Notes under the pieces: generated by a model | The model's database searches: none | The model's input: only the letters and a program-made list of their open reading frames with translations | What the model was told of the DNA's origin: nothing | Source: Nothopassalora personata | Taxonomy: Eukaryota > Ascomycota > Dothideomycetes > Mycosphaerellales > Mycosphaerellaceae | Reading direction: 5' to 3' | DNA length: 64,000 nucleotides | Assembly: GCA_033816765.1 (NCBI GenBank) | Contig: CM066297.1 | Coordinates: 2,288,573 to 2,352,572 of the forward strand | In this document: positions 1 through 64,000 of the stretch, one piece after another | Numbering within the stretch: position 1 is the first letter of the stretch | How the letters are laid out: each line of letters opens with the position of its first letter | Position numbers and translations under genes: made by a program

Positions 1-2
1 TT

Positions 3-266
3 GTCGCGCTAAGCGGTACGGCAGTACTGCTGGGTATCAGTCCAACTTTGGTACCTTCGCCGTCACCATGGCGGGCATTAAATGGTGATGTTGGGCCGCC
101 AGGAGAGTTCAATGATACCTTTGGTGCGTTGAAGAGCGAGGAGTTGGTTCTGGGAATTTTCAGCAAGGAGTCGATTGGCGTTGCGACCTGGATCGCCAGT
201 GTCCTCTTCGTGAGCTCGGTATGCTTTGGTAATATTGGAAGACGTTTGGCGCCGCAAAGGATTTAA
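3..266 (+). CDS. 3' end of an unrecognised, possibly membrane, protein (partial)
   Basis: A frame is open from the first bases of the window to a TAA at 264-266, giving about 87 residues with no stop. It contains two hydrophobic stretches: one near the window edge (VALSGTAVLLGIS) and one near the end (VATWIASVLFVSSVCFG) followed by the basic tail GRRLAPQRI. This fits the last exon of a membrane protein whose start lies outside the window. I recognise no family. The opposite strand is also open over much of this stretch (78-299), so coding on the plus strand is only a moderate guess. Confidence 0.35.
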   Translation, partial: VALSGTAVLLGISPTLVPSPSPWRALNGDVGPPGEFNDTFGALKSEELVLGIFSKESIGVATWIASVLFVSSVCFGNIGRRLAPQRI

Positions 267-353
267 GTAGTTCTGCATGCGGCTACTAGGTAACCACATA
301 AAATGCCTCGCTCCTGCATCTCCGTAGGCCGCCGGTGGCTGGTTATAGCCCAG

Positions 354-1097
354 TCACTTTTGCCGACTTACGACATATCTGTACATCCTCTTCAAGTATT
401 TGCACGCGGCGCCCAGGTCCTTGTCGGGGTACAGGTATGTCGCTACTTCCTTGAGCGGTACCCCAGACTGTATCATATCGATCGCACGCTTTCTGGCGTC
501 GTGATTCCACCTCTTGACTTTGCGGGCGTTTATCCTCTTGAGCGTCTCGCGTACGCTGCAATATGAGCGGTCAAGGGCTCGCGCTACTTCCTTCAAGGGC
601 AGCTTTTGCTCCTCGTGCAGGACGTGCAGTTTTCTGATCTCTTGACCCGACCATACCCTGGGACGCTTATTCAAGCCCCGAAGCTTCAGATTCATCAGGG
701 CCGTCATCGTTTTGTTCGGGAAATACTTCGAGAGTATCTCTGAGTAGGGCATACCTTCGGCGCGTAGCTGAAGTATCTGGTCACGTTCTGACTCCGTGAC
801 GTATCTGGGGTCTTTGTACAACATCGTCCCATCCTCATCCCGAGGGCAATGAGTGCGAATTTTCAGTGAAATGGCTTCAGAGGTCCTGTGAGGAAATGCC
901 GAGCGGATGTTCTGCATCGTCTCGCCCTGCTTGCGAAGTCCCAGTAGCTTATCGACCTCGGCTCGGGACCAGCGCTTACTTTCGGTACCCGTCGGTTTCC
1001 GCAGAAGTGCTATGGTTGTTGAGAATGCCTTCAAGTGTAGGCAAGCAAGACCGGGCAGCCTGTGAGCAATCCATGATATAGAACAAGTGATTTGCAT
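354..1097 (-). CDS. Myb/SANT-like repeat protein, possible mitochondrial targeting
   Basis: A single-exon frame of 247 residues begins at an ATG (1097-1095). The first ~35 residues are hydrophobic and basic with Ser/Thr and no acidic residue (MQITCSISWIAHRL..., KAFSTTIALLRK), which resembles a mitochondrial presequence. The rest holds about four tandem helix-rich units of 40-45 residues, each opening with a Trp- or Glu-containing helix and ending in a basic recognition-like helix: RWSRAEVDKLLGLRKQG, VTESERDQILQLRAEG, VWSGQEIRKLHVLHEEQ and RWNHDARKRAIDMIQSG. This spacing is typical of Myb/SANT-like DNA-binding repeats. Function is unknown; a DNA-binding role is inferred. It is transcribed divergently from ADE17. 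Confidence 0.75.
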   Translation of the reverse strand: MQITCSISWIAHRLPGLACLHLKAFSTTIALLRKPTGTESKRWSRAEVDKLLGLRKQGETMQNIRSAFPHRTSEAISLKIRTHCPRDEDGTMLYKDPRYVTESERDQILQLRAEGMPYSEILSKYFPNKTMTALMNLKLRGLNKRPRVWSGQEIRKLHVLHEEQKLPLKEVARALDRSYCSVRETLKRINARKVKRWNHDARKRAIDMIQSGVPLKEVATYLYPDKDLGAACKYLKRMYRYVVSRQK

Positions 1098-1665
1098 CGA
1101 GTTGCCTGTGACCGGTCGAAGCGCCAGGCAGTATAAGGCGAGGGGGACGACACGATCTATAGTCTGAACGTTCGTGAGAGCTATTCCTCCAGCCTAGCGG
1201 GGTGAGACGCTGGAGACGCAAAAGATCAAAGCGCATCAGGTGTGGTTATGCCCACAAACAAGGTGATCTTCCGTGACGTGGGACTGCGCATGTTGTAAGA
1301 CAATGGCCGGGCATTCCTTAACCTTAGTTCCATACCGATGCGCCGAGTACTGAAACGGCCACAAAGCGAAGTTGCTTCCGACCGGGACGCGAGATAACTG
1401 CGGTGATGTTGAGTTGTTGTTATTAGGAGGAAACATGGGAAGCTTCCATGAGCACATGCAGGCGGGACCGGCTACACGCGCATTAGCCCGTCAGGCACGT
1501 TGACCAACCAAACCACGTGGCTGACGTCGGCGAGGCAGAAATTTGATTTGTTGCACATGCAGCAGCCACACGAGAACGAGCGGGCAGTGGCATACATATC
1601 ACCTGATACCAGGACACTCTCCTCTGTTCCATCACTAGTAAACGACCACAGTGATACCAGCCAAT
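1098..1665. other. Intergenic region, divergent promoter of Myb-like gene and ADE17
   Basis: 568 bp between two divergent starts. No convincing coding frame is seen. Candidate sites for ADE17 lie near 1514-1528. Confidence 0.6.
1514..1528. promoter_or_regulatory. CACGTG box next to a CRE-like TGACGTC
   Basis: CACGTG lies at 1514-1519 and TGACGTC at 1522-1528, about 140-150 bp upstream of the ADE17 start. CACGTG binds bHLH factors and TGACGTCA binds bZIP/ATF factors in fungi. That these sites drive this gene is inference. Confidence 0.3.
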
Positions 1666-3525
1666 ATGGCTGCCGAAAAGCCCCAGAAGATAGGTATTTG
1701 CAATCCCCCCCCCCGGCCATATCTCTGCTCGTCACTCACACGTCAATTAGCAATATTGTCGGTTTATGACAAGACTGGCCTGCTTGACTTAGCGAAAGGT
1801 CTCGTGAAGCAGAACGTCCGACTCCTTGCCTCAGGTGGCACAGCAAAGCTCATCCGTGAAGCCAACTTCCCAGTCGAAGATGTCTCCGCAATCACCAAGG
1901 CACCAGAGATGCTTGCAGGCCGTGTCAAGACCCTCCACCCAGCAGTCCACGCTGGTATTCTAGCTCGTGACCTTGCATCTGACGAGAAGGACTTGGCTGA
2001 GCAGAACATCAACAAGGTCGACTACGTCATCTGCAACCTCTACCCGTTCAAGGACACTGTTGCCAAGATCAACGTGACCATCCCAGAAGCTGTTGAGGAG
2101 ATCGACATTGGTGGTGTCACACTCATCCGAGCAGCTGCCAAGAATCACGGCAGGGTGACCATCTTGAGCGATCCACAAGACTACCATGACTTCCTACAGG
2201 AGCTTGAGAAGGGCGAGGTCTCAGAGAAGCAAAAGCAGCTATACGCCCTGAAGGCCTTCTCTCATACCGCAGATTATGACAACGCCATCTCAGACTTCTT
2301 CCGTAAGAAGTATGCCGGCGATGGCTCTCAACACCTCTCCCTGCGTTACGGCGCAAACCCTCACCAGAAGCCTGCCTCAGCTTTTGTCACAAGCGGCAAG
2401 CTCCCCTTCAAGGCACTCAACGGCTCCCCAGGCTACATCAACCTTCTCGATGCTCTCAATGGTTGGGCACTGGTCAAGGAACTTGATGAGGCTCTCGACT
2501 ACCCAGCCGCTGCGTCTTTCAAGCATGTCTCGCCTGCTGGTACGGCCATCGGTGTTCCACTCAAGCATCCAGAGCACAAGGTATACATGGTTGAGAATGT
2601 GCAGGGCATTGACGAGTCAGGTCTGGCTCAGGCATATGCACGTGCCAGAGGCGCAGACCGTATGTCGAGCTTCGGTGACATGATTGCCCTATCACGAGAG
2701 GTCGACGTGCCAACTGCCAAGATCATCAACATGGAAGTAAGCGACGGTGTCATTGCCCCTGGCTACCAGAAAGAAGCCCTCGAAATCTTGCAGAAAAAGA
2801 AGGGCGGCAAGTACCTCGTGCTGCAGATGGACGCCAACTACAAGCCTGGACCACAAGAGCAACGCACAGTCTACGGCATCAACTTGACACAATTACGCAA
2901 CGATGCCACCATCTCTCCACAGAACACATTCAACTCGGTCCTTATCCCAAGAGACTCAAAGCAGCCACTGCCCGAGTCTGCACTTCGAGACCTGACTGTC
3001 GCAACCATTGCGCTCAAGTACACACAGTCCAACTCGGTATGTTACGCGCTCAACGGCCAAGTCATTGGTCTCGGTGCAGGTCAACAATCTCGCATCCACT
3101 GCACACGTCTTGCGGGCGACAAAGCCGACAACTGGTGGATGCGCTTCCACGAACGCACTCTCGGCCTCAAGTGGAAGCAAGGTTCGAAGCGTGCCGACAA
3201 GTCGAACGCCATCGACCTTCTCTGCGCCGGCATCGTTCCAGACAACGATGGTCCCGAGCGTAAAGATTGGGAGAGCAAGTTTGAGGAGGAGCCCAAGCCT
3301 TTCACGATCGAGGAGCGTAAGGAGTGGCTCAGCAAGCTCTCTGGCGTTGCCTGCTCGAGTGACGCCTTCTTCCCATTCATCGACAATGTCTTCCGCGCTT
3401 CTAGGAGTGGTGTCAAGTACATTGCCGCGCCGGTGGGAAGCCAGAACGACGAGGCAGTCAAGAGCACAGCGGAGGAGCTCGGCATCACATTTGTCGAGCA
3501 GCATATCCGACTGTTCCACCACTAA
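1666..3525 (+). CDS. ADE17: Bifunctional AICAR transformylase / IMP cyclohydrolase (PurH)
   Basis: Catalyses the last two steps of de novo IMP synthesis: formyl transfer from 10-formyl-THF to AICAR, then cyclisation. The protein is cytosolic. Exons are 1666-1693 and 1751-3525, giving 600 residues, the normal family length. The intron (1694-1750, 57 bp) carries a run of ten C and is stop-free and a multiple of three, so unspliced RNA stays in frame. Splicing restores the family start [20 protein letters not shown]. Visible signatures are [18 protein letters not shown] and NLYPF in the cyclohydrolase half, and RYGANPHQ and SFKHVSPAG (the Lys-His catalytic pair) in the transformylase half. The upstream in-frame GTG at 1651 is not a credible start. 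The gene is convergent with SHR3. Confidence 0.97.
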
Positions 3526-3812
3526 ATGACTTGGACATTTGTGCTGATCTTGGACATGATACATGAGCTTTCAACACATTAGCGCGATGCCGCTGGGGGC
3601 GTGTGGATGCCAAAAAAGATACCACAGTGCGGTATTAGCGATGAACTATAGATGCGTGACGGCATAATAGCCACAAAAGAAATGAACCATGATCTTGAAA
3701 ACCAAAAACCTGCCGTGTCCAGGGTATCATTGTCTTCCAATAACCAATGCCTGCCGTATCGTTCGCCGTATCTCTCGAAGCTCCAAACACATCAACACCT
3801 GCTGATCATCAT

Positions 3813-4560
3813 CTACAACTTCTTCTTACTCTCCTTCGCATTCGCACCCGCCGCCTTAGCAGCCTTCTTCCCATCCCTCGCCTTATCCATCTGCTCCAAC
3901 TCCTCCGCCTCCTTCCTTTGCGCATACCACTGCCCAGCCTGCAAGATCAAAACTCCCACAAGCACCAGCGCAAGAATCGTATTACTCGCCGCCAAAACTC
4001 TCAAACTATCCTCCCTCCCAATGAAATCACTCGCATTCTCTCCATCAATCGGCTGCGCATTCTCCACCACCTTCCCCGCCTCATCCAGTGTCGCACCCCC
4101 ATACGCTCCCGCCGTCACAGTCCGCAGTCCCTTCACAATGTTCGCGATATAGACAGTGATTCCACACATGTAGAGGACCAGCGACGCGCCGTCGAAGAGG
4201 AGGTTGGCTTCGGAGGGTTTGTAGAGTTTCATGAGGAAGCCCAAGAGGCCGGTGCCGATTACGATGTGTAGGATGCGCGAGATGAGGGGTGGGGAGGCGT
4301 GGAGGAATTTCAGGTGGTTTTCTTGCAGGGCGAAATAGGTCTCGCGAGGATGGGTGGCGGGGTCGCCGGAGAATGGGGGGTGGGTGGAGGGCGTGGTCCA
4401 GAGGACGTTGTAGTCGTAGGGGAACAGGGCGAAGAGGATGCCGAGGAAGAAACATGTTGCTGGTCGGAGTGTGAGTGGTTGCGCTGGCGATAGGGAATAT
4501 CGGTGACTTACGTCCTACGATCAGGAAGGTCGCGAACGGGGAGCTGCCTTTGGTGGCCAT
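3813..4560 (-). CDS. SHR3: Shr3-type ER packaging chaperone for amino-acid permeases
   Basis: Shr3 is an ER membrane chaperone that prevents misfolding of amino-acid permeases and helps load them into COPII vesicles. Exons on the minus strand are 4560-4512 and 4459-3813 (231 residues). The intron, 4511-4460, has a GTAAGT donor and CAG acceptor. The N-terminus reads MATKGSSPFATFLIVG, then FFLGILFALFPYDYNVLW, the family hallmark after the first membrane helix. Three more hydrophobic segments follow (HIVIGTGLLGFLM, LVLYMCGITVYIANIV, ILALVLVGVLILQAG). The lysine-rich tail ends KKKL, matching a KKXX ER-retrieval signal. The gene is 287 bp from and convergent with ADE17. Confidence 0.93.
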
Positions 4561-5116
4561 GATGGGTGGGCCAAGCAGATGGCGGTGTTGTTGATGGCGC
4601 GGAACAGAGCTGAGGTCGAGGTTGAAAGTGGACTGGGTGATCGACGGCAATGGTTCAGATTCAGGGTCCGAGTTCAGGGACCGAGGGGTCTTCTCCTCGA
4701 CCTCACCCTTCAATTCACCTCTCCTCACTGAACAGCAGCCATTCGTGCTCGGTTACCTATCATCATCAGCGCGATACGGCGTGTGATCGACGAGAGCCGA
4801 CATGTTCTGACCAATGATGCCGAAGAAGAAACATGATAAGACATACTAGAGGTGGCGACGACAACGACGAGGTCTTATTGAAACATTTCATCAAGCTCGA
4901 TTGAGAGCCGCAGCAAAATTCTGCCACCGCGATGTAAGCCATCGTGTCGATTCTACTCTGATCGCATTGATCGGCTTGCTGCTCATTTGAGAATTTGATA
5001 GGGCAGCTTCAACAAGAGCATCGATGATGACCTCCATGAACAATTTGCGAGGGCATAGCTCCTGTAATAGGTGATAGCAGTACTGCTCTGTCAAGAGCAG
5101 AGATATCATCACTACC
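4561..5116. other. SHR3 upstream region
   Basis: About 550 bp upstream of SHR3. No gene is supported; short frames here are not conserved-looking. Confidence 0.5.
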
Positions 5117-6231
5117 ATGTATTCGCCTTCTCCATTTCAGTGGTCGATTGAGATTATCTTTTCGCAAGCATCGTGTGGGCTTGAGCCAACCACAAAAAAT
5201 CAATTGCCTGACAAAGAGGTCTTCCTTGCAGCGCACCTAACACCCATGATGACCGATGAGGTATGATGCGCGTTGACACATCGGGCGGCACATATAATAC
5301 TCGGTGCCGAGATGCTTGTACATACATTAGCCACGCTCGCTAACAACTTCAACAATGTAGGACGAGACTGTCTGTCTGATCTGCTGGCAGCCATCGATCG
5401 TCTTACTGCGAACACCATGCGATCATATCTACTGCGCGCAATACCTGATCGTATGACCAAGCACGACTAACACTTGCCCACATGAAAACCGAGGACTTTT
5501 CGAGGTCGAGGGCACTCGTACGATTTATCAACTGGCGCCATTCATTAAACCACATCTTCAGCGTTGGCATGGCCTGAAGTTCTCGAGCATTTCACTCTTG
5601 CGCACAGCGAGGTCGGAGCCTATGCTCTTGGGAGCGACAGCGATCTCGATCGCCTAGACAGCGCCGATGTCGCCATCCATAGCGCGGTATTTCAGTTTAC
5701 AAGTCTCTTCGATGACTGGAGACGCACCCTCACTGACGGATCCGAGCACCTACAGTGCCGCGAGATCGAATGTCCGATAGAGGCGACCCTACTGTACTCC
5801 GGCTTGTTGCTTTCGCGGGTTGCCAGCGACTGGCCTCTATACCTGGTCATGACCACTTGATCCACGGGATTTTTCGATACCAGTGGACCCGAGTCTACCG
5901 GCGAATCAGTCAACTTCTCGTTAACAGACGGATGCACCCAGCCAAAGTGGGCCAGCTGAAGGATACCTTGGTGAGCCTGGGGCCATTCGCTTACGTGGTG
6001 CCACGGGAGCCTTCCCCTCAGCGGAACCCTAGGTCTGCCTTTACTAGCGAGGTCCGTCGCTTTGCGCATGATGTTGAAATGCTCGTACGATGAATTGCAT
6101 CCGCTGCTGCAGACGTGTACATGCGTCAGATATCGGACGGTCAAGTAGTAGAGCCTGAGCTGGAATATGCTCCTGAGGCCGCTGCGCGTATGGTGCTAAT
6201 CGCATCGCATTTGAACCGTAGGCGGGAGTAG
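5117..6231 (+). pseudogene. Decayed gene of unknown family
   Basis: Starting at an ATG (5117, MYSPSPFQW) the frame reads coding-like text interrupted by a single TGA near 5261, then continues in the same frame (AAHIILGAEMLVHTLATLAN) to a stop at 5468. A +1 frame carries GLFEVEGTRTIYQLAPFIKP up to about 5655. The first frame resumes (DSDLDRLDSADVAIHSAVFQF) to 5860. The third frame then continues through RRFAHDVEMLVR, a TGA, and DVYMRQISDGQVVEPELEY, ending at a TAG at 6229-6231. At least four lesions are needed to read one protein, so I call it a pseudogene. Some breaks could be introns that I cannot place. I recognise no family. Confidence 0.5.
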
Positions 6232-7384
6232 CCTATGTCCACTGCGAACGAGCACATCCGCTTGATAGGTAGTGTATCTAGAGCAACATATTACATGTGA
6301 CGAAACAGCAAACGATTCAACTGACATATCACTCACATATGAGACCAAGCCGCTCGAACCCTCACCCTCCAGCCACCCTCCTACTGACTACATCACCACC
6401 TAGATAACTCCAAAAAGACAAGCCCCTCTAACGAGAGACTTGTAATTAAGGTCACAATCTTCTACTGAAGATTCACCTAATATCGAACACCCAAGTAGTT
6501 TCGCACGCAGCAACAGGCTAGGCAATTTTTGGTGCAATTGATGAGGCCACATCTAAGCTCATGAGACTCCGAAGAGAACGGTTTGAATGATTGGTTACTG
6601 CATCAATATGCGGTTGGTTATGCGACTCGCCCATATGGACGCATTCCGACCCTGTGCTGTGATTGGCTTGCTTGGGTGTTGATGGAGGAAGTGAGCGTGT
6701 CGTGGTATATATGAGTTTATGGGCGGGAGCGTCCGATAGAGGGAAGGGGAAGGGTAGGGAGGGACGTGGACCGGGATTTGGCGTGTAGGTGGGTGTGGTG
6801 TTAGGCGTGGATTGCTGTACCTCGACCCTCCAGGGTAGTTAATGATTAGATGTCCTGTGATGTGATGGTATGATCCTTCAATCTTTTCCTACCCAAACTC
6901 AGCTCTTGATCTCACATTGTTGCGCCCTCCATGGCTCATAGCAGCGTCTCTCCCAGGATGAATCCCGCTTTAATGGACCTCAAACTCGTAGTATACAGTG
7001 ACATACCTTCTGATAATTATCATTGCTCTTTCTGAGATGGATTTGCTGGTGCAGAAGTCCATTCTTGCCACAGCAAGATGTGTTGTGAACGAGGCTAGTC
7101 TTCTCATTGCCCGCTAGCCCGCAGGTTGTGGCTCAGTATCGGGCTGTACCAGCCCATCACGAGCTCCGGGACAGTCTGGTCGCATACACCTAGAGCGAGA
7201 TCACGTCCACGTGCTATGTAGCAGGTGGTAAACAAACAATGTCACTCTTTTCATGTGAAGTCTGCTCGCCGGCCCGAATTCCGAGGCAGACCCACTTTCA
7301 CTTCACCTTGCATTCGCCTAGTCAACACTGCATCGAACAATGTTTCCGTGATCATCACTGCCATCACAATGAAGACGGTTGCAG
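6232..7384. other. Non-coding stretch and CSA upstream region
   Basis: About 1.15 kb without a credible frame on either strand. The segment 6700-6800 is G-rich on the plus strand (GGGAAGGGGAAGGG-like). The final part must contain the promoter of the WD40 gene. Confidence 0.5.
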
Positions 7385-8808
7385 ATGAACACGTTTCTTC
7401 TCAACCGCCAGCTGGGCGCCATCAGTCCACAGGCGCTGGCTAATGCGCAGAACAATCGCCTGCTCCAGGCATTAGCACCAGCCAACAACGTCAACTTCGC
7501 CCTTCGACTGCCGAGCACAACGGCAGCGCGAGGCACAGCTGGCACACAGGATGTCGCGCATGCTTCTGGAGTTAGCAGTATTGCGATTGATAGGTTTGAG
7601 GGGAGATAGTAAGTCCAGCAACCAAAGATCCTTTTTCTTTACTAATCATATCAAGCTTGATATCGGCAGGCGCCGATTCATCCCTAGCAGTGTGGGACTT
7701 TGAAGGAGGATCGACTAGCTCGGATGGTTCGACTACATATGTTCCACTAGACAACAAAGCTCGCACATCTACCACGCAAAGTCTCGGCATTACTCACGTC
7801 TCGTTCTACCCGTTCGACAGCCTAGCTCTGTTGACCAGTGGCTACGATCATACTCTCAAGCTCTTCTCGTCAGAAACACTGAAAGCTTCTGCGTCGTTCG
7901 ACATTGGCTCGATAGTCTACTCGCACGCCACGTCTACCATCGCATCAACGCACCTTCTGGTGGCATGTGCATCCCAGCACCCAGCAGTACGTCTCGTAGA
8001 CCTTCGATCAGGAGCCAGTACGCACTCCTTGGCAGGTCATTCCGGGTCAGTCTTGACTGTAGCATGGCACCCAAAGAATGAGAACGTCCTCGCTAGCGGT
8101 GCCACGGACGGGGTCGTGCGACTGTGGGATGTTCGCCGCAGCGCCAGCAGTCTCGGGGTCCTGGACATGGACGACAGTATCGGCATTGCAGGCTACGATG
8201 GCAAAGGAACCGGCGCACGAAGACGTGAACGTGGCAAGTCGCACACTGGAGCAGTCAACGGCGTAGTCTGGACCGAGGACGGCCAATTCCTTCTCTCCAA
8301 CGGCCACGACGAGCGCATGCGAGTCTGGGACATGATCGGAGGCGCCAACACGCTGATCAACTTCGGCCCCGGTCTCAAGAATGCAACCACAACAATAGCA
8401 CTGCCTCTGATCGCACCGAGCCACCTCTCAGGAATTGGCAAGGAGACAATTTTCTACCCAAACCCAAGAGAAATCATCCCCTTCGACATGCACTCCGGCA
8501 CAGCCCTAAATGGTCTCCGCGTTCGAGGCCTCCCCGGCTCACAGAATGCAGCTGATACGAACGTCCGCAACCCAAAGAACAGAACAACCTCACTAGCGTG
8601 GCGAGCGCACAGCATCGAGCTCTACTCCGCCCACGGCGACGGCACGATCCGCTGCTGGAAAGCACGTACCGACGAGGACAGCTTAGCAGACGAACAAGAG
8701 TCCGAGGACCCCGTTGCAGACACGGACGCCGCAGAGCGGAAACGCAAACGCGAAGCATTCGATGACATTGTCAAGGATTTGACGTCGAAAAAGATAACCT
8801 TCTCATAG
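7385..8808 (+). CDS. RAD28: CSA/ERCC8 (Rad28)-type WD40 repeat protein
   Basis: CSA is the substrate receptor of a Cul4-DDB1 ubiquitin ligase that acts on stalled RNA polymerase II in transcription-coupled repair. Exons are 7385-7608 and 7656-8808 (458 residues). The intron, 7609-7655, has a CTAAT branch site. The acceptor at 7654-7655 is chosen because the next AG (7668-7669) would create a stop codon. The N-terminus has the helical motif typical of DDB1-binding WD40 receptors (LNRQLGAISPQALANAQNNR). WD-type blades include RYLISAGADSSLAVWDFE, VRLVDLRSG, DGVVRLWDVR, DERMRVWDM and DGTIRCWKAR. The first ATG is at 7385; an upstream TTG is not a start. The gene is convergent with DGAT2, 112 bp away. 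Assignment to CSA rather than another WD40 receptor rests on overall layout. Confidence 0.85.
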
Positions 8809-8920
8809 GTTATGAACAGTAACGTTATTCACAAAGTATCTGGGGAAATCGTATCCGCTGCCTGTCGCACTATTCATCATGGCCGTGATGTCACATCTAC
8901 ACTACACAACACCCGATGTC

Positions 8921-10888
8921 TTACTCAACAATCTCCAGCTCGCCCTGCCGGTGACGTGCGAAAGTGTCCTTCCAGTCGTCCCATATCCTGACCAACTCGT
9001 GGACGTATTTGGCATGGATCTCGTCTACGTAGGCGGGATCAGGGTTCTTCGCCTGTAAGATTCGGATTGGCTTGCCGACGACGACGTTGATGGGGCGGCG
9101 ATAGGGCATCATGCCGACGTCGTAGTTGAAGACGCCGCGGGCGTGGAAGAGGGGGACCTGTTCAGACTGTCAGGATGTGCGAGAGGGGCAGAGACGTAGA
9201 GGTGGACTCACGGTGAACCCCATGAACTTCTTCACGAGCAGCTGCGCTTTGTGGACCCAGGGATGCGCTGTCGCATCGAATTGGTCGTAGAGATCGTTTT
9301 CGCCGAATGCGAGGGTAGGAACGAGGTCTGCACCAGTCCTGATTGCGAGCTTTACAAACCCTTTTCTCCTTTTGAGGACTAGACGGAGAGTGTGTGGCTT
9401 CGCATCGAGAGATTCTCTCGCACCGCCGATCACGATCGTGATGGCACGACCCATGCCTTCTCCGTTGGGACCGCCCTTGCTGAGAATGTTCTCGCAGCTT
9501 TCGCGGCTTACCGAAGCGAGGCCCATGCGAAGGGCGTAGTCGCGGTAGATGGGAATGCGGAAGTTGGAATCGAGTGTCAGGAGGGTATTGGTGATGCCTG
9601 GGAAGAGCTGGCTGAAACCCAGAGCTTCGGTTGCGAAGGCCGCGAAGGCGCCGTGGCTGATGATGCCATGGGGGTGATAGCCGAAGATGTACTTTCGTGT
9701 TGGCTCAAGTTCTTGGCTGCGGTGCAGCCGGGCCGGGAAGTATGAGCCAAAGAGGGACCAGATCTTGCTGCGTCGGATCCAGTCGGAGCGTTGGGAGAGC
9801 TCGCCGTCGATTGAGGCGCGGGAGAGTAGGACGTAGATCAGGTAGGGAAGGAGGATGGGCCATAGGATGGGGATGGCGCAGAGCATGAAGAAGATTGCTA
9901 GTCCGCCGACTATTGAGAGGGTGTGGACGAGGACCATGAGCGTTTGGAGTCGGCGTTGGACAGGGACATTGAGAGGTGCCCATCGGATTGCGCTTTGGGA
10001 CCAGCCTGCGCCTGCGCGACGACCAGAGACGAGGTCACCTTTCTCTGACGCGGAGCGAGCTGCATCGAGCTCCTTTGGCGGTTCTGAGGTGGGTGGCTTG
10101 TCTTCGCGTGGTTGCAAGGAGAGCTCGTAGTCTTTGTCCGGCACGATGGAAGCCAGATTCTCGCCGCTCTTGTTTCTCAAATGCTCGTACATGACTTGGC
10201 CTGGCTGCAGCTTCTTCTCCTGCTCCAGCTTGTCTGCGGCTCCATCCAAACCGTGGTCTGTCTCGCGCTCCTTGTCCTTGGTCGCGTGGCCGTTCGTCAG
10301 CTGCAGGTTGCGCGACGATCCGCGTTTGTGGGCTCTTCGTGTCGGTGATCGAGGCGTGTCGTCTTCGCCGGCGCCTTCCAGTTGTTCGGGGGTCTTGTCG
10401 CCGTTGACGTGGTGGATGCCATTTCGCAGGTTGGGAACTGGCATTCCGTTGCCGTCGCCATTGGAAAGTCGGGCGTTCCGGGAAGCTAGAGCTGGCACCC
10501 CTGCGTAGCTCGTCTGACTGTTGCTGCGGTTACTCTTGTTGTTCTCGAGCCTCCCCTTGGGGTGTCGCAATGATGGACTGCCGGGCGACGACGTTCTCTC
10601 CAGATCATCCATCACTTCACCCAACGGCCGTGGTTCGCTGGTGTTGCGCGCGTGCGTCGATCGTGGCGGCGATTCCTTGATCGCGTCTTCGTTGAACGGG
10701 AGCTGGTCTGCTTCAAGCGCCTCTTCCGCAGCTTCAGCATAGCTCTTCGGTGGGAGCTCGTTCTCCTGTCGTTTCACCGAATCCGCGGGCGCTGCGTTCA
10801 CAGACATGGCTGGTGTGGGAGAGTGAGGAGGTGTAAGCGATGGTTTCGACGACTTGCGCGGCACAGCAGGACGATGGCTGGTCATCAT
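8921..10888 (-). CDS. DGA1: Diacylglycerol O-acyltransferase 2 (DGAT2 family), long N-terminus
   Basis: Makes triacylglycerol from diacylglycerol and acyl-CoA at the ER and lipid droplets. Exons on the minus strand are 10888-9212 and 9157-8921 (637 residues). The intron, 9211-9158, has a GTGAGT donor. Roughly the first 280 residues are Ser/Pro/Asp-rich and look disordered. They are followed by a hydrophobic hairpin (LSIVGGLAIFFMLCAIPILW and the next segment), the YFP motif (GSYFPARL), the catalytic HPHG near residue 405 (IFGYHPHGIISHG), and the KGFVKLAIRTGADLVPTLAF block. After splicing, VPLFHARGVFNYDVGMMPYR and the conserved C-terminus follow. The N-terminal extension is longer than in yeast Dga1. 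The start codon lies inside a 28-bp tandem duplication. The gene is divergent from STK19. Confidence 0.92.
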
Positions 10889-11311
10889 CTACGCATTGCT
10901 GATGGCTGGTCATCGTCTACGACATTGCGGAGGATACACCGAGCAGTCTCGCCATTGTTATTACAGACGAGCGAGCACGGGGTACCCGCTTAGCATGTAC
11001 CCACGACTCCAACGTCTTCTGGTTGCGCCTCGCGAGCTGCATCACGGAATGACGTAGCTCTCTCACATCGAGCTCTAGTCGAGAAATCGTCATCTGAAAC
11101 AAACATTCTGCGGGGATTTGAGCCTCGGTACCATACTGTATGCAGGGGACAACATTCACTTGACAGTGTCCAGCGATTAGGCACAAGAGCACGGGCGATG
11201 AATCAGCACGCCGAGTTGCTTTCGAGAGTCACGCGTAGAACAGCGCGAGGACAAGGCTGACGAGACGTGAAATACAGCCGGGCAGAATCACAGCCAAGAC
11301 GAAGAATCGTC
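10889..11311. promoter_or_regulatory. Shared divergent promoter of DGAT2 and STK19
   Basis: 423 bp separate the two start codons. At the DGAT2 end a 28-bp unit is tandemly duplicated (about 10873 and 10901). This places an extra ATG (minus strand, 10913) out of frame upstream of the DGAT2 start. Confidence 0.5.
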
Positions 11312-12469
11312 ATGCCCAAAACAGTGAACCCGTTGTTGAGACGAAAGTCTTCCTCCCCGTTCACAACCGCTCAACGTACGAAGCCGGGGTCGCGAAAGAG
11401 CAGCTTGAAAGACGATGCGATCGAACGACTTGACGACGTCGGCGGACGAAGGCCATCGCTGGCTTCGTCGGAAGTGCCACAAGATATTGCCAAGCTCATC
11501 AGATACATTCGGCACAGCGCCTTTGAAGACATGCCCGATCGAGCAGCGGGCATGAACAGCGAGCGAATATCGGCGACTTTGCGCTTCAGAGCGTCACTAC
11601 CACCAGTGGTCAGCGTTGCCCACCTTCATGCCTTAAGCGCTTCCACCACAAATACCGAGCGAGAGCTGGCACGGCTGATAGCAATGGGCAAACTTCGGAA
11701 AGTCGTCATACCAGGACGAGGCAAAGGTGGGTCGGCTGTTGGCGAAGGAGTAGCCGTGGTCGAAGACTGGAAGAGCAGGCTGCAAGCCGAATTGGGAATC
11801 GACGACGAAGTCAAGCAAAAGTACATGGCTCTCATGGACGCTCATCCAGCATCTCCCACCGCACCTGTCTCTTCCTTCAGTGACACCGAGGTGAGCAGCC
11901 TGGTCACAGCCGGCTACCTAACCAACCCAGCAGCCATAACCTCTTCCATCAATGACCTCTTCGCCCGACCCGGTGGTACCGCACCGGGCACCATGTCCCA
12001 AGCCGGCGCCAGATCCGCCACAGGCTCTCTAGCAGCGGTAGGCGGCTACGGCGCAATCCAAGACAGCGGCGGAGGCGGAAGCATGCTCGCCACACAAGAC
12101 ACCAGGCCGTCTAATATCAAGGGTCCCCGCGAAATGACTTTCAGCCTGCCACATACCGGAGCATACCTCAAACATTTAACTGAAGCGCGATTACACCTCT
12201 TGTTTCTGCTGAAGCAGCTAAGTCCAGGGTACAAGGAGGCCACGAAGGCGTTTCTGGAGGAGAAGTGGAATGGGAACGTCGCAAATGATACAATTAGCCA
12301 GCAGAAGCGGATGAGGGGTGAATGGAGTGGAGTTCTGCCGGGGAAGACGAAGAGGTGGAGAGAGTTTTATGGGATCAAATTTGAGTGGGTGTTGGCAGAG
12401 TGTGTGGGAAGTGGGCTGGTGGAGTTGTTTGACACGGGAGCTGTTGGGGTGGCTGTGAGGGCGATCTAG
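11312..12469 (+). CDS. STK19: STK19 / winged-helix repair factor family protein
   Basis: Intronless frame of 385 residues from the first in-frame ATG (11312); an upstream GTG at 11267 is not a credible start. A basic, Ser-rich N-terminus (about 65 residues) is followed by the STK19 family region: DIAKLIRYIRHSAFEDMPD, ISATLRFRASLPPVVSVAHL, TERELARLIAMGKLRKVVIP, LVTAGYLTNP, then SLPHTGAYLKHLTEARLHLL and the C-terminal FEWVLAECVGSGLVELFDTG. Despite its name, human STK19 is now described as a winged-helix DNA-binding protein that joins the transcription-coupled repair complex. That role in this fungus is inferred. The Gly/Ser/Thr-rich insert at about residues 220-270 is probably a loop. Confidence 0.85.
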   Translation: MPKTVNPLLRRKSSSPFTTAQRTKPGSRKSSLKDDAIERLDDVGGRRPSLASSEVPQDIAKLIRYIRHSAFEDMPDRAAGMNSERISATLRFRASLPPVVSVAHLHALSASTTNTERELARLIAMGKLRKVVIPGRGKGGSAVGEGVAVVEDWKSRLQAELGIDDEVKQKYMALMDAHPASPTAPVSSFSDTEVSSLVTAGYLTNPAAITSSINDLFARPGGTAPGTMSQAGARSATGSLAAVGGYGAIQDSGGGGSMLATQDTRPSNIKGPREMTFSLPHTGAYLKHLTEARLHLLFLLKQLSPGYKEATKAFLEEKWNGNVANDTISQQKRMRGEWSGVLPGKTKRWREFYGIKFEWVLAECVGSGLVELFDTGAVGVAVRAI

Positions 12470-13653
12470 CATCGCTTTGGTTGGAATCTCCGCAGAAGCT
12501 ATCGCCATCAGTGCATGATTGTCACTACAGCCACGGCGGTAATCTTCATAGATCGTTAACTGCGGATGATCGCGCGGTACGAAGTCGACGCTGAGCTGGC
12601 AGGCAATCCCAAGCTGTGCAAAAGGGCAAAACAATCGCAATCAGCTCAGCGGCGCCAAATTCAGCTGCACCAAGCAAACCTAGCGTGTCAAATAGCTAAG
12701 ATCGGGCTAGTGACGGCTGGTGTGAAGGACATCTATGGTGATATGGGAGTCAAGAGATTTTGGGGTAGCGTCGACTTGACAGGGCAATGAGCAAGTCCTC
12801 GCGCGCGCGTGTGTGCGCGTGGAGACTATGGAATGCGGCAAGATCGAAAACTTAACAACGCGGAGGAGGTATCAAAAGATGAAAGGCGACAGAGCCACCA
12901 TGAAGCAGATTTAGTGAAGCTACCTACGACTCAAAGCGCCGGCAATGACAACGAAGACACAATTTTGGAACTGGGATGTCGGACAGAAGTGCCCAAGCGT
13001 GAGGCTATACGTTGCTGCACCTTCCACTATCCGGGCACTGAGGCTACAACGCCGATCAGCCTCGCAGGTCAACTGTTGCTAATCGATTTCGTGGTGCCGT
13101 GTTGTGGCTTCAATACCTGACCTGTCACGCTAATTCAAAGGCGCGTGGCATCCATCCTCATGCAATCTTGACGGATTGCTCTCAGCTCTATCGCCACTCT
13201 CTCTGCAGAAGCGCCTTTGGAACGCACACCTTGCCCGGATCGATGACTACGCCGCCATGCGACTGTTCTCGGCTACGCACGTACCGTCGTTGACTGAACA
13301 TCACTTCAACCGTAGTAAAGCCTTGACACGATCAATCTCGGGGAGAAGAACCGCTATGAGGTTGAGCACCGTGAGCTGTAGATGACCTGTATGGATACAA
13401 CAGTACGGCAATACTCATCGACAGTATGTAACCAATCATGATCTTCCAGTATCGCGCTCCTGCCTCAAGCGACCGCGAAAGTGTCGGCATCGCTCCTGCC
13501 TTCGGAACAAGCCAGTCCAGTCCAGCTTCACCTCACCTCAGCCATGAGACTTCCACCTTCAGATCGACATCCTCTTCTCTGACTACTCTTTCTTCGCCCT
13601 TTACGCACTTTGTACAGATATAACACCGCTGTCGTGCAGCACCCGTATTCATC
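12470..13653. other. Intergenic stretch upstream of MND1
   Basis: About 1.2 kb with no supported gene. A short alternating CG/TG tract (12797-12820) is present. Frames at 12566-12790 and 12809-13120 start at non-ATG codons or lack family features. Confidence 0.5.
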
Positions 13654-14524
13654 ATGGTACGCCACACTCCACACCACCTCACCACCACCCCTCTGACTAA
13701 CTTCACCACCAACCAGGGCAAAACAAACTGCAACCCCGAAAAAGTCCGCAACGCCATCCGCTTCCTACAAACGTCCCGCACCTGCTGGAACCTCAAAGAC
13801 CTCGAGAAACAACTCACCTCCGTCTGCTCCATCAACGGCATGCAAGTCAAAGGCACGTAACACCTTTCCCCCTTCACATCCCACCCCTCTCCCTGACCTC
13901 CCAACCCCCCACAGACTACCTCCAACACCTCTCCGACGAAAACCTTATGAAAGTCGAGAAAATCGGCAGCGGAAACTGGTACTGGTCCTTCGCGTCCGAA
14001 GCCCGCATCGCCAAAGAGACAGCCCTCGCCGCAGCACAAAAAGAACACGATAAACTCTCCGCAGTCGTGACAGAGCTCCAGCACAAGTTAGCCACCACCA
14101 CCGCCGCCGCGACGCTCGAGGACGAGGAAGACTCTCCAGAGCACGGTGGCGAGAGTCGCGAGGAGTTGAACGCGAAGAAAGTGGTGTTGGAGGACGAGAT
14201 TAAGGTAGGCTGCTAGCTAGCTCCTACCCTTCTCCCAACCCTAGTCTCTTCTCTTCTTCGCTTGGGGTGAGCTGCGCTGACCGTCGACCTCAGGACTTGA
14301 AGAACGAACTCGCCTCCTTCGCCGAAGACGATCCGGCCGAGCTCGAGAAGAAGCGGCGGGAAGCGGCGGAATGGAGGCAAGAGGCGGAGCAAGCTACGGA
14401 TGATATCCAGGCGATGGAGATGTGGTTTAAGAACTTGAACCCGGAGGTGGCGACGCAGATGCCGATGGCGTATGAGTATGGCGACGAGTGGGATTTGGAC
14501 GAGTATTGTTTCAAGGAGTTGTGA
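13654..14524 (+). CDS. MND1: Meiotic nuclear division protein 1 (Mnd1)
   Basis: Partner of Hop2; the heterodimer stimulates Dmc1/Rad51 strand exchange in meiosis. The model has four exons: 13654-13656 (the ATG alone), 13717-13852, 13915-14204 and 14294-14524, giving 219 residues, the usual length. Intron 1 (60 bp) is stop-free and a multiple of three. Removing it converts a family-unlike start into MGKTNCNPEKVRNAIRFL. Intron 2 must begin with GC (AAAG|GCACGT, 13853) to restore GMQVKDYLQHLSDENL, so it is a GC-AG intron. The winged-helix part shows WNLKDLEKQL and VEKIGSGNWYWSFASEARIA. A coiled coil follows (ELQHKL..., DDPAELEKKRREAAEWRQEA), then the C-terminal cap WFKNLNPEVATQMPM. The gene is convergent with condensin. 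Confidence 0.9.
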
Positions 14525-14778
14525 ATTGTGAAGGGGCCTGGTGACGGGGATGTGGCGTAGGATGTTTGAAGACGAACTGTTGTTGCTCGTCTTGATGAGG
14601 GAAAGAGAGAAAGACGTGGCTCGGGGAAATGTATGCGATTGCTCTTCATGAGACCAAGCTATACAAGTTCTGTGCTGCACACCTGCACAGCTTGGACGAC
14701 GTGATACGAGATAGGAGCTTACAAGAAAGCCCTCCCAAAGCCGCCTCGCAAACTCCAAGACCGTCATGGGCGTCTCCA

Positions 14779-17293
14779 TCAAGCATCATTCCCATCAAGT
14801 TCCAACGCCGCAAAGTCTTTCCTCACCGTCAAATCTGTCCAGTCCTCGACGTTCTCGATCACCAGACCTTTCTCGTTCGCCAAGTGCAGCAAGCAAATGA
14901 AGCCATACGAAGTGCTGATATCCGACATTTGCTGTTTGGGATACACGTATTGCAGATTATTCATAATGTCCGTAAAACGCAGCGTCTCGTGAATATCGTG
15001 CGCGAGCGCGGGGATTTGCGGGCGTTTCGCCGGAGTTTCTTGTTCGGGTCTGCGCGATAAAATGTCAGCTCGCGGGTCACAAGGCGAAAAAAACCCACAC
15101 AACCGTCACCATAACATACCTTGGCTCAAATCCAATCCCACGCCACAACTCCTCCTTCAACCTCCTGACGTCGACCTTCTTCGCCACACGCGCGTACTGC
15201 ACATACTCGGGTCTCATGCGGCGCGACTGCGCCACGAGATTAGCGCCAAAGGCATCGCCGCCCGCGCCAGGCTCTTGAGGTCCGGCAACACCGTCGATGC
15301 CCGCGCCGGTAGGACCTGCTGCATCGGCATCATCTGCACCGGGCGAAAAGGCTTCTCGCGCGTCGGCGAACTCATCGTCATCGTCGTCCATAGCGCCACC
15401 GGCCATGGGGAGACCGTCGTCTTGGAAGAAGTTCGCGTCATAGTCGCCTTGAACGGCATCGTCGTCCATTGGGTGAGGCGCATCCGGACCTGCATTGTGG
15501 GACGCCCAATATGCTTCGTCGACTTCTCCGTTGGCAGGTGGCGTTTGCTTGCTCGATTTCCGTGCGCCAAGTTTCGCCTTGGGCTTGAGAAAGAGCTTCA
15601 GTAAGTTTTTCGAGTTGAAATGCTTGTCGTCTGGAAGGAGATTTCGGTCCCTGGCCTTCCAGTCCTTCTTGGGCAGGCATATTGTGCTGTTGTTTGTGGC
15701 GGAGGTGTAGAGTAAATTGGCCAGGTCTTGCGACATGGGCGCCGCGAAGTCGATCTCGAAAGGCTCCTTCTCTTTGCGAGGCTTCTTCGTCGTCTCTTTG
15801 CTCGACTCTTTTATCCTCGCGATCTTCCAGTGCTCCGGTCCTGCCCAGTTCTTCTGTAGGGCGTTGTCGAAGTAGTTCAAGATGTTTTCCTGGTCGTCGT
15901 TCCTCCTGTGTTGAAGTGTCACACCAAATGCGTTGCCCTTGGTGTCAAAGACGCCCACCTCAACAGCTGCGTCATCCACGTCTGCTCCGGAGGATGCATC
16001 GTATACACGCATTTGCGGTTGCAACGCAGCATCGCGCGCCCAAGCTTCACCTCCTTCACCGAACCCGACTTCTGGCCCAAGATCGAAGCCCATGCCACCA
16101 GCATCATCATCGTCCATGCCGAATGCTGCTGTCTGGTCGTTCAAGTTGATGCCTGTTTGGTCTGCATGTTCTTGCTTTTCCGCTTCAGGATGCTCGTCGC
16201 GCCAATTTTCGGGTGCTTTCAAGAAGGGAAGATCCAGCGCGTTCTCGCCACCACCAAGTTCAAAGGCTTTCAAAGTCGGACATATGTCTTGCTCGTCCAG
16301 TATGTCGAGATTGGGAAAGAATCGTAGACCGAGTGCTGAGATGTCAACCGGGCCATCCTCCGGAACTGGCTCTGCCTCTTTCTCCTGCTGATCGTCTACT
16401 CCCTCTGGCTCCATACTGTCGCGTCGCGTGACGTCGAGCTCTTCTTGCGCATCGTCGCTGCTGTCGAAGACGATTCGGCCGGTACTGTCGATTGAAAGAT
16501 GGTTTAGCAAAAGTCCCTTTGCGCCGCCCTCGTCGAAATCTGCTGAGGCCTTCTTGAAGAGCGGATCCACCGAAAACTCCAGCTCCATCTTCTTCAAGCG
16601 TAATTGCTCGAATGATGTCACCAGTGTCGCTTCCGCCGATCGCTTTGCCTTCTTCTTGCTCTTCTTCGTGGTTCCATCCTCGTCCTCTTCGTCCTGTTCG
16701 CCGTCTTCGCCACCCTCGGCCTCTGCATCGCCACCCTTGCGCTTCTTGTTTCCACTATCGGCCAGGCCACTCAGCAGCTTTCCCGTCTCGGTCGCGACAC
16801 TGTCGACTCTGCTCGTGTAGATTTTGACACAGCCGTCCAGCGTACAGCTCGCTTTCTGGAAGTTCACGCCATCACCCTCCTTCAACAGACTCATATCATG
16901 AAAGTAGTCGATCAGCGCAAAGTTCCAGCTGTTGTTGGCGTTGATCTTGTTGTCGGTGGCCATCTTCATCCACTCCTCGAAGTTGGCGAGGATGGGCACC
17001 CGCTTCATAGGCGTGACATGGTCTCCTCGCACTCCGTACGGGTCATCGTCCTGCGACGGCGTCGACGGCCCATCTTCACCGATGCCCATCGACCGGCGCT
17101 TCTTCTGCGGAGTGGCGACGGCCGCGCGGATCTCGCTCATCTGTTTGGAGTGATGGGCGTGTCGCGACTGCAGGCGTTTGGCCTTCTCCTCCTTGTCGTC
17201 GTTGAGCGGGATCTGGAGGGCCTTGTGCGGTGAGGTCAGCGACGAGGCCAGAGAGTTCGCCGACTGGGCCTGGTTGTTTCGCACGCGCGGCAT
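14779..17293 (-). CDS. BRN1: Condensin complex subunit 2 (CAP-H/Barren kleisin)
   Basis: Kleisin subunit that closes the SMC2-SMC4 ring for mitotic chromosome compaction. Exons on the minus strand are 17293-15120 and 15049-14779 (814 residues). The intron, 15119-15050, starts GTATGT. The N-terminal kleisin domain is clear: ILANFEEWMKMATDNKINAN, NSWNFALIDYFHDMSLLKEG and FQKASCTLDGCVKIYTSRVD. Acidic and Lys-rich linkers follow, then DLANLLYTSATNNSTICLPK, and the C-terminal winged-helix kleisin end RFTDIMNNLQYVYPKQQMSD and ISTSYGFICLLHLANEKGL, which binds SMC. A single-exon model would end in a false tail (VMVTVVWVFFAL). Confidence 0.95.
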
Positions 17294-17340
17294 CGTGATC
17301 TAGAGCGTATGTGCCGCAGCGCGAGTGAAGTGAAGAGAGT

Positions 17341-17369
17341 CGTGCGTGCGTGCGTGCGTGCGTGTGTGT
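17341..17369. repeat. (CGTG)n microsatellite
   Basis: A CGTG tetranucleotide run passing into TG repeats, in the divergent spacer between condensin and the exchanger gene. The spacer is 437 bp. Confidence 0.85.
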
Positions 17370-17730
17370 CTTGTCACGACATGTCGGTAACACGCGCCGA
17401 CAGCGACCAGGATGTGTGTGTGTGTGATTGTTTGTTTGTTTCTGAATGCGGAGTAGCGCGAGTGACGCATGCTCAATGCTTAGCGAGCTCGCCAAGGTAA
17501 TCATGTAATGTAGTTGGTTTGGTTGGGTAGGAGGTCCCTCCGGTACGTCAGAGCATAACCCAAAGGCTCGCAAGGGACCCGCGTCGCTTGAGCCTTGGAA
17601 TCAGGCGAGGCGGTGCATTTTCTTGGACACGGCCAGAGTGAAGGCCAGCACAACCAGTTTAACATTCTCCCTCACCCGTGTCACCTTCAGACAGCATGCT
17701 CTGCTCCAGGCCGACCGCATTGCCGTCGAC

Positions 17731-20700
17731 ATGCCTCCAACACGAGACAGAGACGGCCGCCTGCGGTTTCGTGCTGCTCGAGCATTTTACTTGACATTGT
17801 TCATAGGCACATGCTTCGCTGCATACTCGCGGTTCAGCCACAGCTATGCGCCTGCATCCACACCACAGCAGCACGTCCTCACCAAGCGATCCCTCGAAGC
17901 ACCCGTCACCATCACCGGCGACGACGAATGTCGACGAGTCCACCAGTCCCGCGATGAGTGCGCGTTCATACGCAAGCATTGTCCCCGCGACGAGGGCGGA
18001 TTCACGGCATATCTCGAGCTGTACTTCTGCAAGCTGGCCCGCGCCAAACCACTCGCATTCATCATCTTGATCTCATGGCTCGGCTTGCTCTTCTCTACGA
18101 TTGGAATCGCTGCCAGCGACTTCTTCTGCATCGATCTGAGCACCATCGCTGGCATTCTGGGCATGAGCGAGAGCATGGCTGGAGTTACCTTTTTGGCATT
18201 CGGCAACGGCAGTCCCGATGTCTTCTCGACGTTTGCGGCAATGAGCACCAACAGTGGTAGTCTGGCTGTCGGAGAGCTTTTTGGAGCAGCAGGCTTCATC
18301 ACGGCTGTGGTGGCAGGATCGATGGCATTGATCCGGCCCTTTCATGTGGCCAAGAAGAGCTTTGTGCGAGATGTCGGCTTCTTCCTGGTCGCGGCAGCCT
18401 TCAGTATGGTATTCCTGTGGGATGGCAAGCTGCGATTCTGGGAATGCGCCGCTATGGTAGTCTACTACGTCTTCTATGTCGTATTCGTGGTGGCTTGGCA
18501 TTGGTGGATTGGGCGGAGGAGGCGGCAAAGAGAGAAGGACGCCGCAGTAAGGGGACACTTTATACCACCGGAGGAAGAAGAGCAAGAGCCGTATCACGAT
18601 GACCCAGACGAAGCTCCCGACAACAGCAGACCGACGCTTTCCCGAGGCGCTTCGAGGGAGGATTGGACAGTATTGGAGGGCGGAGCAACAGAACCATACG
18701 AGGACAACCAGAACGAAGACGAGGAAGAAGAGGCGAGAGACAAGTGGATGAGTGAGCTAGCGAGCAACATGCGATTGACGCGACCTATGGCTAGGAGCCG
18801 GCGGAACACCATCAATCCTGTGCGACCATCCTTAGTAGGAGCGCTGGAGTTCCAAGCTGTGATGAAGTCGTTGAACAAGTCGCGGAACTTTCAGACAATA
18901 CCATTGGACTCGCGACGCTACTCTGATGACCCGACCTTCACGACTTTACAACAACAGGACCAGATGTCATCACTATCCGATCCTGCTGCTAGGCCACCCT
19001 ACGAAGTCCTCGTCACAGATGACAGCTCGCCACAGCTCGAGCGACCCGAGTCAGATATACTTCCGTACTCAGCACTGCCAGGTAGAACACGAGCTGTGTC
19101 GGCGAACGATGCCGCAGCGTTGGGAATCAACCGCAGGCTGAACCACTTCCCGAGTCTGACCCCCATACGGTCGCAGGACAACTTGATCGAAGCCTTGAGC
19201 GATGAAGGCCAGCGTAGTCGCGATCGATCCGGATCTACATCGAGGCTTGCAATTCCTAGCACCGGAGGCGCACCGCGCGTGGCGTCGCCAACCATCATGG
19301 TTGAGCCAAGCACACCGCGTCCAGCGACCATGGTTACGAAAGGGGCACGAACGCATGGGTCTTCGCACTCAGTCGAGCTTCTTGCGCCTCCTCACCAGCA
19401 TGGCCACGTTCCCCTCAACCGTTCTCACAGCGACTACTCTGCACCGCAAGCACCGTCACGGCACGGCACAGATTCTCCCGGGAACTCGCCACGACTTGTG
19501 CCCAGAGCGAAGCAATTACCAAAGATTGTGATACCTCAGCGATCAGGATCGCCGTCTTCTTCCCGCGTAGCTTCGCCGTTCCCAGCATATCGGGACTTTC
19601 CCTCACCATCGGTCACGGCAAGCACAAGATCGCCCAGCACCAGGCCACCTAGCATCTACCTACCACCACGCGATCTTGCATCACCAGAATCTCTGCCAGT
19701 AGATCAAGCCGTAGAACGAGAAACGCCTCGGCGCCCGACCAAGCTCAACAAGCTATGGCCAAGAATCTTGCCACCACCTGGCGTGATTATCTCAACCTTG
19801 CTGCCAACCATCTACCATTGGCACGAGAAGACTTGGTGGGAGAAGCTTCTCGGCATTGTCGCTGCCCCGAGTGTGTTCTTGCTAACCATCACGCTCCCCG
19901 TCGTGGAACGCGAACATGAAAATGAGAGCGCAAGTCTATCACAGACACCTGCCCACGGGGACAGCTTCGATAGCATGAAGTCGAGGTCGAAGAGCATTAG
20001 TGGTGCACCAGGCATGTCACCCGGCCAGGTCAAAGGACTGGTTTCAGAGTTCGTCCTGGATCCCGCAGATGCACACGTCGGCTCGCATAGGCATACTATG
20101 ACTCCAGGAGATTTTACCCGAGGGCCCGGCGGTACCGCTACGATGGCTGCAGAAGCAGAACAGCATCATCGAGAGACTTACCGCGACAATTCGAACAACC
20201 ATGCTTCGATCTCAGCTGAACCGTCCGCACTGGAAGGCTCACTACTGGACCAAATCGAGAACCCACCGGAGCTGTGGAACCGCTGGCTTACCATTATACA
20301 GCTCTTCCTGGCACCTATTTTCATCGTTCTGGCACTGTATATTCAGTCACCAGCTGATCTGCCCCCCACTTGGCTGATCAGACCTATCTTGATATGCTTG
20401 CTAGTTTCGGTGGTTCTACTTGTCCCACTCTTGCTCACGACAACATCGACTCACCGGCCAGAGGTTTATCGCATCATCCTCAGCTTCGCTGGCTTCGTGG
20501 TGGCCATCGCATGGATCTCGGCCGTCGCTTCTCAAGTCGTCGGCGCGCTGAAAGCGCTTGCAGTCATCCTAAACATGTCCCACGCGATCATGGGTCTGAC
20601 GATCTTTGCGGTTGGCAATTCTCTAGGAGATCTCGTCGCGGACGTCACAGTCGCCAAGCTCGGATACCCTGTCATGGCGCTATCGGCCTGTTTCGGTGGT

Positions 20701-21015
20701 CCCATGCTGAACATTCTCCTCGGCATAGGTCTTTCGGGATCGTACATATTGCTAAGGAATGCCGAACGTCGGCACGAGAAGCATCCCCGCAAAGGCTTGA
20801 AGTTCCATTCCTATCACATCGAAGTCAGCAAGACTCTCATCGTCAGTGGCGTTACGTTACTGATTACCCTTTGCGGCTTGATGATCTTGGTGCCGCTCAA
20901 CAAATGGGTTCTTAGCAGGAAGATTGGTTGGGCCCTCATTGCGCTCTGGACTATCAGCACCATCTTCAACGTCGTGATCGAGGTGACAGGAATCCTTGGA
21001 GAGGTGGAGAAATGA
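17731..21015 (+). CDS. Sodium/calcium exchanger family protein (Ecm27/NCLX-like)
   Basis: An intronless frame of 1094 residues from ATG 17731; the frame extends upstream only to a TTG. An N-terminal hydrophobic segment (AFYLTLFIGTCFAAYSRF) may be a signal anchor. The first exchanger domain carries alpha-repeat 1, TFLAFGNGSPDVFSTFAAM (GNGSPD near residue 158). A hydrophilic Ser/Pro-rich loop of several hundred residues follows. The second domain carries alpha-repeat 2, GLTIFAVGNSLGDLVADV (near residue 962). About five or six helices flank each repeat. The family moves Ca2+ against Na+, K+ or H+. Fungal members sit in vacuolar, ER or mitochondrial membranes, and I cannot tell which here. The large central loop is typical of the fungal family. 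Confidence 0.9.
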   Translation: MPPTRDRDGRLRFRAARAFYLTLFIGTCFAAYSRFSHSYAPASTPQQHVLTKRSLEAPVTITGDDECRRVHQSRDECAFIRKHCPRDEGGFTAYLELYFCKLARAKPLAFIILISWLGLLFSTIGIAASDFFCIDLSTIAGILGMSESMAGVTFLAFGNGSPDVFSTFAAMSTNSGSLAVGELFGAAGFITAVVAGSMALIRPFHVAKKSFVRDVGFFLVAAAFSMVFLWDGKLRFWECAAMVVYYVFYVVFVVAWHWWIGRRRRQREKDAAVRGHFIPPEEEEQEPYHDDPDEAPDNSRPTLSRGASREDWTVLEGGATEPYEDNQNEDEEEEARDKWMSELASNMRLTRPMARSRRNTINPVRPSLVGALEFQAVMKSLNKSRNFQTIPLDSRRYSDDPTFTTLQQQDQMSSLSDPAARPPYEVLVTDDSSPQLERPESDILPYSALPGRTRAVSANDAAALGINRRLNHFPSLTPIRSQDNLIEALSDEGQRSRDRSGSTSRLAIPSTGGAPRVASPTIMVEPSTPRPATMVTKGARTHGSSHSVELLAPPHQHGHVPLNRSHSDYSAPQAPSRHGTDSPGNSPRLVPRAKQLPKIVIPQRSGSPSSSRVASPFPAYRDFPSPSVTASTRSPSTRPPSIYLPPRDLASPESLPVDQAVERETPRRPTKLNKLWPRILPPPGVIISTLLPTIYHWHEKTWWEKLLGIVAAPSVFLLTITLPVVEREHENESASLSQTPAHGDSFDSMKSRSKSISGAPGMSPGQVKGLVSEFVLDPADAHVGSHRHTMTPGDFTRGPGGTATMAAEAEQHHRETYRDNSNNHASISAEPSALEGSLLDQIENPPELWNRWLTIIQLFLAPIFIVLALYIQSPADLPPTWLIRPILICLLVSVVLLVPLLLTTTSTHRPEVYRIILSFAGFVVAIAWISAVASQVVGALKALAVILNMSHAIMGLTIFAVGNSLGDLVADVTVAKLGYPVMALSACFGGPMLNILLGIGLSGSYILLRNAERRHEKHPRKGLKFHSYHIEVSKTLIVSGVTLLITLCGLMILVPLNKWVLSRKIGWALIALWTISTIFNVVIEVTGILGEVEK

Positions 21016-22552
21016 GAACAGCACTTCACAACGTTGGAAGGCCGTATGACTTTTGAACACCAGATTGAGATACCACTACTTGCGTTTATTCATCACCGTT
21101 TCAGCGGATTGCATGGAATCGGACGAGCACGTCACAGCTGTGCATATATCGGTCCTGTAGATGTGGGATCACGAATTTTTGTGCATAACAGGTCGACTTC
21201 GCGATGCCTCCTCATGCTTTCCAGGATATTTCCAATGCTTCGCCCCGGCGATAGAACCCCCCGTCCGCAGCTGAATCTAACGTTGTAGCAAGATTAGTGC
21301 TCTCTCTTCACTGGCCTGGCTGCGTCTTAACAAGCCTCATAACACACACCACGAACCCAGAGCCCTCGACAGTCGCCTTGGCTCGAATGGCACAATCGGG
21401 AAACGTACCGGTGCTTCTGTGGCCTGGTCTGCCGCTGCATCTAACCAAAGTGAGATGCCCACGTCCTAACTCGGCCTTGATTCCGTAGAATCTGCTATAC
21501 CAGCAAGGCCGATTGTTCCTTTTTGCTCCTATTGGGCTCCTTGGCGATCGGTTTTCTTGGGGGAAAGGGGGGGCGTCTTCTAGCGATCTTACTGATATAT
21601 ATATTGCTTCCCAGATCCACACAACCTCGACAATCGTCCTCGCTGCAGTGGCACCGTGGTAGAGTGTAAGGCTTGTTGGTGGCGGGTGAATCATTCAGTG
21701 TACATGTCGTGTGACATTTCGCTGAAACTTTCACGGGTGGACTGTTCATCAGTTGAGAGTAGGGCGGTTGCAACATTCTTTTTGCTCGATGCGACGCGCA
21801 ACGTGGCCGACTTTTTGCGGCTGTTTGTACACCAGGTGCTTCTGAGGTCTTGAGACAGGATCGAGGTTGTTATGATGGTTGGTCTTGCTAACATGGTGGA
21901 GTGGCGTGGCGTTTGAGCTGGTTGCTGTTTTTTGCTGCTGTAGGAGCATGGCTTCTGACATGATAGGAGGCTCTTAGGCGTTGTTGGCAGCTGTTTGGGC
22001 GAGGATGGTTCGTTCTTCTTTTGCCGGACGAGCTTTTTCACGTTTCGCCCTCCGCATTCTGTTAGAGCTACTTGCGTATGGCGGTCAGCTCGCAGTCTTT
22101 TAATATCCTTCCGCAAAGCTCAGATCGGTGTACACCCCCCCCACCAATCGAATATGGAGACGATTTTGCTTTGGTGCAGTGTGAGATGTCCTGTGAGCTG
22201 CTCGCTCTAGTGACTAGGAGTTTAACTTAATTGATCTTTGTAGTTGGTATCTGCGGATGAAGTATACGTGCACTCAAGGTACGCACGATATTCTGCTATT
22301 ATATTGCTGCTTGGGCTACGGCCTTTAGGCTGCTGTTTTTGGTCAAGTGGCGGAATGGCGGACCGCTGCTCGGGCTTGTCTATCACTGGAGACTGTGGAA
22401 GTGTCCAGTCCTGGTCGTAACGTTGGGTACATCCAGTGATGTAGATGCTTGAATGAGGATGTTTGTTCATTTTGCACGCGCTACGCCTCCACGGTGCATA
22501 ACTACTACCACTCCATACCCCTAATACTTCCCCCTTACAGCTTCCTCCCCCT
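21016..22552. other. Long non-coding stretch after the exchanger gene
   Basis: About 1.5 kb without a credible gene. Minus-strand frames at 21308-21694 and 21691-22116 are low-complexity or begin at non-ATG codons. A run of G at 21560-21570 and a run of C at 22133-22143 are present. Confidence 0.5.
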
Positions 22553-23230
22553 TATTTGACAACAGCAAGCAAATACCCCCATCCGCAACTTCCGTCTCCG
22601 CAAACTGCCGCCGATGCTTATGCGTCGCCAATCCCGAAATCAAAGTCGCCTACACCCTCTCATCCTTCCTCACAAACTCAATCAACGCCTTCCCACCCTC
22701 GCTCTCCTCCGCCAACTGCCTAAGAACATTATCATTATAAACACAACCTCCCTTCTTCCTCGTCACCTCGACCGCCCAATCAAAAATTCTCCGCCGAGTG
22801 CTCCCAGTCCGCATCAATGAAACCCAAATCAAACGGTCCCTGATCGCGCAGCGCGCAGCGTCGGGAGAACGTCCGACGCCGCTCCAAGGATGACGGTGAC
22901 ATTGCCGCAGTCCTTGGTGTTCTCCACCGCGACTTGTCGGTGCTTTGGGTTGACCTCGACGATGCAGGTGACTTGGATTCCTGGGGCCGAGTGGGCGAGC
23001 CAGAGGGTGCTGTAGCCGGCCAAGGTGCCGATTTCTAGGACTTTTTTTGGCGCCGGTGATCTGGCAGAGGATTGAGAGTTGTGAGCCTTGGGCTGGGGCG
23101 ACGGCGATTGGGGAGAGGCCTTGAGAGGCGGAGCTGGAGAGGGCATGGGCGTGAGGGTCTTTGCCGATTAGGGTTATTGGGCTGAGAGGGCGATGTCGAG
23201 GGAGTTGGAGAGGGCTGCTTCGAGGGACAT
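22553..23230 (-). pseudogene. O-methyltransferase pseudogene (class I, catechol-OMT-like)
   Basis: Pieces of one SAM-dependent O-methyltransferase lie in order on the minus strand but in different frames. The start is MSLEAALSNSLDIALSAQ followed by stops. LSPIAVAPAQGSQLSILC comes next in a second frame. The SAM-binding motif VLEIGTLAGYSTLWLAHSAP follows, then TCIVEVNPKHRQVAVENT, then (another frame) RDQGPFDLGFIDADWEHS, the metal/catalytic Asp region. WAVEVTRKKGGCVYNDNVLR and GGKALIEFVRKDERV follow, and after a TAG, ATLISGLATHKHRRQFAETE. At least four frameshifts or stops separate these, one in an A7 run near 23042-23048. Its former substrate is unknown. Confidence 0.85.
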
Positions 23231-23816
23231 GGTGTTGGGATGTATTTGTTTCTGGGAGGTCGATTGGTGGTGGATCTTTTTTTTCCTTTTCATTCGAGCA
23301 TGGAATTGTCAACGTTTTCATACCACTGCGGCGCTTGTTGCACACACCACATATGGAATCGGCCGATGTGAATGTGTAAACTCCGACTGGATCGAGCGGC
23401 ATGGGTCTTATCAGATCCTGCGGCCGAAGGCTGTGATCCTTTACCTAAAGTCATCAGATCAGCAACAGCTGTGAGCATATCCTGGAAGCCATCGGCATAT
23501 ATCGTGTGATCTAATCGCAGGGCGTGGAAGCTGCGGGCAGGTTGATAAGGCAATAAGTCTGTGTAAGCTGGTCCAGTGTCAGGCAGCACCTGCGAAGTTA
23601 CGTTCGCGTCATGTATGTAAGACGACTTTCGGTCAGGTCCGGGTTGGTCGTATGGTAACTGTGTGACGTTCCAGCTTCGGCCGGGATGCTGGGTAAAGTC
23701 CGAAATGCAAGTCCCGAACACTGTGCACTATAGATCAATATAGTCGATGAATCCTTCTTCCCCGGTACCAAGCAATGCGATGCTTAAGAGCCGATGAAAA
23801 AAGTGCGCCACAACAT

Positions 23817-24115
23817 GATCTTGTGACAAGACCGGGCGCGCGCCTTTCGAGAACTCATCCGGCTCCAAACAATGCAAAACAATGCCAATGATCCTGTGAC
23901 AGGACCGAGCGAGAGGTGTTCGAGAGAGCGTCAGCGCTCCGAGCGACGATGTGCCAACATGAGAGGTATCGGTTGGGATCTTGTGACAAGACCGGACGTG
24001 AGGACTCCAAAACTCTTCTGCCCTTGCCATGTTGGAACCAAGTGATGTCCAAACGTTGCAAGAGATCTTCAGGACAAGACCTGGCGAGAGGAGTTCTGGA
24101 GGCGTCAACGCTCAA
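23817..24115. repeat. Degenerate tandem repeat, unit about 73-87 bp, four copies
   Basis: A recurrent block starts at about 23817, 23890, 23977 and 24064. Each opens with a GATC-T-TGTGACA-GACC core (GATCTTGTGACAAGACCGG in copies 1 and 3). It is followed by variants of GCGAGAGGTGTTCGAG. The core is a near-palindrome (TCTTG..CAAGA). On the minus strand the copies translate to repeated (R/S)xPLARSC and VLSQD pieces, which may be remnants of a repeat-bearing coding region. Confidence 0.7.
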
Positions 24116-24434
24116 TACGACGTACCACCGGGAAGGCATGGTGAGGTGTTCATAACGCAGAACATGCGTGCCCAACAGACTGTTGGAACTTTGGGGCGTC
24201 GACGTTTCCGCCAGCAGGTCTAGAGCTGCATCTCTTTCGCTGCAATGGTCCACATCTTGCTCCGCCAAAGACAGTATCCCAACACCGTAAAGCAGAACCG
24301 CGGCTCATGCTCCAGGGTGCGATGACTGTCGTTGACGAGAGCAGATTCTCTCAGTCCAAGACTGGAGATGGCTTGCAGCCAGGCTGCATAATGTTGCACC
24401 GAGTGCATCATGCCAATCGTCGGCGACTTTCAGC

Positions 24435-24702
24435 GCTCCAGGATCTAGGCCTGCAGAGCGTTGTCATCGTCGCGTAGACGGAACCTCATCGTCTTTTAGA
24501 CGGATCCAGCGCTCCAGGATCGAGGCCTGCAGAGCGTTGTTGTCATCACGAGACGGAACCTCATGGTCTCGTCGACGGAATCTCATCGTCCCGTGGACAT
24601 AAAAGTGTCAGCGGCGTCTCTCGTTACCGAGAGAATCAACCACGACATCGTGCTCCAGGACAAGGCCTGCAGAGCAGAATCATCGTCTCGTAGACGGAGG
24701 CT
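24435..24702. repeat. Interspersed short repeats: AGGCCTGCAGAGC blocks and CGTCT-CGT-AGACG palindromes
   Basis: A ~24-bp block ending AGGCCTGCAGAGC occurs at 24435, 24511 and 24652. Between and after these, about six variants of a ~21-bp unit with centre CGTCTCGTAGACG occur (near 24464, 24487, 24543, 24562, 24583 and 24680). CGTCT and AGACG are reverse complements, so most units can form a small hairpin. No repeat unit reads as coding. Confidence 0.75.
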
Positions 24703-24739
24703 CACATGGAGCGAAGTAACCCTCTTTGGGGGAACATCA

Positions 24740-25799
24740 GCCCTCATTGAGGGGATATCAAGCTCAATTTCGAGCTGAAAACACGACCGGGCACAGGATA
24801 CCAACGGTCTCTGGCACACGCAGTCGTCTTTGCCGGCTACCCATGAAGCGCAGCAAATTGACCTGGCACAGAGCGTAGACAGCATCTGCAACACAGGCCT
24901 CCGTCGGTCCCGAGCTGCGCTCAAGGCAACACGACATCTTCATGGCAGTATAAAGCATAAACGCTTGTGCACCGCATGTCTCTTCTTGCCGGGTTCTCAA
25001 CTGTGAGAAGTCCGACCGAGTCGAAGTGATCACCGTGCATACGAGACACGTTGCACCAACGCGCAGTATCGGCTCGGTCCCCTGGCTCGGTTTCTTCGTG
25101 TCGAACAGTGCAGTTTGCGACACGCTCATCGTGGACGTAACTCCTGGCGGAGAAACATGGGATCTGACCCTGACGAGCCTTTCTTCTTGTGCAGTCCGTT
25201 CACAGATCGTACTCCTCCCGAAGGCATATAAGCGTACGTCCGTCCAACGGCACAGTATGGCCAGCTTTCCCACTCCTCCCGTAGGCGTACAAGCGTGGTA
25301 GTCACTGTGGTCAACCGTCTATCTGGAGATTCCCTTGCGCGACGAATCATCTGCTGTCTGGCTCCAAGGATTCACACTGTGTACAAAACAACAGTGTCCA
25401 TGGCTTGTGCCTCCATGAGCAGATGTGCTAAGAATCGTCGGTGTACTAGACCGGCACGGGCGCTAACACCAGTGGTCTGCGATGTCTGGCGACATCGAAG
25501 GTGAGGTCCAGCCTCGAGGTGCCTTACGTGGTAAGGGCTTCCACCGAAGGAGTCATCATCAGATTGGTAACAGCCTACACGTCTGCAAGAGTGTTGTTCA
25601 GCAATTCTGTGAGCTGCACGGCATGGGAGCAGAAAGAAAGAGAGGGGAGGTGGCGGTGAGCGACCAATTTGAATATAGGGAGCTTGGAGCCAGCTGGCAT
25701 TCCCCTGCTCTCATTTCCGATGTCAGCAACAACGAAACTATAATTCAGAGCCTGTGCCCTTGCGTAATCGTATCAAAGGTCTTCGTATCAGGGTCTTCG
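24740..25799. other. Non-coding stretch between repeats and AT-richer island
   Basis: I see no gene. Minus-strand frame 24764-25273 has no ATG start and no recognisable family. Short repeated phrases (ACTCCTCCCG-AGGC) occur near 25210 and 25270. Confidence 0.4.
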
Positions 25800-26900
25800 T
25801 ATCGTCGTTCGAATAATTAAAGACTACGCTTAAACTAGTGTACTAGAACTGCGAAAAGGCTCCGCTATCCACTTCTCCGATTCACGCTTTTCGACATAAC
25901 ATTACTACAACACAGTTATATAGTGGTTTTTATTTTCCCATCGTCATCTCCGGGCCCTGTTTGCGTACGCTGCATACAGATATCGCGTAGGAACACGTTG
26001 TGTCGTTAATAGGCAAGTGTCGACGTGTGAATATAGTGTTTTAGTGTTCGGTAGGTTCTAAGCGTTTCCGAGTTTCGGCCGACCCCGCGAAATTTCTTCT
26101 CCTTATCGCAACGATATTAACCTCACAGCGGCGCAGCGATATGTTAATACGAAGCATAGCGATTCTAATATCACCTATAAACGTGTCCTATGTTCACGTG
26201 TAGTGCATTTAATATATAACTGCGACATGCTACGTTACAAATCCACGCTGAGTGGGGTTGAAGCGAAGTAAGTGCGAGGAGAAGTGGATGGCGAATCGAT
26301 TTTCCAATGATACATGCGTAGCGGATTAGAATTGGTCCCGGATTTCTTGAAGACGACGGTGCCACTTTTGCTACTTACAGCCAGAGGAGTACTGTAACAA
26401 ACCGTTACCGGGTCGATCATTAATCCTAGCAAAAGCCAGGACTAGTGCGGCAGCTAAATCGAGTTGTTACACCCGAGTCCCGACCGCTACTTACAGCGCG
26501 GAGTCTAAGAGCAGCTTACGTTTTCGGCTACAGACAGCCCCCGATCTTGGTCTTGGTTCAAACTTTAATTACAGCAAACCTTGCAACAGCTGTATTTACG
26601 CTTTACTATATTAGGCTGCCGTCCGGAGGGCGTACGCAATGCGCTATAATACGTGCCCATATCTGGCCCTTCTTGAACTTAGTAAAGTCGCGCCTACGAG
26701 CTATAGGGAGGTGGTTGATAAGGTGGTTAATAATGAGAATACACAAGTTGAACTGGCTAATAACATCTATGTTTCCTGTAGCCGCAGCAAATGTAGGATC
26801 TCGTATGAGGACATACGTGGATATTCGCGATTTGATGGTATTCTATATACCATTTGATGGGATCTGATTGATTAGTCAGATCGGGGCAGCGGGGGCTGTC
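25800..26900. other. AT-richer island, possible mutated mobile-element relic
   Basis: About 1.1 kb visibly richer in A/T and in TpA steps than its surroundings, with only short broken frames. TpA excess with loss of CpA is what repeat-induced point mutation leaves behind, but I have not counted dinucleotides and see no terminal repeats or transposase/RT motifs. Confidence 0.3.
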
Positions 26901-27347
26901 GTAAGTGGCACTTTCTAGTACTATTGACGAAAACCAAAACCAACCAGCCAGGCGCTCAGTCGCGAATGTGTCGACAACCCCTTATGATATCGACAGCTTG
27001 CTTGCGTCTGGTCACTATGTCCGTCGTATGTTGATGTGAGGACAAGGACGACTTCGATCGTCAATCGAGATCACGCCTCGCGATCAAAGGCTGGGCAGTG
27101 GCAGGCTTCACGGCGAAATAGATACCAGTATATCCGTGAACGGAGAAGAGGTATTACCAAGAGAGAACCGTTCACCTACGAAGTGAACGTGGAGAACACA
27201 TCACACAGTGTTAGTCAGTGAGTGGAAGACTCGAAATCCTCAAAACTCTTGCTTTCTCTCCTCGCTTTCTTCCTTTTTCCACCACCACAATTTCGCAGAA
27301 GAGCAGCTAGCCAGCGCACGCAACAATACTGACTGAGCCACGTCAAC

Positions 27348-29519
27348 ATGGCGAACTGCAAGGCACGTGGGAAGCAGCTCGACGAGACTTCCGCGGGCGA
27401 CGTGAACAAAACTAGCCGTCTGCTGTCACTGCCACAGGAGCTGTTGGACATCATCTTCGATCTTGCCTACCCAGAGCAGGAAGATGCCAAGTTCTACAAT
27501 CGTGCACAATGGGAGAACCGCGAGAAAGAGGCCCGCAGGATGAATTTTGATCATCATTTGAGGCCTTTTCCTGGTGCGAAAGTCAACGGGTTCATGGTGT
27601 GCAAGCAATATTTCGAGAATGCAGCTCGAGCCTGGGTAGCAAACCAGCACTTTACGAACGAGATAAGTCAAGCGTTCCACAAACTTGGCTACGAAACTGC
27701 TCACAAGCGAAGAGACATCGTACCAGCAAGCCTGACGGATCTTACAATAAGGTTCTACCTTCCATGCTTCGCGGATTCGTGCAGCAAGAGCTTTCCTAGA
27801 CTACGGAAGCTCTCTGTATACATCTCTTGTCGAGATTTCGAGTCTGCGGAGCCGAAGTTCGCCTGGACGCACGTGCTGGACAACGACGACTTTGCGCAAC
27901 TGGCAGAAAGTCTATATTTCGACAAACTACGTGGCCTACTTAGTCTGCGGCTCATTCCAGAGGTCTGCCACTACGCTGCAACGCCACAGCAGCAACAACA
28001 ATGGCTCGACAACGTTCACGGCCTCGAGGACTATCTCAAGCCGTCGGTCACTCGAGCGAAGGACGATTCCAACACGAAGAGGCGGTCCCGTGACGTTCCG
28101 CTCAAGCCGACAAATGGCACGTCTCGGAGCTCTTCACGACGAAGAGTGGCAGATGAGACGATCTCAGTGTCTACCGATCAGTCTGCCCTGGCGCAGCTCG
28201 ATGCAGACAGCGACCGCCCTCAAGACTCAGAAGTTGCTGTGCCCAACAATGCCAATCCCCGCGGAACGAAGCGCATAAGTGGAGTTCGCAACGGCAAGAC
28301 GCGAAAGAGAGTCTGCTCGAGGCGCACGAAGCTATACAAGCGTATGGTCCAGCGCCTGACCGATGTTGACTCGCATCGCCGTGCGATGATTAAGGAAGCC
28401 GCGAGGAGGATCGCGCTCAATCGGCAGATGCCAAACAAGTCAACATTGGACCAGCTCTCGGTTGTTTCGGCGCTCTCGGACGTCGTCATACCTAGCTTTG
28501 GACCTATGTGTCCGGATGTGCTCGAGAGTGAGCCGCAGTTGCCTATCGCACCGTCAGATTTCCTCTCGGAAGTGGCGAATCTTGGGGTTTCTGACTTGCA
28601 TGTGCTGTTCGAGCTGACACCCTCGGACATCGAGGACAGACCCGCGGGGCGTGCTGGTAAGACTGAGGTCCTCACAGCAGCTGGGCCAGGCTCTGAGGAT
28701 GCTTCGGAACTTTCCAGACTCATCGGTACAGAACAAGACATGCCGCCCTCAAGCTCTAAGGACAGAGTCTCCTGCGATGACTATAGCTGCCCTGAGGGTG
28801 CGGTATCTGCCGAGTTGGCTCAATCTTCAGTCTCTATTGGCGCGCAGCCGGAGCTTCCACAATTCATCCCCAACGATAAGCTGGTTAACTTCACTCACGC
28901 AGCCGGAGGCGGAAGTCCGAGGGTTGTCACATCTTCATTGACTATTGAAACGAACGCGCTCTTGCCGGCTGCCAGAGCGCAACAAAAGAGCAAGATCGAT
29001 AGATGGAGTCCGTTAGCAATTCATATCGGAGCTGAGCAAGAGACGATGCCTGTGATTCAGACACGTCGTCACGAGAGTCCCTTGACCGGTGAAGAGACCC
29101 TCCAGGAAGAGAGAAGTACTCTGCAGCGATCGTCTTTGGATGTAATGCAGGACCTAGTGCAGAGGGAGTCGACACTGCTTGCCCAAGCTCTGCTGGCATC
29201 TCCCAAGTCTGGAAAAGTGGAAGTTGAGGAAGTGCCGGATAGTGTCGAGGAAGCTATGAAGCTGTTGCTGAAGGACAGCCGCAGCTTTCTTGGGTGGGCT
29301 TTGGATGCAAAGAAGGAACAGCTCGAGAGGAGACACGCTGAAGCAGAGGCGGACGACAGCATGTGTGTCGCCGCACTGGACTTAGCGCCTGAGGTGCGCA
29401 GCGAAAGCTACGTCGCTGGGTCCGACTCTACAGCTACTGTCGCTGGAAACATTGCCACCAGAGTTGCGGTAGCTATTGTGCTCATGGTAGGTTATGGGCT
29501 CATTCTGTTGATCTTTTAG
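27348..29519 (+). CDS. F-box-like protein with C-terminal membrane anchor
   Basis: An intronless frame of 723 residues from ATG 27348. Residues ~25-45 (RLLSLPQELLDIIFDLAYPE) match the N-terminal F-box-like motif of large, lineage-specific ascomycete families. The following region (GFMVCKQYFENAARAWVANQ, LRKLSVYISCRDFESAEPKF) keeps the family style of short structural segments. After a long Ser/Glu-rich, probably disordered middle with a basic patch (RNGKTRKRVCSRRTKLYKRM), the chain ends in one hydrophobic helix, ATRVAVAIVLMVGYGLILLI, right before the stop. That fits a tail-anchored protein. If the F-box motif is functional, it could tether an SCF-type ligase to a membrane. This is inference, and no substrate is evident. 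Confidence 0.75.
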   Translation: MANCKARGKQLDETSAGDVNKTSRLLSLPQELLDIIFDLAYPEQEDAKFYNRAQWENREKEARRMNFDHHLRPFPGAKVNGFMVCKQYFENAARAWVANQHFTNEISQAFHKLGYETAHKRRDIVPASLTDLTIRFYLPCFADSCSKSFPRLRKLSVYISCRDFESAEPKFAWTHVLDNDDFAQLAESLYFDKLRGLLSLRLIPEVCHYAATPQQQQQWLDNVHGLEDYLKPSVTRAKDDSNTKRRSRDVPLKPTNGTSRSSSRRRVADETISVSTDQSALAQLDADSDRPQDSEVAVPNNANPRGTKRISGVRNGKTRKRVCSRRTKLYKRMVQRLTDVDSHRRAMIKEAARRIALNRQMPNKSTLDQLSVVSALSDVVIPSFGPMCPDVLESEPQLPIAPSDFLSEVANLGVSDLHVLFELTPSDIEDRPAGRAGKTEVLTAAGPGSEDASELSRLIGTEQDMPPSSSKDRVSCDDYSCPEGAVSAELAQSSVSIGAQPELPQFIPNDKLVNFTHAAGGGSPRVVTSSLTIETNALLPAARAQQKSKIDRWSPLAIHIGAEQETMPVIQTRRHESPLTGEETLQEERSTLQRSSLDVMQDLVQRESTLLAQALLASPKSGKVEVEEVPDSVEEAMKLLLKDSRSFLGWALDAKKEQLERRHAEAEADDSMCVAALDLAPEVRSESYVAGSDSTATVAGNIATRVAVAIVLMVGYGLILLIF

Positions 29520-29749
29520 TTGTTCGGCGGGTCCTGCAGGGAGAGTGAAGGATGGAGAGAACCTGTTAGATACGAATGCTATAACACTGTGTTGCAAGGA
29601 TGTCAGGGCTAACCGTTTGCTTCTGCGCGCTAGCGTAACGCCTAAGAACTTCACATGCTGACGCCACCCAAGTCGCACCTTCACCCGCCCTGCTGTTGAC
29701 GTCTTTACCACCCATCACTTCCTCTGCAATCATCCTCGTCACCGCACTC

Positions 29750-30412
29750 ATGGACACCAATGTCGCGGCAGTGAGGCGAGCCATTGCATCTCTCTTCACC
29801 AACAAGCCTATCACACCATCGCAAGCGATGGCAGACCTCGATGTCACCACAAAACCTTTTGAGGATAACCTCTTCGAGTCGAGCGCGCCAGTCGTCTGCC
29901 TACCCTCATACGTATTATACAATACTGCCCCATTCGCACGGAACGCGGAACGATTGTCACGATTGCCTGCTGGCGAAGTGACACAGACCCGGGAGGACCT
30001 CGAGTTCTGCAAGCATCCTGCCGGATATTTTATTACGATTCCCGGGACTGAACTGTGTAAGAGGCTCTGTATTAATAAGGCGCACTGCAGCATCCTCAAG
30101 GGAGCACCTCCGGTGGCGCAGAAAGTAGTGGCGGAGGTCGAGGTGACGATGAAGGCAGTCGGCGCGGCGAGGGGAGAGCAAATTCAAACAGAGCGGTTTG
30201 TCATTGGAGACAGCGCAGAAAGCGACACGAACAGTCTCGAGGATGGCTATAGATCGGACAGCATTTTGGGTCGCGAGGAAGGCGATAGTAATGAGGAGGC
30301 GTACAGCAAGTACGATGTGCTACGCAGGACGAACGACGAAGATACGCTGCTTGGAGAAAATGGCGATTACAGCATGTACCCGGACTCGAGTGATGAGAGT
30401 GATGAATATTGA
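29750..30412 (+). CDS. Hypothetical protein with acidic C-terminus
   Basis: A frame of 220 residues from the first ATG (29750); the open frame extends upstream only to a TTG. The N-terminal half contains EFCKHPAGYFITIPGTELCK and CINKAHCSILKG with five or so cysteines. The last ~70 residues are Ser/Asp/Glu-rich (GDSAESDTNSLEDGYRSD, SMYPDSSDESDEY). I recognise no family. It lies 230 bp downstream of the F-box-like gene on the same strand. The length and third-position pattern look coding, but an orphan of this size is uncertain. Confidence 0.45.
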   Translation: MDTNVAAVRRAIASLFTNKPITPSQAMADLDVTTKPFEDNLFESSAPVVCLPSYVLYNTAPFARNAERLSRLPAGEVTQTREDLEFCKHPAGYFITIPGTELCKRLCINKAHCSILKGAPPVAQKVVAEVEVTMKAVGAARGEQIQTERFVIGDSAESDTNSLEDGYRSDSILGREEGDSNEEAYSKYDVLRRTNDEDTLLGENGDYSMYPDSSDESDEY

Positions 30413-30758
30413 TTGCTATCGGACGAAGACTGCTCGAGCGACGACGGGCCTCGATGATCTGCCATTGGAAGATCTGCCGGAGTCGCATAGACAGGGGAAC
30501 AGCGCTGAAGATGATAGGGACACGGCGCACTGGTAGCACTTAGCTTGGCGATGATACCGCAAATGTCGCGGAGTATCAAAAGACCCGGAGCGGACCGAAA
30601 TCGTAAGGATGGTGCCGTGCCCACTTTGTCATAAGGGCTCAGGATTTGCGCGCATCAAGAATTTTAACATCAACCAGAGGTATCAAATCACCCCTTCCGG
30701 TGATAGAATGGTAGCCTCGAGCATATTCCGGCACCTCAACGCACGAATGCAGCTCTTG

Positions 30759-31283
30759 CTAAGTCTCGAAAGAGCCTGCACCTTCTTTTTCAGCATCCTC
30801 TGTTAGCGAAAACACGATCGGACGGATCCAGAAGGCGATGGGACAATCATCGAAGAGCAATAAAGGAGTGTCATCGTCTTCAGCTTCGTGCTCAGCGAGA
30901 ACTGCAACCAGTTTCAGTCCCTCTTTCGCTCTCAGTGCTGCCCAAGTGCAGATACAGGTAGAGCAGTCCCGGCACTTGAAGTCCTGTTCTTTGGCCACGC
31001 GAGGACATGGCTTGAGAAGCCAGCCTTTCACAACGAGAGTATCGCCGATAATCTTGGATCCTGCAGTGTGGAATTCGGAGTCCAGGGCTCTCCAGCAGGC
31101 TGTTTAGTGTCGCATTGAACGATAGTCAATCTCGACTCGCCAGTCTGAACACCACGACGGCAGTGGCGATTCTTCTTCTTCTTCTTCTTCTTCTTCTTCT
31201 TCTTCTTCTTCAGGAAAGACAAGAGCTTGTTCCGCCTCCTCGACTTCACATTTGTGACACGTCTGGGACCGTCGACCTCGCAG
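30759..31283 (-). pseudogene. Cys-pair protein fragment with poly-Glu tract and one in-frame stop
   Basis: Reading the minus strand from 31283, one frame gives RRSQTCHKCEVEEAEQALVF, then a run of Glu encoded by the GAA microsatellite, then SPLPSWCSDWRVEIDYRSMRH. A TAA follows at 31106-31104. Beyond it the same frame continues uninterrupted to 30759 (ALDSEFHTAGSKIIGDTLVV, DFKCRDCSTCICTWAALRAK, LLFDDCPIAFWIRPIVFSL). The CxxC pairs suggest metal binding. One C-to-T change (CAA to TAA) would explain the stop. An intron or a readthrough model is possible, and the 5' end is not identified. Confidence 0.4.
31171..31211. repeat. (TCT)n trinucleotide microsatellite
   Basis: 41 bp of TCT repeats (GAA on the minus strand), lying in the candidate minus-strand coding frame where it would encode poly-Glu. 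Confidence 0.95.
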
Positions 31284-31759
31284 TCATCATAGCCAATTTC
31301 GTCGTCATCGCTGGATGCCATACTGAGCTTGCTTAGCTTTGATTTTAGTTGAGCGGCAAAGTGGTCGTCCATACAGTCTGTTTCAGGAAAGAAGAGGAAT
31401 GAAAGTACCGGAGGGCGTAGAGAAGCTGAATGATCCAGCCGAGATGACACTTATGCGTGAGCGGTGCCACAATCTGGGCCAGAGGTTGCTCTGAGCGCGC
31501 TTATTCCAGCTTTTTGCCTTACTTGAATACCCAAGTAGAGATTGTATATGGTCATTGACATATACACATTGCAAGTCGAGACAGCTTCAGACCATGCTGC
31601 CACGGTCGTTGAGCAATGTTAAGCCCACGACTTCCGCAGACAGCTGTATTTGATATCAGGCTGAGAGGACCTCGAGTGTGACAGGGCGGGCGGCCGGCGG
31701 CCGGCGGCTTCCGCCCGAGGGATGAACTTCACCTTTGACGGTGGCAATGAACACATCTT

Positions 31760-32245
31760 TCATTCATTGACTGCATCGATTAGCATAAACATGTCGAGCA
31801 CAGGAGGAGAAGAAGATGAGACGGCTTGGAAGAAAAGTTCGAGTAGATTCACGAGGTCCGATGAGTCCCCTTCTACTCTTTGAAGCCGTGCTAACCCTCC
31901 GACAGCAAGCAGTATAGCGAATACTTCGACCCATGCCAGGATGCCGCAGATAGGAGTTTGAAATGCCTGAGACGTAACGGTGGTGATAGGGCGATGTGTA
32001 TGGACTACTTTGAGTAGGACCTCCATCTCGGCCGCCCGGATTGACGTTGCTGACCTTAAAAGTGCATACAAAGCGTGTAAGAAGTCGTGGGTGAGTGAAG
32101 GCGCCATACTGTCGTCCGCATCGCAATGCTGATTGACCTGTAGATGGAAGAGATGAAGGAGCAAAAGCGGCGAGAGGGCAAGTCTTGGTTCGGATGATAT
32201 GTGACGGGACACAATACGAAGCACAACATCAAGGCTGCCAGTCAT
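31760..32245 (-). CDS. Small hypothetical protein (weak)
   Basis: A minus-strand frame of 161 residues from an ATG (32245). It has a hydrophobic segment [20 protein letters not shown] and Leu-rich helices ([20 protein letters not shown]). I recognise no family, and there is no support beyond an open frame with a plausible composition. Confidence 0.25.
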
Positions 32246-32818
32246 CCACCAAATGGCTCACTCTGATTATATGCATCTGTTACTATGCAGCAAGCCTCTG
32301 AGCGTAGTTCATGTGGGTTGCATTGCAGCATACACCGACCTGAGTTGCGGAAGCCATCTGTATCGCGCTGCCGCGTCGGCCTTGCATACCTGCCCTGGAA
32401 ATGACTAGAAATTGGTCAGTACGCTGCTAGTGAGTTCCTTGATATGGAATCACATTCTGCAAGATTCAGTGCAATTCTTCCATAGACTCCAGCGGCAAAC
32501 AAGATCTTCGCAAGGACGTCTGATACAGCCGGCTTCACTTACTCCCACCCGTGTTCTCTACTAGGTGCCGGGTTCATCATCTGTCACATACAATATTGAG
32601 ATGGAATGGAACACTTACCACGGCCTCACTTGGCGACAGAGTCGAGCAAATACATTCTGCTGCAGGCACTTCAAGCGAAACGACTAACCCTATAGAGCAA
32701 GTCAGGGCCACTAGAGTATTGACTATTCGAAACTCATATCTCCTTCGAGTACCATTCACGAGTCACAAGACTCAGGTCGGTATCCTGGAAGCATGGCTCG
32801 AGTCTCTTACTCTGAATT

Positions 32819-33835
32819 ATGAACAATGTCTCTTCTCTCGGTGTCGCAACATACTACGCAACCAACAACGCGCACGTAACATACGCGTTCGATAGACTAC
32901 CAGCTGGATTCTCCGGTTGGCAACGCCAGAGAGCGGAAACCAGCTCCAAGAACAGTGGAGCCATTGACCATTTCATCTACGGACACAGCAGAGGTCGCTT
33001 CAGCTCGACATTCGAGATCTATGACCACCTCAAACACCTGTACTTCTACGGTGTCCCAAGCTCGGTCCAGTCCTACCTGTGCTGCAAATGCAGCAAGACC
33101 AAACGCACCGAGGTTCCGGATGGCGATCGAAGCCATACGCTTACACCAACGCCATGCCCACCGGTTCAGTTCGTATACGCACAAGCAACATCCGTACAAT
33201 AGCAGTTGCAAGTGCCAACAGTCAGCAGACCGCTCGCTCAAGCGCATTCGTTCACTCTCCGGGGCGCCCTAGCTCATGCAATTGTGCAGCGGGCCTTCAG
33301 CACTCCTTCACAGAACCAAGGACTCCGATCGGGAGAGGACCAGCAGCATTTCCACAGATACTCGGGATGATGCGACACATCACGAGAACGGAAGTCCTTA
33401 TGCCTCGGCTCTGAAGCATGCTCGAGATTTTGAAGATGACGAGGACGACCCAGACAGGAAGAAAAGCAGGTATCATAGCTTCGTCGGAAAGTCGTCGCCC
33501 GATAGTACCTTCGAACAGACGACAGATTACAGAGAAGAAGATGCTCCACAGATAACATTCAACGGTTGCCCTGTCGCATACGACAGCCGTGAACATACTA
33601 GAGGGAAGTATGGCAACCCGAGGTAAGAGGACCAGGAGACTGCCAGCATCGAGCTCGAAGAGAAGCCGGCGCATGGAGATACTGCTGTCACCCTTTCGGA
33701 ACCAGCTCATGTCGCCGAAGATGCGGCGGGCCCTTGGCGTCATCGTACGCTGTGAAGGTGCAGCTGGCAGAGATGATGCGTAGGAAGAGTATGCAGGGAC
33801 GAATCATAGGCAGAGAGCAACAGCTAATACTATGA
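32819..33835 (+). pseudogene. Decayed Clr2 N-terminal-like domain gene, copy 1
   Basis: The first frame (32819-33202) reads AFDRLPAGFSGWQRQR, then IDHFIYGHSRGRFSSTFEIY, DHLKHLYFYGVP and LCCKCSKTKR. This is the order of the Clr2 N-terminal domain: LPxGF, an IYGHxSG-F-S turn, an aromatic H-L strand, and a terminal CxxC. Coding-like text then continues in other frames: 33276-33626 (SALKHARDFEDDEDDPDRKK, CPVAYDSREHTRGKYG), then ETASIELEEKPAHGDTAVTL, then VKVQLAEMMRRKSMQG to a stop at 33835. At least three frame changes make it a probable pseudogene. In S. pombe Clr2 is part of the SHREC silencing complex. Any such role here is only a family inference. Confidence 0.6.
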
Positions 33836-34445
33836 GGGCGCTAACGGAGCTGGCGATTGGATCGGGCGGTTTAGTAGAGCCAAACCTGAGGAAATTGACG
33901 AGATGATTAGGGGCTTTGATGCGTAGGGAACATACTTCAAAGCATAAACAGCAGCGAAATACGTCGACGTTACACAAAATGGTCAGATTGTGTAAGCTCG
34001 CCGGAACTCTTGTAACAGTCGCGACGTGCTGATAGCTATGTCGTCTAGCGGTTGAAAGCGAGGTCCGCGCCTTTTCTTGTCTTGCCTATGTATGTGCCTT
34101 TGTAACTCCTACACTCCTGCGTCGTGTTAACAGCTAATAATCCAGAGCTTTCCATTCTGTTAATAGGCAGTTGAAAAGGCGGTTAGTCTAGTTTTCGCGG
34201 GTCAGAGTGCCTTCCCGTGCTTGGTCAATGCTCCTGCTTGAAGCTTGAAGCATGTGCTACTTCCCTGATCAAAACTTCAACCACCGCTCACTTGCTACTT
34301 GCCTTCAAGTACAACTTACTCGACATGAAACCACCAACACTACCTCATAGGCTGAACAGAGATCGCATTCTTCAGTAGCACAATAGCTGCGCCTGAGGGG
34401 AGCACAGGGTCCCTCCGCCACTCGACTACTATTATCTCCTTCACC

Positions 34446-35420
34446 ATGGTCCGCCTCGTGCTTATTACTAGCGGCCTTTCCGATGGCGTGCATCAGACCT
34501 TCAACCGTCCGGATGCTATCCCAGACGACATACGTTTGAAAGAGAGCATAGCTAGGTCCTGGAAAAGTGTCTTGCTCCACGCAGGGGTGATCTTCACATC
34601 GGCGACCTACTTCAGCAGTCTCGACAAGTTACCAAGCGGATTTACAGCCTTCAAGGTGCCTCAGTCAAATGGTAAAGGACTCAGCATCAAGATCTATGGT
34701 CATCCAAGTGGCAAGTTCTACAAGTCGGACCTCGCGTTCTTTGACCACTGGGTCCATCTTGAGTTGTACGGACTGGGTGGTGCGTGTCCATGCTGCCTTT
34801 GTAGCGGTTAGAGGCGCTCCAAGGAGGAAGGGCACAGGTTGAGGGTACCGCTTCCTTTACCGATTCCTCAGCCAAGAGTTCGTGCTCAGTAGAATGTGGC
34901 AGCAGCTTTTGCATTTCAACCACGGGCGGCGATTCTTCAACAACCGACTGTTCCTCAGACAATTTCGGCAGGGACGAGAATGCCCCAAGTGATCTTTCCG
35001 CCGCCTACCATTGCTCAGCACCAGATCATAGCTCAAATACCAACGACCACACCTCGACTGCTATTCCCTTTGGCAGAAATGCTGCAGTCGACTATACCAC
35101 CAGCTTTTCCCTCCCAGTATCATGCAAACCCTTACCGACAGATTTTCACGCCTGCTGTCGATTATGAGATGAGCACATCTTCATCGAGCCGAGCTCTTGA
35201 CGATGGAATCTGGATGGGCAACAACGTCTGGACTGATAATCTACAGCAACAGCTCGACGAAGCCATTATCCGCACGAACCCAGCGAGTGATGGCCGCAAC
35301 ATGGGCGTAATTCCGGAAGAAGAAACTGCGGGTATCAATACCTCACGGAAGGATTCCCAGTGGCAGCTCGACGAGGCGCTTACCAGTGCCAGTCAAGAAG
35401 TATGGGCACTTTACGGATGA
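34446..35420 (+). pseudogene. Clr2 N-terminal-like domain gene, copy 2, with in-frame stops
   Basis: From ATG 34446 the frame encodes 121 residues: SIARSWKSVLLHAGVIFTSA, YFSSLDKLPSGFTAFKVP, LSIKIYGHPSGKFYKSDLAF, DHWVHLELYGLGGACPCCLC. These are the Clr2 N-terminal hallmarks (LPxGF, YGHPSGKxY, CxCxxC), better kept than in copy 1. A TAG follows at 34809 and another (CAG-like context) at 34890. The same frame then runs to 35420 (AAAFAFQPRAAILQQPTVPQ, LQQQLDEAIIRTNPAS, WQLDEALTSASQEVWALYG). Either two stops broke a ~320-residue protein, or an intron using a weak donor removes them. An intron beginning at GTGCGT would delete the Cys motif. Confidence 0.6.
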
Positions 35421-35824
35421 AAGCACAGGGAGGCTCAAGACATTCGAATCAATCGGATGTTCAGACCAAGCGGTGGTACCAAGGGGTGCGGTTGGCACCT
35501 CGGTAATCTTACTCTACACAAAGACTAGCCGAATGGTTTGATAATGCTCTGCGCGCTCCTTGAGCATTTGATATTCCGAAACCAGGCTAAGAAGTCGAAC
35601 AAGGCGGCGCTTTGCAGTATGATTAGATCGACTGGATAAAATTCCTGCGAGACTCAAGTTGAGATGATCATCTAAATACATGCTTTTTCCAGTGGAATAC
35701 TCCCACATCCAGCTTTATAGTCGAAAATACTGCAGCGTCCACATTATATAAAAAGCGACTGCCGTATCTAGCTATTATTGTCAAAACATACTACTATGTC
35801 TAGCTTTATGTTCTATGCATACGC
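35421..35824. other. Non-coding stretch
   Basis: About 400 bp, AT-richer than its surroundings, with no supported gene. Confidence 0.4.
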
Positions 35825-36140
35825 CTACGTCCCTCTCGTCGTTTCCTGGTCTGAGGTGCAGTCGTCGTAGATCATGTCGCGAAGTTTTGCTGGCAACTTG
35901 AAGAAAGGGAAAATGTGACACTTGATCCGTCGATCGGCCTCTAGAATGTAGTCTCTTGCTGATGCAACGAGGCTCGAATCATGCGTCCCCACGAGACCTT
36001 GTTGGACGGCATGGAAGTATTGTTCCGCTGCAGCCGCCAAGCAATGGATCGCGGTGGTCGCTATATGGATGTAGCACTGATCTAACTGTTGTTGAGTGTA
36101 AGCGAGAAGTTCTGAGATCTTGCCAAGTGGAAGTAGAGTG
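35825..36140 (-). pseudogene. Fragment of an LPAxLRDMIYD-type family protein
   Basis: The minus strand reads GKISELLAYTQQQLDQCYIH, AAAAEQYFHAVQQGLVGTHD, then RRIKCHIFPFFKLPAKLRDM and IYDDCTSDQ, and stops. FxKLPA(E)LRxMIY is the opening motif of large orphan families in Dothideomycetes. Here it ends just after the motif, and no ATG is found in frame. It is therefore a truncated relic, or one exon of an unplaced model. A similar helix-plus-motif layout recurs at 60.0-60.6 kb. Confidence 0.4.
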
Positions 36141-37239
36141 CTCGTGATTGGGGTCAGGATGAGTCATCGATATTGTGGCCATGAAGTGAATGCGATCCGC
36201 ATGCACGCCAAGACTTACTTTCGCAAACTCTGTCCACTGTCCACGACGTGACGTGCTTCAGTCCACGTTCATACTGGCATACTTACAGGTGCGCTAATGA
36301 TCCTCGCTATCGACGAGAACAAATACGGCGAGGATTTTGTCGAGCCAACGGGCCACTCATATTGTGTAGGTGAGAAAGTGATACTACAGCGATGAGCTTT
36401 ATGCTTGAAACAGGTTCGTCCCCTTCAGATCACCGAGCAATGATGGGAGCTGGCGGCTTCAGTTCTAGCTCTCGAATTAGGGGTATTCTCCTAAATCAAG
36501 CAAGGGCCTAAGTCTTGAAGTTAAACCACTATCCGAGCTTTCCAAGGGCACTCCAATGCAAAATTCTGAGCAGTTTGCACTACTTAGCGAACGGCTGGCA
36601 TTAGTTTAGACCACCTTCAGGCACACGATAAAGAGCTTGCGCCTTCCAGACGTCTTCGTTGTCCTCCCAGAAGGTGTGGGTCACCGAGTCGCCAAGATCC
36701 TTCTTCACCTAACCAAAGACCGCGTGGAGGCAGGTACTCACTGCAGAAACTCACGAGACTTAGTTGCCTACAACAATCCTGCACATCTTGGCACAACAAT
36801 AACTTCATCAACATTGAATTCCACTGTCCCTTCGTCAGCACAGATTATCACGGCGTCAACATCAATACTATGGCGACCGGAGTTTCAGAACTACGAAGAG
36901 TTCTGATTGACATGTTGAACTTCATGGGCGGTGCGCCTACCATTGACCGCTACTTTCACGACTGCTTCTGATCCATCGCAGATTTGGCTACTAAGAGCTT
37001 CAAGCCCATGATTGCTCGGAGTGGCTCGAATGCTGCGGGAGTCTAGCTTGCTAATGCCTCACCAGCTTCGCATCACGAGTTCATGACAAAGCTGCTGTCC
37101 ATGGGAGAAGCAGAACAGCGATGCTGCTACTTGCCCTGGCCGCCCGCATATTGGTGTCTTTGGTAGAGCAAGGAGCACCCCGTGACTTATCAATATGATC
37201 GAAACAGAGCCAACAGTCGCTCGGCTATGTAATTACAAA
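36141..37239. other. Accessory stretch with weak coding scraps
   Basis: No intact gene. From an ATG at 36870 the plus strand reads MATGVSELRRVLIDMLNFMG and GAPTIDRYFHDCF, then stops. The same frame continues with SIADLATKSFKPMIARSGSN before another stop. It may be a decayed small gene; the family is not recognised. Confidence 0.3.
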
Positions 37240-38108
37240 TCATCTCTCGTGATTCAGACGCCAATAGAGGAAGTATGGCTTCGCGAGATCACCGTTCGAC
37301 ATGATACTCTTTGGTATATCCCATACCTGCATGCACCATGACGGCGCGCTCACAAGCCTCGAATGCTGCCTCAGCACACAGGCACTTAGCCGCGTCGGCA
37401 TATTTGCTGGTAGCATAACCCTGGTCAGACCCTTGTCTTGCATGTCAGCGTGGAGGGCTTCTACACGATATTTTCTACTCACACTCTTGCGCCTTGGTAC
37501 AATAAGAGCATCGCGGCTTGGAGCTTCATCCACGAATCTAAAGCATATTACTGTCGACTGCTGCTCTGCCTAGCTTCTCGATCTTTGCTACCTCCACAGC
37601 AGAGCGATCAAGATCCGTGTAGAACAGTGGAAGATTAAGTAGGTTTCTGGACCTCAGCTAATGGTGTGGTGCGTACTAGGCTCAGTGTTTTGTCAGCTGT
37701 CTGCGCTGTCGATGTCCAGAGTTACGATCCATAAAGGGTCTATGAGTCTCCACTCGAGTCACGGCCGGCTGAAGGCTTCAACTTCAGCGTGTATAGACCT
37801 GTGTCGGGCTCTGTCACGCCGAAACAAGCAGGTTTTTGTCCAGCAATGAGTGGGATAAGCCAACCTTCTTTCCGCTCTTCAGTACCAAAGTTTATGAGGG
37901 GCTCAAGGCCAAAGATGTTCATGTGGACGGAACTGGCAGCTCTGAGCCCACCGCTCGACTCGAAAAGAGTCTGCATCATGATAGTCGCCTCAATATGGCC
38001 CAGCTCAGCGCCGCCGCATTGAGCTGGCATTAAGATACCAAGCCACCCCATCCTTGGCCAAAGCAACTTGTTGGACTTAGCCGTCGCTACTTGAAGGCGG
38101 CTGGACAT
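37240..38108 (-). pseudogene. Acyl-CoA dehydrogenase pseudogene
   Basis: Minus-strand pieces follow the acyl-CoA dehydrogenase order. N-domain: WLGILMPAQCGGAELGHIEA, TLFESSGGLRAASSVHMNIF, GLEPLINFGTEERKEGWLIP and CFGVTEPDTGL (the FAD-contact block). Middle: STAQTADKTLSLVRTTPLAE, then FYTDLDRSAVEVAKIEKLGR and AAVDSNML. C-domain: LCAEAAFEACERAVMVHAGM, GYTKEYHVER, a TGA, and SREAILPLLASESRE. The pieces occupy different frames with several stops (TAA, TAG, TGA), and the segment just before the C-domain is degraded. Intact homologues oxidise acyl-CoA in mitochondria or peroxisomes; substrate length cannot be inferred. No intact copy lies in the window. Confidence 0.88.
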
Positions 38109-38994
38109 TGCGTAGATTTACTTACGCAATTAGACGTCGCTAGCTCGTTCTTTAGTATTCACTCGCATGCGGAGGCCCACATGCTTGCGTAACCAGCGAC
38201 GTGAAATCTTAGCACAGCGGGTATACAAGGGCACAGTCATTCCCTTAGACGTATAGCCTATAGTCGATACGGCAAGCACACGCCCGCGCTTCACCACTTG
38301 ATGCACCAGCTCGAAAGCTTGCAAACTGAGAACAGCCGCGAGCGTATGTAGATGTGCCGCAAGGATCATCGCTGACCGCCGACGGCATTCGTGAAGTGGT
38401 CAGAAAGCAGGTGGCGCACTACAAACAGTGTGCTGGGGGGGTAATAGTCATCAGAGCGGGAACCTCTTGGTATCAGCAGCATGGTGGCGACACTGTGTTC
38501 CAAGCGCACACTTCCGTAGTGTAAGACGATGTTGGTTCTCGATTTTGCGCGTTATGCTATGAAGCTAAGATAGGTTTGTCCTGACATGCATGGATGCGGA
38601 TGGTGCCTTCCTTCTTCGGAGGGAGCTTGGCATGCAAACCAAGCGCAATCACATGTGACATGTTTGCTGCGCCACGTGGCTGATTCCCGTGCCGATGGCG
38701 CCTGGGCAGCCTCCACATGCTACATCGTGATTGGCTCCAGTCGCTGCTTTGCGCCCCAAGCACATACACGTCGATACTAGGACCAGGGATGATGGAGTCC
38801 GCTCTTGGCGAGAGCATTGAAGGTCGTAATGACCGTCGGACAAGCCGCCGAGAGCAGCAAAGGCCTCCTCTGTTTGACATTGGTCCTAGTGAGTGCAAAG
38901 TGCAAGGACCAACCACACCACAAATCCTACACATTCTGGAACTGCCTATGCTGCTATAAATGCTTCCTACCGAACGCAGAACCATCTACTGCGG
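38109..38994. other. Non-coding stretch
   Basis: About 0.9 kb with only short frames. The part nearest 38130-38370 on the minus strand may be the degraded 5' end of the acyl-CoA dehydrogenase gene. Confidence 0.4.
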
Positions 38995-41900
38995 TCACTG
39001 ATTCTGCGATCCAGTCGCACCCGCTCCAACAACCCCGTTCCTCACCCCCTGACTGAGGTCAACCCGCTCCAGATCATCCGTAATATGCCCCACAACCACA
39101 TCCTCCCTCGGCTGCACACTCGTAGCATGACTCAGCACGCCCGCAGCACCATGCGGCGTGTTCTCATGTGCAGATCCCAACGGGTGCGCGGAGCCCACGC
39201 CGACGACACCATTGTGGACGCCGGAATAAAGATCCACATCCCTGAGGCCGCCGTGAACAGCGCCCGAGACAGGCTGGAAAGCGATGGGCCGGTGAACTGT
39301 ACCAACAGTGGAGTTGCCTTCGCCTAGACCACGCTGCTGTTCGCGCGCGGCAATTTCGGAGTGAGGGAGAGTCTCGGGGCGGTGCTCGTAGCTTACGTCT
39401 GGGGCCGCGGAGCTCTCGACTGCGTTGTGGTCGATGCCTGAGGCTGTGTCGGCGTGGGCTGGTCGGGAGTCTGAGCCTCCGTCGAGAGGAGCGACGCCGG
39501 TGCCCGGCTCTGGGCCAGAGGAGGAGTTCAGGTGGCTTTCGGTCTGGTGGTTGCTCGGGATTGAGGGGTAGGAACGACTGCTGTTGTCCTGGCCATGGGC
39601 CTGTTGCGCGGCGACTGGAAGGACGGAGGCTGGATCGTTGTATACCTGCTGTGCCGTTTGACGAGCAGGAGCGGCTGCATCCTGAGCTTGCTCAACAAGT
39701 GGTCTCTCTGAGCCTGTGATATTTGCCCGAGCAGTATTGGCATCAGGAATCTGTTGCGAGATCTGCTCGGTGACTGGCCTCTGAAATCCCGTGATGTTCG
39801 CCCTCGCAGTATCGGCATCCGGTATCTGCTGCGAAATCTGCTCAGTAATCGGCCTCTCCGACCCCGTAACATTCGCCCTCGCAGCATCAGCATCAGGAAT
39901 CTGCCTCGAGATCGTGTCCTGAGCTGAGCGAGTAGTATTAGCAGCAACGGCACCAGCACCAGCCAAAACACTGGTAACAGTGTTGTTCTCACTGCTGGCC
40001 TGAGCTGGTGGTACTTCCCGCTTCAGCTCGGCCTCGACATCGTTCTTCTCCTGGACGGCGAAAGGATTGGCACTGGCCTCAGGACTAACACCAGCAGCTC
40101 GCTGGCTCTGCTGGACGACAGATGGTGCCTCGCCACGATGGAGCGAGGCGTCGGAAGTGTTGGCAGCGGTTTGTGGGTCGATGGCTTTTTGGGCTGATTC
40201 TGGCAGGATGGTGACGGGGTCAGTGCCGGTTACTTGGTGAGTTTGCTGACGAGCATACTCGGCAGCTCCGGCGACGGCTGTGCCTGCAGCAGCGAGGCCG
40301 CCTGCAATAGCTCCACCAATGCCAGAACCACTAACCGACTGAGTCGATGAGCTGACGCTGCCTGTGGCAGGCTGGTCAAGAGCTGCTCGCTTGTGCTGTT
40401 CCTCGACTTCATCGTACGTGGGCAAGTCAAGGGGAGCGGCCTCGCCTGCCTTCCTGTGACTATCAGCAACCAAGTCTGGCACTTCCCTTGCCTCCGGGCC
40501 ATCTTTTACAGACACCTTGGGAGCCTCCGCGGAAGCAATGCCAGTGGTGACAGTGGGTTGAGTCTGACCAAGAGTAGACGGTCCTGATGGGAGACCAGAG
40601 CTGATGTCACTGGTGGTCGTGTGCGATGGTACCTGCGCCTGCGAGCTTGCTGGGGCATTGAGCCCGCTGTCTGTGCTGGACGGTGTTAGTTTGTTGGTAG
40701 GAGTCTGACCAAAGACTTGCTCTTTTGCGTAGTTGAGACCTTGCAGAGCTTGTTGTTGAGCAGTACGAGCTGCATCTGATGCCTGGTCGACCAGCGGGCG
40801 CTCCGAGCCTGTGACAGTGGCTCTTGCGGTGTTGGCGTCTGGGATCTGGTTCTGCGCCGAATGAGCCGTGTCCGAAGCTTGGTCAACAAGGGATCGCTCT
40901 GAGCCGGTGACGTTAGCTCTGGCGGTGTCCGCACTTGGAATTTGCCCGGAGATGGTGTCTTGAACCGAGCGAGCAGCATCTGAAGCTTGGTCAACAAGGG
41001 ATCGCTCTGAGCCGGTGACGTTAGCTCTGGCGGTGTCCGCACTTGGAATTTGCCCGGAGATGGTGTCTTGAACCGAGCGAGCAGCATCTGAAGCTTGGTC
41101 AACGAGGGATCGCTCTGAGCCGGTGACGTTAGCTCTGGCGGTGTCCGCACTTGGAATTTGCCCGGAGATGGTGTCTTGAACCGAGCGAGCAGCATCTGAA
41201 GCTTGGTCAACAAGTGGTCGCTCAGACCCCGTGACGTTAGCCCTAGCAGTGTCCGCGCTCGGAATCTGCCTCGAAATAGCATCTTGGGCAGAGCGAGCCG
41301 CATCGGAAGCCTGATCAACCAGTGGTCGCTCCGATCCCGTCAAGTTCGCCCTCGCAGTACTAGCATCCGGCAAGTTCCGCGAAATCTGCTCGGTGCTCGG
41401 AAGCGACTGCTTCACGGCATTGAGGTCATCACGATCAGAAGTCTCCGATTCGAAAGCACCAGGAATGGAAAGGTCATCGACATCGTGAGCCTTCTCACTC
41501 TCTGGATGTGGTTGAGCGGCGGTCTTAGCTGTCGCATCGCCTGCGCCGAGAACAAGGCTGCTGAGACCTGATATTAGCGAGCTTGCGCCACGAGCTACGG
41601 ATTCTGCGGCTTGTTGGGCCGTCTCTGTGGCTTGTTGTGTAGTTGGTAGCTGTTCGGTGATTGACTGCGTGGTCGGCAGCTGATCAGCAATGGACTTTGG
41701 TGCTGCGATGTCGGCGACAGAGTCGAGGCTACTCTTGACTGATGATGGAAGCCCTGAGTTGCTGACTTCGGTTGTGCCAGTGTGAGCTGTTCCAGACAGA
41801 CCGGCTGGTGCTGCATCCTTCGCTCCTGGCCGTGCGGCCAATGAGCCAGTCAGGTTTGCGTCTTGTTCTTGCTCCGAAAGAGTTGTCGAACCTCCGTCCG

Positions 41901-42480
41901 AAGAGCCGGTATGACGATTTTCGTCTAATCGTGTATTCTGACCGGTGTGAGCAGGAGAAGACACCGCACCTATGTTGGCCGTTTTGCTGACAGCAGGTGG
42001 CTGTCCGTCGACACCATTCCGGGGCCCAGCCGGCATGTTGTTCTGCACTCCAGGTCTCGCAGCATAAGTCTCATCCAACACCTCATCCTGCTGACTCTTG
42101 TCAAGCTCCGTATCCTGTCCCACACTCCTCTCACTCTCAGCAAGACCCCTACCAACCGAGCTTCCCCTCTGTGCAGTTCCAACGTGAGGGTATTCCGTCC
42201 CTGTCACGCCATGTGTTTCTGTAGCAGACTGTGGTGCAACAGTACCCTGATCAGCAGCACCGCTGCTGGGAAGTCCACCAGTGGCTGACATACTGCTTGG
42301 TGGGATATCCGACATGCCTTGTGGCGGGATATCTTGTGCTCCAGGTCGTGCTGGAAAGGTCCCTGCTATGTTCTGATCTTGTTCGTGTTCGGGGAGGGAT
42401 GTGTCGGGTCGTGCTGTGGGGATGGCAGTCACTCGTCCGTCGTTGGGGTGGATGTAGTCTTCTTTGATTTCTTTTGACAT
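38995..42480 (-). CDS. Large hydrophilic repeat protein (LEA-like composition)
   Basis: An intronless 1161-residue frame from ATG 42480. There is no signal peptide or membrane helix except one Gly/Ala-rich stretch (GIGGAIAGGLAAAGTAVAGA). Three modules are visible. Near the N-terminus, three short units end in ARPGxxD/N (NIAGTFPARPGAQD, DETYAARPGVQN, NLTGSLAARPGAKD). In the middle and later part, nine copies of (T/A)ARANxTGSERPLVDQ occur, five of them in a 36-residue period with SDAARSVQDTISGQIPSAD. At the C-terminus two VDLxxGVxNGVVGxG motifs occur (YSGVHNGVVGVGS, LSQGVRNGVVGAG). The amphipathic Ala/Asp/Arg/Gln-rich text resembles LEA/stress proteins, but I do not recognise the family and assign no function. 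Confidence 0.85.
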   Translation of the reverse strand: MSKEIKEDYIHPNDGRVTAIPTARPDTSLPEHEQDQNIAGTFPARPGAQDIPPQGMSDIPPSSMSATGGLPSSGAADQGTVAPQSATETHGVTGTEYPHVGTAQRGSSVGRGLAESERSVGQDTELDKSQQDEVLDETYAARPGVQNNMPAGPRNGVDGQPPAVSKTANIGAVSSPAHTGQNTRLDENRHTGSSDGGSTTLSEQEQDANLTGSLAARPGAKDAAPAGLSGTAHTGTTEVSNSGLPSSVKSSLDSVADIAAPKSIADQLPTTQSITEQLPTTQQATETAQQAAESVARGASSLISGLSSLVLGAGDATAKTAAQPHPESEKAHDVDDLSIPGAFESETSDRDDLNAVKQSLPSTEQISRNLPDASTARANLTGSERPLVDQASDAARSAQDAISRQIPSADTARANVTGSERPLVDQASDAARSVQDTISGQIPSADTARANVTGSERSLVDQASDAARSVQDTISGQIPSADTARANVTGSERSLVDQASDAARSVQDTISGQIPSADTARANVTGSERSLVDQASDTAHSAQNQIPDANTARATVTGSERPLVDQASDAARTAQQQALQGLNYAKEQVFGQTPTNKLTPSSTDSGLNAPASSQAQVPSHTTTSDISSGLPSGPSTLGQTQPTVTTGIASAEAPKVSVKDGPEAREVPDLVADSHRKAGEAAPLDLPTYDEVEEQHKRAALDQPATGSVSSSTQSVSGSGIGGAIAGGLAAAGTAVAGAAEYARQQTHQVTGTDPVTILPESAQKAIDPQTAANTSDASLHRGEAPSVVQQSQRAAGVSPEASANPFAVQEKNDVEAELKREVPPAQASSENNTVTSVLAGAGAVAANTTRSAQDTISRQIPDADAARANVTGSERPITEQISQQIPDADTARANITGFQRPVTEQISQQIPDANTARANITGSERPLVEQAQDAAAPARQTAQQVYNDPASVLPVAAQQAHGQDNSSRSYPSIPSNHQTESHLNSSSGPEPGTGVAPLDGGSDSRPAHADTASGIDHNAVESSAAPDVSYEHRPETLPHSEIAAREQQRGLGEGNSTVGTVHRPIAFQPVSGAVHGGLRDVDLYSGVHNGVVGVGSAHPLGSAHENTPHGAAGVLSHATSVQPREDVVVGHITDDLERVDLSQGVRNGVVGAGATGSQNQ
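40874..41197. repeat. Three near-identical 108-bp tandem units inside the repeat-protein gene
   Basis: Unit starts at 40874, 40982 and 41090, with a partial unit at 41198, are exactly 108 bp apart. The units differ by very few bases (for example CAACAAGGG versus CAACGAGGG). 108 bp is 36 codons, so gain or loss keeps the frame. Near identity indicates recent duplication or gene conversion. Confidence 0.95.
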
Positions 42481-43067
42481 GGTGAGGGGTGTTGTCGAGT
42501 TAGGGTACTCGTACGGAAGACGAGGATTGTATGTTATGAGAGAGTGAAGGAGATGTGTTCAGGCTGCCGAGGCTGCATACTTAGACTTCGTGCGCTGTTT
42601 GCTTATGATGCTGTTGTTTGTTCTTGCGTCACTATGGTGGACTCTATGCCGTATGTGATCGTGACGTGTGCGGTGTGTGGAGGAAACCAGGTTTTGATTG
42701 GACCTGCGCGTGCGCCATCCATCGTTTGGGCTGGCTACATCATCGTCCGTTAGACACGTGCTGACTGCCAATGTTTCGTGCAAGACGTGGTGCATCTTGT
42801 GATGCTGGATGAAGTGAGGTTCAACGACAAGCAAACGCCGTTGGGAGATCCATGACAATAGCCAAGAGATGTGGTTCCAGATATGGTAGTTCTCGAGGAG
42901 AACATCCATCACAATCCTCCATGTAGAAGCAGGACCGGGAAGCATCGCACTGTACTCTACTCACGCGAAGGAAGAACAAAATGGCTCGATCGGACGCATG
43001 TGATACAAATCTGCTACAAACCTGCAAACCGCTCTCTCAACTCAACCTACTTCCGCTACCTATCCTT
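42481..43067. other. Upstream region of the repeat-protein gene
   Basis: 587 bp between the start of the repeat protein and the end of the secreted-protein gene, both on the minus strand. No gene is supported. Confidence 0.5.
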
Positions 43068-43886
43068 CTACCTCCCCGCCAACGCACTCGGCAACTCAAA
43101 AATCGTCCTACTCCCTCCCGCAACCGCCCAAACCGTACTGCAACTCTGCCTCGTCCCCGTAACCACTCCATCCCCACTATGATCCAGAAAGCTACACCTC
43201 GTCTCCCTCCCCGCCGGAGTCCCACTAAAAGCCGCCAAATTCCCCCTCGTCACCGTCAATTCCGCCGTAGTAGGCCTCCCATCCTGCTGCCCCACCGGCC
43301 TCAAACAAGTCGGACAACTCCACTCGAAAGCCGTGGTTGTCTGACTACTCGTGGCTATAATGGATGCGGATTGAACAGGGGCGTAAGCGCAGCCCCAGTC
43401 GCCGCAGACGGTGGTCATTTGGACGGTGTTAAAGGAGGATGTAGGGGGCGGAGCGGCTGGGCTGTTGGGGTCGAGCAAGCCGGTTGTGGTGATGGGGCGA
43501 AGGCTTGTTTTGATTGCTGTGGGTCGGGGACCTGTGAGGCCTAGACTGTTGATGCTGTTGGGTTGGGGTGGTGCAGTGCCGGTTAGGTCAAGGAAACGGG
43601 TGGTTGTTATGGGGCGGAGACTGGAACTTATTGCGGTGGGTCGAGGACCTGGGAGGCCGAGACTGTTGGTCGTGGTGTTACGTGTGCTGGTTCGTGAACT
43701 TGTCGCGTTGTGTGATTCTGTTGTGTTCAAGTAGATTGTTATGAATCTCGTCGCTGTCGTTATGTGCAGGCTCGTAACGGTTACGATTCCTCTGTGGTCA
43801 GCAATAAAGCCACCGTTGTCGCCTTGGCCCACCGCAAGCTGGCCAGCCAGCAGTGTTGTCAATTTCGCTATTGTTGATGCTTTCAT
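43068..43886 (-). CDS. Secreted Ser/Thr-rich protein with duplicated module and six cysteines
   Basis: An intronless 272-residue frame from ATG 43886. An N-terminal signal peptide is evident (MKASTIAKLTTLLAGQ..., cut near residue 20). Residues ~60-135 hold two copies of a ~37-residue unit (NSLGLPGPRPTAISSSLRP and NSLGLTGPRPTAIKTSLRP, each followed by ITTT and LLD/FLD). The C-terminal ~110 residues carry six cysteines: VCGDWGCAY, CPTC, RCSF and SCST. Three N-glycosylation sequons lie near NTTESHNATS. There is no GPI-type hydrophobic tail. The layout fits a secreted or wall-associated protein. An effector role is possible but unsupported. Confidence 0.75.
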   Translation of the reverse strand: MKASTIAKLTTLLAGQLAVGQGDNGGFIADHRGIVTVTSLHITTATRFITIYLNTTESHNATSSRTSTRNTTTNSLGLPGPRPTAISSSLRPITTTRFLDLTGTAPPQPNSINSLGLTGPRPTAIKTSLRPITTTGLLDPNSPAAPPPTSSFNTVQMTTVCGDWGCAYAPVQSASIIATSSQTTTAFEWSCPTCLRPVGQQDGRPTTAELTVTRGNLAAFSGTPAGRETRCSFLDHSGDGVVTGTRQSCSTVWAVAGGSRTIFELPSALAGR

Positions 43887-44241
43887 GTTGTGTTGTGTTA
43901 TGCCTGTAGCAAGTGAGTCGGGTCATAGCCATGAAGTGCGGAGGCCATGAACATGCCTCTTTACTGCTCCTCGTTGTTAGTACGAGTCCTGTGGCTTATC
44001 CTACAAAGAAAGTCGACATCGTTCTCTGTTGTGAACAAAGACGTCGTAAATTCGTGCCAGTAAATATAGCCAGCCGCATGAGCAGCACTGCCGACTTCAC
44101 AAAGGTGGCAAAGCTATGCTTCTCAATAGCATGTTCACATCGGCATCGTGTCGCGTGATCGCACCATCGCTCAATGGGCGATACGCCCTCCAACATCAAC
44201 GTTCTTCGGCAGAGGTGACATTCAAGACGCTTTGCAGGGCG
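43887..44241. other. Upstream region of the secreted-protein gene
   Basis: 355 bp between two minus-strand genes, with no supported feature. Confidence 0.5.
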
Positions 44242-45522
44242 TTACAGATCTCCTTTCACGCCTTTATACTTGCTTCCGCCACCCAGCGGATCGCCACCTG
44301 GAACACAAAGACCCAATCTCCAGAAGTAGTCTCGGTGCGCGAAGAACAGCTGCCACAGCTTGTATCGCGATGGTATGCCCCATGGTTCAGTACGCAAGTC
44401 GTGAATTTCGGTTTTGACAGAGTCCACAAGATCTTGTTCCTGCACGTTCGTAGTCTGATCTTGCCTCGGACCCTCTGGCGTGGTTGTACCATGGCTCGTA
44501 TTCTGGCTGGAAGCTGTGGAGTCCTGACCTGCAATACATTCCGGATCAACGTCGCCGTTGCATAGTTCCAAGTCTGTGAGATCGGGAGAGAGATCCGGCT
44601 TCGAAATATAGATTTCGCCTGCATGCATGGCGTAGCCCCATTCTGTGAGCGGAAGTAGTGGTACGGGGTCGTCAACGTGGGTCACCCTGCGGTATCTGAG
44701 TTCAGTATCCTCTTGGGGCGACGTGGAGGTGAGATTGAAACGTTCATCAATGTACTTGACGAGATTGACATTTCCTAGGCGAGGCTCCCCAAAGGTCGTG
44801 ATCGTGGGATCCCAGCCGCGAGCGAGGAAGTCTAGACCTGCTAGAGCAGCCACGGCGCCGCCTAGACTGTGGCCGACCAGATTGAGCCTGTAGTCGGGAT
44901 AGAGGAAGATGTGTTCCTGCAAATCAACTAAGATTTGCTTACGCGTGTTGAGCCATGAGCTGTGGAAGCCATAATGGACAGTGCAATTTAGGCATTTGGG
45001 TTCGCTAGGTGTTGCGACATGTCGCGTGCGTAGACTTTTGATGCCTCGAAGCATGTCCTTGGAAAAATGCACAGCAGGAGCCGCGTCTCGTCCACCGCCT
45101 TCCCCGGGGTAAGGCTCATACTTCTGAGGTATTGTGCTCAGGTCCACGACTGTGTTGGCGATACTGTAAGTGCCACGAAAAGCGACGATAATCCTCTGCT
45201 TGCCATGATCGAGGGCGATATAGCCGCAAGAGTCGGAGAGAAGAGGTCCTGTGTTCCATGTAGTGACCAGCTCAAACTGCGGAAAGTCTGTACATCGCGA
45301 CAGACATCTGAAGGGCTTCAGTATGCCGAAGCTCGTCAAGCCCACGCAGTAGGATATATCAACTATCCTCGCCAGTTCCTCGAGTTCGGAGAACAAAGCG
45401 ACACTGACATTTCTGCCGGTACGGTGGCGAAGAATCGGGGTCTGATTATGAGGATGATGCGAGGACGTCGCGGTTCCAAGAAGACCAAGAAGCGCAGATG
45501 CAAGGATTAGAAAGTACAGCAT
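44242..45522 (-). CDS. Secreted class-3 lipase (alpha/beta hydrolase)
   Basis: An intronless 426-residue frame from ATG 45522. A signal peptide (MLYFLILASALLGLLGTATS) is followed by a lipase-3 fold. Key pieces are IIVAFRGTYSIANTVVDLS (oxyanion strand), VHYGFHSSW, and the nucleophile elbow LVGHSLGGAVAALAGL with Ser near residue 219. TTFGEPRLGN, HVDDPVPLLPL (Asp near 284) and YAMHAGEIYI (His near 300) complete a Ser-Asp-His triad. The family hydrolyses acylglycerol or related esters outside the cell. The Thr/Ser/Gln-rich segment after residue ~335 is variable, and YFWRLGLCVPGGDPLG closes the protein. It is divergent from the downstream membrane-protein gene. Confidence 0.92.
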   Translation of the reverse strand: MLYFLILASALLGLLGTATSSHHPHNQTPILRHRTGRNVSVALFSELEELARIVDISYCVGLTSFGILKPFRCLSRCTDFPQFELVTTWNTGPLLSDSCGYIALDHGKQRIIVAFRGTYSIANTVVDLSTIPQKYEPYPGEGGGRDAAPAVHFSKDMLRGIKSLRTRHVATPSEPKCLNCTVHYGFHSSWLNTRKQILVDLQEHIFLYPDYRLNLVGHSLGGAVAALAGLDFLARGWDPTITTFGEPRLGNVNLVKYIDERFNLTSTSPQEDTELRYRRVTHVDDPVPLLPLTEWGYAMHAGEIYISKPDLSPDLTDLELCNGDVDPECIAGQDSTASSQNTSHGTTTPEGPRQDQTTNVQEQDLVDSVKTEIHDLRTEPWGIPSRYKLWQLFFAHRDYFWRLGLCVPGGDPLGGGSKYKGVKGDL

Positions 45523-46014
45523 GGCTGAGAATGGGCCGAGTCCCGATCACATGTTGATGCAAGTTCCGAAGCTGTCGGGGTGGTTTGGCGCAGGAAGCGG
45601 TGCAGGTGTGAAGGTCACGACCACCAGCAAGCACCTCAAGGGAATGTTGTTGAAGATGCGCGATCACGATGCCGCTCGTATATGACGGTGTTTCAGGCGT
45701 TCCAGAGGATGGTGACGGCGTTTGGAAGGAGTAGTGTACAGTAGCGTCATCGTGCATTCCTGTGTGCGAACATGAGAACATGATGATCGGCATCTGGCGG
45801 AAGGACATGTCAACAACAATCCAACAAGCAGTGCAAAGAGTGTCGTTTGGTCATCAGCAATACAACAACATCTTGCATTCTATTCTCATACAGGCCTTCG
45901 TGGCGAGTTCTCCTGCCAATTGCAGCTTAGTTTTTATTCTACGGCATTGGGATCGCGAAAGCTCCGGCTCGTAGAAGTTCTATGCAACCGGCGTGACGAC
46001 GCAGCGCGCTGACG

Positions 46015-46028
46015 CCCCCCCCCCCCCC
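46015..46028. repeat. Homopolymer C14
   Basis: Fourteen consecutive C, a likely slippage or assembly-error site. Confidence 0.9.
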
Positions 46029-46189
46029 GTGAAGCCGAGTCTCACTCCTTGGATACTCATCACACACCCACCGGGCCATAGCAATAGACCCTGGTGCATT
46101 CTGCTTTCTGCTGTTTCTCTGGTGTTGCACGCGATAGGCAGCCTGACCACTGACTGACTGGTACACCAAGCACGAGAGACGACGTGCCG

Positions 46190-46190
<1 letters not shown>

Positions 46191-46222
<32 letters not shown>
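46191..46222. repeat. (TTGCCG)n hexanucleotide repeat
   Basis: About five copies of the hexamer, ending 23 bp before the ATG at 46245. Being 6 bp long it would keep the frame if translated from an upstream non-ATG codon. Confidence 0.9.
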
Positions 46223-46244
46223 ACGCGACGCTGCGCTGGGCAAC

Positions 46245-47804
46245 ATGGAGCCGACAACTGCTTCACGCACATCGCCCAAGCACGAGCCGGCGTCACAGCA
46301 CGACTTCGACCAGCGACACGATGGACCCCTCGAGGCAGCGCATAGACCCTCCATACAGATTCCCGAGTCTGCCAAGGCGTTGCCGTCACATCCGGGCCCG
46401 CCGCGAGCAGATAGACCGGGCTCGAATCGATCATTACCACTGGCAGAAAAAGGGCCAATGAGTCCTGGCGATGCTGTCTCGTCGCCGACACGCGGTCGCA
46501 AGAGCGTGCAGCTGCCGCGGAAAGAGTCGGAGCCGCGGGACAGCGGCGGTGGTGGGCGAAGGAGCACAACAATGTCACGGGCGAATGCGCCCAGGCCCAG
46601 TCGCGACTTTGATGTGCGAAGAGATGGACCTTATGGCCGACCGTCGATCACGATGACACGGCGGAGATCTAGTGCAGTCTCGCCAACAGTAGGACGGCAG
46701 TCACAGGATCTACGGAGACCCTCGGAAGCATTGGGTGCGCTCCATGGTCCAGCTGTGCCAACGCCAGAAGAGTTGGAAATGTACCCAGGTGCTGAGGAGA
46801 ACGTTGCATTCGAGCCACGACCGCCTCCGCTGAACTACAGCCTCTGGGACAGGAGGTGGTTCATAGCATTCTTCTGGGGCATGATCCTGATCGATGTGGT
46901 TTCGCAGCCCATTGCCCTTTACTTCAGCTTGTGGTACTTCACCGATCTCTCGCCCAACACCGTCTTCTCGATCATCACGGCGGCGCTAGGAGGTGTCAGT
47001 ATCTTCGAATACTTCCTCCGATTCTGGCGACTCTGGAAGAAGAACAGCGTCTGCCGCGTCCTTGGCGCACGACGTTGGTACCTAGACTGGTTCCACTGGA
47101 ATTTCTCCTTGGGCTGGATCATCATCATGATTGAGCTCATCGTGTATGCATATCCCGATCCATTGATCACACCTTGCTAACTTCCACATAGTGGCTCTGT
47201 CCCTGACAACCCACCTATCCGCCTGCTCGCCATGCCCCTGGCAACCATGCTCTTCGTCTTCGGCGTCGAGATGCTCATTGTCGACACAGCGCGCTACTTC
47301 CAGATTCCCGCCCCCGTCCGTATCTCCTCAATTCCTAAAGGCACTCAACTCCGCCCGGCCATCTACTCCCTTATCGAGGATGTCGTGGCTGTCGACGGCA
47401 GCGGGGGCACCACCTACCGCGAAGCGCTCAACAAGCGCTACGAATCAAGCCACGTCTTCCGCGCCATGCTGCGCCGTCTCGGTGCTTTCTGGATGCTTGG
47501 GGCTAACGCCATGGCTGTGGTGACGACAATTCTGATTTTCACGATTCAGCATGAGGCGGCGTACTGCGTAGGATGGGGTGCGCCTTTCGTGTGGGCCGGA
47601 GCATGGACTGGAGCAACGATCTGGTATGTCAAGAGGAAGTTGAGGGAGGAGCAGACCGCATGGGAGGCCGAAATTGCAGAGAAGCAGGGAGCGTTGGTGA
47701 TGAGTGAGCGCAACAGTGAACGCGACGCAGATCACGCGCAGCAGGCGACGGGTGGGTCTGGAAATACCACTGCGCCCATTGATCGGAAAGAGCACGACCA
47801 GTAG
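46245..47804 (+). CDS. Multi-spanning fungal integral membrane protein
   Basis: Exons are 46245-47143 and 47192-47804 (503 residues). The 48-bp intron (GTATGC donor, GCTAAC branch, ATAG acceptor) joins ELIV to GSVPDNPPIRLL. About 190 N-terminal residues are Arg/Ser/Pro-rich and disordered (RRSTTMSRANAPRPSRDFD). Hydrophobic segments follow: WFIAFFWGMILIDVVSQPIA, TVFSIITAALGGVSIFEYFL, FSLGWIIIMIELIV, LATMLFVFGVEMLIV, AFWMLGANAMAVVTTILIF and GWGAPFVWAGAWTGATIWYV. This gives about five or six helices. A short charged tail ends the protein. I recognise the style of an uncharacterised fungal membrane family but no function. Confidence 0.85.
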
Positions 47805-48269
47805 ATTGAGGTGCAGGCGACGAGCACGGCCACTGCTCCGTATAACACCACGACGACGACACGATAGCGTCCTGGTAGATGTGGAGGAGTCGTGTATATG
47901 TCGCTTCCGGATCAATGGCGTTTTGGAAATTCGAGACATCGGACGGAGTGGTATGAGGAGTTTGGGAAGAGATGAAAGGATCCGACTCCCTTGGGTAATG
48001 TGTATGTGGAGCGTTCATTGCATAGGCATAGCAGGCCTGAGATTACGCACCCAGAAGGAAAGTTGCGATGCGAAGGATATTGTTAGTGTTTGAGTGTGTC
48101 CATCACCTTGGCCATCCATTCCGGAATAGGACGAATAGATGAAGTAGCCACTGAGCACGTCATATCCTCGTTGAGCTTGTGTCGTCAAGGACACAGCTGA
48201 CATCCGCGCATTCTTCTCGATGCCGATCTCTACGAAGCGAAGGAAAGGAGCGGAGATGTCTGCATGTGG

Positions 48270-48426
48270 GCAGACTGGTCAACAAGCAAGTCACGCCTTT
48301 GAAAATGACTTGTAAGCAAGCCTTGCTACGAGCAAGAAGTCTGGTCTCCTTGGACGACTTGAGTGCTTGGCAAGCAAGTATGTTGGAGAGTCCAGACTTG
48401 CTTTACTGGCTTGTTGACCAGACTGC
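48270..48426. mobile_element. Fold-back (MITE-like) inverted repeat element
   Basis: The 22-bp ends at 48270-48291 (GCAGACTGGTCAACAAGC..) and 48405-48426 are inverted copies matching at about 20 positions. Inside, GTAAGCAAG..AAGTCTGGTCTCC pairs with GGAGAGTCCAGACTTGCTTTAC. The whole 157-bp segment could therefore fold into one long interrupted hairpin. There is no transposase and no clear target-site duplication. It could be a non-autonomous element or a hairpin RNA source. Confidence 0.45.
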
Positions 48427-48446
48427 ATATGGGATAAAAGGAACTG

Positions 48447-48502
48447 TCACATTTGACCTCGATGTTCGAACAAAAGGAAACTTCACATTTGACCTCGATG
48501 TT
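48447..48502. repeat. 36-bp direct repeat (two copies)
   Basis: TCACATTTGACCTCGATGTT occurs at 48447-48466 and again at 48483-48502, a 36-bp period, immediately after the fold-back element. Confidence 0.85.
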
Positions 48503-49380
48503 GGGCAGCGCCCAACAACGCTGCCGATGAAATCCATCATCGGCCATTGGACTGACTGTCCAGGGGAAATCAGAATCTGGTACTTTATGTGCGTTGCGTC
48601 GCGCCACATTCAGGCCTGAAGCTGGACGCTCCCTGGATGCTCATACTATCACGGGCAGTAAGATACAGGTCCCTGGCTCACTCTCGAGCGCAGTGATGTA
48701 TTTCAGCTGAAGCAGAACGAACACTGCCCCTTGGTCTCGATGGCAAGCTGCAGATCTCGACCTCGGCCATGACAGACATCTGCACCCAGGCTCGAAGCTG
48801 CAACGGGTGAGGTACTTGAGGCAATCGGGATCAACGACGTTGACCGTCGAAGCTACAGGAGTAAATGATGGTTCATATGTGTTACGTCAAAGGTGCAACG
48901 TAGTTCGACGTAAGACGGCTATGAGTTTCGAAGCATCAACGTGTATTGATCCCAGGCGAAAGGATCAATCACCCTTGCGTCTCGAATGTCATGACCCGTG
49001 GCGACACCCGCTACATGTCATGCCTCATGCAGTGGGTATTGAACTCGCGGCGGATGAACGGTAAGGCTGCACCAAAGCATATACCACTAGACCGTCGAGA
49101 CCAAGCATCATTGTCGGAGGTGAGTGAAGGGTGGTACATCCTATGGGGTTGCTCCTCTCAGGGAAGACATTATCGAAAGCTTAGAGGCTCTCAGAGAAAG
49201 CTGCTAGTCAAGGAGAAGAGTTCTTCTGGACGCAAAGAGGATGGCCGAGGGCGACCATGTCCCTATATGGAAGCAAAAAAGAACATTCATCCTCGATCTC
49301 GATGGTAAGCCACAAGCTCGTCAAGGCAGACACGACAGATCTCATGTACCCGTGCTCGAAGTCGCAGCCACTAAGCAGTC

Positions 49381-49479
49381 AAGAAGAAGAAGAAGAAGAA
49401 GAAGAAGAAGAAGAAGAAGAAGAAGAAGAAGAAGAAGAAGAAGAAGAAGAAGAAGAAGAAGAAGAAGAAGAAGAAGAAG
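49381..49479. repeat. (AAG)33 microsatellite
   Basis: 99 bp of perfect AAG repeats. It is not inside a supported gene; frames through it give poly-Lys, poly-Arg or poly-Glu artefacts. Confidence 0.97.
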
Positions 49480-51240
49480 CGTAGCACTGACCAAACTGGC
49501 CATCGGGGTCAAAGATGATGGTCGAAGGGGAGAGTGAAGTGACGGCCTGATATACACTGCTCGTTCATGGGCCTCGGGTCCAAAAGCAGCATGAGCTGTG
49601 TCCAGGAATCTTCACGACTCTGCGTCCATAGCTAGAACGAAAAGAACAATCATCCTTGATTCTCGATAGTGCACCATGAGATCCAACATCATACGGCGAT
49701 GATCGTGCGGCGGGTAGGAACCTGGTAGCTTCCAGCAGACTGGTGTGTGTCCATTAAGCCGGCGACTTGAAGATGTAAGATGGATAGTATATACTTGAAG
49801 TATGACGAAGATGATCGTGTACTACTACTATAGTGCATCGAAGTATATTAGAGCAGCCTGAGGCGGTATGTGGCCCATGCCCGTGGCTCAAGAGCAAGTG
49901 CATTTAGGTCCCGATAAGTACGCCTGAATATTAGCACTAGAGTAGTCTTGCGGCACAACAAGGTGGTGCATCTTTCGATCGATGTTGACAAGTGCCGCTG
50001 ACCCTTTACTACCCGCCCAGCGCATCGAGATGAGTTTGTATGGATGTGAGGCGCAGGATGTCACCATGTCTCAGCAGCGGTATGAAACAGAACTCCTGAC
50101 CCTGAACGAGGCGATGAGGGCGGTTTCCTCGATCGATCTGGCCATTGCAGGTCAATCTTGGGTCGAGTAGGGAGAATCACGCGGCCGACAGCCGCGTGGG
50201 GAAGGTAGTCCAACGTGTACTGCTCAGACAACGTTAAAGCTTATCCTTATCATATGTACTAACTTTGTCTTGCTCCCTGCTGTCGAGTAGCTTGCCTTGC
50301 GCATCTCTGATGATACATGGCGCGGTCCCAGAGCAGCTGCATATCGGCGATGCAAGAGCGAGAGAAGGACGCCAAGAGTGGAGGTACGGTACTGTATGCA
50401 GTCACACCGTATACAGTAGTGAGATGCAGCTCGCTCGGCAGGATGATGAGATTGGCTTTTGCCCGCTACCATGTGTCAGATCGAGCGAACATGATGGTAT
50501 TCGTCATGCCCGCTATATGTGTCGGACCAAGGCTGGCACTTCCTCGGACGCACGCAGGAGGCATCCATCTCGATTGTGCTACCATCATATCATTCAGAGC
50601 CAGCACAGCACAGTCAGCGATCGAGCTGATGGAAGAATTTCATCTTCTTCGAAACATCCTGAACCATGACTTCATTGAAGGAGCACAAAGCTCTGCCGTG
50701 TGCAACAACCCGACCTGGACTCCTCTTTGTCCATTGCCTATTTTCAGTCATCGTCTGCCAACCCCAGCTTGCAAACCTCCTGAAGAAGCAGGGCGCGTTG
50801 AGCCATGTCCGTTGTGGAACCCAGAGGAAAACACCGGAATGCTCTCGCCGCAGCCTGTCGGCCCACTGCGAGATGGTTCAACCTTCTTTCGACTGTCGCC
50901 TCTGTCATCTGTCTCACTCGAGCCTTCTCCTACCAACGAATACTCCCCGCAACGACAGGCCCATGGCACGTAGGGATTCTAGTCTGCTCCGCCGCGAACC
51001 CTATAGCAACGTGCGTACGTGCCTGCGCTGGCCGGAGCTTGACCGTAGGTATGCCTAAGGACTATTTACTGACTGCCTCCCCACTCTATCGGACTGGAGA
51101 CACTTGGTTTACTCTTCAAGTATCCCTTGCTGCTGCGCCTGCGGGCTAAGAGGTCATACTGCTGTCGCTGACGATATATGCACGCCATTGTGCGTTGACA
51201 CTATCAGGCTTATCCGGATACCTACTTTCCAGATACCACC

Positions 51241-52950
51241 ATGCGCTCGCAAGAGTTACCTAGCATCGTCCTGGACGGCGTCGACATGTCCTTGACACGA
51301 CCAAATACACCGCCACGCTTAACGCTGTCGCCAAGTTCATCAAATGAGAGCATCGATAAGATGATGCCATCGACGCCGGAGTCAAAAATGTCGAACCCAT
51401 TCAGCGAAAAGGCGATGTCAATCGCGTCATCTCCATCAACTTTCAACGAGGCCGAGGCAGTTCTACTTCCTGGATTCCATTTCTCTACTACCGATTCAAG
51501 TGTCGACGCCGCCGAATTCCACCGTATTGCTGCTCAACTCCTGTCTGGGGAACAGTCGAAGAGTGATTCTGCCATCCCGGATGAAGTGACTGAAGCTGCG
51601 GGGCCGCGACAGCTGCATTGCGATCTTGGAAAGGACCCATCTGGGCGGTATTGCTGCTCATGTGGCAAGTCTTACAGCACGCCGTCGCGTTTGCACGAGC
51701 ACTCCATAGCATGCGCTGGCACTACAGATCATCCCTGCCCAACCTGCGACAAGATCTTCCCAACACGAGTGCGACTGAATCGGCATATCTCGTCGAGGCA
51801 TAACCACAACAAAGAGGCTTGTCCGGAGTGCGGGGAGATGTTCCGTGTAGACAAACTCCCATTGCATCTTGCCTCCGGGCTGGGTGGATGCGATGGCATG
51901 GTTCAGGCACCTTTAGGACGAAATCCCGGACTAGAGCAGGCTTACCAGCCTTCTGCTCCATGGACTTCACAACACTACTGGAATTACGATGGCGACCTTC
52001 CATGGAGACGAAGCTTGGAGATCAAACGCGACTCTGGTTATGATGCACCAGAAGTAGCCGAACAGACCATGAGCTTCGTTACGCGCTTGCTTCAGCGACC
52101 CACATCGCAAGAAGTATTAGAGCCATGCGATCTCTGCGGAGAGATGTGCGAAACAAAGGACGCTCTCATCCAGCACATCGGAGAGCACTCTTTGGACTTC
52201 AACGAGAAGCGTCATCGATGCGACGAGTGCATGATCTACTTTGCAATCGAGAAGGACCTTGAACGACATCTGCAGTCCGTGAACCTTCACCAACATTGTG
52301 GCTTCACCTTCCGCCACTGTGCCGGAACTTGTACCGGGCACCACCCTCCGACATATTACAAGTCCAGCCTCTGCAATGATCACAACCTGATGCAGAAACA
52401 TCTTTGGTCTTGGGAACTCTGTCAACTCAGGACTCATCGTGCTACCGTGGCTCGTCTGCTGGCTCAACATGTAAGCCAGACCGCCTTGCCACACATGTCA
52501 GTGCAGGACTGCAAGCGCACATACTACTCTGTACTACCGCACATGAGCATGGCTAGCCGTGACACTTTACGCTCGGAATCTGCCTGGAGCAAAGACCGGC
52601 GCCCATCAGAGACATCCGAGCTTGATGCTTACTTCAGCCGCATCGTGTCACAAACATATCCGGAAGAAGACCTTAGCAGACTCAAGAAGCTCCAGGAGGC
52701 TGAAGCGACACTCGGTGCCCGGCCAGACTCAGCGATCTTGCCTGGTGTCCGCGATGCCAAGCACACCCCTAAAGGAAAGAGCATTGTTGACCTTACCAAG
52801 CGCAAGACTGTCCTTGATGGTGTCAAACATGGCCATAAACGAGGCAGCTCCAACCCTTTGAACTTTCTGAGGCGCACAGCTTGTGTTAATGATACCAGAC
52901 CGCAGTCATTACCTGCGCGCAGTACGCCGCTAGCGAAGCTATCTACCTGA
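51241..52950 (+). CDS. C2H2 zinc-finger protein
   Basis: An intronless 569-residue frame from ATG 51241. A Ser/Pro-rich N-terminus (PRLTLSPSSSNESIDKMM) precedes two clusters of C2H2-like fingers. The first, after residue ~135, reads CCSCGKSYSTPSRLHEHSIA, CPTCDKIFPTRVRLNRHISS and CPECGEMFRVDKLPLHLA (last finger atypical). The second, near residue 300, reads CDLCGEMCETKDALIQHIGE and CDECMIYFAIEKDLERHLQS. A third His/Cys-rich part follows (HCGFTFRHCAGTCTGHHPP). The C-terminus is basic (HKRGSSNPLNFLRRT). It is probably a nuclear DNA-binding regulator; targets are unknown. Confidence 0.85.
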   Translation: MRSQELPSIVLDGVDMSLTRPNTPPRLTLSPSSSNESIDKMMPSTPESKMSNPFSEKAMSIASSPSTFNEAEAVLLPGFHFSTTDSSVDAAEFHRIAAQLLSGEQSKSDSAIPDEVTEAAGPRQLHCDLGKDPSGRYCCSCGKSYSTPSRLHEHSIACAGTTDHPCPTCDKIFPTRVRLNRHISSRHNHNKEACPECGEMFRVDKLPLHLASGLGGCDGMVQAPLGRNPGLEQAYQPSAPWTSQHYWNYDGDLPWRRSLEIKRDSGYDAPEVAEQTMSFVTRLLQRPTSQEVLEPCDLCGEMCETKDALIQHIGEHSLDFNEKRHRCDECMIYFAIEKDLERHLQSVNLHQHCGFTFRHCAGTCTGHHPPTYYKSSLCNDHNLMQKHLWSWELCQLRTHRATVARLLAQHVSQTALPHMSVQDCKRTYYSVLPHMSMASRDTLRSESAWSKDRRPSETSELDAYFSRIVSQTYPEEDLSRLKKLQEAEATLGARPDSAILPGVRDAKHTPKGKSIVDLTKRKTVLDGVKHGHKRGSSNPLNFLRRTACVNDTRPQSLPARSTPLAKLST

Positions 52951-53336
52951 ACGGCAGTGCCTGTCTACCTTGATGACTAACGAAACTTATACCCACTGGC
53001 AATGCCACTTTTGTCATGTAAAGCGAACTACGATTCTGCGAAGATACCATGGATGCGAGGCGGCTTGTGACAGCGACCAGGATTGCAATGTAGTATGCAT
53101 TCTGCAATACTTTTTTACCTCCTCACGTCTCATCCCCATACAGCATCGTTCGTGTTGGTGAAAGTGACACTGAGGTCACGAAACTCATGTTCGAATAGCT
53201 AAGCAAGTGGTAGGTTGAGAATATGAAGACGTTTGAAACTCTATTACAGTCGACCGCGGCAGCATCAAGGCAAATTTGAGTAAAATCGGTCTTGAGCATC
53301 GATCTTGATTTTAGAATATCGCACCACATACCCAAC
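52951..53336. other. Non-coding stretch
   Basis: About 390 bp with no supported feature. Confidence 0.4.
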
Positions 53337-54038
53337 ATGGCAGACTTGGCCGCATGCTTGGAGGCTCTGCCACAAGAGCTATAGGATCTCATCCTCGAGA
53401 AATTCACATGGTAAGGCGTACAAGGCGCCATCACTGTCGACGGAATCTTACGCACCACCATCTGGACTTCAGATCTGCCCCAGAACTCCAATCAAGTCTG
53501 CGTCAAAGTACTATTATTAGACTACCGCACTCATCATCAATGAGTGGAAGTCGGCTACCTTGTATGCCTCAACAATGTTGGTATCCTGGCTGCGCTCCAT
53601 ACCTCGAACTCATCATCAACCGATCAACAGAGTGAACTACCACAGACATGTCCTCTGCCCTCATCCAGGGAACGTGGAGAAAGCCTTTCGCTGCCTGGTA
53701 ACCCTGCTGCACCATGTGACAGCCATACCGCCAGACGTGGTCAAGCGCTTTCTTCGCATGCATGTCCAATCCTTTACAGGGACGGTGATGAAGCAATGTC
53801 CGCATATGTACTGTACTTGGCCGCTGCTGATAATCGTGACTCGTGGACACAAGCGATGGCCGAGCATGATGGGCATCAAACTACGGTGGGAGGTAATCAG
53901 ATATGGTTTGCTTGAGCCGCAGCGGGTGCTTCGGAGCTTACCGAAGAAGAGCCTGCTCCTGGGCGGGTGTTTCAAGTCAAAGCTTTGGGCACAGACATCC
54001 TCGACGCTCAAGAAGGCATGTCGACATTTTCGCAGCGA
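53337..54038 (+). pseudogene. LPQEL/F-box-like family relic 1
   Basis: From ATG 53337 the text is MADLAACLEALPQEL, a TAG, then DLILEKFTW and a stop. LPQEL-DLI is the conserved start of a large fungal F-box-like family, and CAG to TAG would explain the first stop. Later frames keep family-like pieces: PSGLQICPRTPIKSASKYYY, then SATLYASTMLVSWLRSIPRT with HHQPINRVNYH, and AFRCLVTLLHHVTAIPPDVV. Several frame changes make it non-functional. Confidence 0.55.
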
Positions 54039-54040
54039 TA

Positions 54041-54572
54041 ATGAAATCGACCACACAACCACTGACTGTCCAAGATTATTTAACTAAAAGCGTGCCGGCA
54101 CAGGCACTCCTCCCTCAAGAACTTCAATACATGATTGTTGACATCGTGTTCTGGCAAAACGTCACACTCACGATCGAGATCGATAAAAAACTATTCCTCG
54201 CCGCCAGGCCTCCAAATCAGCCGAACTACACGCTCGCTGCCACTTCGCAAAACGATATTATTATTACCGGGACACAACCTTCCACGCATACTACTGGTCG
54301 CTCCCCTCGTTTTCAAAAGCCTCCCGCGCGAACATCATACCACTATGACGCGGGTGAACTACCACGATACCTACCCTGCACCTTGCCCTGAGGTGTTGGA
54401 AATCGACATTCAATTCCACTCGGGTGTACTAAGGCGTCTCGGAGGTTTCAGAAGCAAAGATGCTGGGAAGTACCTACATGTGAACGCGGCGTACCATCCA
54501 CAGGGAGGAAAGGTGTATGCGGAAGTATGGCTGCCTGCCTCTGGAAATTTTGGAAGATTTGGAGGCGAATGA
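54041..54572 (+). pseudogene. LPQEL/F-box-like family relic 2
   Basis: ATG 54041 opens MKSTTQPLTVQDYLTKSVPA, ALLPQELQYMIVDIVFW, then FLAARPPNQPNYTLAATSQN. After a frame change, DTTFHAYYWSLPSFSKASRA is followed in another frame by VNYHDTYPAPCPEVLEIDIQ and AGKYLHVNAAYHPQGGKVYA to a stop at 54572. The start motif matches relic 1, so the two are probably members of one family. At least two frameshifts separate the pieces. Confidence 0.55.
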
Positions 54573-55010
54573 TGTTGGCGGCTGAGATCACTACCGAGGC
54601 GAGTTCTGGGGGGTGAAAGTCTATATTGATGCCGCCACACAGACCGATTGGGGGATCTGAGGCGACTATCTGTTGCAACGCAGGATCGGGGGACATGCAG
54701 ACAGAGTAATTGCAGCAAGTTCTGAGAAGTTGAGCATATCCATTGGTTGAGAATTCAAGCATGTTTGAAGGAAATCTCCTCAAGCGCTGAGGACGACGAG
54801 CCTTTGTTACTTTACTGACCTGCTCCCACACTCTCACAAGGCGCTCATCTATCTACCACGTGCGAATCAGCCCCATGAATACCTTAAAGTGAAGACTCCA
54901 TGCACTTCCCCAGGAGCTCCAGAGTATGATCCTCAGGCAGCTTCCCTGGGATGACATAGACCCAATCAGGAGCACCATCGACAACTCCTACAAATCGCCA
55001 TCAGGCCCTC

Positions 55011-55409
55011 CAAATCAACACTGCGATCCGACCCCGCTTCGCACAACGCTACTACCGCGAAGCAGCCTTCGCCAAGTGCCATTTTCACGGTCGCATCTAC
55101 GCAGAATGGATCGCCTCTTCTCACGAGAATACCAAGTCCTCATCAGAAGAGTTCAATTATTACGGCTCTCTTGGATTTCCAGCCAATCCAATCATCCTCC
55201 GCGCCTTTCTCCGTGACCTACTGAGTCATTTGAGGCAGACGGCAGATCTGACATGGGAGGAGTGCAAGAGGTCCTTGTGGATGAAATTGACGCCGTCGAA
55301 GGCGATGGAGGCACATGCCCAAGGACATCGCGTGCTGTGGTTGTCGGCTGGGGGAATAGGGAAGGATAGGAAAGGAAAGGGAGATGCGGAAGGCAGGGTT
55401 CTATGGTAG
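55011..55409 (+). pseudogene. LPQEL/F-box-like family relic 3 (C-terminal part)
   Basis: One frame from 55011 to a TAG at 55407-55409 reads QINTAIRPRFAQRYYREAAF, KCHFHGRIYAEWIASSHENT, EFNYYGSLGFPANPIILRAF and then a degraded tail. RFAQRYYRE...F followed by a W-x-x-S segment is the body style of the same family as relics 1 and 2. Its N-terminal LPQEL part is not found in frame; MILRQLPWDDID at 54926 in another frame may be part of it. Confidence 0.45.
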
Positions 55410-55817
55410 CGGTTGAGAGTGTGCTGCGAGTCATGATCTAGGAGAAGAAGAGGGAGAAGATCATGTGTAGCAGACACGATGCCGTGCCATTGGGTGAAGA
55501 AATATGTACCACTATACAAGAGATATGTGTCTTTGTACAGCCGAGCACATTGTCAAACATTCCCTGCCATGTGATTGAACAAAGATGCGATGCAATGCGC
55601 CGACTCGCTCCAAACGTCCCAACCGATGAACGCTGTGCCTCAGGAAATGTCAAAGTTGTAATGCCGTGAAAGAGATGTTGTCACCCAGACCTCCTCGTCA
55701 GTCTGAGTCGACCAGCTTCAAGCCGCGTGACTTGCTGGTCATGGAAATGTTGCATGTTGTATTCAGGCAAGCTTGGGGCAGACTGAATCGCTTAGAGCGA
55801 GCGCCATGATAGCACTT
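55410..55817. other. Downstream region of the pheromone-like gene
   Basis: About 400 bp with no supported gene; probably the 3' region of the minus-strand precursor gene. Confidence 0.5.
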
Positions 55818-56954
55818 TTACGCCTCGACCCAGCCATCAGCCGCGAGGTCTCGCTTTCCGCAAGCCATGCCTGGGACAGAGCAACGGTAGAGGACGCCGC
55901 CCCTACCAGCGTCGCGTGCCTCGACCTCCTCGTCATCCTCGACCTCTTCGAAGCCATCAGCCTCGAGGTCTCGCTTTCCGCAAGCCATGCCTGGGACAGA
56001 GCAACGGTAAAGGACGCCGCCCCTACCAGCGTCACGCTCCGCGACGAAACCGTCAGCCTCAAGGTCTCGCTTTCCACAGGCCATGCCGGGAACAGAGCAG
56101 CGGTAGAGGACAGCTTTGGCTTTCCTGGCCTCAGCGTCGCGAACCTCGACGAAGCCGTCGGCGGCAAGGTCTCGCTTTCCACAGGCCATACCTGGAACGG
56201 AGCAGCGGTAGAGAACACCCTTGGCCTTTCCTGCCTCAGGGTCGCGAACCTCGACCTGCTCGAAACCGTCGGCGGCAAGGTCTCGCTTTCCACAAGCCAT
56301 ACCGGGAACAGAGCAGCGGTAGAGGACTGCCTTGGCCTTCTTCTTCTTCTTGGCCTCGGGGTCTCTGGTGTCGATGTCCTCGACGTCCTCAATCTCGTCC
56401 GGGTGGTACGCTTCAAAGCCATCGGCCTCGAGGTCCCGCTTGCCACATGCCATGCCCGGAACAGAGCAACGGTAGAGCACAGCCTTGGCCTTCTTCTTCG
56501 CAGCCTCAGCGTCCCGCTTGCCGCATGCCATGCCGGGCACACTGCATCGGTAGAGCTTAGCCTTAGCCTTCTTGGCCTCAGCCTCGGCTTCAGCCTCACG
56601 TTTGCCACATGCCATGCCTGGAACAGAGCAGCGGTAGAGGACAGCCTTGGCCTTCTTCTTCTTGGGGTCTCTGGCCTCGACGGCAGTGTCCACGTCCTCA
56701 ATGACCTCACCGGCGAGGTCCCAGCCATCGGCCTCGAGGTCTCGCTTTCCGCAAGCCATGCCGGGAACAGAGCAGCGGTAGAGGACAGCCTTGGCCTTCT
56801 TGGCCTCAGCCTCAGCCTCGCGTTTGCCGCAGGCCATACCTGGGACAGAGCATCGGTAGAGGACGCCCTTGGCTTTGCCAGCTTCTGGTTCTGGGCGAGC
56901 GGCGGCCAGGGCGACCGTGCCGGCCAGGAGGAGGGTGGAAATGACGATCTTCAT
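55818..56954 (-). CDS. Alpha-factor-like pheromone precursor, ten identical core peptides
   Basis: An intronless 378-residue frame from ATG 56954. A signal peptide (MKIVISTLLLAGTVALAAA) is followed by ten exact copies of LYRCSVPGMACGKR, cores starting (Tyr) near residues 33, 59, 107, 135, 161, 212, 249, 284, 316 and 356. Each copy ends in KR, the Kex2 site. Spacers open with EAEA/DAEA (Ste13-type dipeptides) or with DL(E/A)ADG(F/W). The core fits the C-x-x-x-G-x-x-C pattern of filamentous-ascomycete alpha pheromones, which are secreted to the opposite mating type and sensed by Ste2-type receptors. It differs from the better-known peptides in having Tyr-Arg in place of Trp before the first Cys and a Gly between the last Cys and KR. 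Lys-rich text precedes most cores. The alternative is a Kex2-processed RiPP precursor, but no tailoring enzyme is nearby. Confidence 0.8.
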   Translation of the reverse strand: MKIVISTLLLAGTVALAAARPEPEAGKAKGVLYRCSVPGMACGKREAEAEAKKAKAVLYRCSVPGMACGKRDLEADGWDLAGEVIEDVDTAVEARDPKKKKAKAVLYRCSVPGMACGKREAEAEAEAKKAKAKLYRCSVPGMACGKRDAEAAKKKAKAVLYRCSVPGMACGKRDLEADGFEAYHPDEIEDVEDIDTRDPEAKKKKKAKAVLYRCSVPGMACGKRDLAADGFEQVEVRDPEAGKAKGVLYRCSVPGMACGKRDLAADGFVEVRDAEARKAKAVLYRCSVPGMACGKRDLEADGFVAERDAGRGGVLYRCSVPGMACGKRDLEADGFEEVEDDEEVEARDAGRGGVLYRCSVPGMACGKRDLAADGWVEA

Positions 56955-58362
56955 GTTGTTTTTGGTTGTCTCTCAGATGTGAGAGAGATAAGTTGGTAGT
57001 TGTGTAGAGAGTGACAGAAATGTCGTCGTAGTCTTATGGCTTAGACCAGACGTGTTGGTGTATGAATGAGTATAAAAGAATGACTCGTGGGTGAGGAAGA
57101 AGAGTATACGAAAACGGCCATCAGCATCGCGATATATAGGCCTCGTTACCACTTCAATAGTCTTTAGTGATGCCCGATGAGTGTCTCAATAGTCTTCTGA
57201 ATAAAGGGAAATCGACATGGACGAGTGGCAATAAGCCTCGTGGCCGAGCATCTGGAGGTCAATAGGCTGCTCCGAGAGCTCAATAAGGATAGTCTTTTGT
57301 AGCGCCACGGGAAGTCGACAATGAAACAGTAAGAGAGTCTGTGTGCAGTGCTGACCATACAGGTGGGTCATTGGTAGGATCGTGAGCGTGGAGACGAAGA
57401 AGAGCTACGAAAGCAGTCCAGTGTTGACACGGGCTATGAGTTCGAGGCTTTGTAATCGTTCAGCAATCACATGTCAGACCCACGACATGTCAGGTCACAG
57501 CGAACGAAGCATATCTGGACAGCAATATGTGCTCTTCCGGTGCTCTCTGTCTCGCTCCTGGTTGATCCAGGTGAATCGGAAACAGTCGTGGTACATTTGA
57601 ATATGCGGAAGTAGCACAAGCATCTCGAGTCAACCCATGTGGTGGCGCTGGATCTCGACTTCGAGCGGTAGATGAGCAGTCCCAATTTGGTGCTCAATAG
57701 ACATGAAGTTATTGAGCACCACTTCGGGCTAGCGTCAGAGACCTTTGACAGACATTTCCCACGCTACAGCTGCCGCTTTCACGTGGCAGCCACCAAAGCT
57801 CGATATGCTCCAGTCGTAGATGAAGCCGGTGCCACTTGTCTTCAATTGTTGATATCCGTTGTCTGAAGGTGACGCGGTGCGATTGTCTCCCGGATCGGCG
57901 TGGTCGTGCTTTCTTCCCTCGGCGACAGAGCCAATATAGTCTCTTCTCACAGGCTGAGCATCCGCTGGGGAGGTGAGACGTCCTTGCCGGCAATAGCGTT
58001 GCAGTGATGACGCGAGAAAACGCGTACAGTATTTTGGTACGCGGTGATAAGCCACCCATGGAGATGGCCGCGGCACGATGCTGCCACTGAGTACTGTCTT
58101 GTGTAATCATCATACAAAGCGCTCTGGCGACTGATTCACAAGACGGGCCGTGAACAGGAGACAGCATGGAGAAAATGTGATGGCGATATGTTCGTGGTAA
58201 ACCAACCATGAAGGGTGCAGTCGGACGCGGCAAGCGATGTCGGTAGAGCGATAAGTGGCTCAGCGCCGGCTAGAACTAGCGTCATCCCTGCAAACCTTCG
58301 CGCATTCCTGCAGAGCTCTACATGAACATTGAGACAACATTATATCTCTTCACCACGCCAAC
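56955..58362. other. Non-coding stretch between the pheromone-like gene and IDH1
   Basis: About 1.4 kb without a credible gene. The first part is the divergent upstream region of the pheromone-like gene. The phrase CAATAGTCTT recurs near 57157 and 57188. Confidence 0.5.
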
Positions 58363-59696
58363 ATGTTCTCAAGGCGGGCCGTCCAGGTGTGTGAAGCTTG
58401 TATCATCTCGCGGCTGACACGCTCTAACCCTGACGGCGACACAGGCCCTTCGCAGCAATGCCTTCTATGCCGCACAGCCGTCGATCGCGGCGCGCAGTAC
58501 GTAGCCACCCAGAACACCTCCGCCGACAACCGCCAGGAACAACAGATACTGACGACAATGCACAGCATACGCGACGACCGTAAACTCGGACATCTTCAAG
58601 CCCACCAAGTTCGGCGGCAAGTACACAGTCACCTTGATCCCAGGTACGCCAACACAAAAGCAAGATCGGCATGTGATGAGAGGAGCAACAAGCTAAGAAG
58701 GCACAATCAGGTGACGGTATTGGTGCCGAAGTCTCAGAGTCGGTCAAGACCATCTTCAAGGCAGACAATGTGCCCGTGGAGTGGGAGCAGGTCGATGTCT
58801 CTGGAATGGAGGAAGGTGACAAGCACTCCGAGGAGCTCTTCCGCGAATCGCTGGCCTCCCTCAAGCGCAACAAGCTCGGTCTGAAGGGTATCTTGCATAC
58901 ACCAGTGACACGATCCGGCCACCAGTCCTTCAACGTTGCTCTGCGTCAGGAACTCGACATCTACGCCTCGATTGTGCTCATCAAGAACATCCCTGGCTAC
59001 GAAACCCGTCACAAGAACGTCGACCTCTGCATCATCCGTGAGAACACCGAGGGTGAGTACTCCGGCCTCGAACACCAATCCGTCAGCGGCGTCGTCGAGT
59101 CCCTCAAGATCATCACGCGCGCCAAGTCCGAGCGCATCGCCAAGTTCGCTTTCTCCTTCGCCCTTGCCAACAACCGCCGCAAGGTCACCTGCATCCACAA
59201 GGCAAATATCATGAAGCTGGCCGATGGTCTGTTCCGCAACACCGTCCGCAAGGTCGGTGAGGAGTACCCAACCATCGAGACCAACGACATGATCGTCGAC
59301 AATGCATCCATGCAGTGTGTCTCCCGCCCACAGCAATTCGACGTGATGGTCATGCCCAACCTCTACGGAGGCATCCTCTCCAACATCGGTGCCGGTCTGG
59401 TCGGTGGCCCAGGAATTGTCCCAGGTTGTAACATGGGTCGCGAAGTGGCCGTTTTCGAGCCAGGATGCCGTCACGTCGGTCTTGATATCAAGGGCAAGGA
59501 CCAGGCTAATCCAACTGCAATGATCCTCTCTGGCAGCATGATGTTGAGACACCTTGGACTGGACGACCATGCGAACAGGATCAGCAAGGCTGTTTATGAT
59601 GTGATTGCCGAGGGCAAGACGAGGACCAGGGATATGGGTGGCAACTCCACTACACATGAGTTTACGAGGGCTGTGCTGGATCACATGGAGGCTTGA
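58363..59696 (+). CDS. IDH1: NAD-dependent isocitrate dehydrogenase, subunit 1, mitochondrial
   Basis: Regulatory subunit of the TCA-cycle enzyme that oxidises isocitrate to 2-oxoglutarate. Exons are 58363-58386, 58445-58496, 58566-58643 and 58711-59696 (379 residues). Introns are 58, 69 and 67 bp, all GT-AG. The spliced N-terminus (MFSRRAVQALRSNAFYAAQ) is a mitochondrial presequence, followed by TVTLIPGDGIGAEVSESV. Family marks are LRQELDIYASIVLIKNIPGY, DLCIIRENTEGEYSGLEHQS, IHKANIMKLADGLFRN, DNASMQCVSRPQQFDVMVMP and GGNSTTHEFTRAVL. Subunit 1 rather than 2 is assigned from the IPGYETRHKNVD text and overall similarity. The gene lies upstream of CYT1 on the same strand, 1.6 kb apart. Confidence 0.95.
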
Positions 59697-59959
59697 GGAT
59701 AGAATAGACGAGGTGAAGAGAGCATTGCGTTACGCAGCAACATTGTAGTATGGCGTCAGTAGCGTGCTCCTTTTTGATGTGTATAGTACTCTGTGTAGAT
59801 GTGTACATTGGTTGAGCGATCATCCTCCGAGCAGCTCACCAATCGTCAGGTGTCTCCTTTTCACGGTCGTAAGAAGAAAACCCCATTCTCGAAGTCTGGA
59901 GAAGGCGAATCGCCTTGCCGTGCTGCAGCACCTCTGGCGCGTCAACGAAGGCCACTCTA

Positions 59960-60588
59960 TCACAGGCCTACGGAGATCCATTTGAATGCAGGCATCTGCT
60001 CTGAACCAGAAACGAACAAGCGCACCCCAGAGCCCTCTGGCATGTGTCTGAAAATCTTTTCGATCGCTATCACGTCTTGCATCTTGCGTTTTGGGTAGTC
60101 CGAGGATCCGAAGCGGAGATCAGCGCAGACGTGCTGCTCCAGGTGGAGATGTGGCGGAAGTCGTTTAAGCACTTCGGTTTTCGTGCTGAGGTCTTTAATG
60201 TGCCACCAATCTGTAAATTGGCAGATGATCCGGGCTCGTTGGTGCAGTGCACCCTGGCGGCGTACTGTAGATTCTTTTGCTGCACTCGTGGGTATACTAG
60301 TATATCGACCAAGAAATGAGTTTTTCGAAGTTTGTATGCGCGGGCTTTGGGTTCTTGATTGGTTCGGTGGCAGAGGAGTTTGGGGCTGGTTGGGACGGTA
60401 TTGGTTGGGGTGAAGCGGAAGTGGTCGCTGGGTATCGTGGCGGCGGCCCTCTAGACAGAGGTCGTAGATCATATCTTTCTAATTTCAGCAGGACGTCGGA
60501 AGAAGTCGAAGGTCGCTTCCTTGAAGGTTGCATCCACCTCTGCGATCATGGTGCTGACATCGTTTGGGAGCTCGTTTCGTTCTTGCAT
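59960..60588 (-). pseudogene. LPAEIRxMIYD-type family gene with a frameshift
   Basis: From ATG 60588 the minus strand reads MQERNELPNDVSTMIAEVDA and TFDFFRRPAEIRK, then needs a one-base shift to continue MIYDLCLEGRRHDTQRPLPL. That frame stays open to 59960 (ICQFTDWWHIKDLSTKTEVL, KMQDVIAIEKIFRHMPEG, GVRLFVSGSEQMPAFKWIS). FFxxPAEIRKMIYDLCLE is the opening motif of common orphan families in Dothideomycetes. A single frameshift could be a sequencing error, so the gene may be intact in the organism. Confidence 0.5.
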
Positions 60589-61321
60589 CAAGGCGACTGT
60601 GCGCCGATACAGCGTCAGTGCTTGTAGTGATGATCGGGTTCTGTGGCAGCCATGGGTTACACGAAGCGCTCGCTGGATGCGCGGTTTGGTGGCGCGAAGA
60701 GCCCTTTCAGGCAGCCGTCACATGCTGCAAGATGGGAAGGAGCCACTACTTGCACGACTACTTTAACTTCCAAGGTTCATTCACTTCAAGCCTAGGTTCC
60801 GGTCGGTTGATCTCCATTAGCCGTTATGTCTTCGAAGAGCTCTCACTGATTTGCCTCGTGTTCCATCGCTGTCCTCAGGCCAGTATACTCGTGGTTCATC
60901 ACCGCCATCTTGCATATTCACCTCTTCCAACAGAATTTTGGACTTCTGACATCCACGAAGCACGGCTACGGCCAAACAAAACTCTTTGTACGTGGTGAGA
61001 TGGTTTGAGATGCAACGCTCCTTTCCATTCGACGTCTTGAAGCACCGTAAGGTACCTATAAGCATGTATATTGATGAGCTCGGAAATAATGATTCATGGA
61101 TGCAGGCCAGCTGCAAGAGCAGATTCGGGAAGGTACATCCGGCTTTCTCCGTACCAATCACATAGCCTCTTAGTCAGAACTTCGAAGTTCTTGCTGGAGC
61201 GACACGCCTCAAGCTCCTGGCACGACGACGACGACGACCACGACCACCCCATCCACAGCACTCCGCTCCACCTTCACCATCGTGTGGACCTTCTCAAGTG
61301 CTGAGGCCACTACCAGTCATT
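60589..61321. other. CYT1 upstream region
   Basis: About 730 bp upstream of CYT1, with no supported gene. It contains a CCAAT box at 61154-61158. Confidence 0.5.
61154..61158 (+). promoter_or_regulatory. CCAAT box upstream of CYT1
   Basis: CCAATCA lies about 165 bp before the CYT1 start. The fungal HAP/CCAAT-binding complex controls respiratory genes including CYT1 in yeast. Use of this site is inferred from position only. Confidence 0.35.
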
Positions 61322-62569
61322 ATGCTGAGCCGGACAGCAACCAAGGCCTCGCGCGCGTTCGGCGCCGCGAAGGGCGCTGCCCATAACACCGCAAAGGTAT
61401 GCCCGTCTCAGACCACACCCCAGCGAACCTCTCGAGCAGGACGGCACCAAGAATTCATGGATATCAAGATACGTTGAGAACATATGATACATTTCAGGAC
61501 TGACTGAGCACTTATCGCAGCGCAATGCCTCCTCGCAAAGCTCTTCCGAATCGACCGCATCATGGGGAAACACCGCCCTCCTCACATCCTCCACCGCCGC
61601 CGCAGCTGCATCGGTAGCATTTTACTGGTATCAGTTCGGTCGCCCGGCACATGCCATGAGTCCAGCTGAAGAAGGGTGAGTGGGAAAGATGAGCCCAGGG
61701 CAATAGCCTAGCAGGACGAGGCAGTAGAGAAGGAACTGATGGCATTGGCATAGTCTCCACGCTACACAATACCCCTGGGAGCACGAAAAGTACACCAAGA
61801 CTTTCGATCACGGCGCACTCCGTCGAGGTTTCCAGGTGTATCGAGAAGTTTGCGCTTCATGCCACTCTCTTAGCCGTATCCCATATCGATCACTTGTCGG
61901 CAACATCATGACTGTCGATGAGGCCAAGGTCCTCGCCGAAGAGAACGAATACGACACCGAGCCAAACGACGAGGGTGAGATCGAGAAGCGACCAGGAAAG
62001 CTGTCCGATTATATCCCAAACCCGTACAAGAACGATGAGGCCGCCCGCGCTGCAAACAATGGTGCGCTGCCACCGGACCTCAGCTTGATTGTCAAGGGCC
62101 GTCACGGTGGCTGCAACTATATCTTCTCCCTTCTTACTGGATACCCCGAAGAGCCACCGGCCGGCGCTGTTGTGCAGGAGGGTTTGAACTTTAACCCATA
62201 CTTCCCCGGTACTGGTATCGCTATGGCTCGTGTACTTTATGATGGTCTTGTTGAGTACGAAGACAAGACTCCAGCCACGACCTCGCAGATGGCCAAGGAT
62301 GTTGTAGAGTTCTTGAACTGGGCTGCTGAGCCAGAGATGGACGAGCGCAAGAAGATGGGCTGGAAGGTTATGGTTATCGGCACTACACTTTTCGCCATCT
62401 CCGTCTGGGTCAAGAGGTACGCAGAGACAATGCGAGGGAATAGTATTTTGGAGGAAATGCTGACCATTGCGACAGATACAAGTGGTCCACAATCAAGACC
62501 CGTAAGCTAGCGTACCAGCCACCAGCGCCGCAGCAGCCAAAGCAACCTGGCGGTATTTTCCGAAGATAG
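61322..62569 (+). CDS. CYT1: Cytochrome c1, respiratory complex III
   Basis: Heme-carrying subunit of the bc1 complex that passes electrons from the Rieske protein to cytochrome c. Exons are 61322-61396, 61521-61675, 61754-62416 and 62476-62569 (328 residues). A bipartite presequence (MLSRTATKASRAFGAAKGAA, then LLTSSTAAAAASVAFYW) targets the intermembrane space. Mature features are QYPWEHEKYTKTFDHGALRR, the heme site CASCH (Cys 110 and 113, His 114), LPPDLSLIVKGRHGGCNYIF, IAMARVLYDG with the axial Met, and the membrane anchor MGWKVMVIGTTLFAISVWVK. The last intron (62417-62475) must be removed to give YKWSTIKTRKLAYQPP and a Pro/Gln-rich end. It is convergent with the DUF4336 gene. Confidence 0.96.
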
Positions 62570-62778
62570 TCGACGATACCAGATAGAAGGCATCAGGGAT
62601 CGGAGAGTTTGACATTGCCATGTACAGGTGGTTTTTAGCGTGCTTTCTTCCAGACGTGTAACAAGAGCTCTCCATCATCGACATAAAAATACACACACAA
62701 TTCCGCACGCTTGTTGACATCTAATATCAAAACCTGTGCTACATCGCTAACAAGACTAGCAGTCTCCCACATTGACAT

Positions 62779-63695
62779 CTACAGCAAAAACACCCACCTC
62801 ATCGCGCCCATAAACGGCTCCTTCACCTTCCACAGCAGAGCCCTTCCTCGATCCGGAGGTCCTTCGAAAAACCATTTATACACCGACATCCACGCTTGCT
62901 CACACCTCTCTTCGAAGACATCGCCATGGCACGGTGTTATCCTCGCGATTTCCCACTCCGCTACGCGCTTCGCATCACGCCTCATCGGCTTGTAATCTAC
63001 ACTCGCAATGTAGTAAATCAACCGCCGAAACCAGATGGACCACGGTGTTGCTTGCGATGCGAATGCAGCGGAGAAGGGGCCCATGTGGCTGCTTGATGGT
63101 GCGTACTGCTGCGAGGGATGTTAGAACCATGGTCCTACCACTTTTCGCTGAAATGGAAAGGGGTTAGGTAGGAGGTACATACTTCAGTACAAGGTAAATT
63201 CATCATCAGATCTGATTGGATTAGAGTGTGGGTGGGTTTGTGGTACCAGGCTGTGGCGTGGGTTATGAAGCCGGTGAAGAGAACGGTCTCTATGTCATCA
63301 GCAAAGCTGAATGCGTCTTCGGGCTTCAACGTCTGAGTTTCGGCGCCGTAGATGAAGTCCCAGCGGATGTCTTTGCGCTTTGAGGCGAGGCCGGGGACGC
63401 CGATGGATTTGGCGTTTGGCCAGCGTTGGAGGTAGGGGAGGATATAGAGGTGGTGGCCTAGGTCGCCGGCTATGTAATGCACGCCACCGAGCGATGTGAG
63501 CTTCTCTTCGATCTGCTTGTCGAGTTGGATCGGGTTGAGTAGGAGGACCTTGCCACTGCTGAGACGGATTGCTGTGGCGCGGTTGCCGACTGCGCAGAAT
63601 TTCCTGTAGCCGAAGGGAGCGAAGCGGTAGAAGGGGGTTGTGAAGGTTGTTATGTAGTCATCCAGATCGCGGATGATTACGCCTAGTTCTGTCAT
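62779..63695 (-). CDS. DUF4336 family protein (metallo-beta-lactamase-like fold)
   Basis: Exons on the minus strand are 63695-63183 and 63108-62779 (280 residues). The intron, 63182-63109, starts GTATGT. The acceptor at CGCAG|CAGTAC restores the family text NLPCTEQY. The protein opens ELGVIIRDLDDYITTFTTPF and RFAPFGYRKFCAVGNRATAI, then VHYIAGDLGHHLYILPYLQR, GVPGLASKRKDIRWDF, THTLIQSDLMMNLP, and late ARITPCHGDVFEE. The His/Asp pattern (GDLGHH, HGDV) matches degenerate metal-binding sites of the MBL-like fold. DUF4336 has no established reaction, and enzymatic activity is unproven. Confidence 0.88.
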
Positions 63696-64000
63696 GGTAC
63701 AGGTGTGGGTGGTGGATGGATCTGCTAAACGTAGAGAATTAATTGTTCAGCGTCTAACGTGGAGACGGGATTATGAGCGGACTGAACGTGAATGACAGCG
63801 AACAGATGAAGTCGATGAGGCGTGCATTGAAAGGTCAAGATGACGGGTAGGGCCAAGCAAGGTATGGATCAGGATAGGTGTAGCACACATAAGTAGTCTC
63901 CTACCTTTACATACCTTATACTCTCCAGTACATCCTGATCAATTATACCCGGCCAGGTCCGCGGTCAGAGCATGATGTTGTACAGAAACACGCCATGTGT
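63696..64000. other. Upstream region of the DUF4336 gene
   Basis: About 300 bp to the window edge, with no gene visible. Confidence 0.5.

Follow-up and report, generated by a model that had tools for sequence, protein, structure and literature searches.

Is a fungal gene that encodes one short two-cysteine peptide ten times over, with every copy ending in KR, the precursor of a mating pheromone, or of some other secreted peptide? The gene was found in a window of 64,000 nucleotides, meaning the whole stretch of DNA that was analysed, where it forms an intact minus-strand open reading frame from ATG to stop (Table 1). The encoded protein contains exactly ten copies of LYRCSVPGMACGKR, starting at residues 32, 58, 106, 134, 160, 211, 248, 283, 315 and 355, each of which holds a C-x-x-x-G-x-x-C core and is closed by KR, a Kex2 site, and all 20 cysteines of the precursor fall inside these copies. 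The N-terminus, MKIVISTLLLAGTVALAAARPEPEA, is clear by eye as a signal-peptide-like sequence. Three of the nine spacers between cores are of the EAEA/DAEA type, with EA or DA runs directly after KR, and the other six start with DL[EA]ADG, such that DL comes after KR, and RDP or RDA (X-Pro or X-Ala after a later single Arg) follows in all six; the last core is succeeded by the tail DLAADGWVEA. The exact count in the 378-residue frame bears out the ten identical cores claimed in a preliminary description of this DNA, which had also read a signal peptide and the two kinds of spacer, EAEA/DAEA and DL-ADG, from the translation. A search of the whole genome (54.5 Mb in 40 contigs) with the precursor protein returned a single match, the precursor gene itself. 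When a second alpha precursor was sought with homologue P0001, solely the window gene was recovered, in three pieces, and a search with homologue P0007, a query that misses the window gene too, gave nothing convincing (E 0.389). A divergent second alpha precursor may lie elsewhere in the genome.

Table 1. Features of the precursor locus, with positions counted from the first letter of the window
Feature	Position	Strand	Remarks
Alpha-pheromone precursor gene (ppg1 type), very probable	55818..56954	-	Single open frame, 378 aa; homologues found
Signal peptide, approximately the first 20 residues, MKIVISTLLLAGTVALAAAR	56895..56954	-	Read by eye from the translation; end approximate
Core copy 1, LYRCSVPGMACGKR	56820..56861	-	
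Core copy 2	56742..56783	-	
Core copy 3	56598..56639	-	
Core copy 4	56514..56555	-	Sole copy preceded by Lys instead of Val
Core copy 5	56436..56477	-	
Core copy 6	56283..56324	-	
Core copy 7	56172..56213	-	
Core copy 8	56067..56108	-	
Core copy 9	55971..56012	-	
Core copy 10	55851..55892	-	
CTATTGA, candidate MAT1-1-1 site upstream of the precursor	57154..57160	-	
CTATTGAG, full candidate MAT1-1-1 site	57185..57192	-	Motif from the available part of PMC10512297
CTATTGA, candidate MAT1-1-1 site	57259..57265	-	
CTATTGAG, full candidate MAT1-1-1 site	57693..57700	-	
IDH1 (NAD-isocitrate dehydrogenase), adjacent gene in head-to-head orientation to the precursor	58363..59696	+	Pfam Iso_dh in 58680-59693; exons partly mapped

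The identity of the ten peptides is not matched by their DNA, as the ten cores have ten different nucleotide sequences. The 45 pairwise comparisons gave 271 synonymous differences at 477 synonymous sites (pS 0.57), whereas none of the 1,413 nonsynonymous sites differed. At least 18 codon changes are needed to relate the cores, all of them synonymous; of the 126 single-base changes possible in the consensus core, 32 leave the peptide unaltered, so that 18 out of 18 would be expected by chance with a probability of about 2e-11. This figure assumes independent single-base changes, an assumption breached by one Ser codon (AGT vs TCT). The invariant stretch extends from Leu to KR, the column before it being Val in nine copies, and the column before that Ala in six. 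Hence neither chance nor fresh tandem duplication explains the uniformity of the cores. Rather, selection acts on the core peptide, and keeps it fixed.

This pattern bears directly on a further idea, namely that the lineage is asexual and its pheromone gene a relic that has decayed or is not expressed. We give this hardly any credence. A sexual stage is not known for many related fungi, and fragments of mating-type genes are indeed scattered elsewhere in this genome. However, ten cores that have gathered synonymous changes without a single amino-acid change are evidence of selection, and the precursor, MAT1-1-1 and the Ste2 pieces are free of internal stops, although one piece of Ste3 has two.

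The family to which such a constrained peptide belongs was approached through its homologues. A single-sequence search with the precursor gave nine matches, none carrying a pheromone name, among which a Saxophila protein has four GFCSVPGMFC units. A profile was then built from the window protein and eight of the nine; the weak match P0005 has CSVPG units but, by eye, not the Kex2 layout, and was dropped before alignment. With this profile, 26 proteins were found at E up to 0.001, 20 of them new and six already among the eight homologues in the profile. The list is limited by the choice of candidates and lacks two of the profile's own input rows, P0001 and P0003. Five of the 26 (P0048, P0053, P0055, P0056 and P0061) have pheromone or ccg-4 names from their source. 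The ring CSVPGMAC is unchanged in two of the homologues, P0008 and P0046, where it follows GF. The latter, which is listed under Quercus suber, resembles an alpha-pheromone precursor in appearance, has a GFCSVPGMAC unit, and probably comes from a fungus in the oak sample. As an exact string, the core peptide was not found in the open-licence literature.

Domain databases place the protein less readily. A Pfam search of the precursor matched no pheromone family, the best match being Sina_ZnF below its cut-off, which weighs against the reading as a pheromone. Neither MF_alpha nor MF_alpha_N was listed for the precursor at E up to 10, in a search in which HMMER filtering removes most of what lies above about 0.1, and therefore the protein is not placed in the yeast MF-alpha Pfam family; homologue P0053, named ccg-4, likewise matches no Pfam pheromone family. 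An Rfam scan of the whole window gave nothing at gathering scores. Two-cysteine alpha pheromones are recorded in 13 non-Pleosporalean Dothideomycetes in the available part of PMC6339444.

Three properties of the precursor had been singled out as unusual in the preliminary description, and they fare differently against these comparisons. Ten copies had been thought a high number, but fall within the published ranges of 1 to 16 (excerpt of PMC6339444) and, for Leotiomycetes, 2 to 18 (excerpt of PMC10569646). The Gly before KR is no oddity either: Gly directly follows the second Cys in nine of the 28 tabulated homologues (one example unit each), and the same portion of PMC10569646 gives RCGHPGQPCG and RCGYPGQPCG, with Arg before the first Cys and Gly after the second. 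The replacement of the usual aromatic residue (Trp) by Tyr-Arg stands in part. The residue before the first Cys is aromatic in 21 of the 28 homologues and Arg in two, a count that retains P0046, P0058, P0063 and P0064, for which the regular expression took minor or single units, and the Arg of the window precursor thereby counts against a pheromone; but Arg has its precedent in the Leotiomycete peptides just named. A further point on the opposing side is that the Gly-Gln turn is crucial in the Fusarium pheromone, according to the accessible text of PMC7289986, whereas the window core has Gly-Met. Gly-Met for Gly-Gln is also found in the matches P0002, P0007, P0008 and P0062. As that source further describes oxidised Fusarium oxysporum alpha pheromone as inactive, at least in the part available, a disulfide is not to be assumed to be the active form here.

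The genes around the precursor provide a second line of evidence. The precursor and IDH1 are 1,408 bp apart from ATG to ATG, with the IDH1 ATG picked by eye, and the window IDH1 and the IDH half of P0059 share 89% identity over 326 aa. Among the Pseudogymnoascus precursors P0057, P0059, P0060 and P0061, a precursor stands beside IDH1 in P0059 and P0060, as in the window. Unlike the head-to-head pair of the window, the Pseudogymnoascus precursor is followed by IDH1 on the same strand, and the two are fused in the gene models; the P0059 and P0060 models are probably two adjacent genes merged by annotation. That both cases come from one genus and have a different orientation weighs against the comparison, and the precursor proteins of the window and of Pseudogymnoascus, a Leotiomycete, show faint likeness only. 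In the open-licence literature, pheromone precursors and isocitrate dehydrogenase are both mentioned in papers on Aspergillus and Rhodotorula genomes. Adjacency of precursor and IDH1 is nevertheless a possible gene-order anchor across fungal classes, and an IDH1 neighbour could be a marker for locating divergent alpha-pheromone genes in other classes.

Beyond IDH1, the zinc-finger gene at 51241-52950 has a Dothistroma septosporum protein, 75% identical, as the top-scoring of its 35 matches; another protein reaches 78% identity across 90% of the length, and further named matches are from Zasmidium, Lecanosticta, Cercospora, Septoria, Pseudocercospora and Zymoseptoria. The fungus is thus likely a Mycosphaerellaceae-like Dothideomycete. 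In Pseudocercospora fijiensis, a contig of 4,695,110 bases is given for both the zinc-finger homologue P0033 and the precursor homologue P0001, suggesting that they share one scaffold. Repeats of other kinds also occur in the window. There are tandem repeats at 40874-41385 (108 bp, 4.2 copies) and 39716-39904 (75 bp, 2.5 copies), both inside a minus-strand open frame of 1,187 codons (38995-42558), possibly encoding a repeat protein, and 33 perfect AAG repeats span 49381-49479.

Neighbouring genes also inform on whether the protein gives rise to a cyclic RiPP like the ustiloxins or epichloecyclins, in which the Tyr of each core would be cross-linked by UstYa-type oxidases. Such a product would be in keeping with the Kex2 repeats, the Tyr in every core, the signal peptide seen by eye and the 15 UstYa-family matches in the genome. 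Yet the window contains none of the 15, and the closest one on its contig is about 2.17 Mb off. A Pfam search of 19 window open reading frames besides the precursor (of 36 with at least 200 codons) assigned 12 to housekeeping or unrelated families and seven to none, with no UstYa, tyrosinase or recognised RiPP tailoring enzyme among them. Of 216 putative fungal pheromones that were surveyed, 98.6% had no UstYa-family (DUF3328) neighbour, as given in the available portion of PMC7329392. We therefore consider a cyclic RiPP highly improbable, and the alpha-pheromone reading is followed below.

An alpha pheromone would call for a receptor, processing enzymes and a mating-type locus, and loci for each were found in the same genome. 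STE2 is represented by one locus, made up of two adjacent matches with 237.3 bits together and no internal stop in the pieces, which would encode the cognate receptor of the window peptide. One STE3 locus lies on contig 6, and the two internal stops that one of its pieces shows in a six-frame read are perhaps an intron. There is one locus with the Kex2 P_proprotein domain, and two with DPPIV_N, which could include Ste13, although this domain also matched five of 14 control genomes and is thus non-specific. MAT1-1-1 is open on contig 12, encoding 391 aa with three introns called by eye and no internal stop. Among the eight HMG-box matches of the genome, no intact MAT1-2-1 was seen by eye, there being a fragment on contig 10 only, and hence the mating type of the isolate is probably MAT1-1, the type expected to produce alpha pheromone.

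Apart from the intact gene, fragments of MAT1-1-1 are present on contig 9 (L018:4588-5258) and contig 10 (L031:1501-1801), with DNA 89-96% identical. The contig 9 pieces are in scrambled order, and one runs across the first exon junction with the intron missing (132 bp, ungapped), while on contig 10 a C-terminal MAT1-1-1 piece adjoins a MAT1-2-1-like HMG piece. MAT exon fragments have reportedly been described in Cercospora beticola, and the scattered MAT1-1-1 fragments here look similar.

The region between the precursor and IDH1 may link the gene to the mating-type locus. In the excerpt of PMC10512297, CTATTGAG is the in-vitro binding motif of Penicillium chrysogenum MAT1-1-1, the targets of which include ppg1, pre1, kex1 and kex2. 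CTATTGA occurs eight times in the window, four of them in the 1,408-bp interval before the precursor and all four on the precursor strand, and two of the four copies of CTATTGAG in the window are in the same interval. The window totals are ordinary, as 26 of 100 shuffles reach that of CTATTGA and 13 of 100 that of CTATTGAG; it is the clustering that is unusual. Shuffling the interval yielded four CTATTGA in none of 1,000 trials and two CTATTGAG in one of 1,000, counts that are optimistic in that the motif was chosen after repeats of CAATAG had been noticed; the Ste3 and Ste2 regions, examined later, made a cleaner test. In the 1,430 bp upstream of Ste3 there are two CTATTGA (reached in 16 of 1,000 shuffles) and one CTATTGAG (36 of 1,000), and neither motif is present in the stretches around ste2 (L019), MAT1-1-1 (L017) or kex2 (L021). 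CTATTGA is missing from all 9.9 kb of stretch L021, the part before kex2 included; this differs from Penicillium and is a point against the pheromone reading. A single PRE-like TGAAACA at 57322-57328 was set aside as being at chance level (188 of 1,000 shuffles); one is also found in the Ste2 upstream region.

Around the start of Ste3, four CTATTGA fall within 260 bp (L020, about 5484-5742) near a short tandem repeat, two of them upstream and two in the first exon by eye, and on contig 9 (L023) three CTATTGA are spaced at 10 bp. Clusters of CTATTGA alone therefore do not prove control, given the contig 9 cluster and the sites within Ste3 coding sequence. MAT1-1-1 likely activates the precursor gene through the candidate CTATTGAG sites.

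These loci and motifs are also what tells against a pheromone-related repeat peptide, processed by Kex2, that mainly serves other signalling, such as germ-tube self-signalling or density sensing, rather than mating. There is reason to entertain this: repeat proteins that Kex2 processes and that have no known part in mating are common (excerpts of PMC6339444 and PMC7329392), and the Fusarium alpha pheromone doubles as a quorum signal in the text available from PMC7289986. However, the open MAT1-1-1 together with Ste2 and Ste3 loci in the same genome, the CTATTGAG sites common to the upstream regions of the precursor and Ste3, and the linkage to IDH1 that is common to the Pseudogymnoascus pheromone genes make a mainly non-mating role improbable. 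The two roles are not exclusive, and may coexist.

Hence the gene is very probably a ppg1-type (Ppg1/ccg-4) alpha-pheromone precursor of a filamentous ascomycete, a known kind of gene, and its peptide is likely a lineage-specific variant of the known alpha-pheromone family. The preliminary description had favoured just such a lineage-specific alpha-type mating pheromone, and four lines of evidence now speak for it: firstly, homology; secondly, the IDH1 neighbourhood; thirdly, the receptor and MAT1-1-1 loci; and fourthly, the promoter motifs. We infer from these the secretion of the peptide, its processing and mature ends, its regulation, its receptor binding and its function in mating. Each precursor would yield the same secreted two-cysteine peptide ten times, and this peptide would act on the Ste2 of the opposite mating type. 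The signal peptide would route it into the secretory pathway, where Kex2 would cleave after each KR, the Kex1 carboxypeptidase would strip KR to leave an end in CSVPGMACG, and the trimming of EA, DA and DP dipeptides would fall to a dipeptidyl peptidase of the Ste13 type. The Arg-Asp-Ala/Pro present in all six DL spacers could be a second, monobasic cut. In homologue P0006, three of the four units are followed by KR-DLE-x-R-[DG]AE, a layout similar to the DL spacers of the window, and on this account their Arg may be a processing site. As the invariant stretch starts at Leu, the mature product is likely (V)LYRCSVPGMAC(G), with an uncertain N-terminus, and the candidate mature forms would be LYRCSVPGMAC, LYRCSVPGMACG and VLYRCSVPGMACG.

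A broader joint claim can be put forward only tentatively, and is doubtful as a whole. It holds that this lineage has rewired the alpha channel, from an aromatic residue to Tyr-Arg and from Gly-Gln to Gly-Met, with a co-diverged Ste2 making a private mating signal; that six of the nine internal spacers carry an extra monobasic Arg-Asp-Ala/Pro cut; and that the promoters of the pheromone gene and of Ste3 have in common a MAT1-1-1 operator, CTATTGAG, whose conservation reaches from Eurotiomycetes to Dothideomycetes. The finding is one of ordinary biology. It offers an exact candidate pair of peptide and receptor for a fungus that is likely a relative of Dothistroma, a pair that could be used to test or trigger mating. 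MAT1-1-1 control in Dothideomycetes becomes directly testable through the CTATTGA clusters, which precede the pheromone gene and Ste3 but not Ste2.

Several known systems resemble the window precursor. Saccharomyces cerevisiae MF-alpha1 has four copies, and its peptide is without cysteines. What is shared is the plan of a prepro-protein with repeats that matures through Kex2 and Ste13, as set out in the available part of PMC6339444. The Leotiomycete factors RCGHPGQPCG and RCGYPGQPCG (PMC10569646, in part), which are the cores of P0009 and P0048, likewise have Arg-Cys, a Pro-Gly turn and Gly after the second Cys. These factors are printed from Arg on, whereas in the window Leu-Tyr before the Arg is also invariant, and Met takes the place of Gln. 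Pseudocercospora fijiensis MYCFIDRAFT_81022 (P0001), an 'uncharacterized protein' at source for which the pheromone label is that of this analysis, has six identical cores, IGAWTFCGVPGAAC. The window precursor differs from P0001 in having ten cores, with YR before Cys where P0001 has an aromatic residue, and Met after Gly where P0001 has Ala; the two share a hydrophobic N-terminus, repeats bounded by Kex2 sites, X-Ala dipeptides, a C-x-x-P-G-x-x-C core and membership of the Dothideomycetes.
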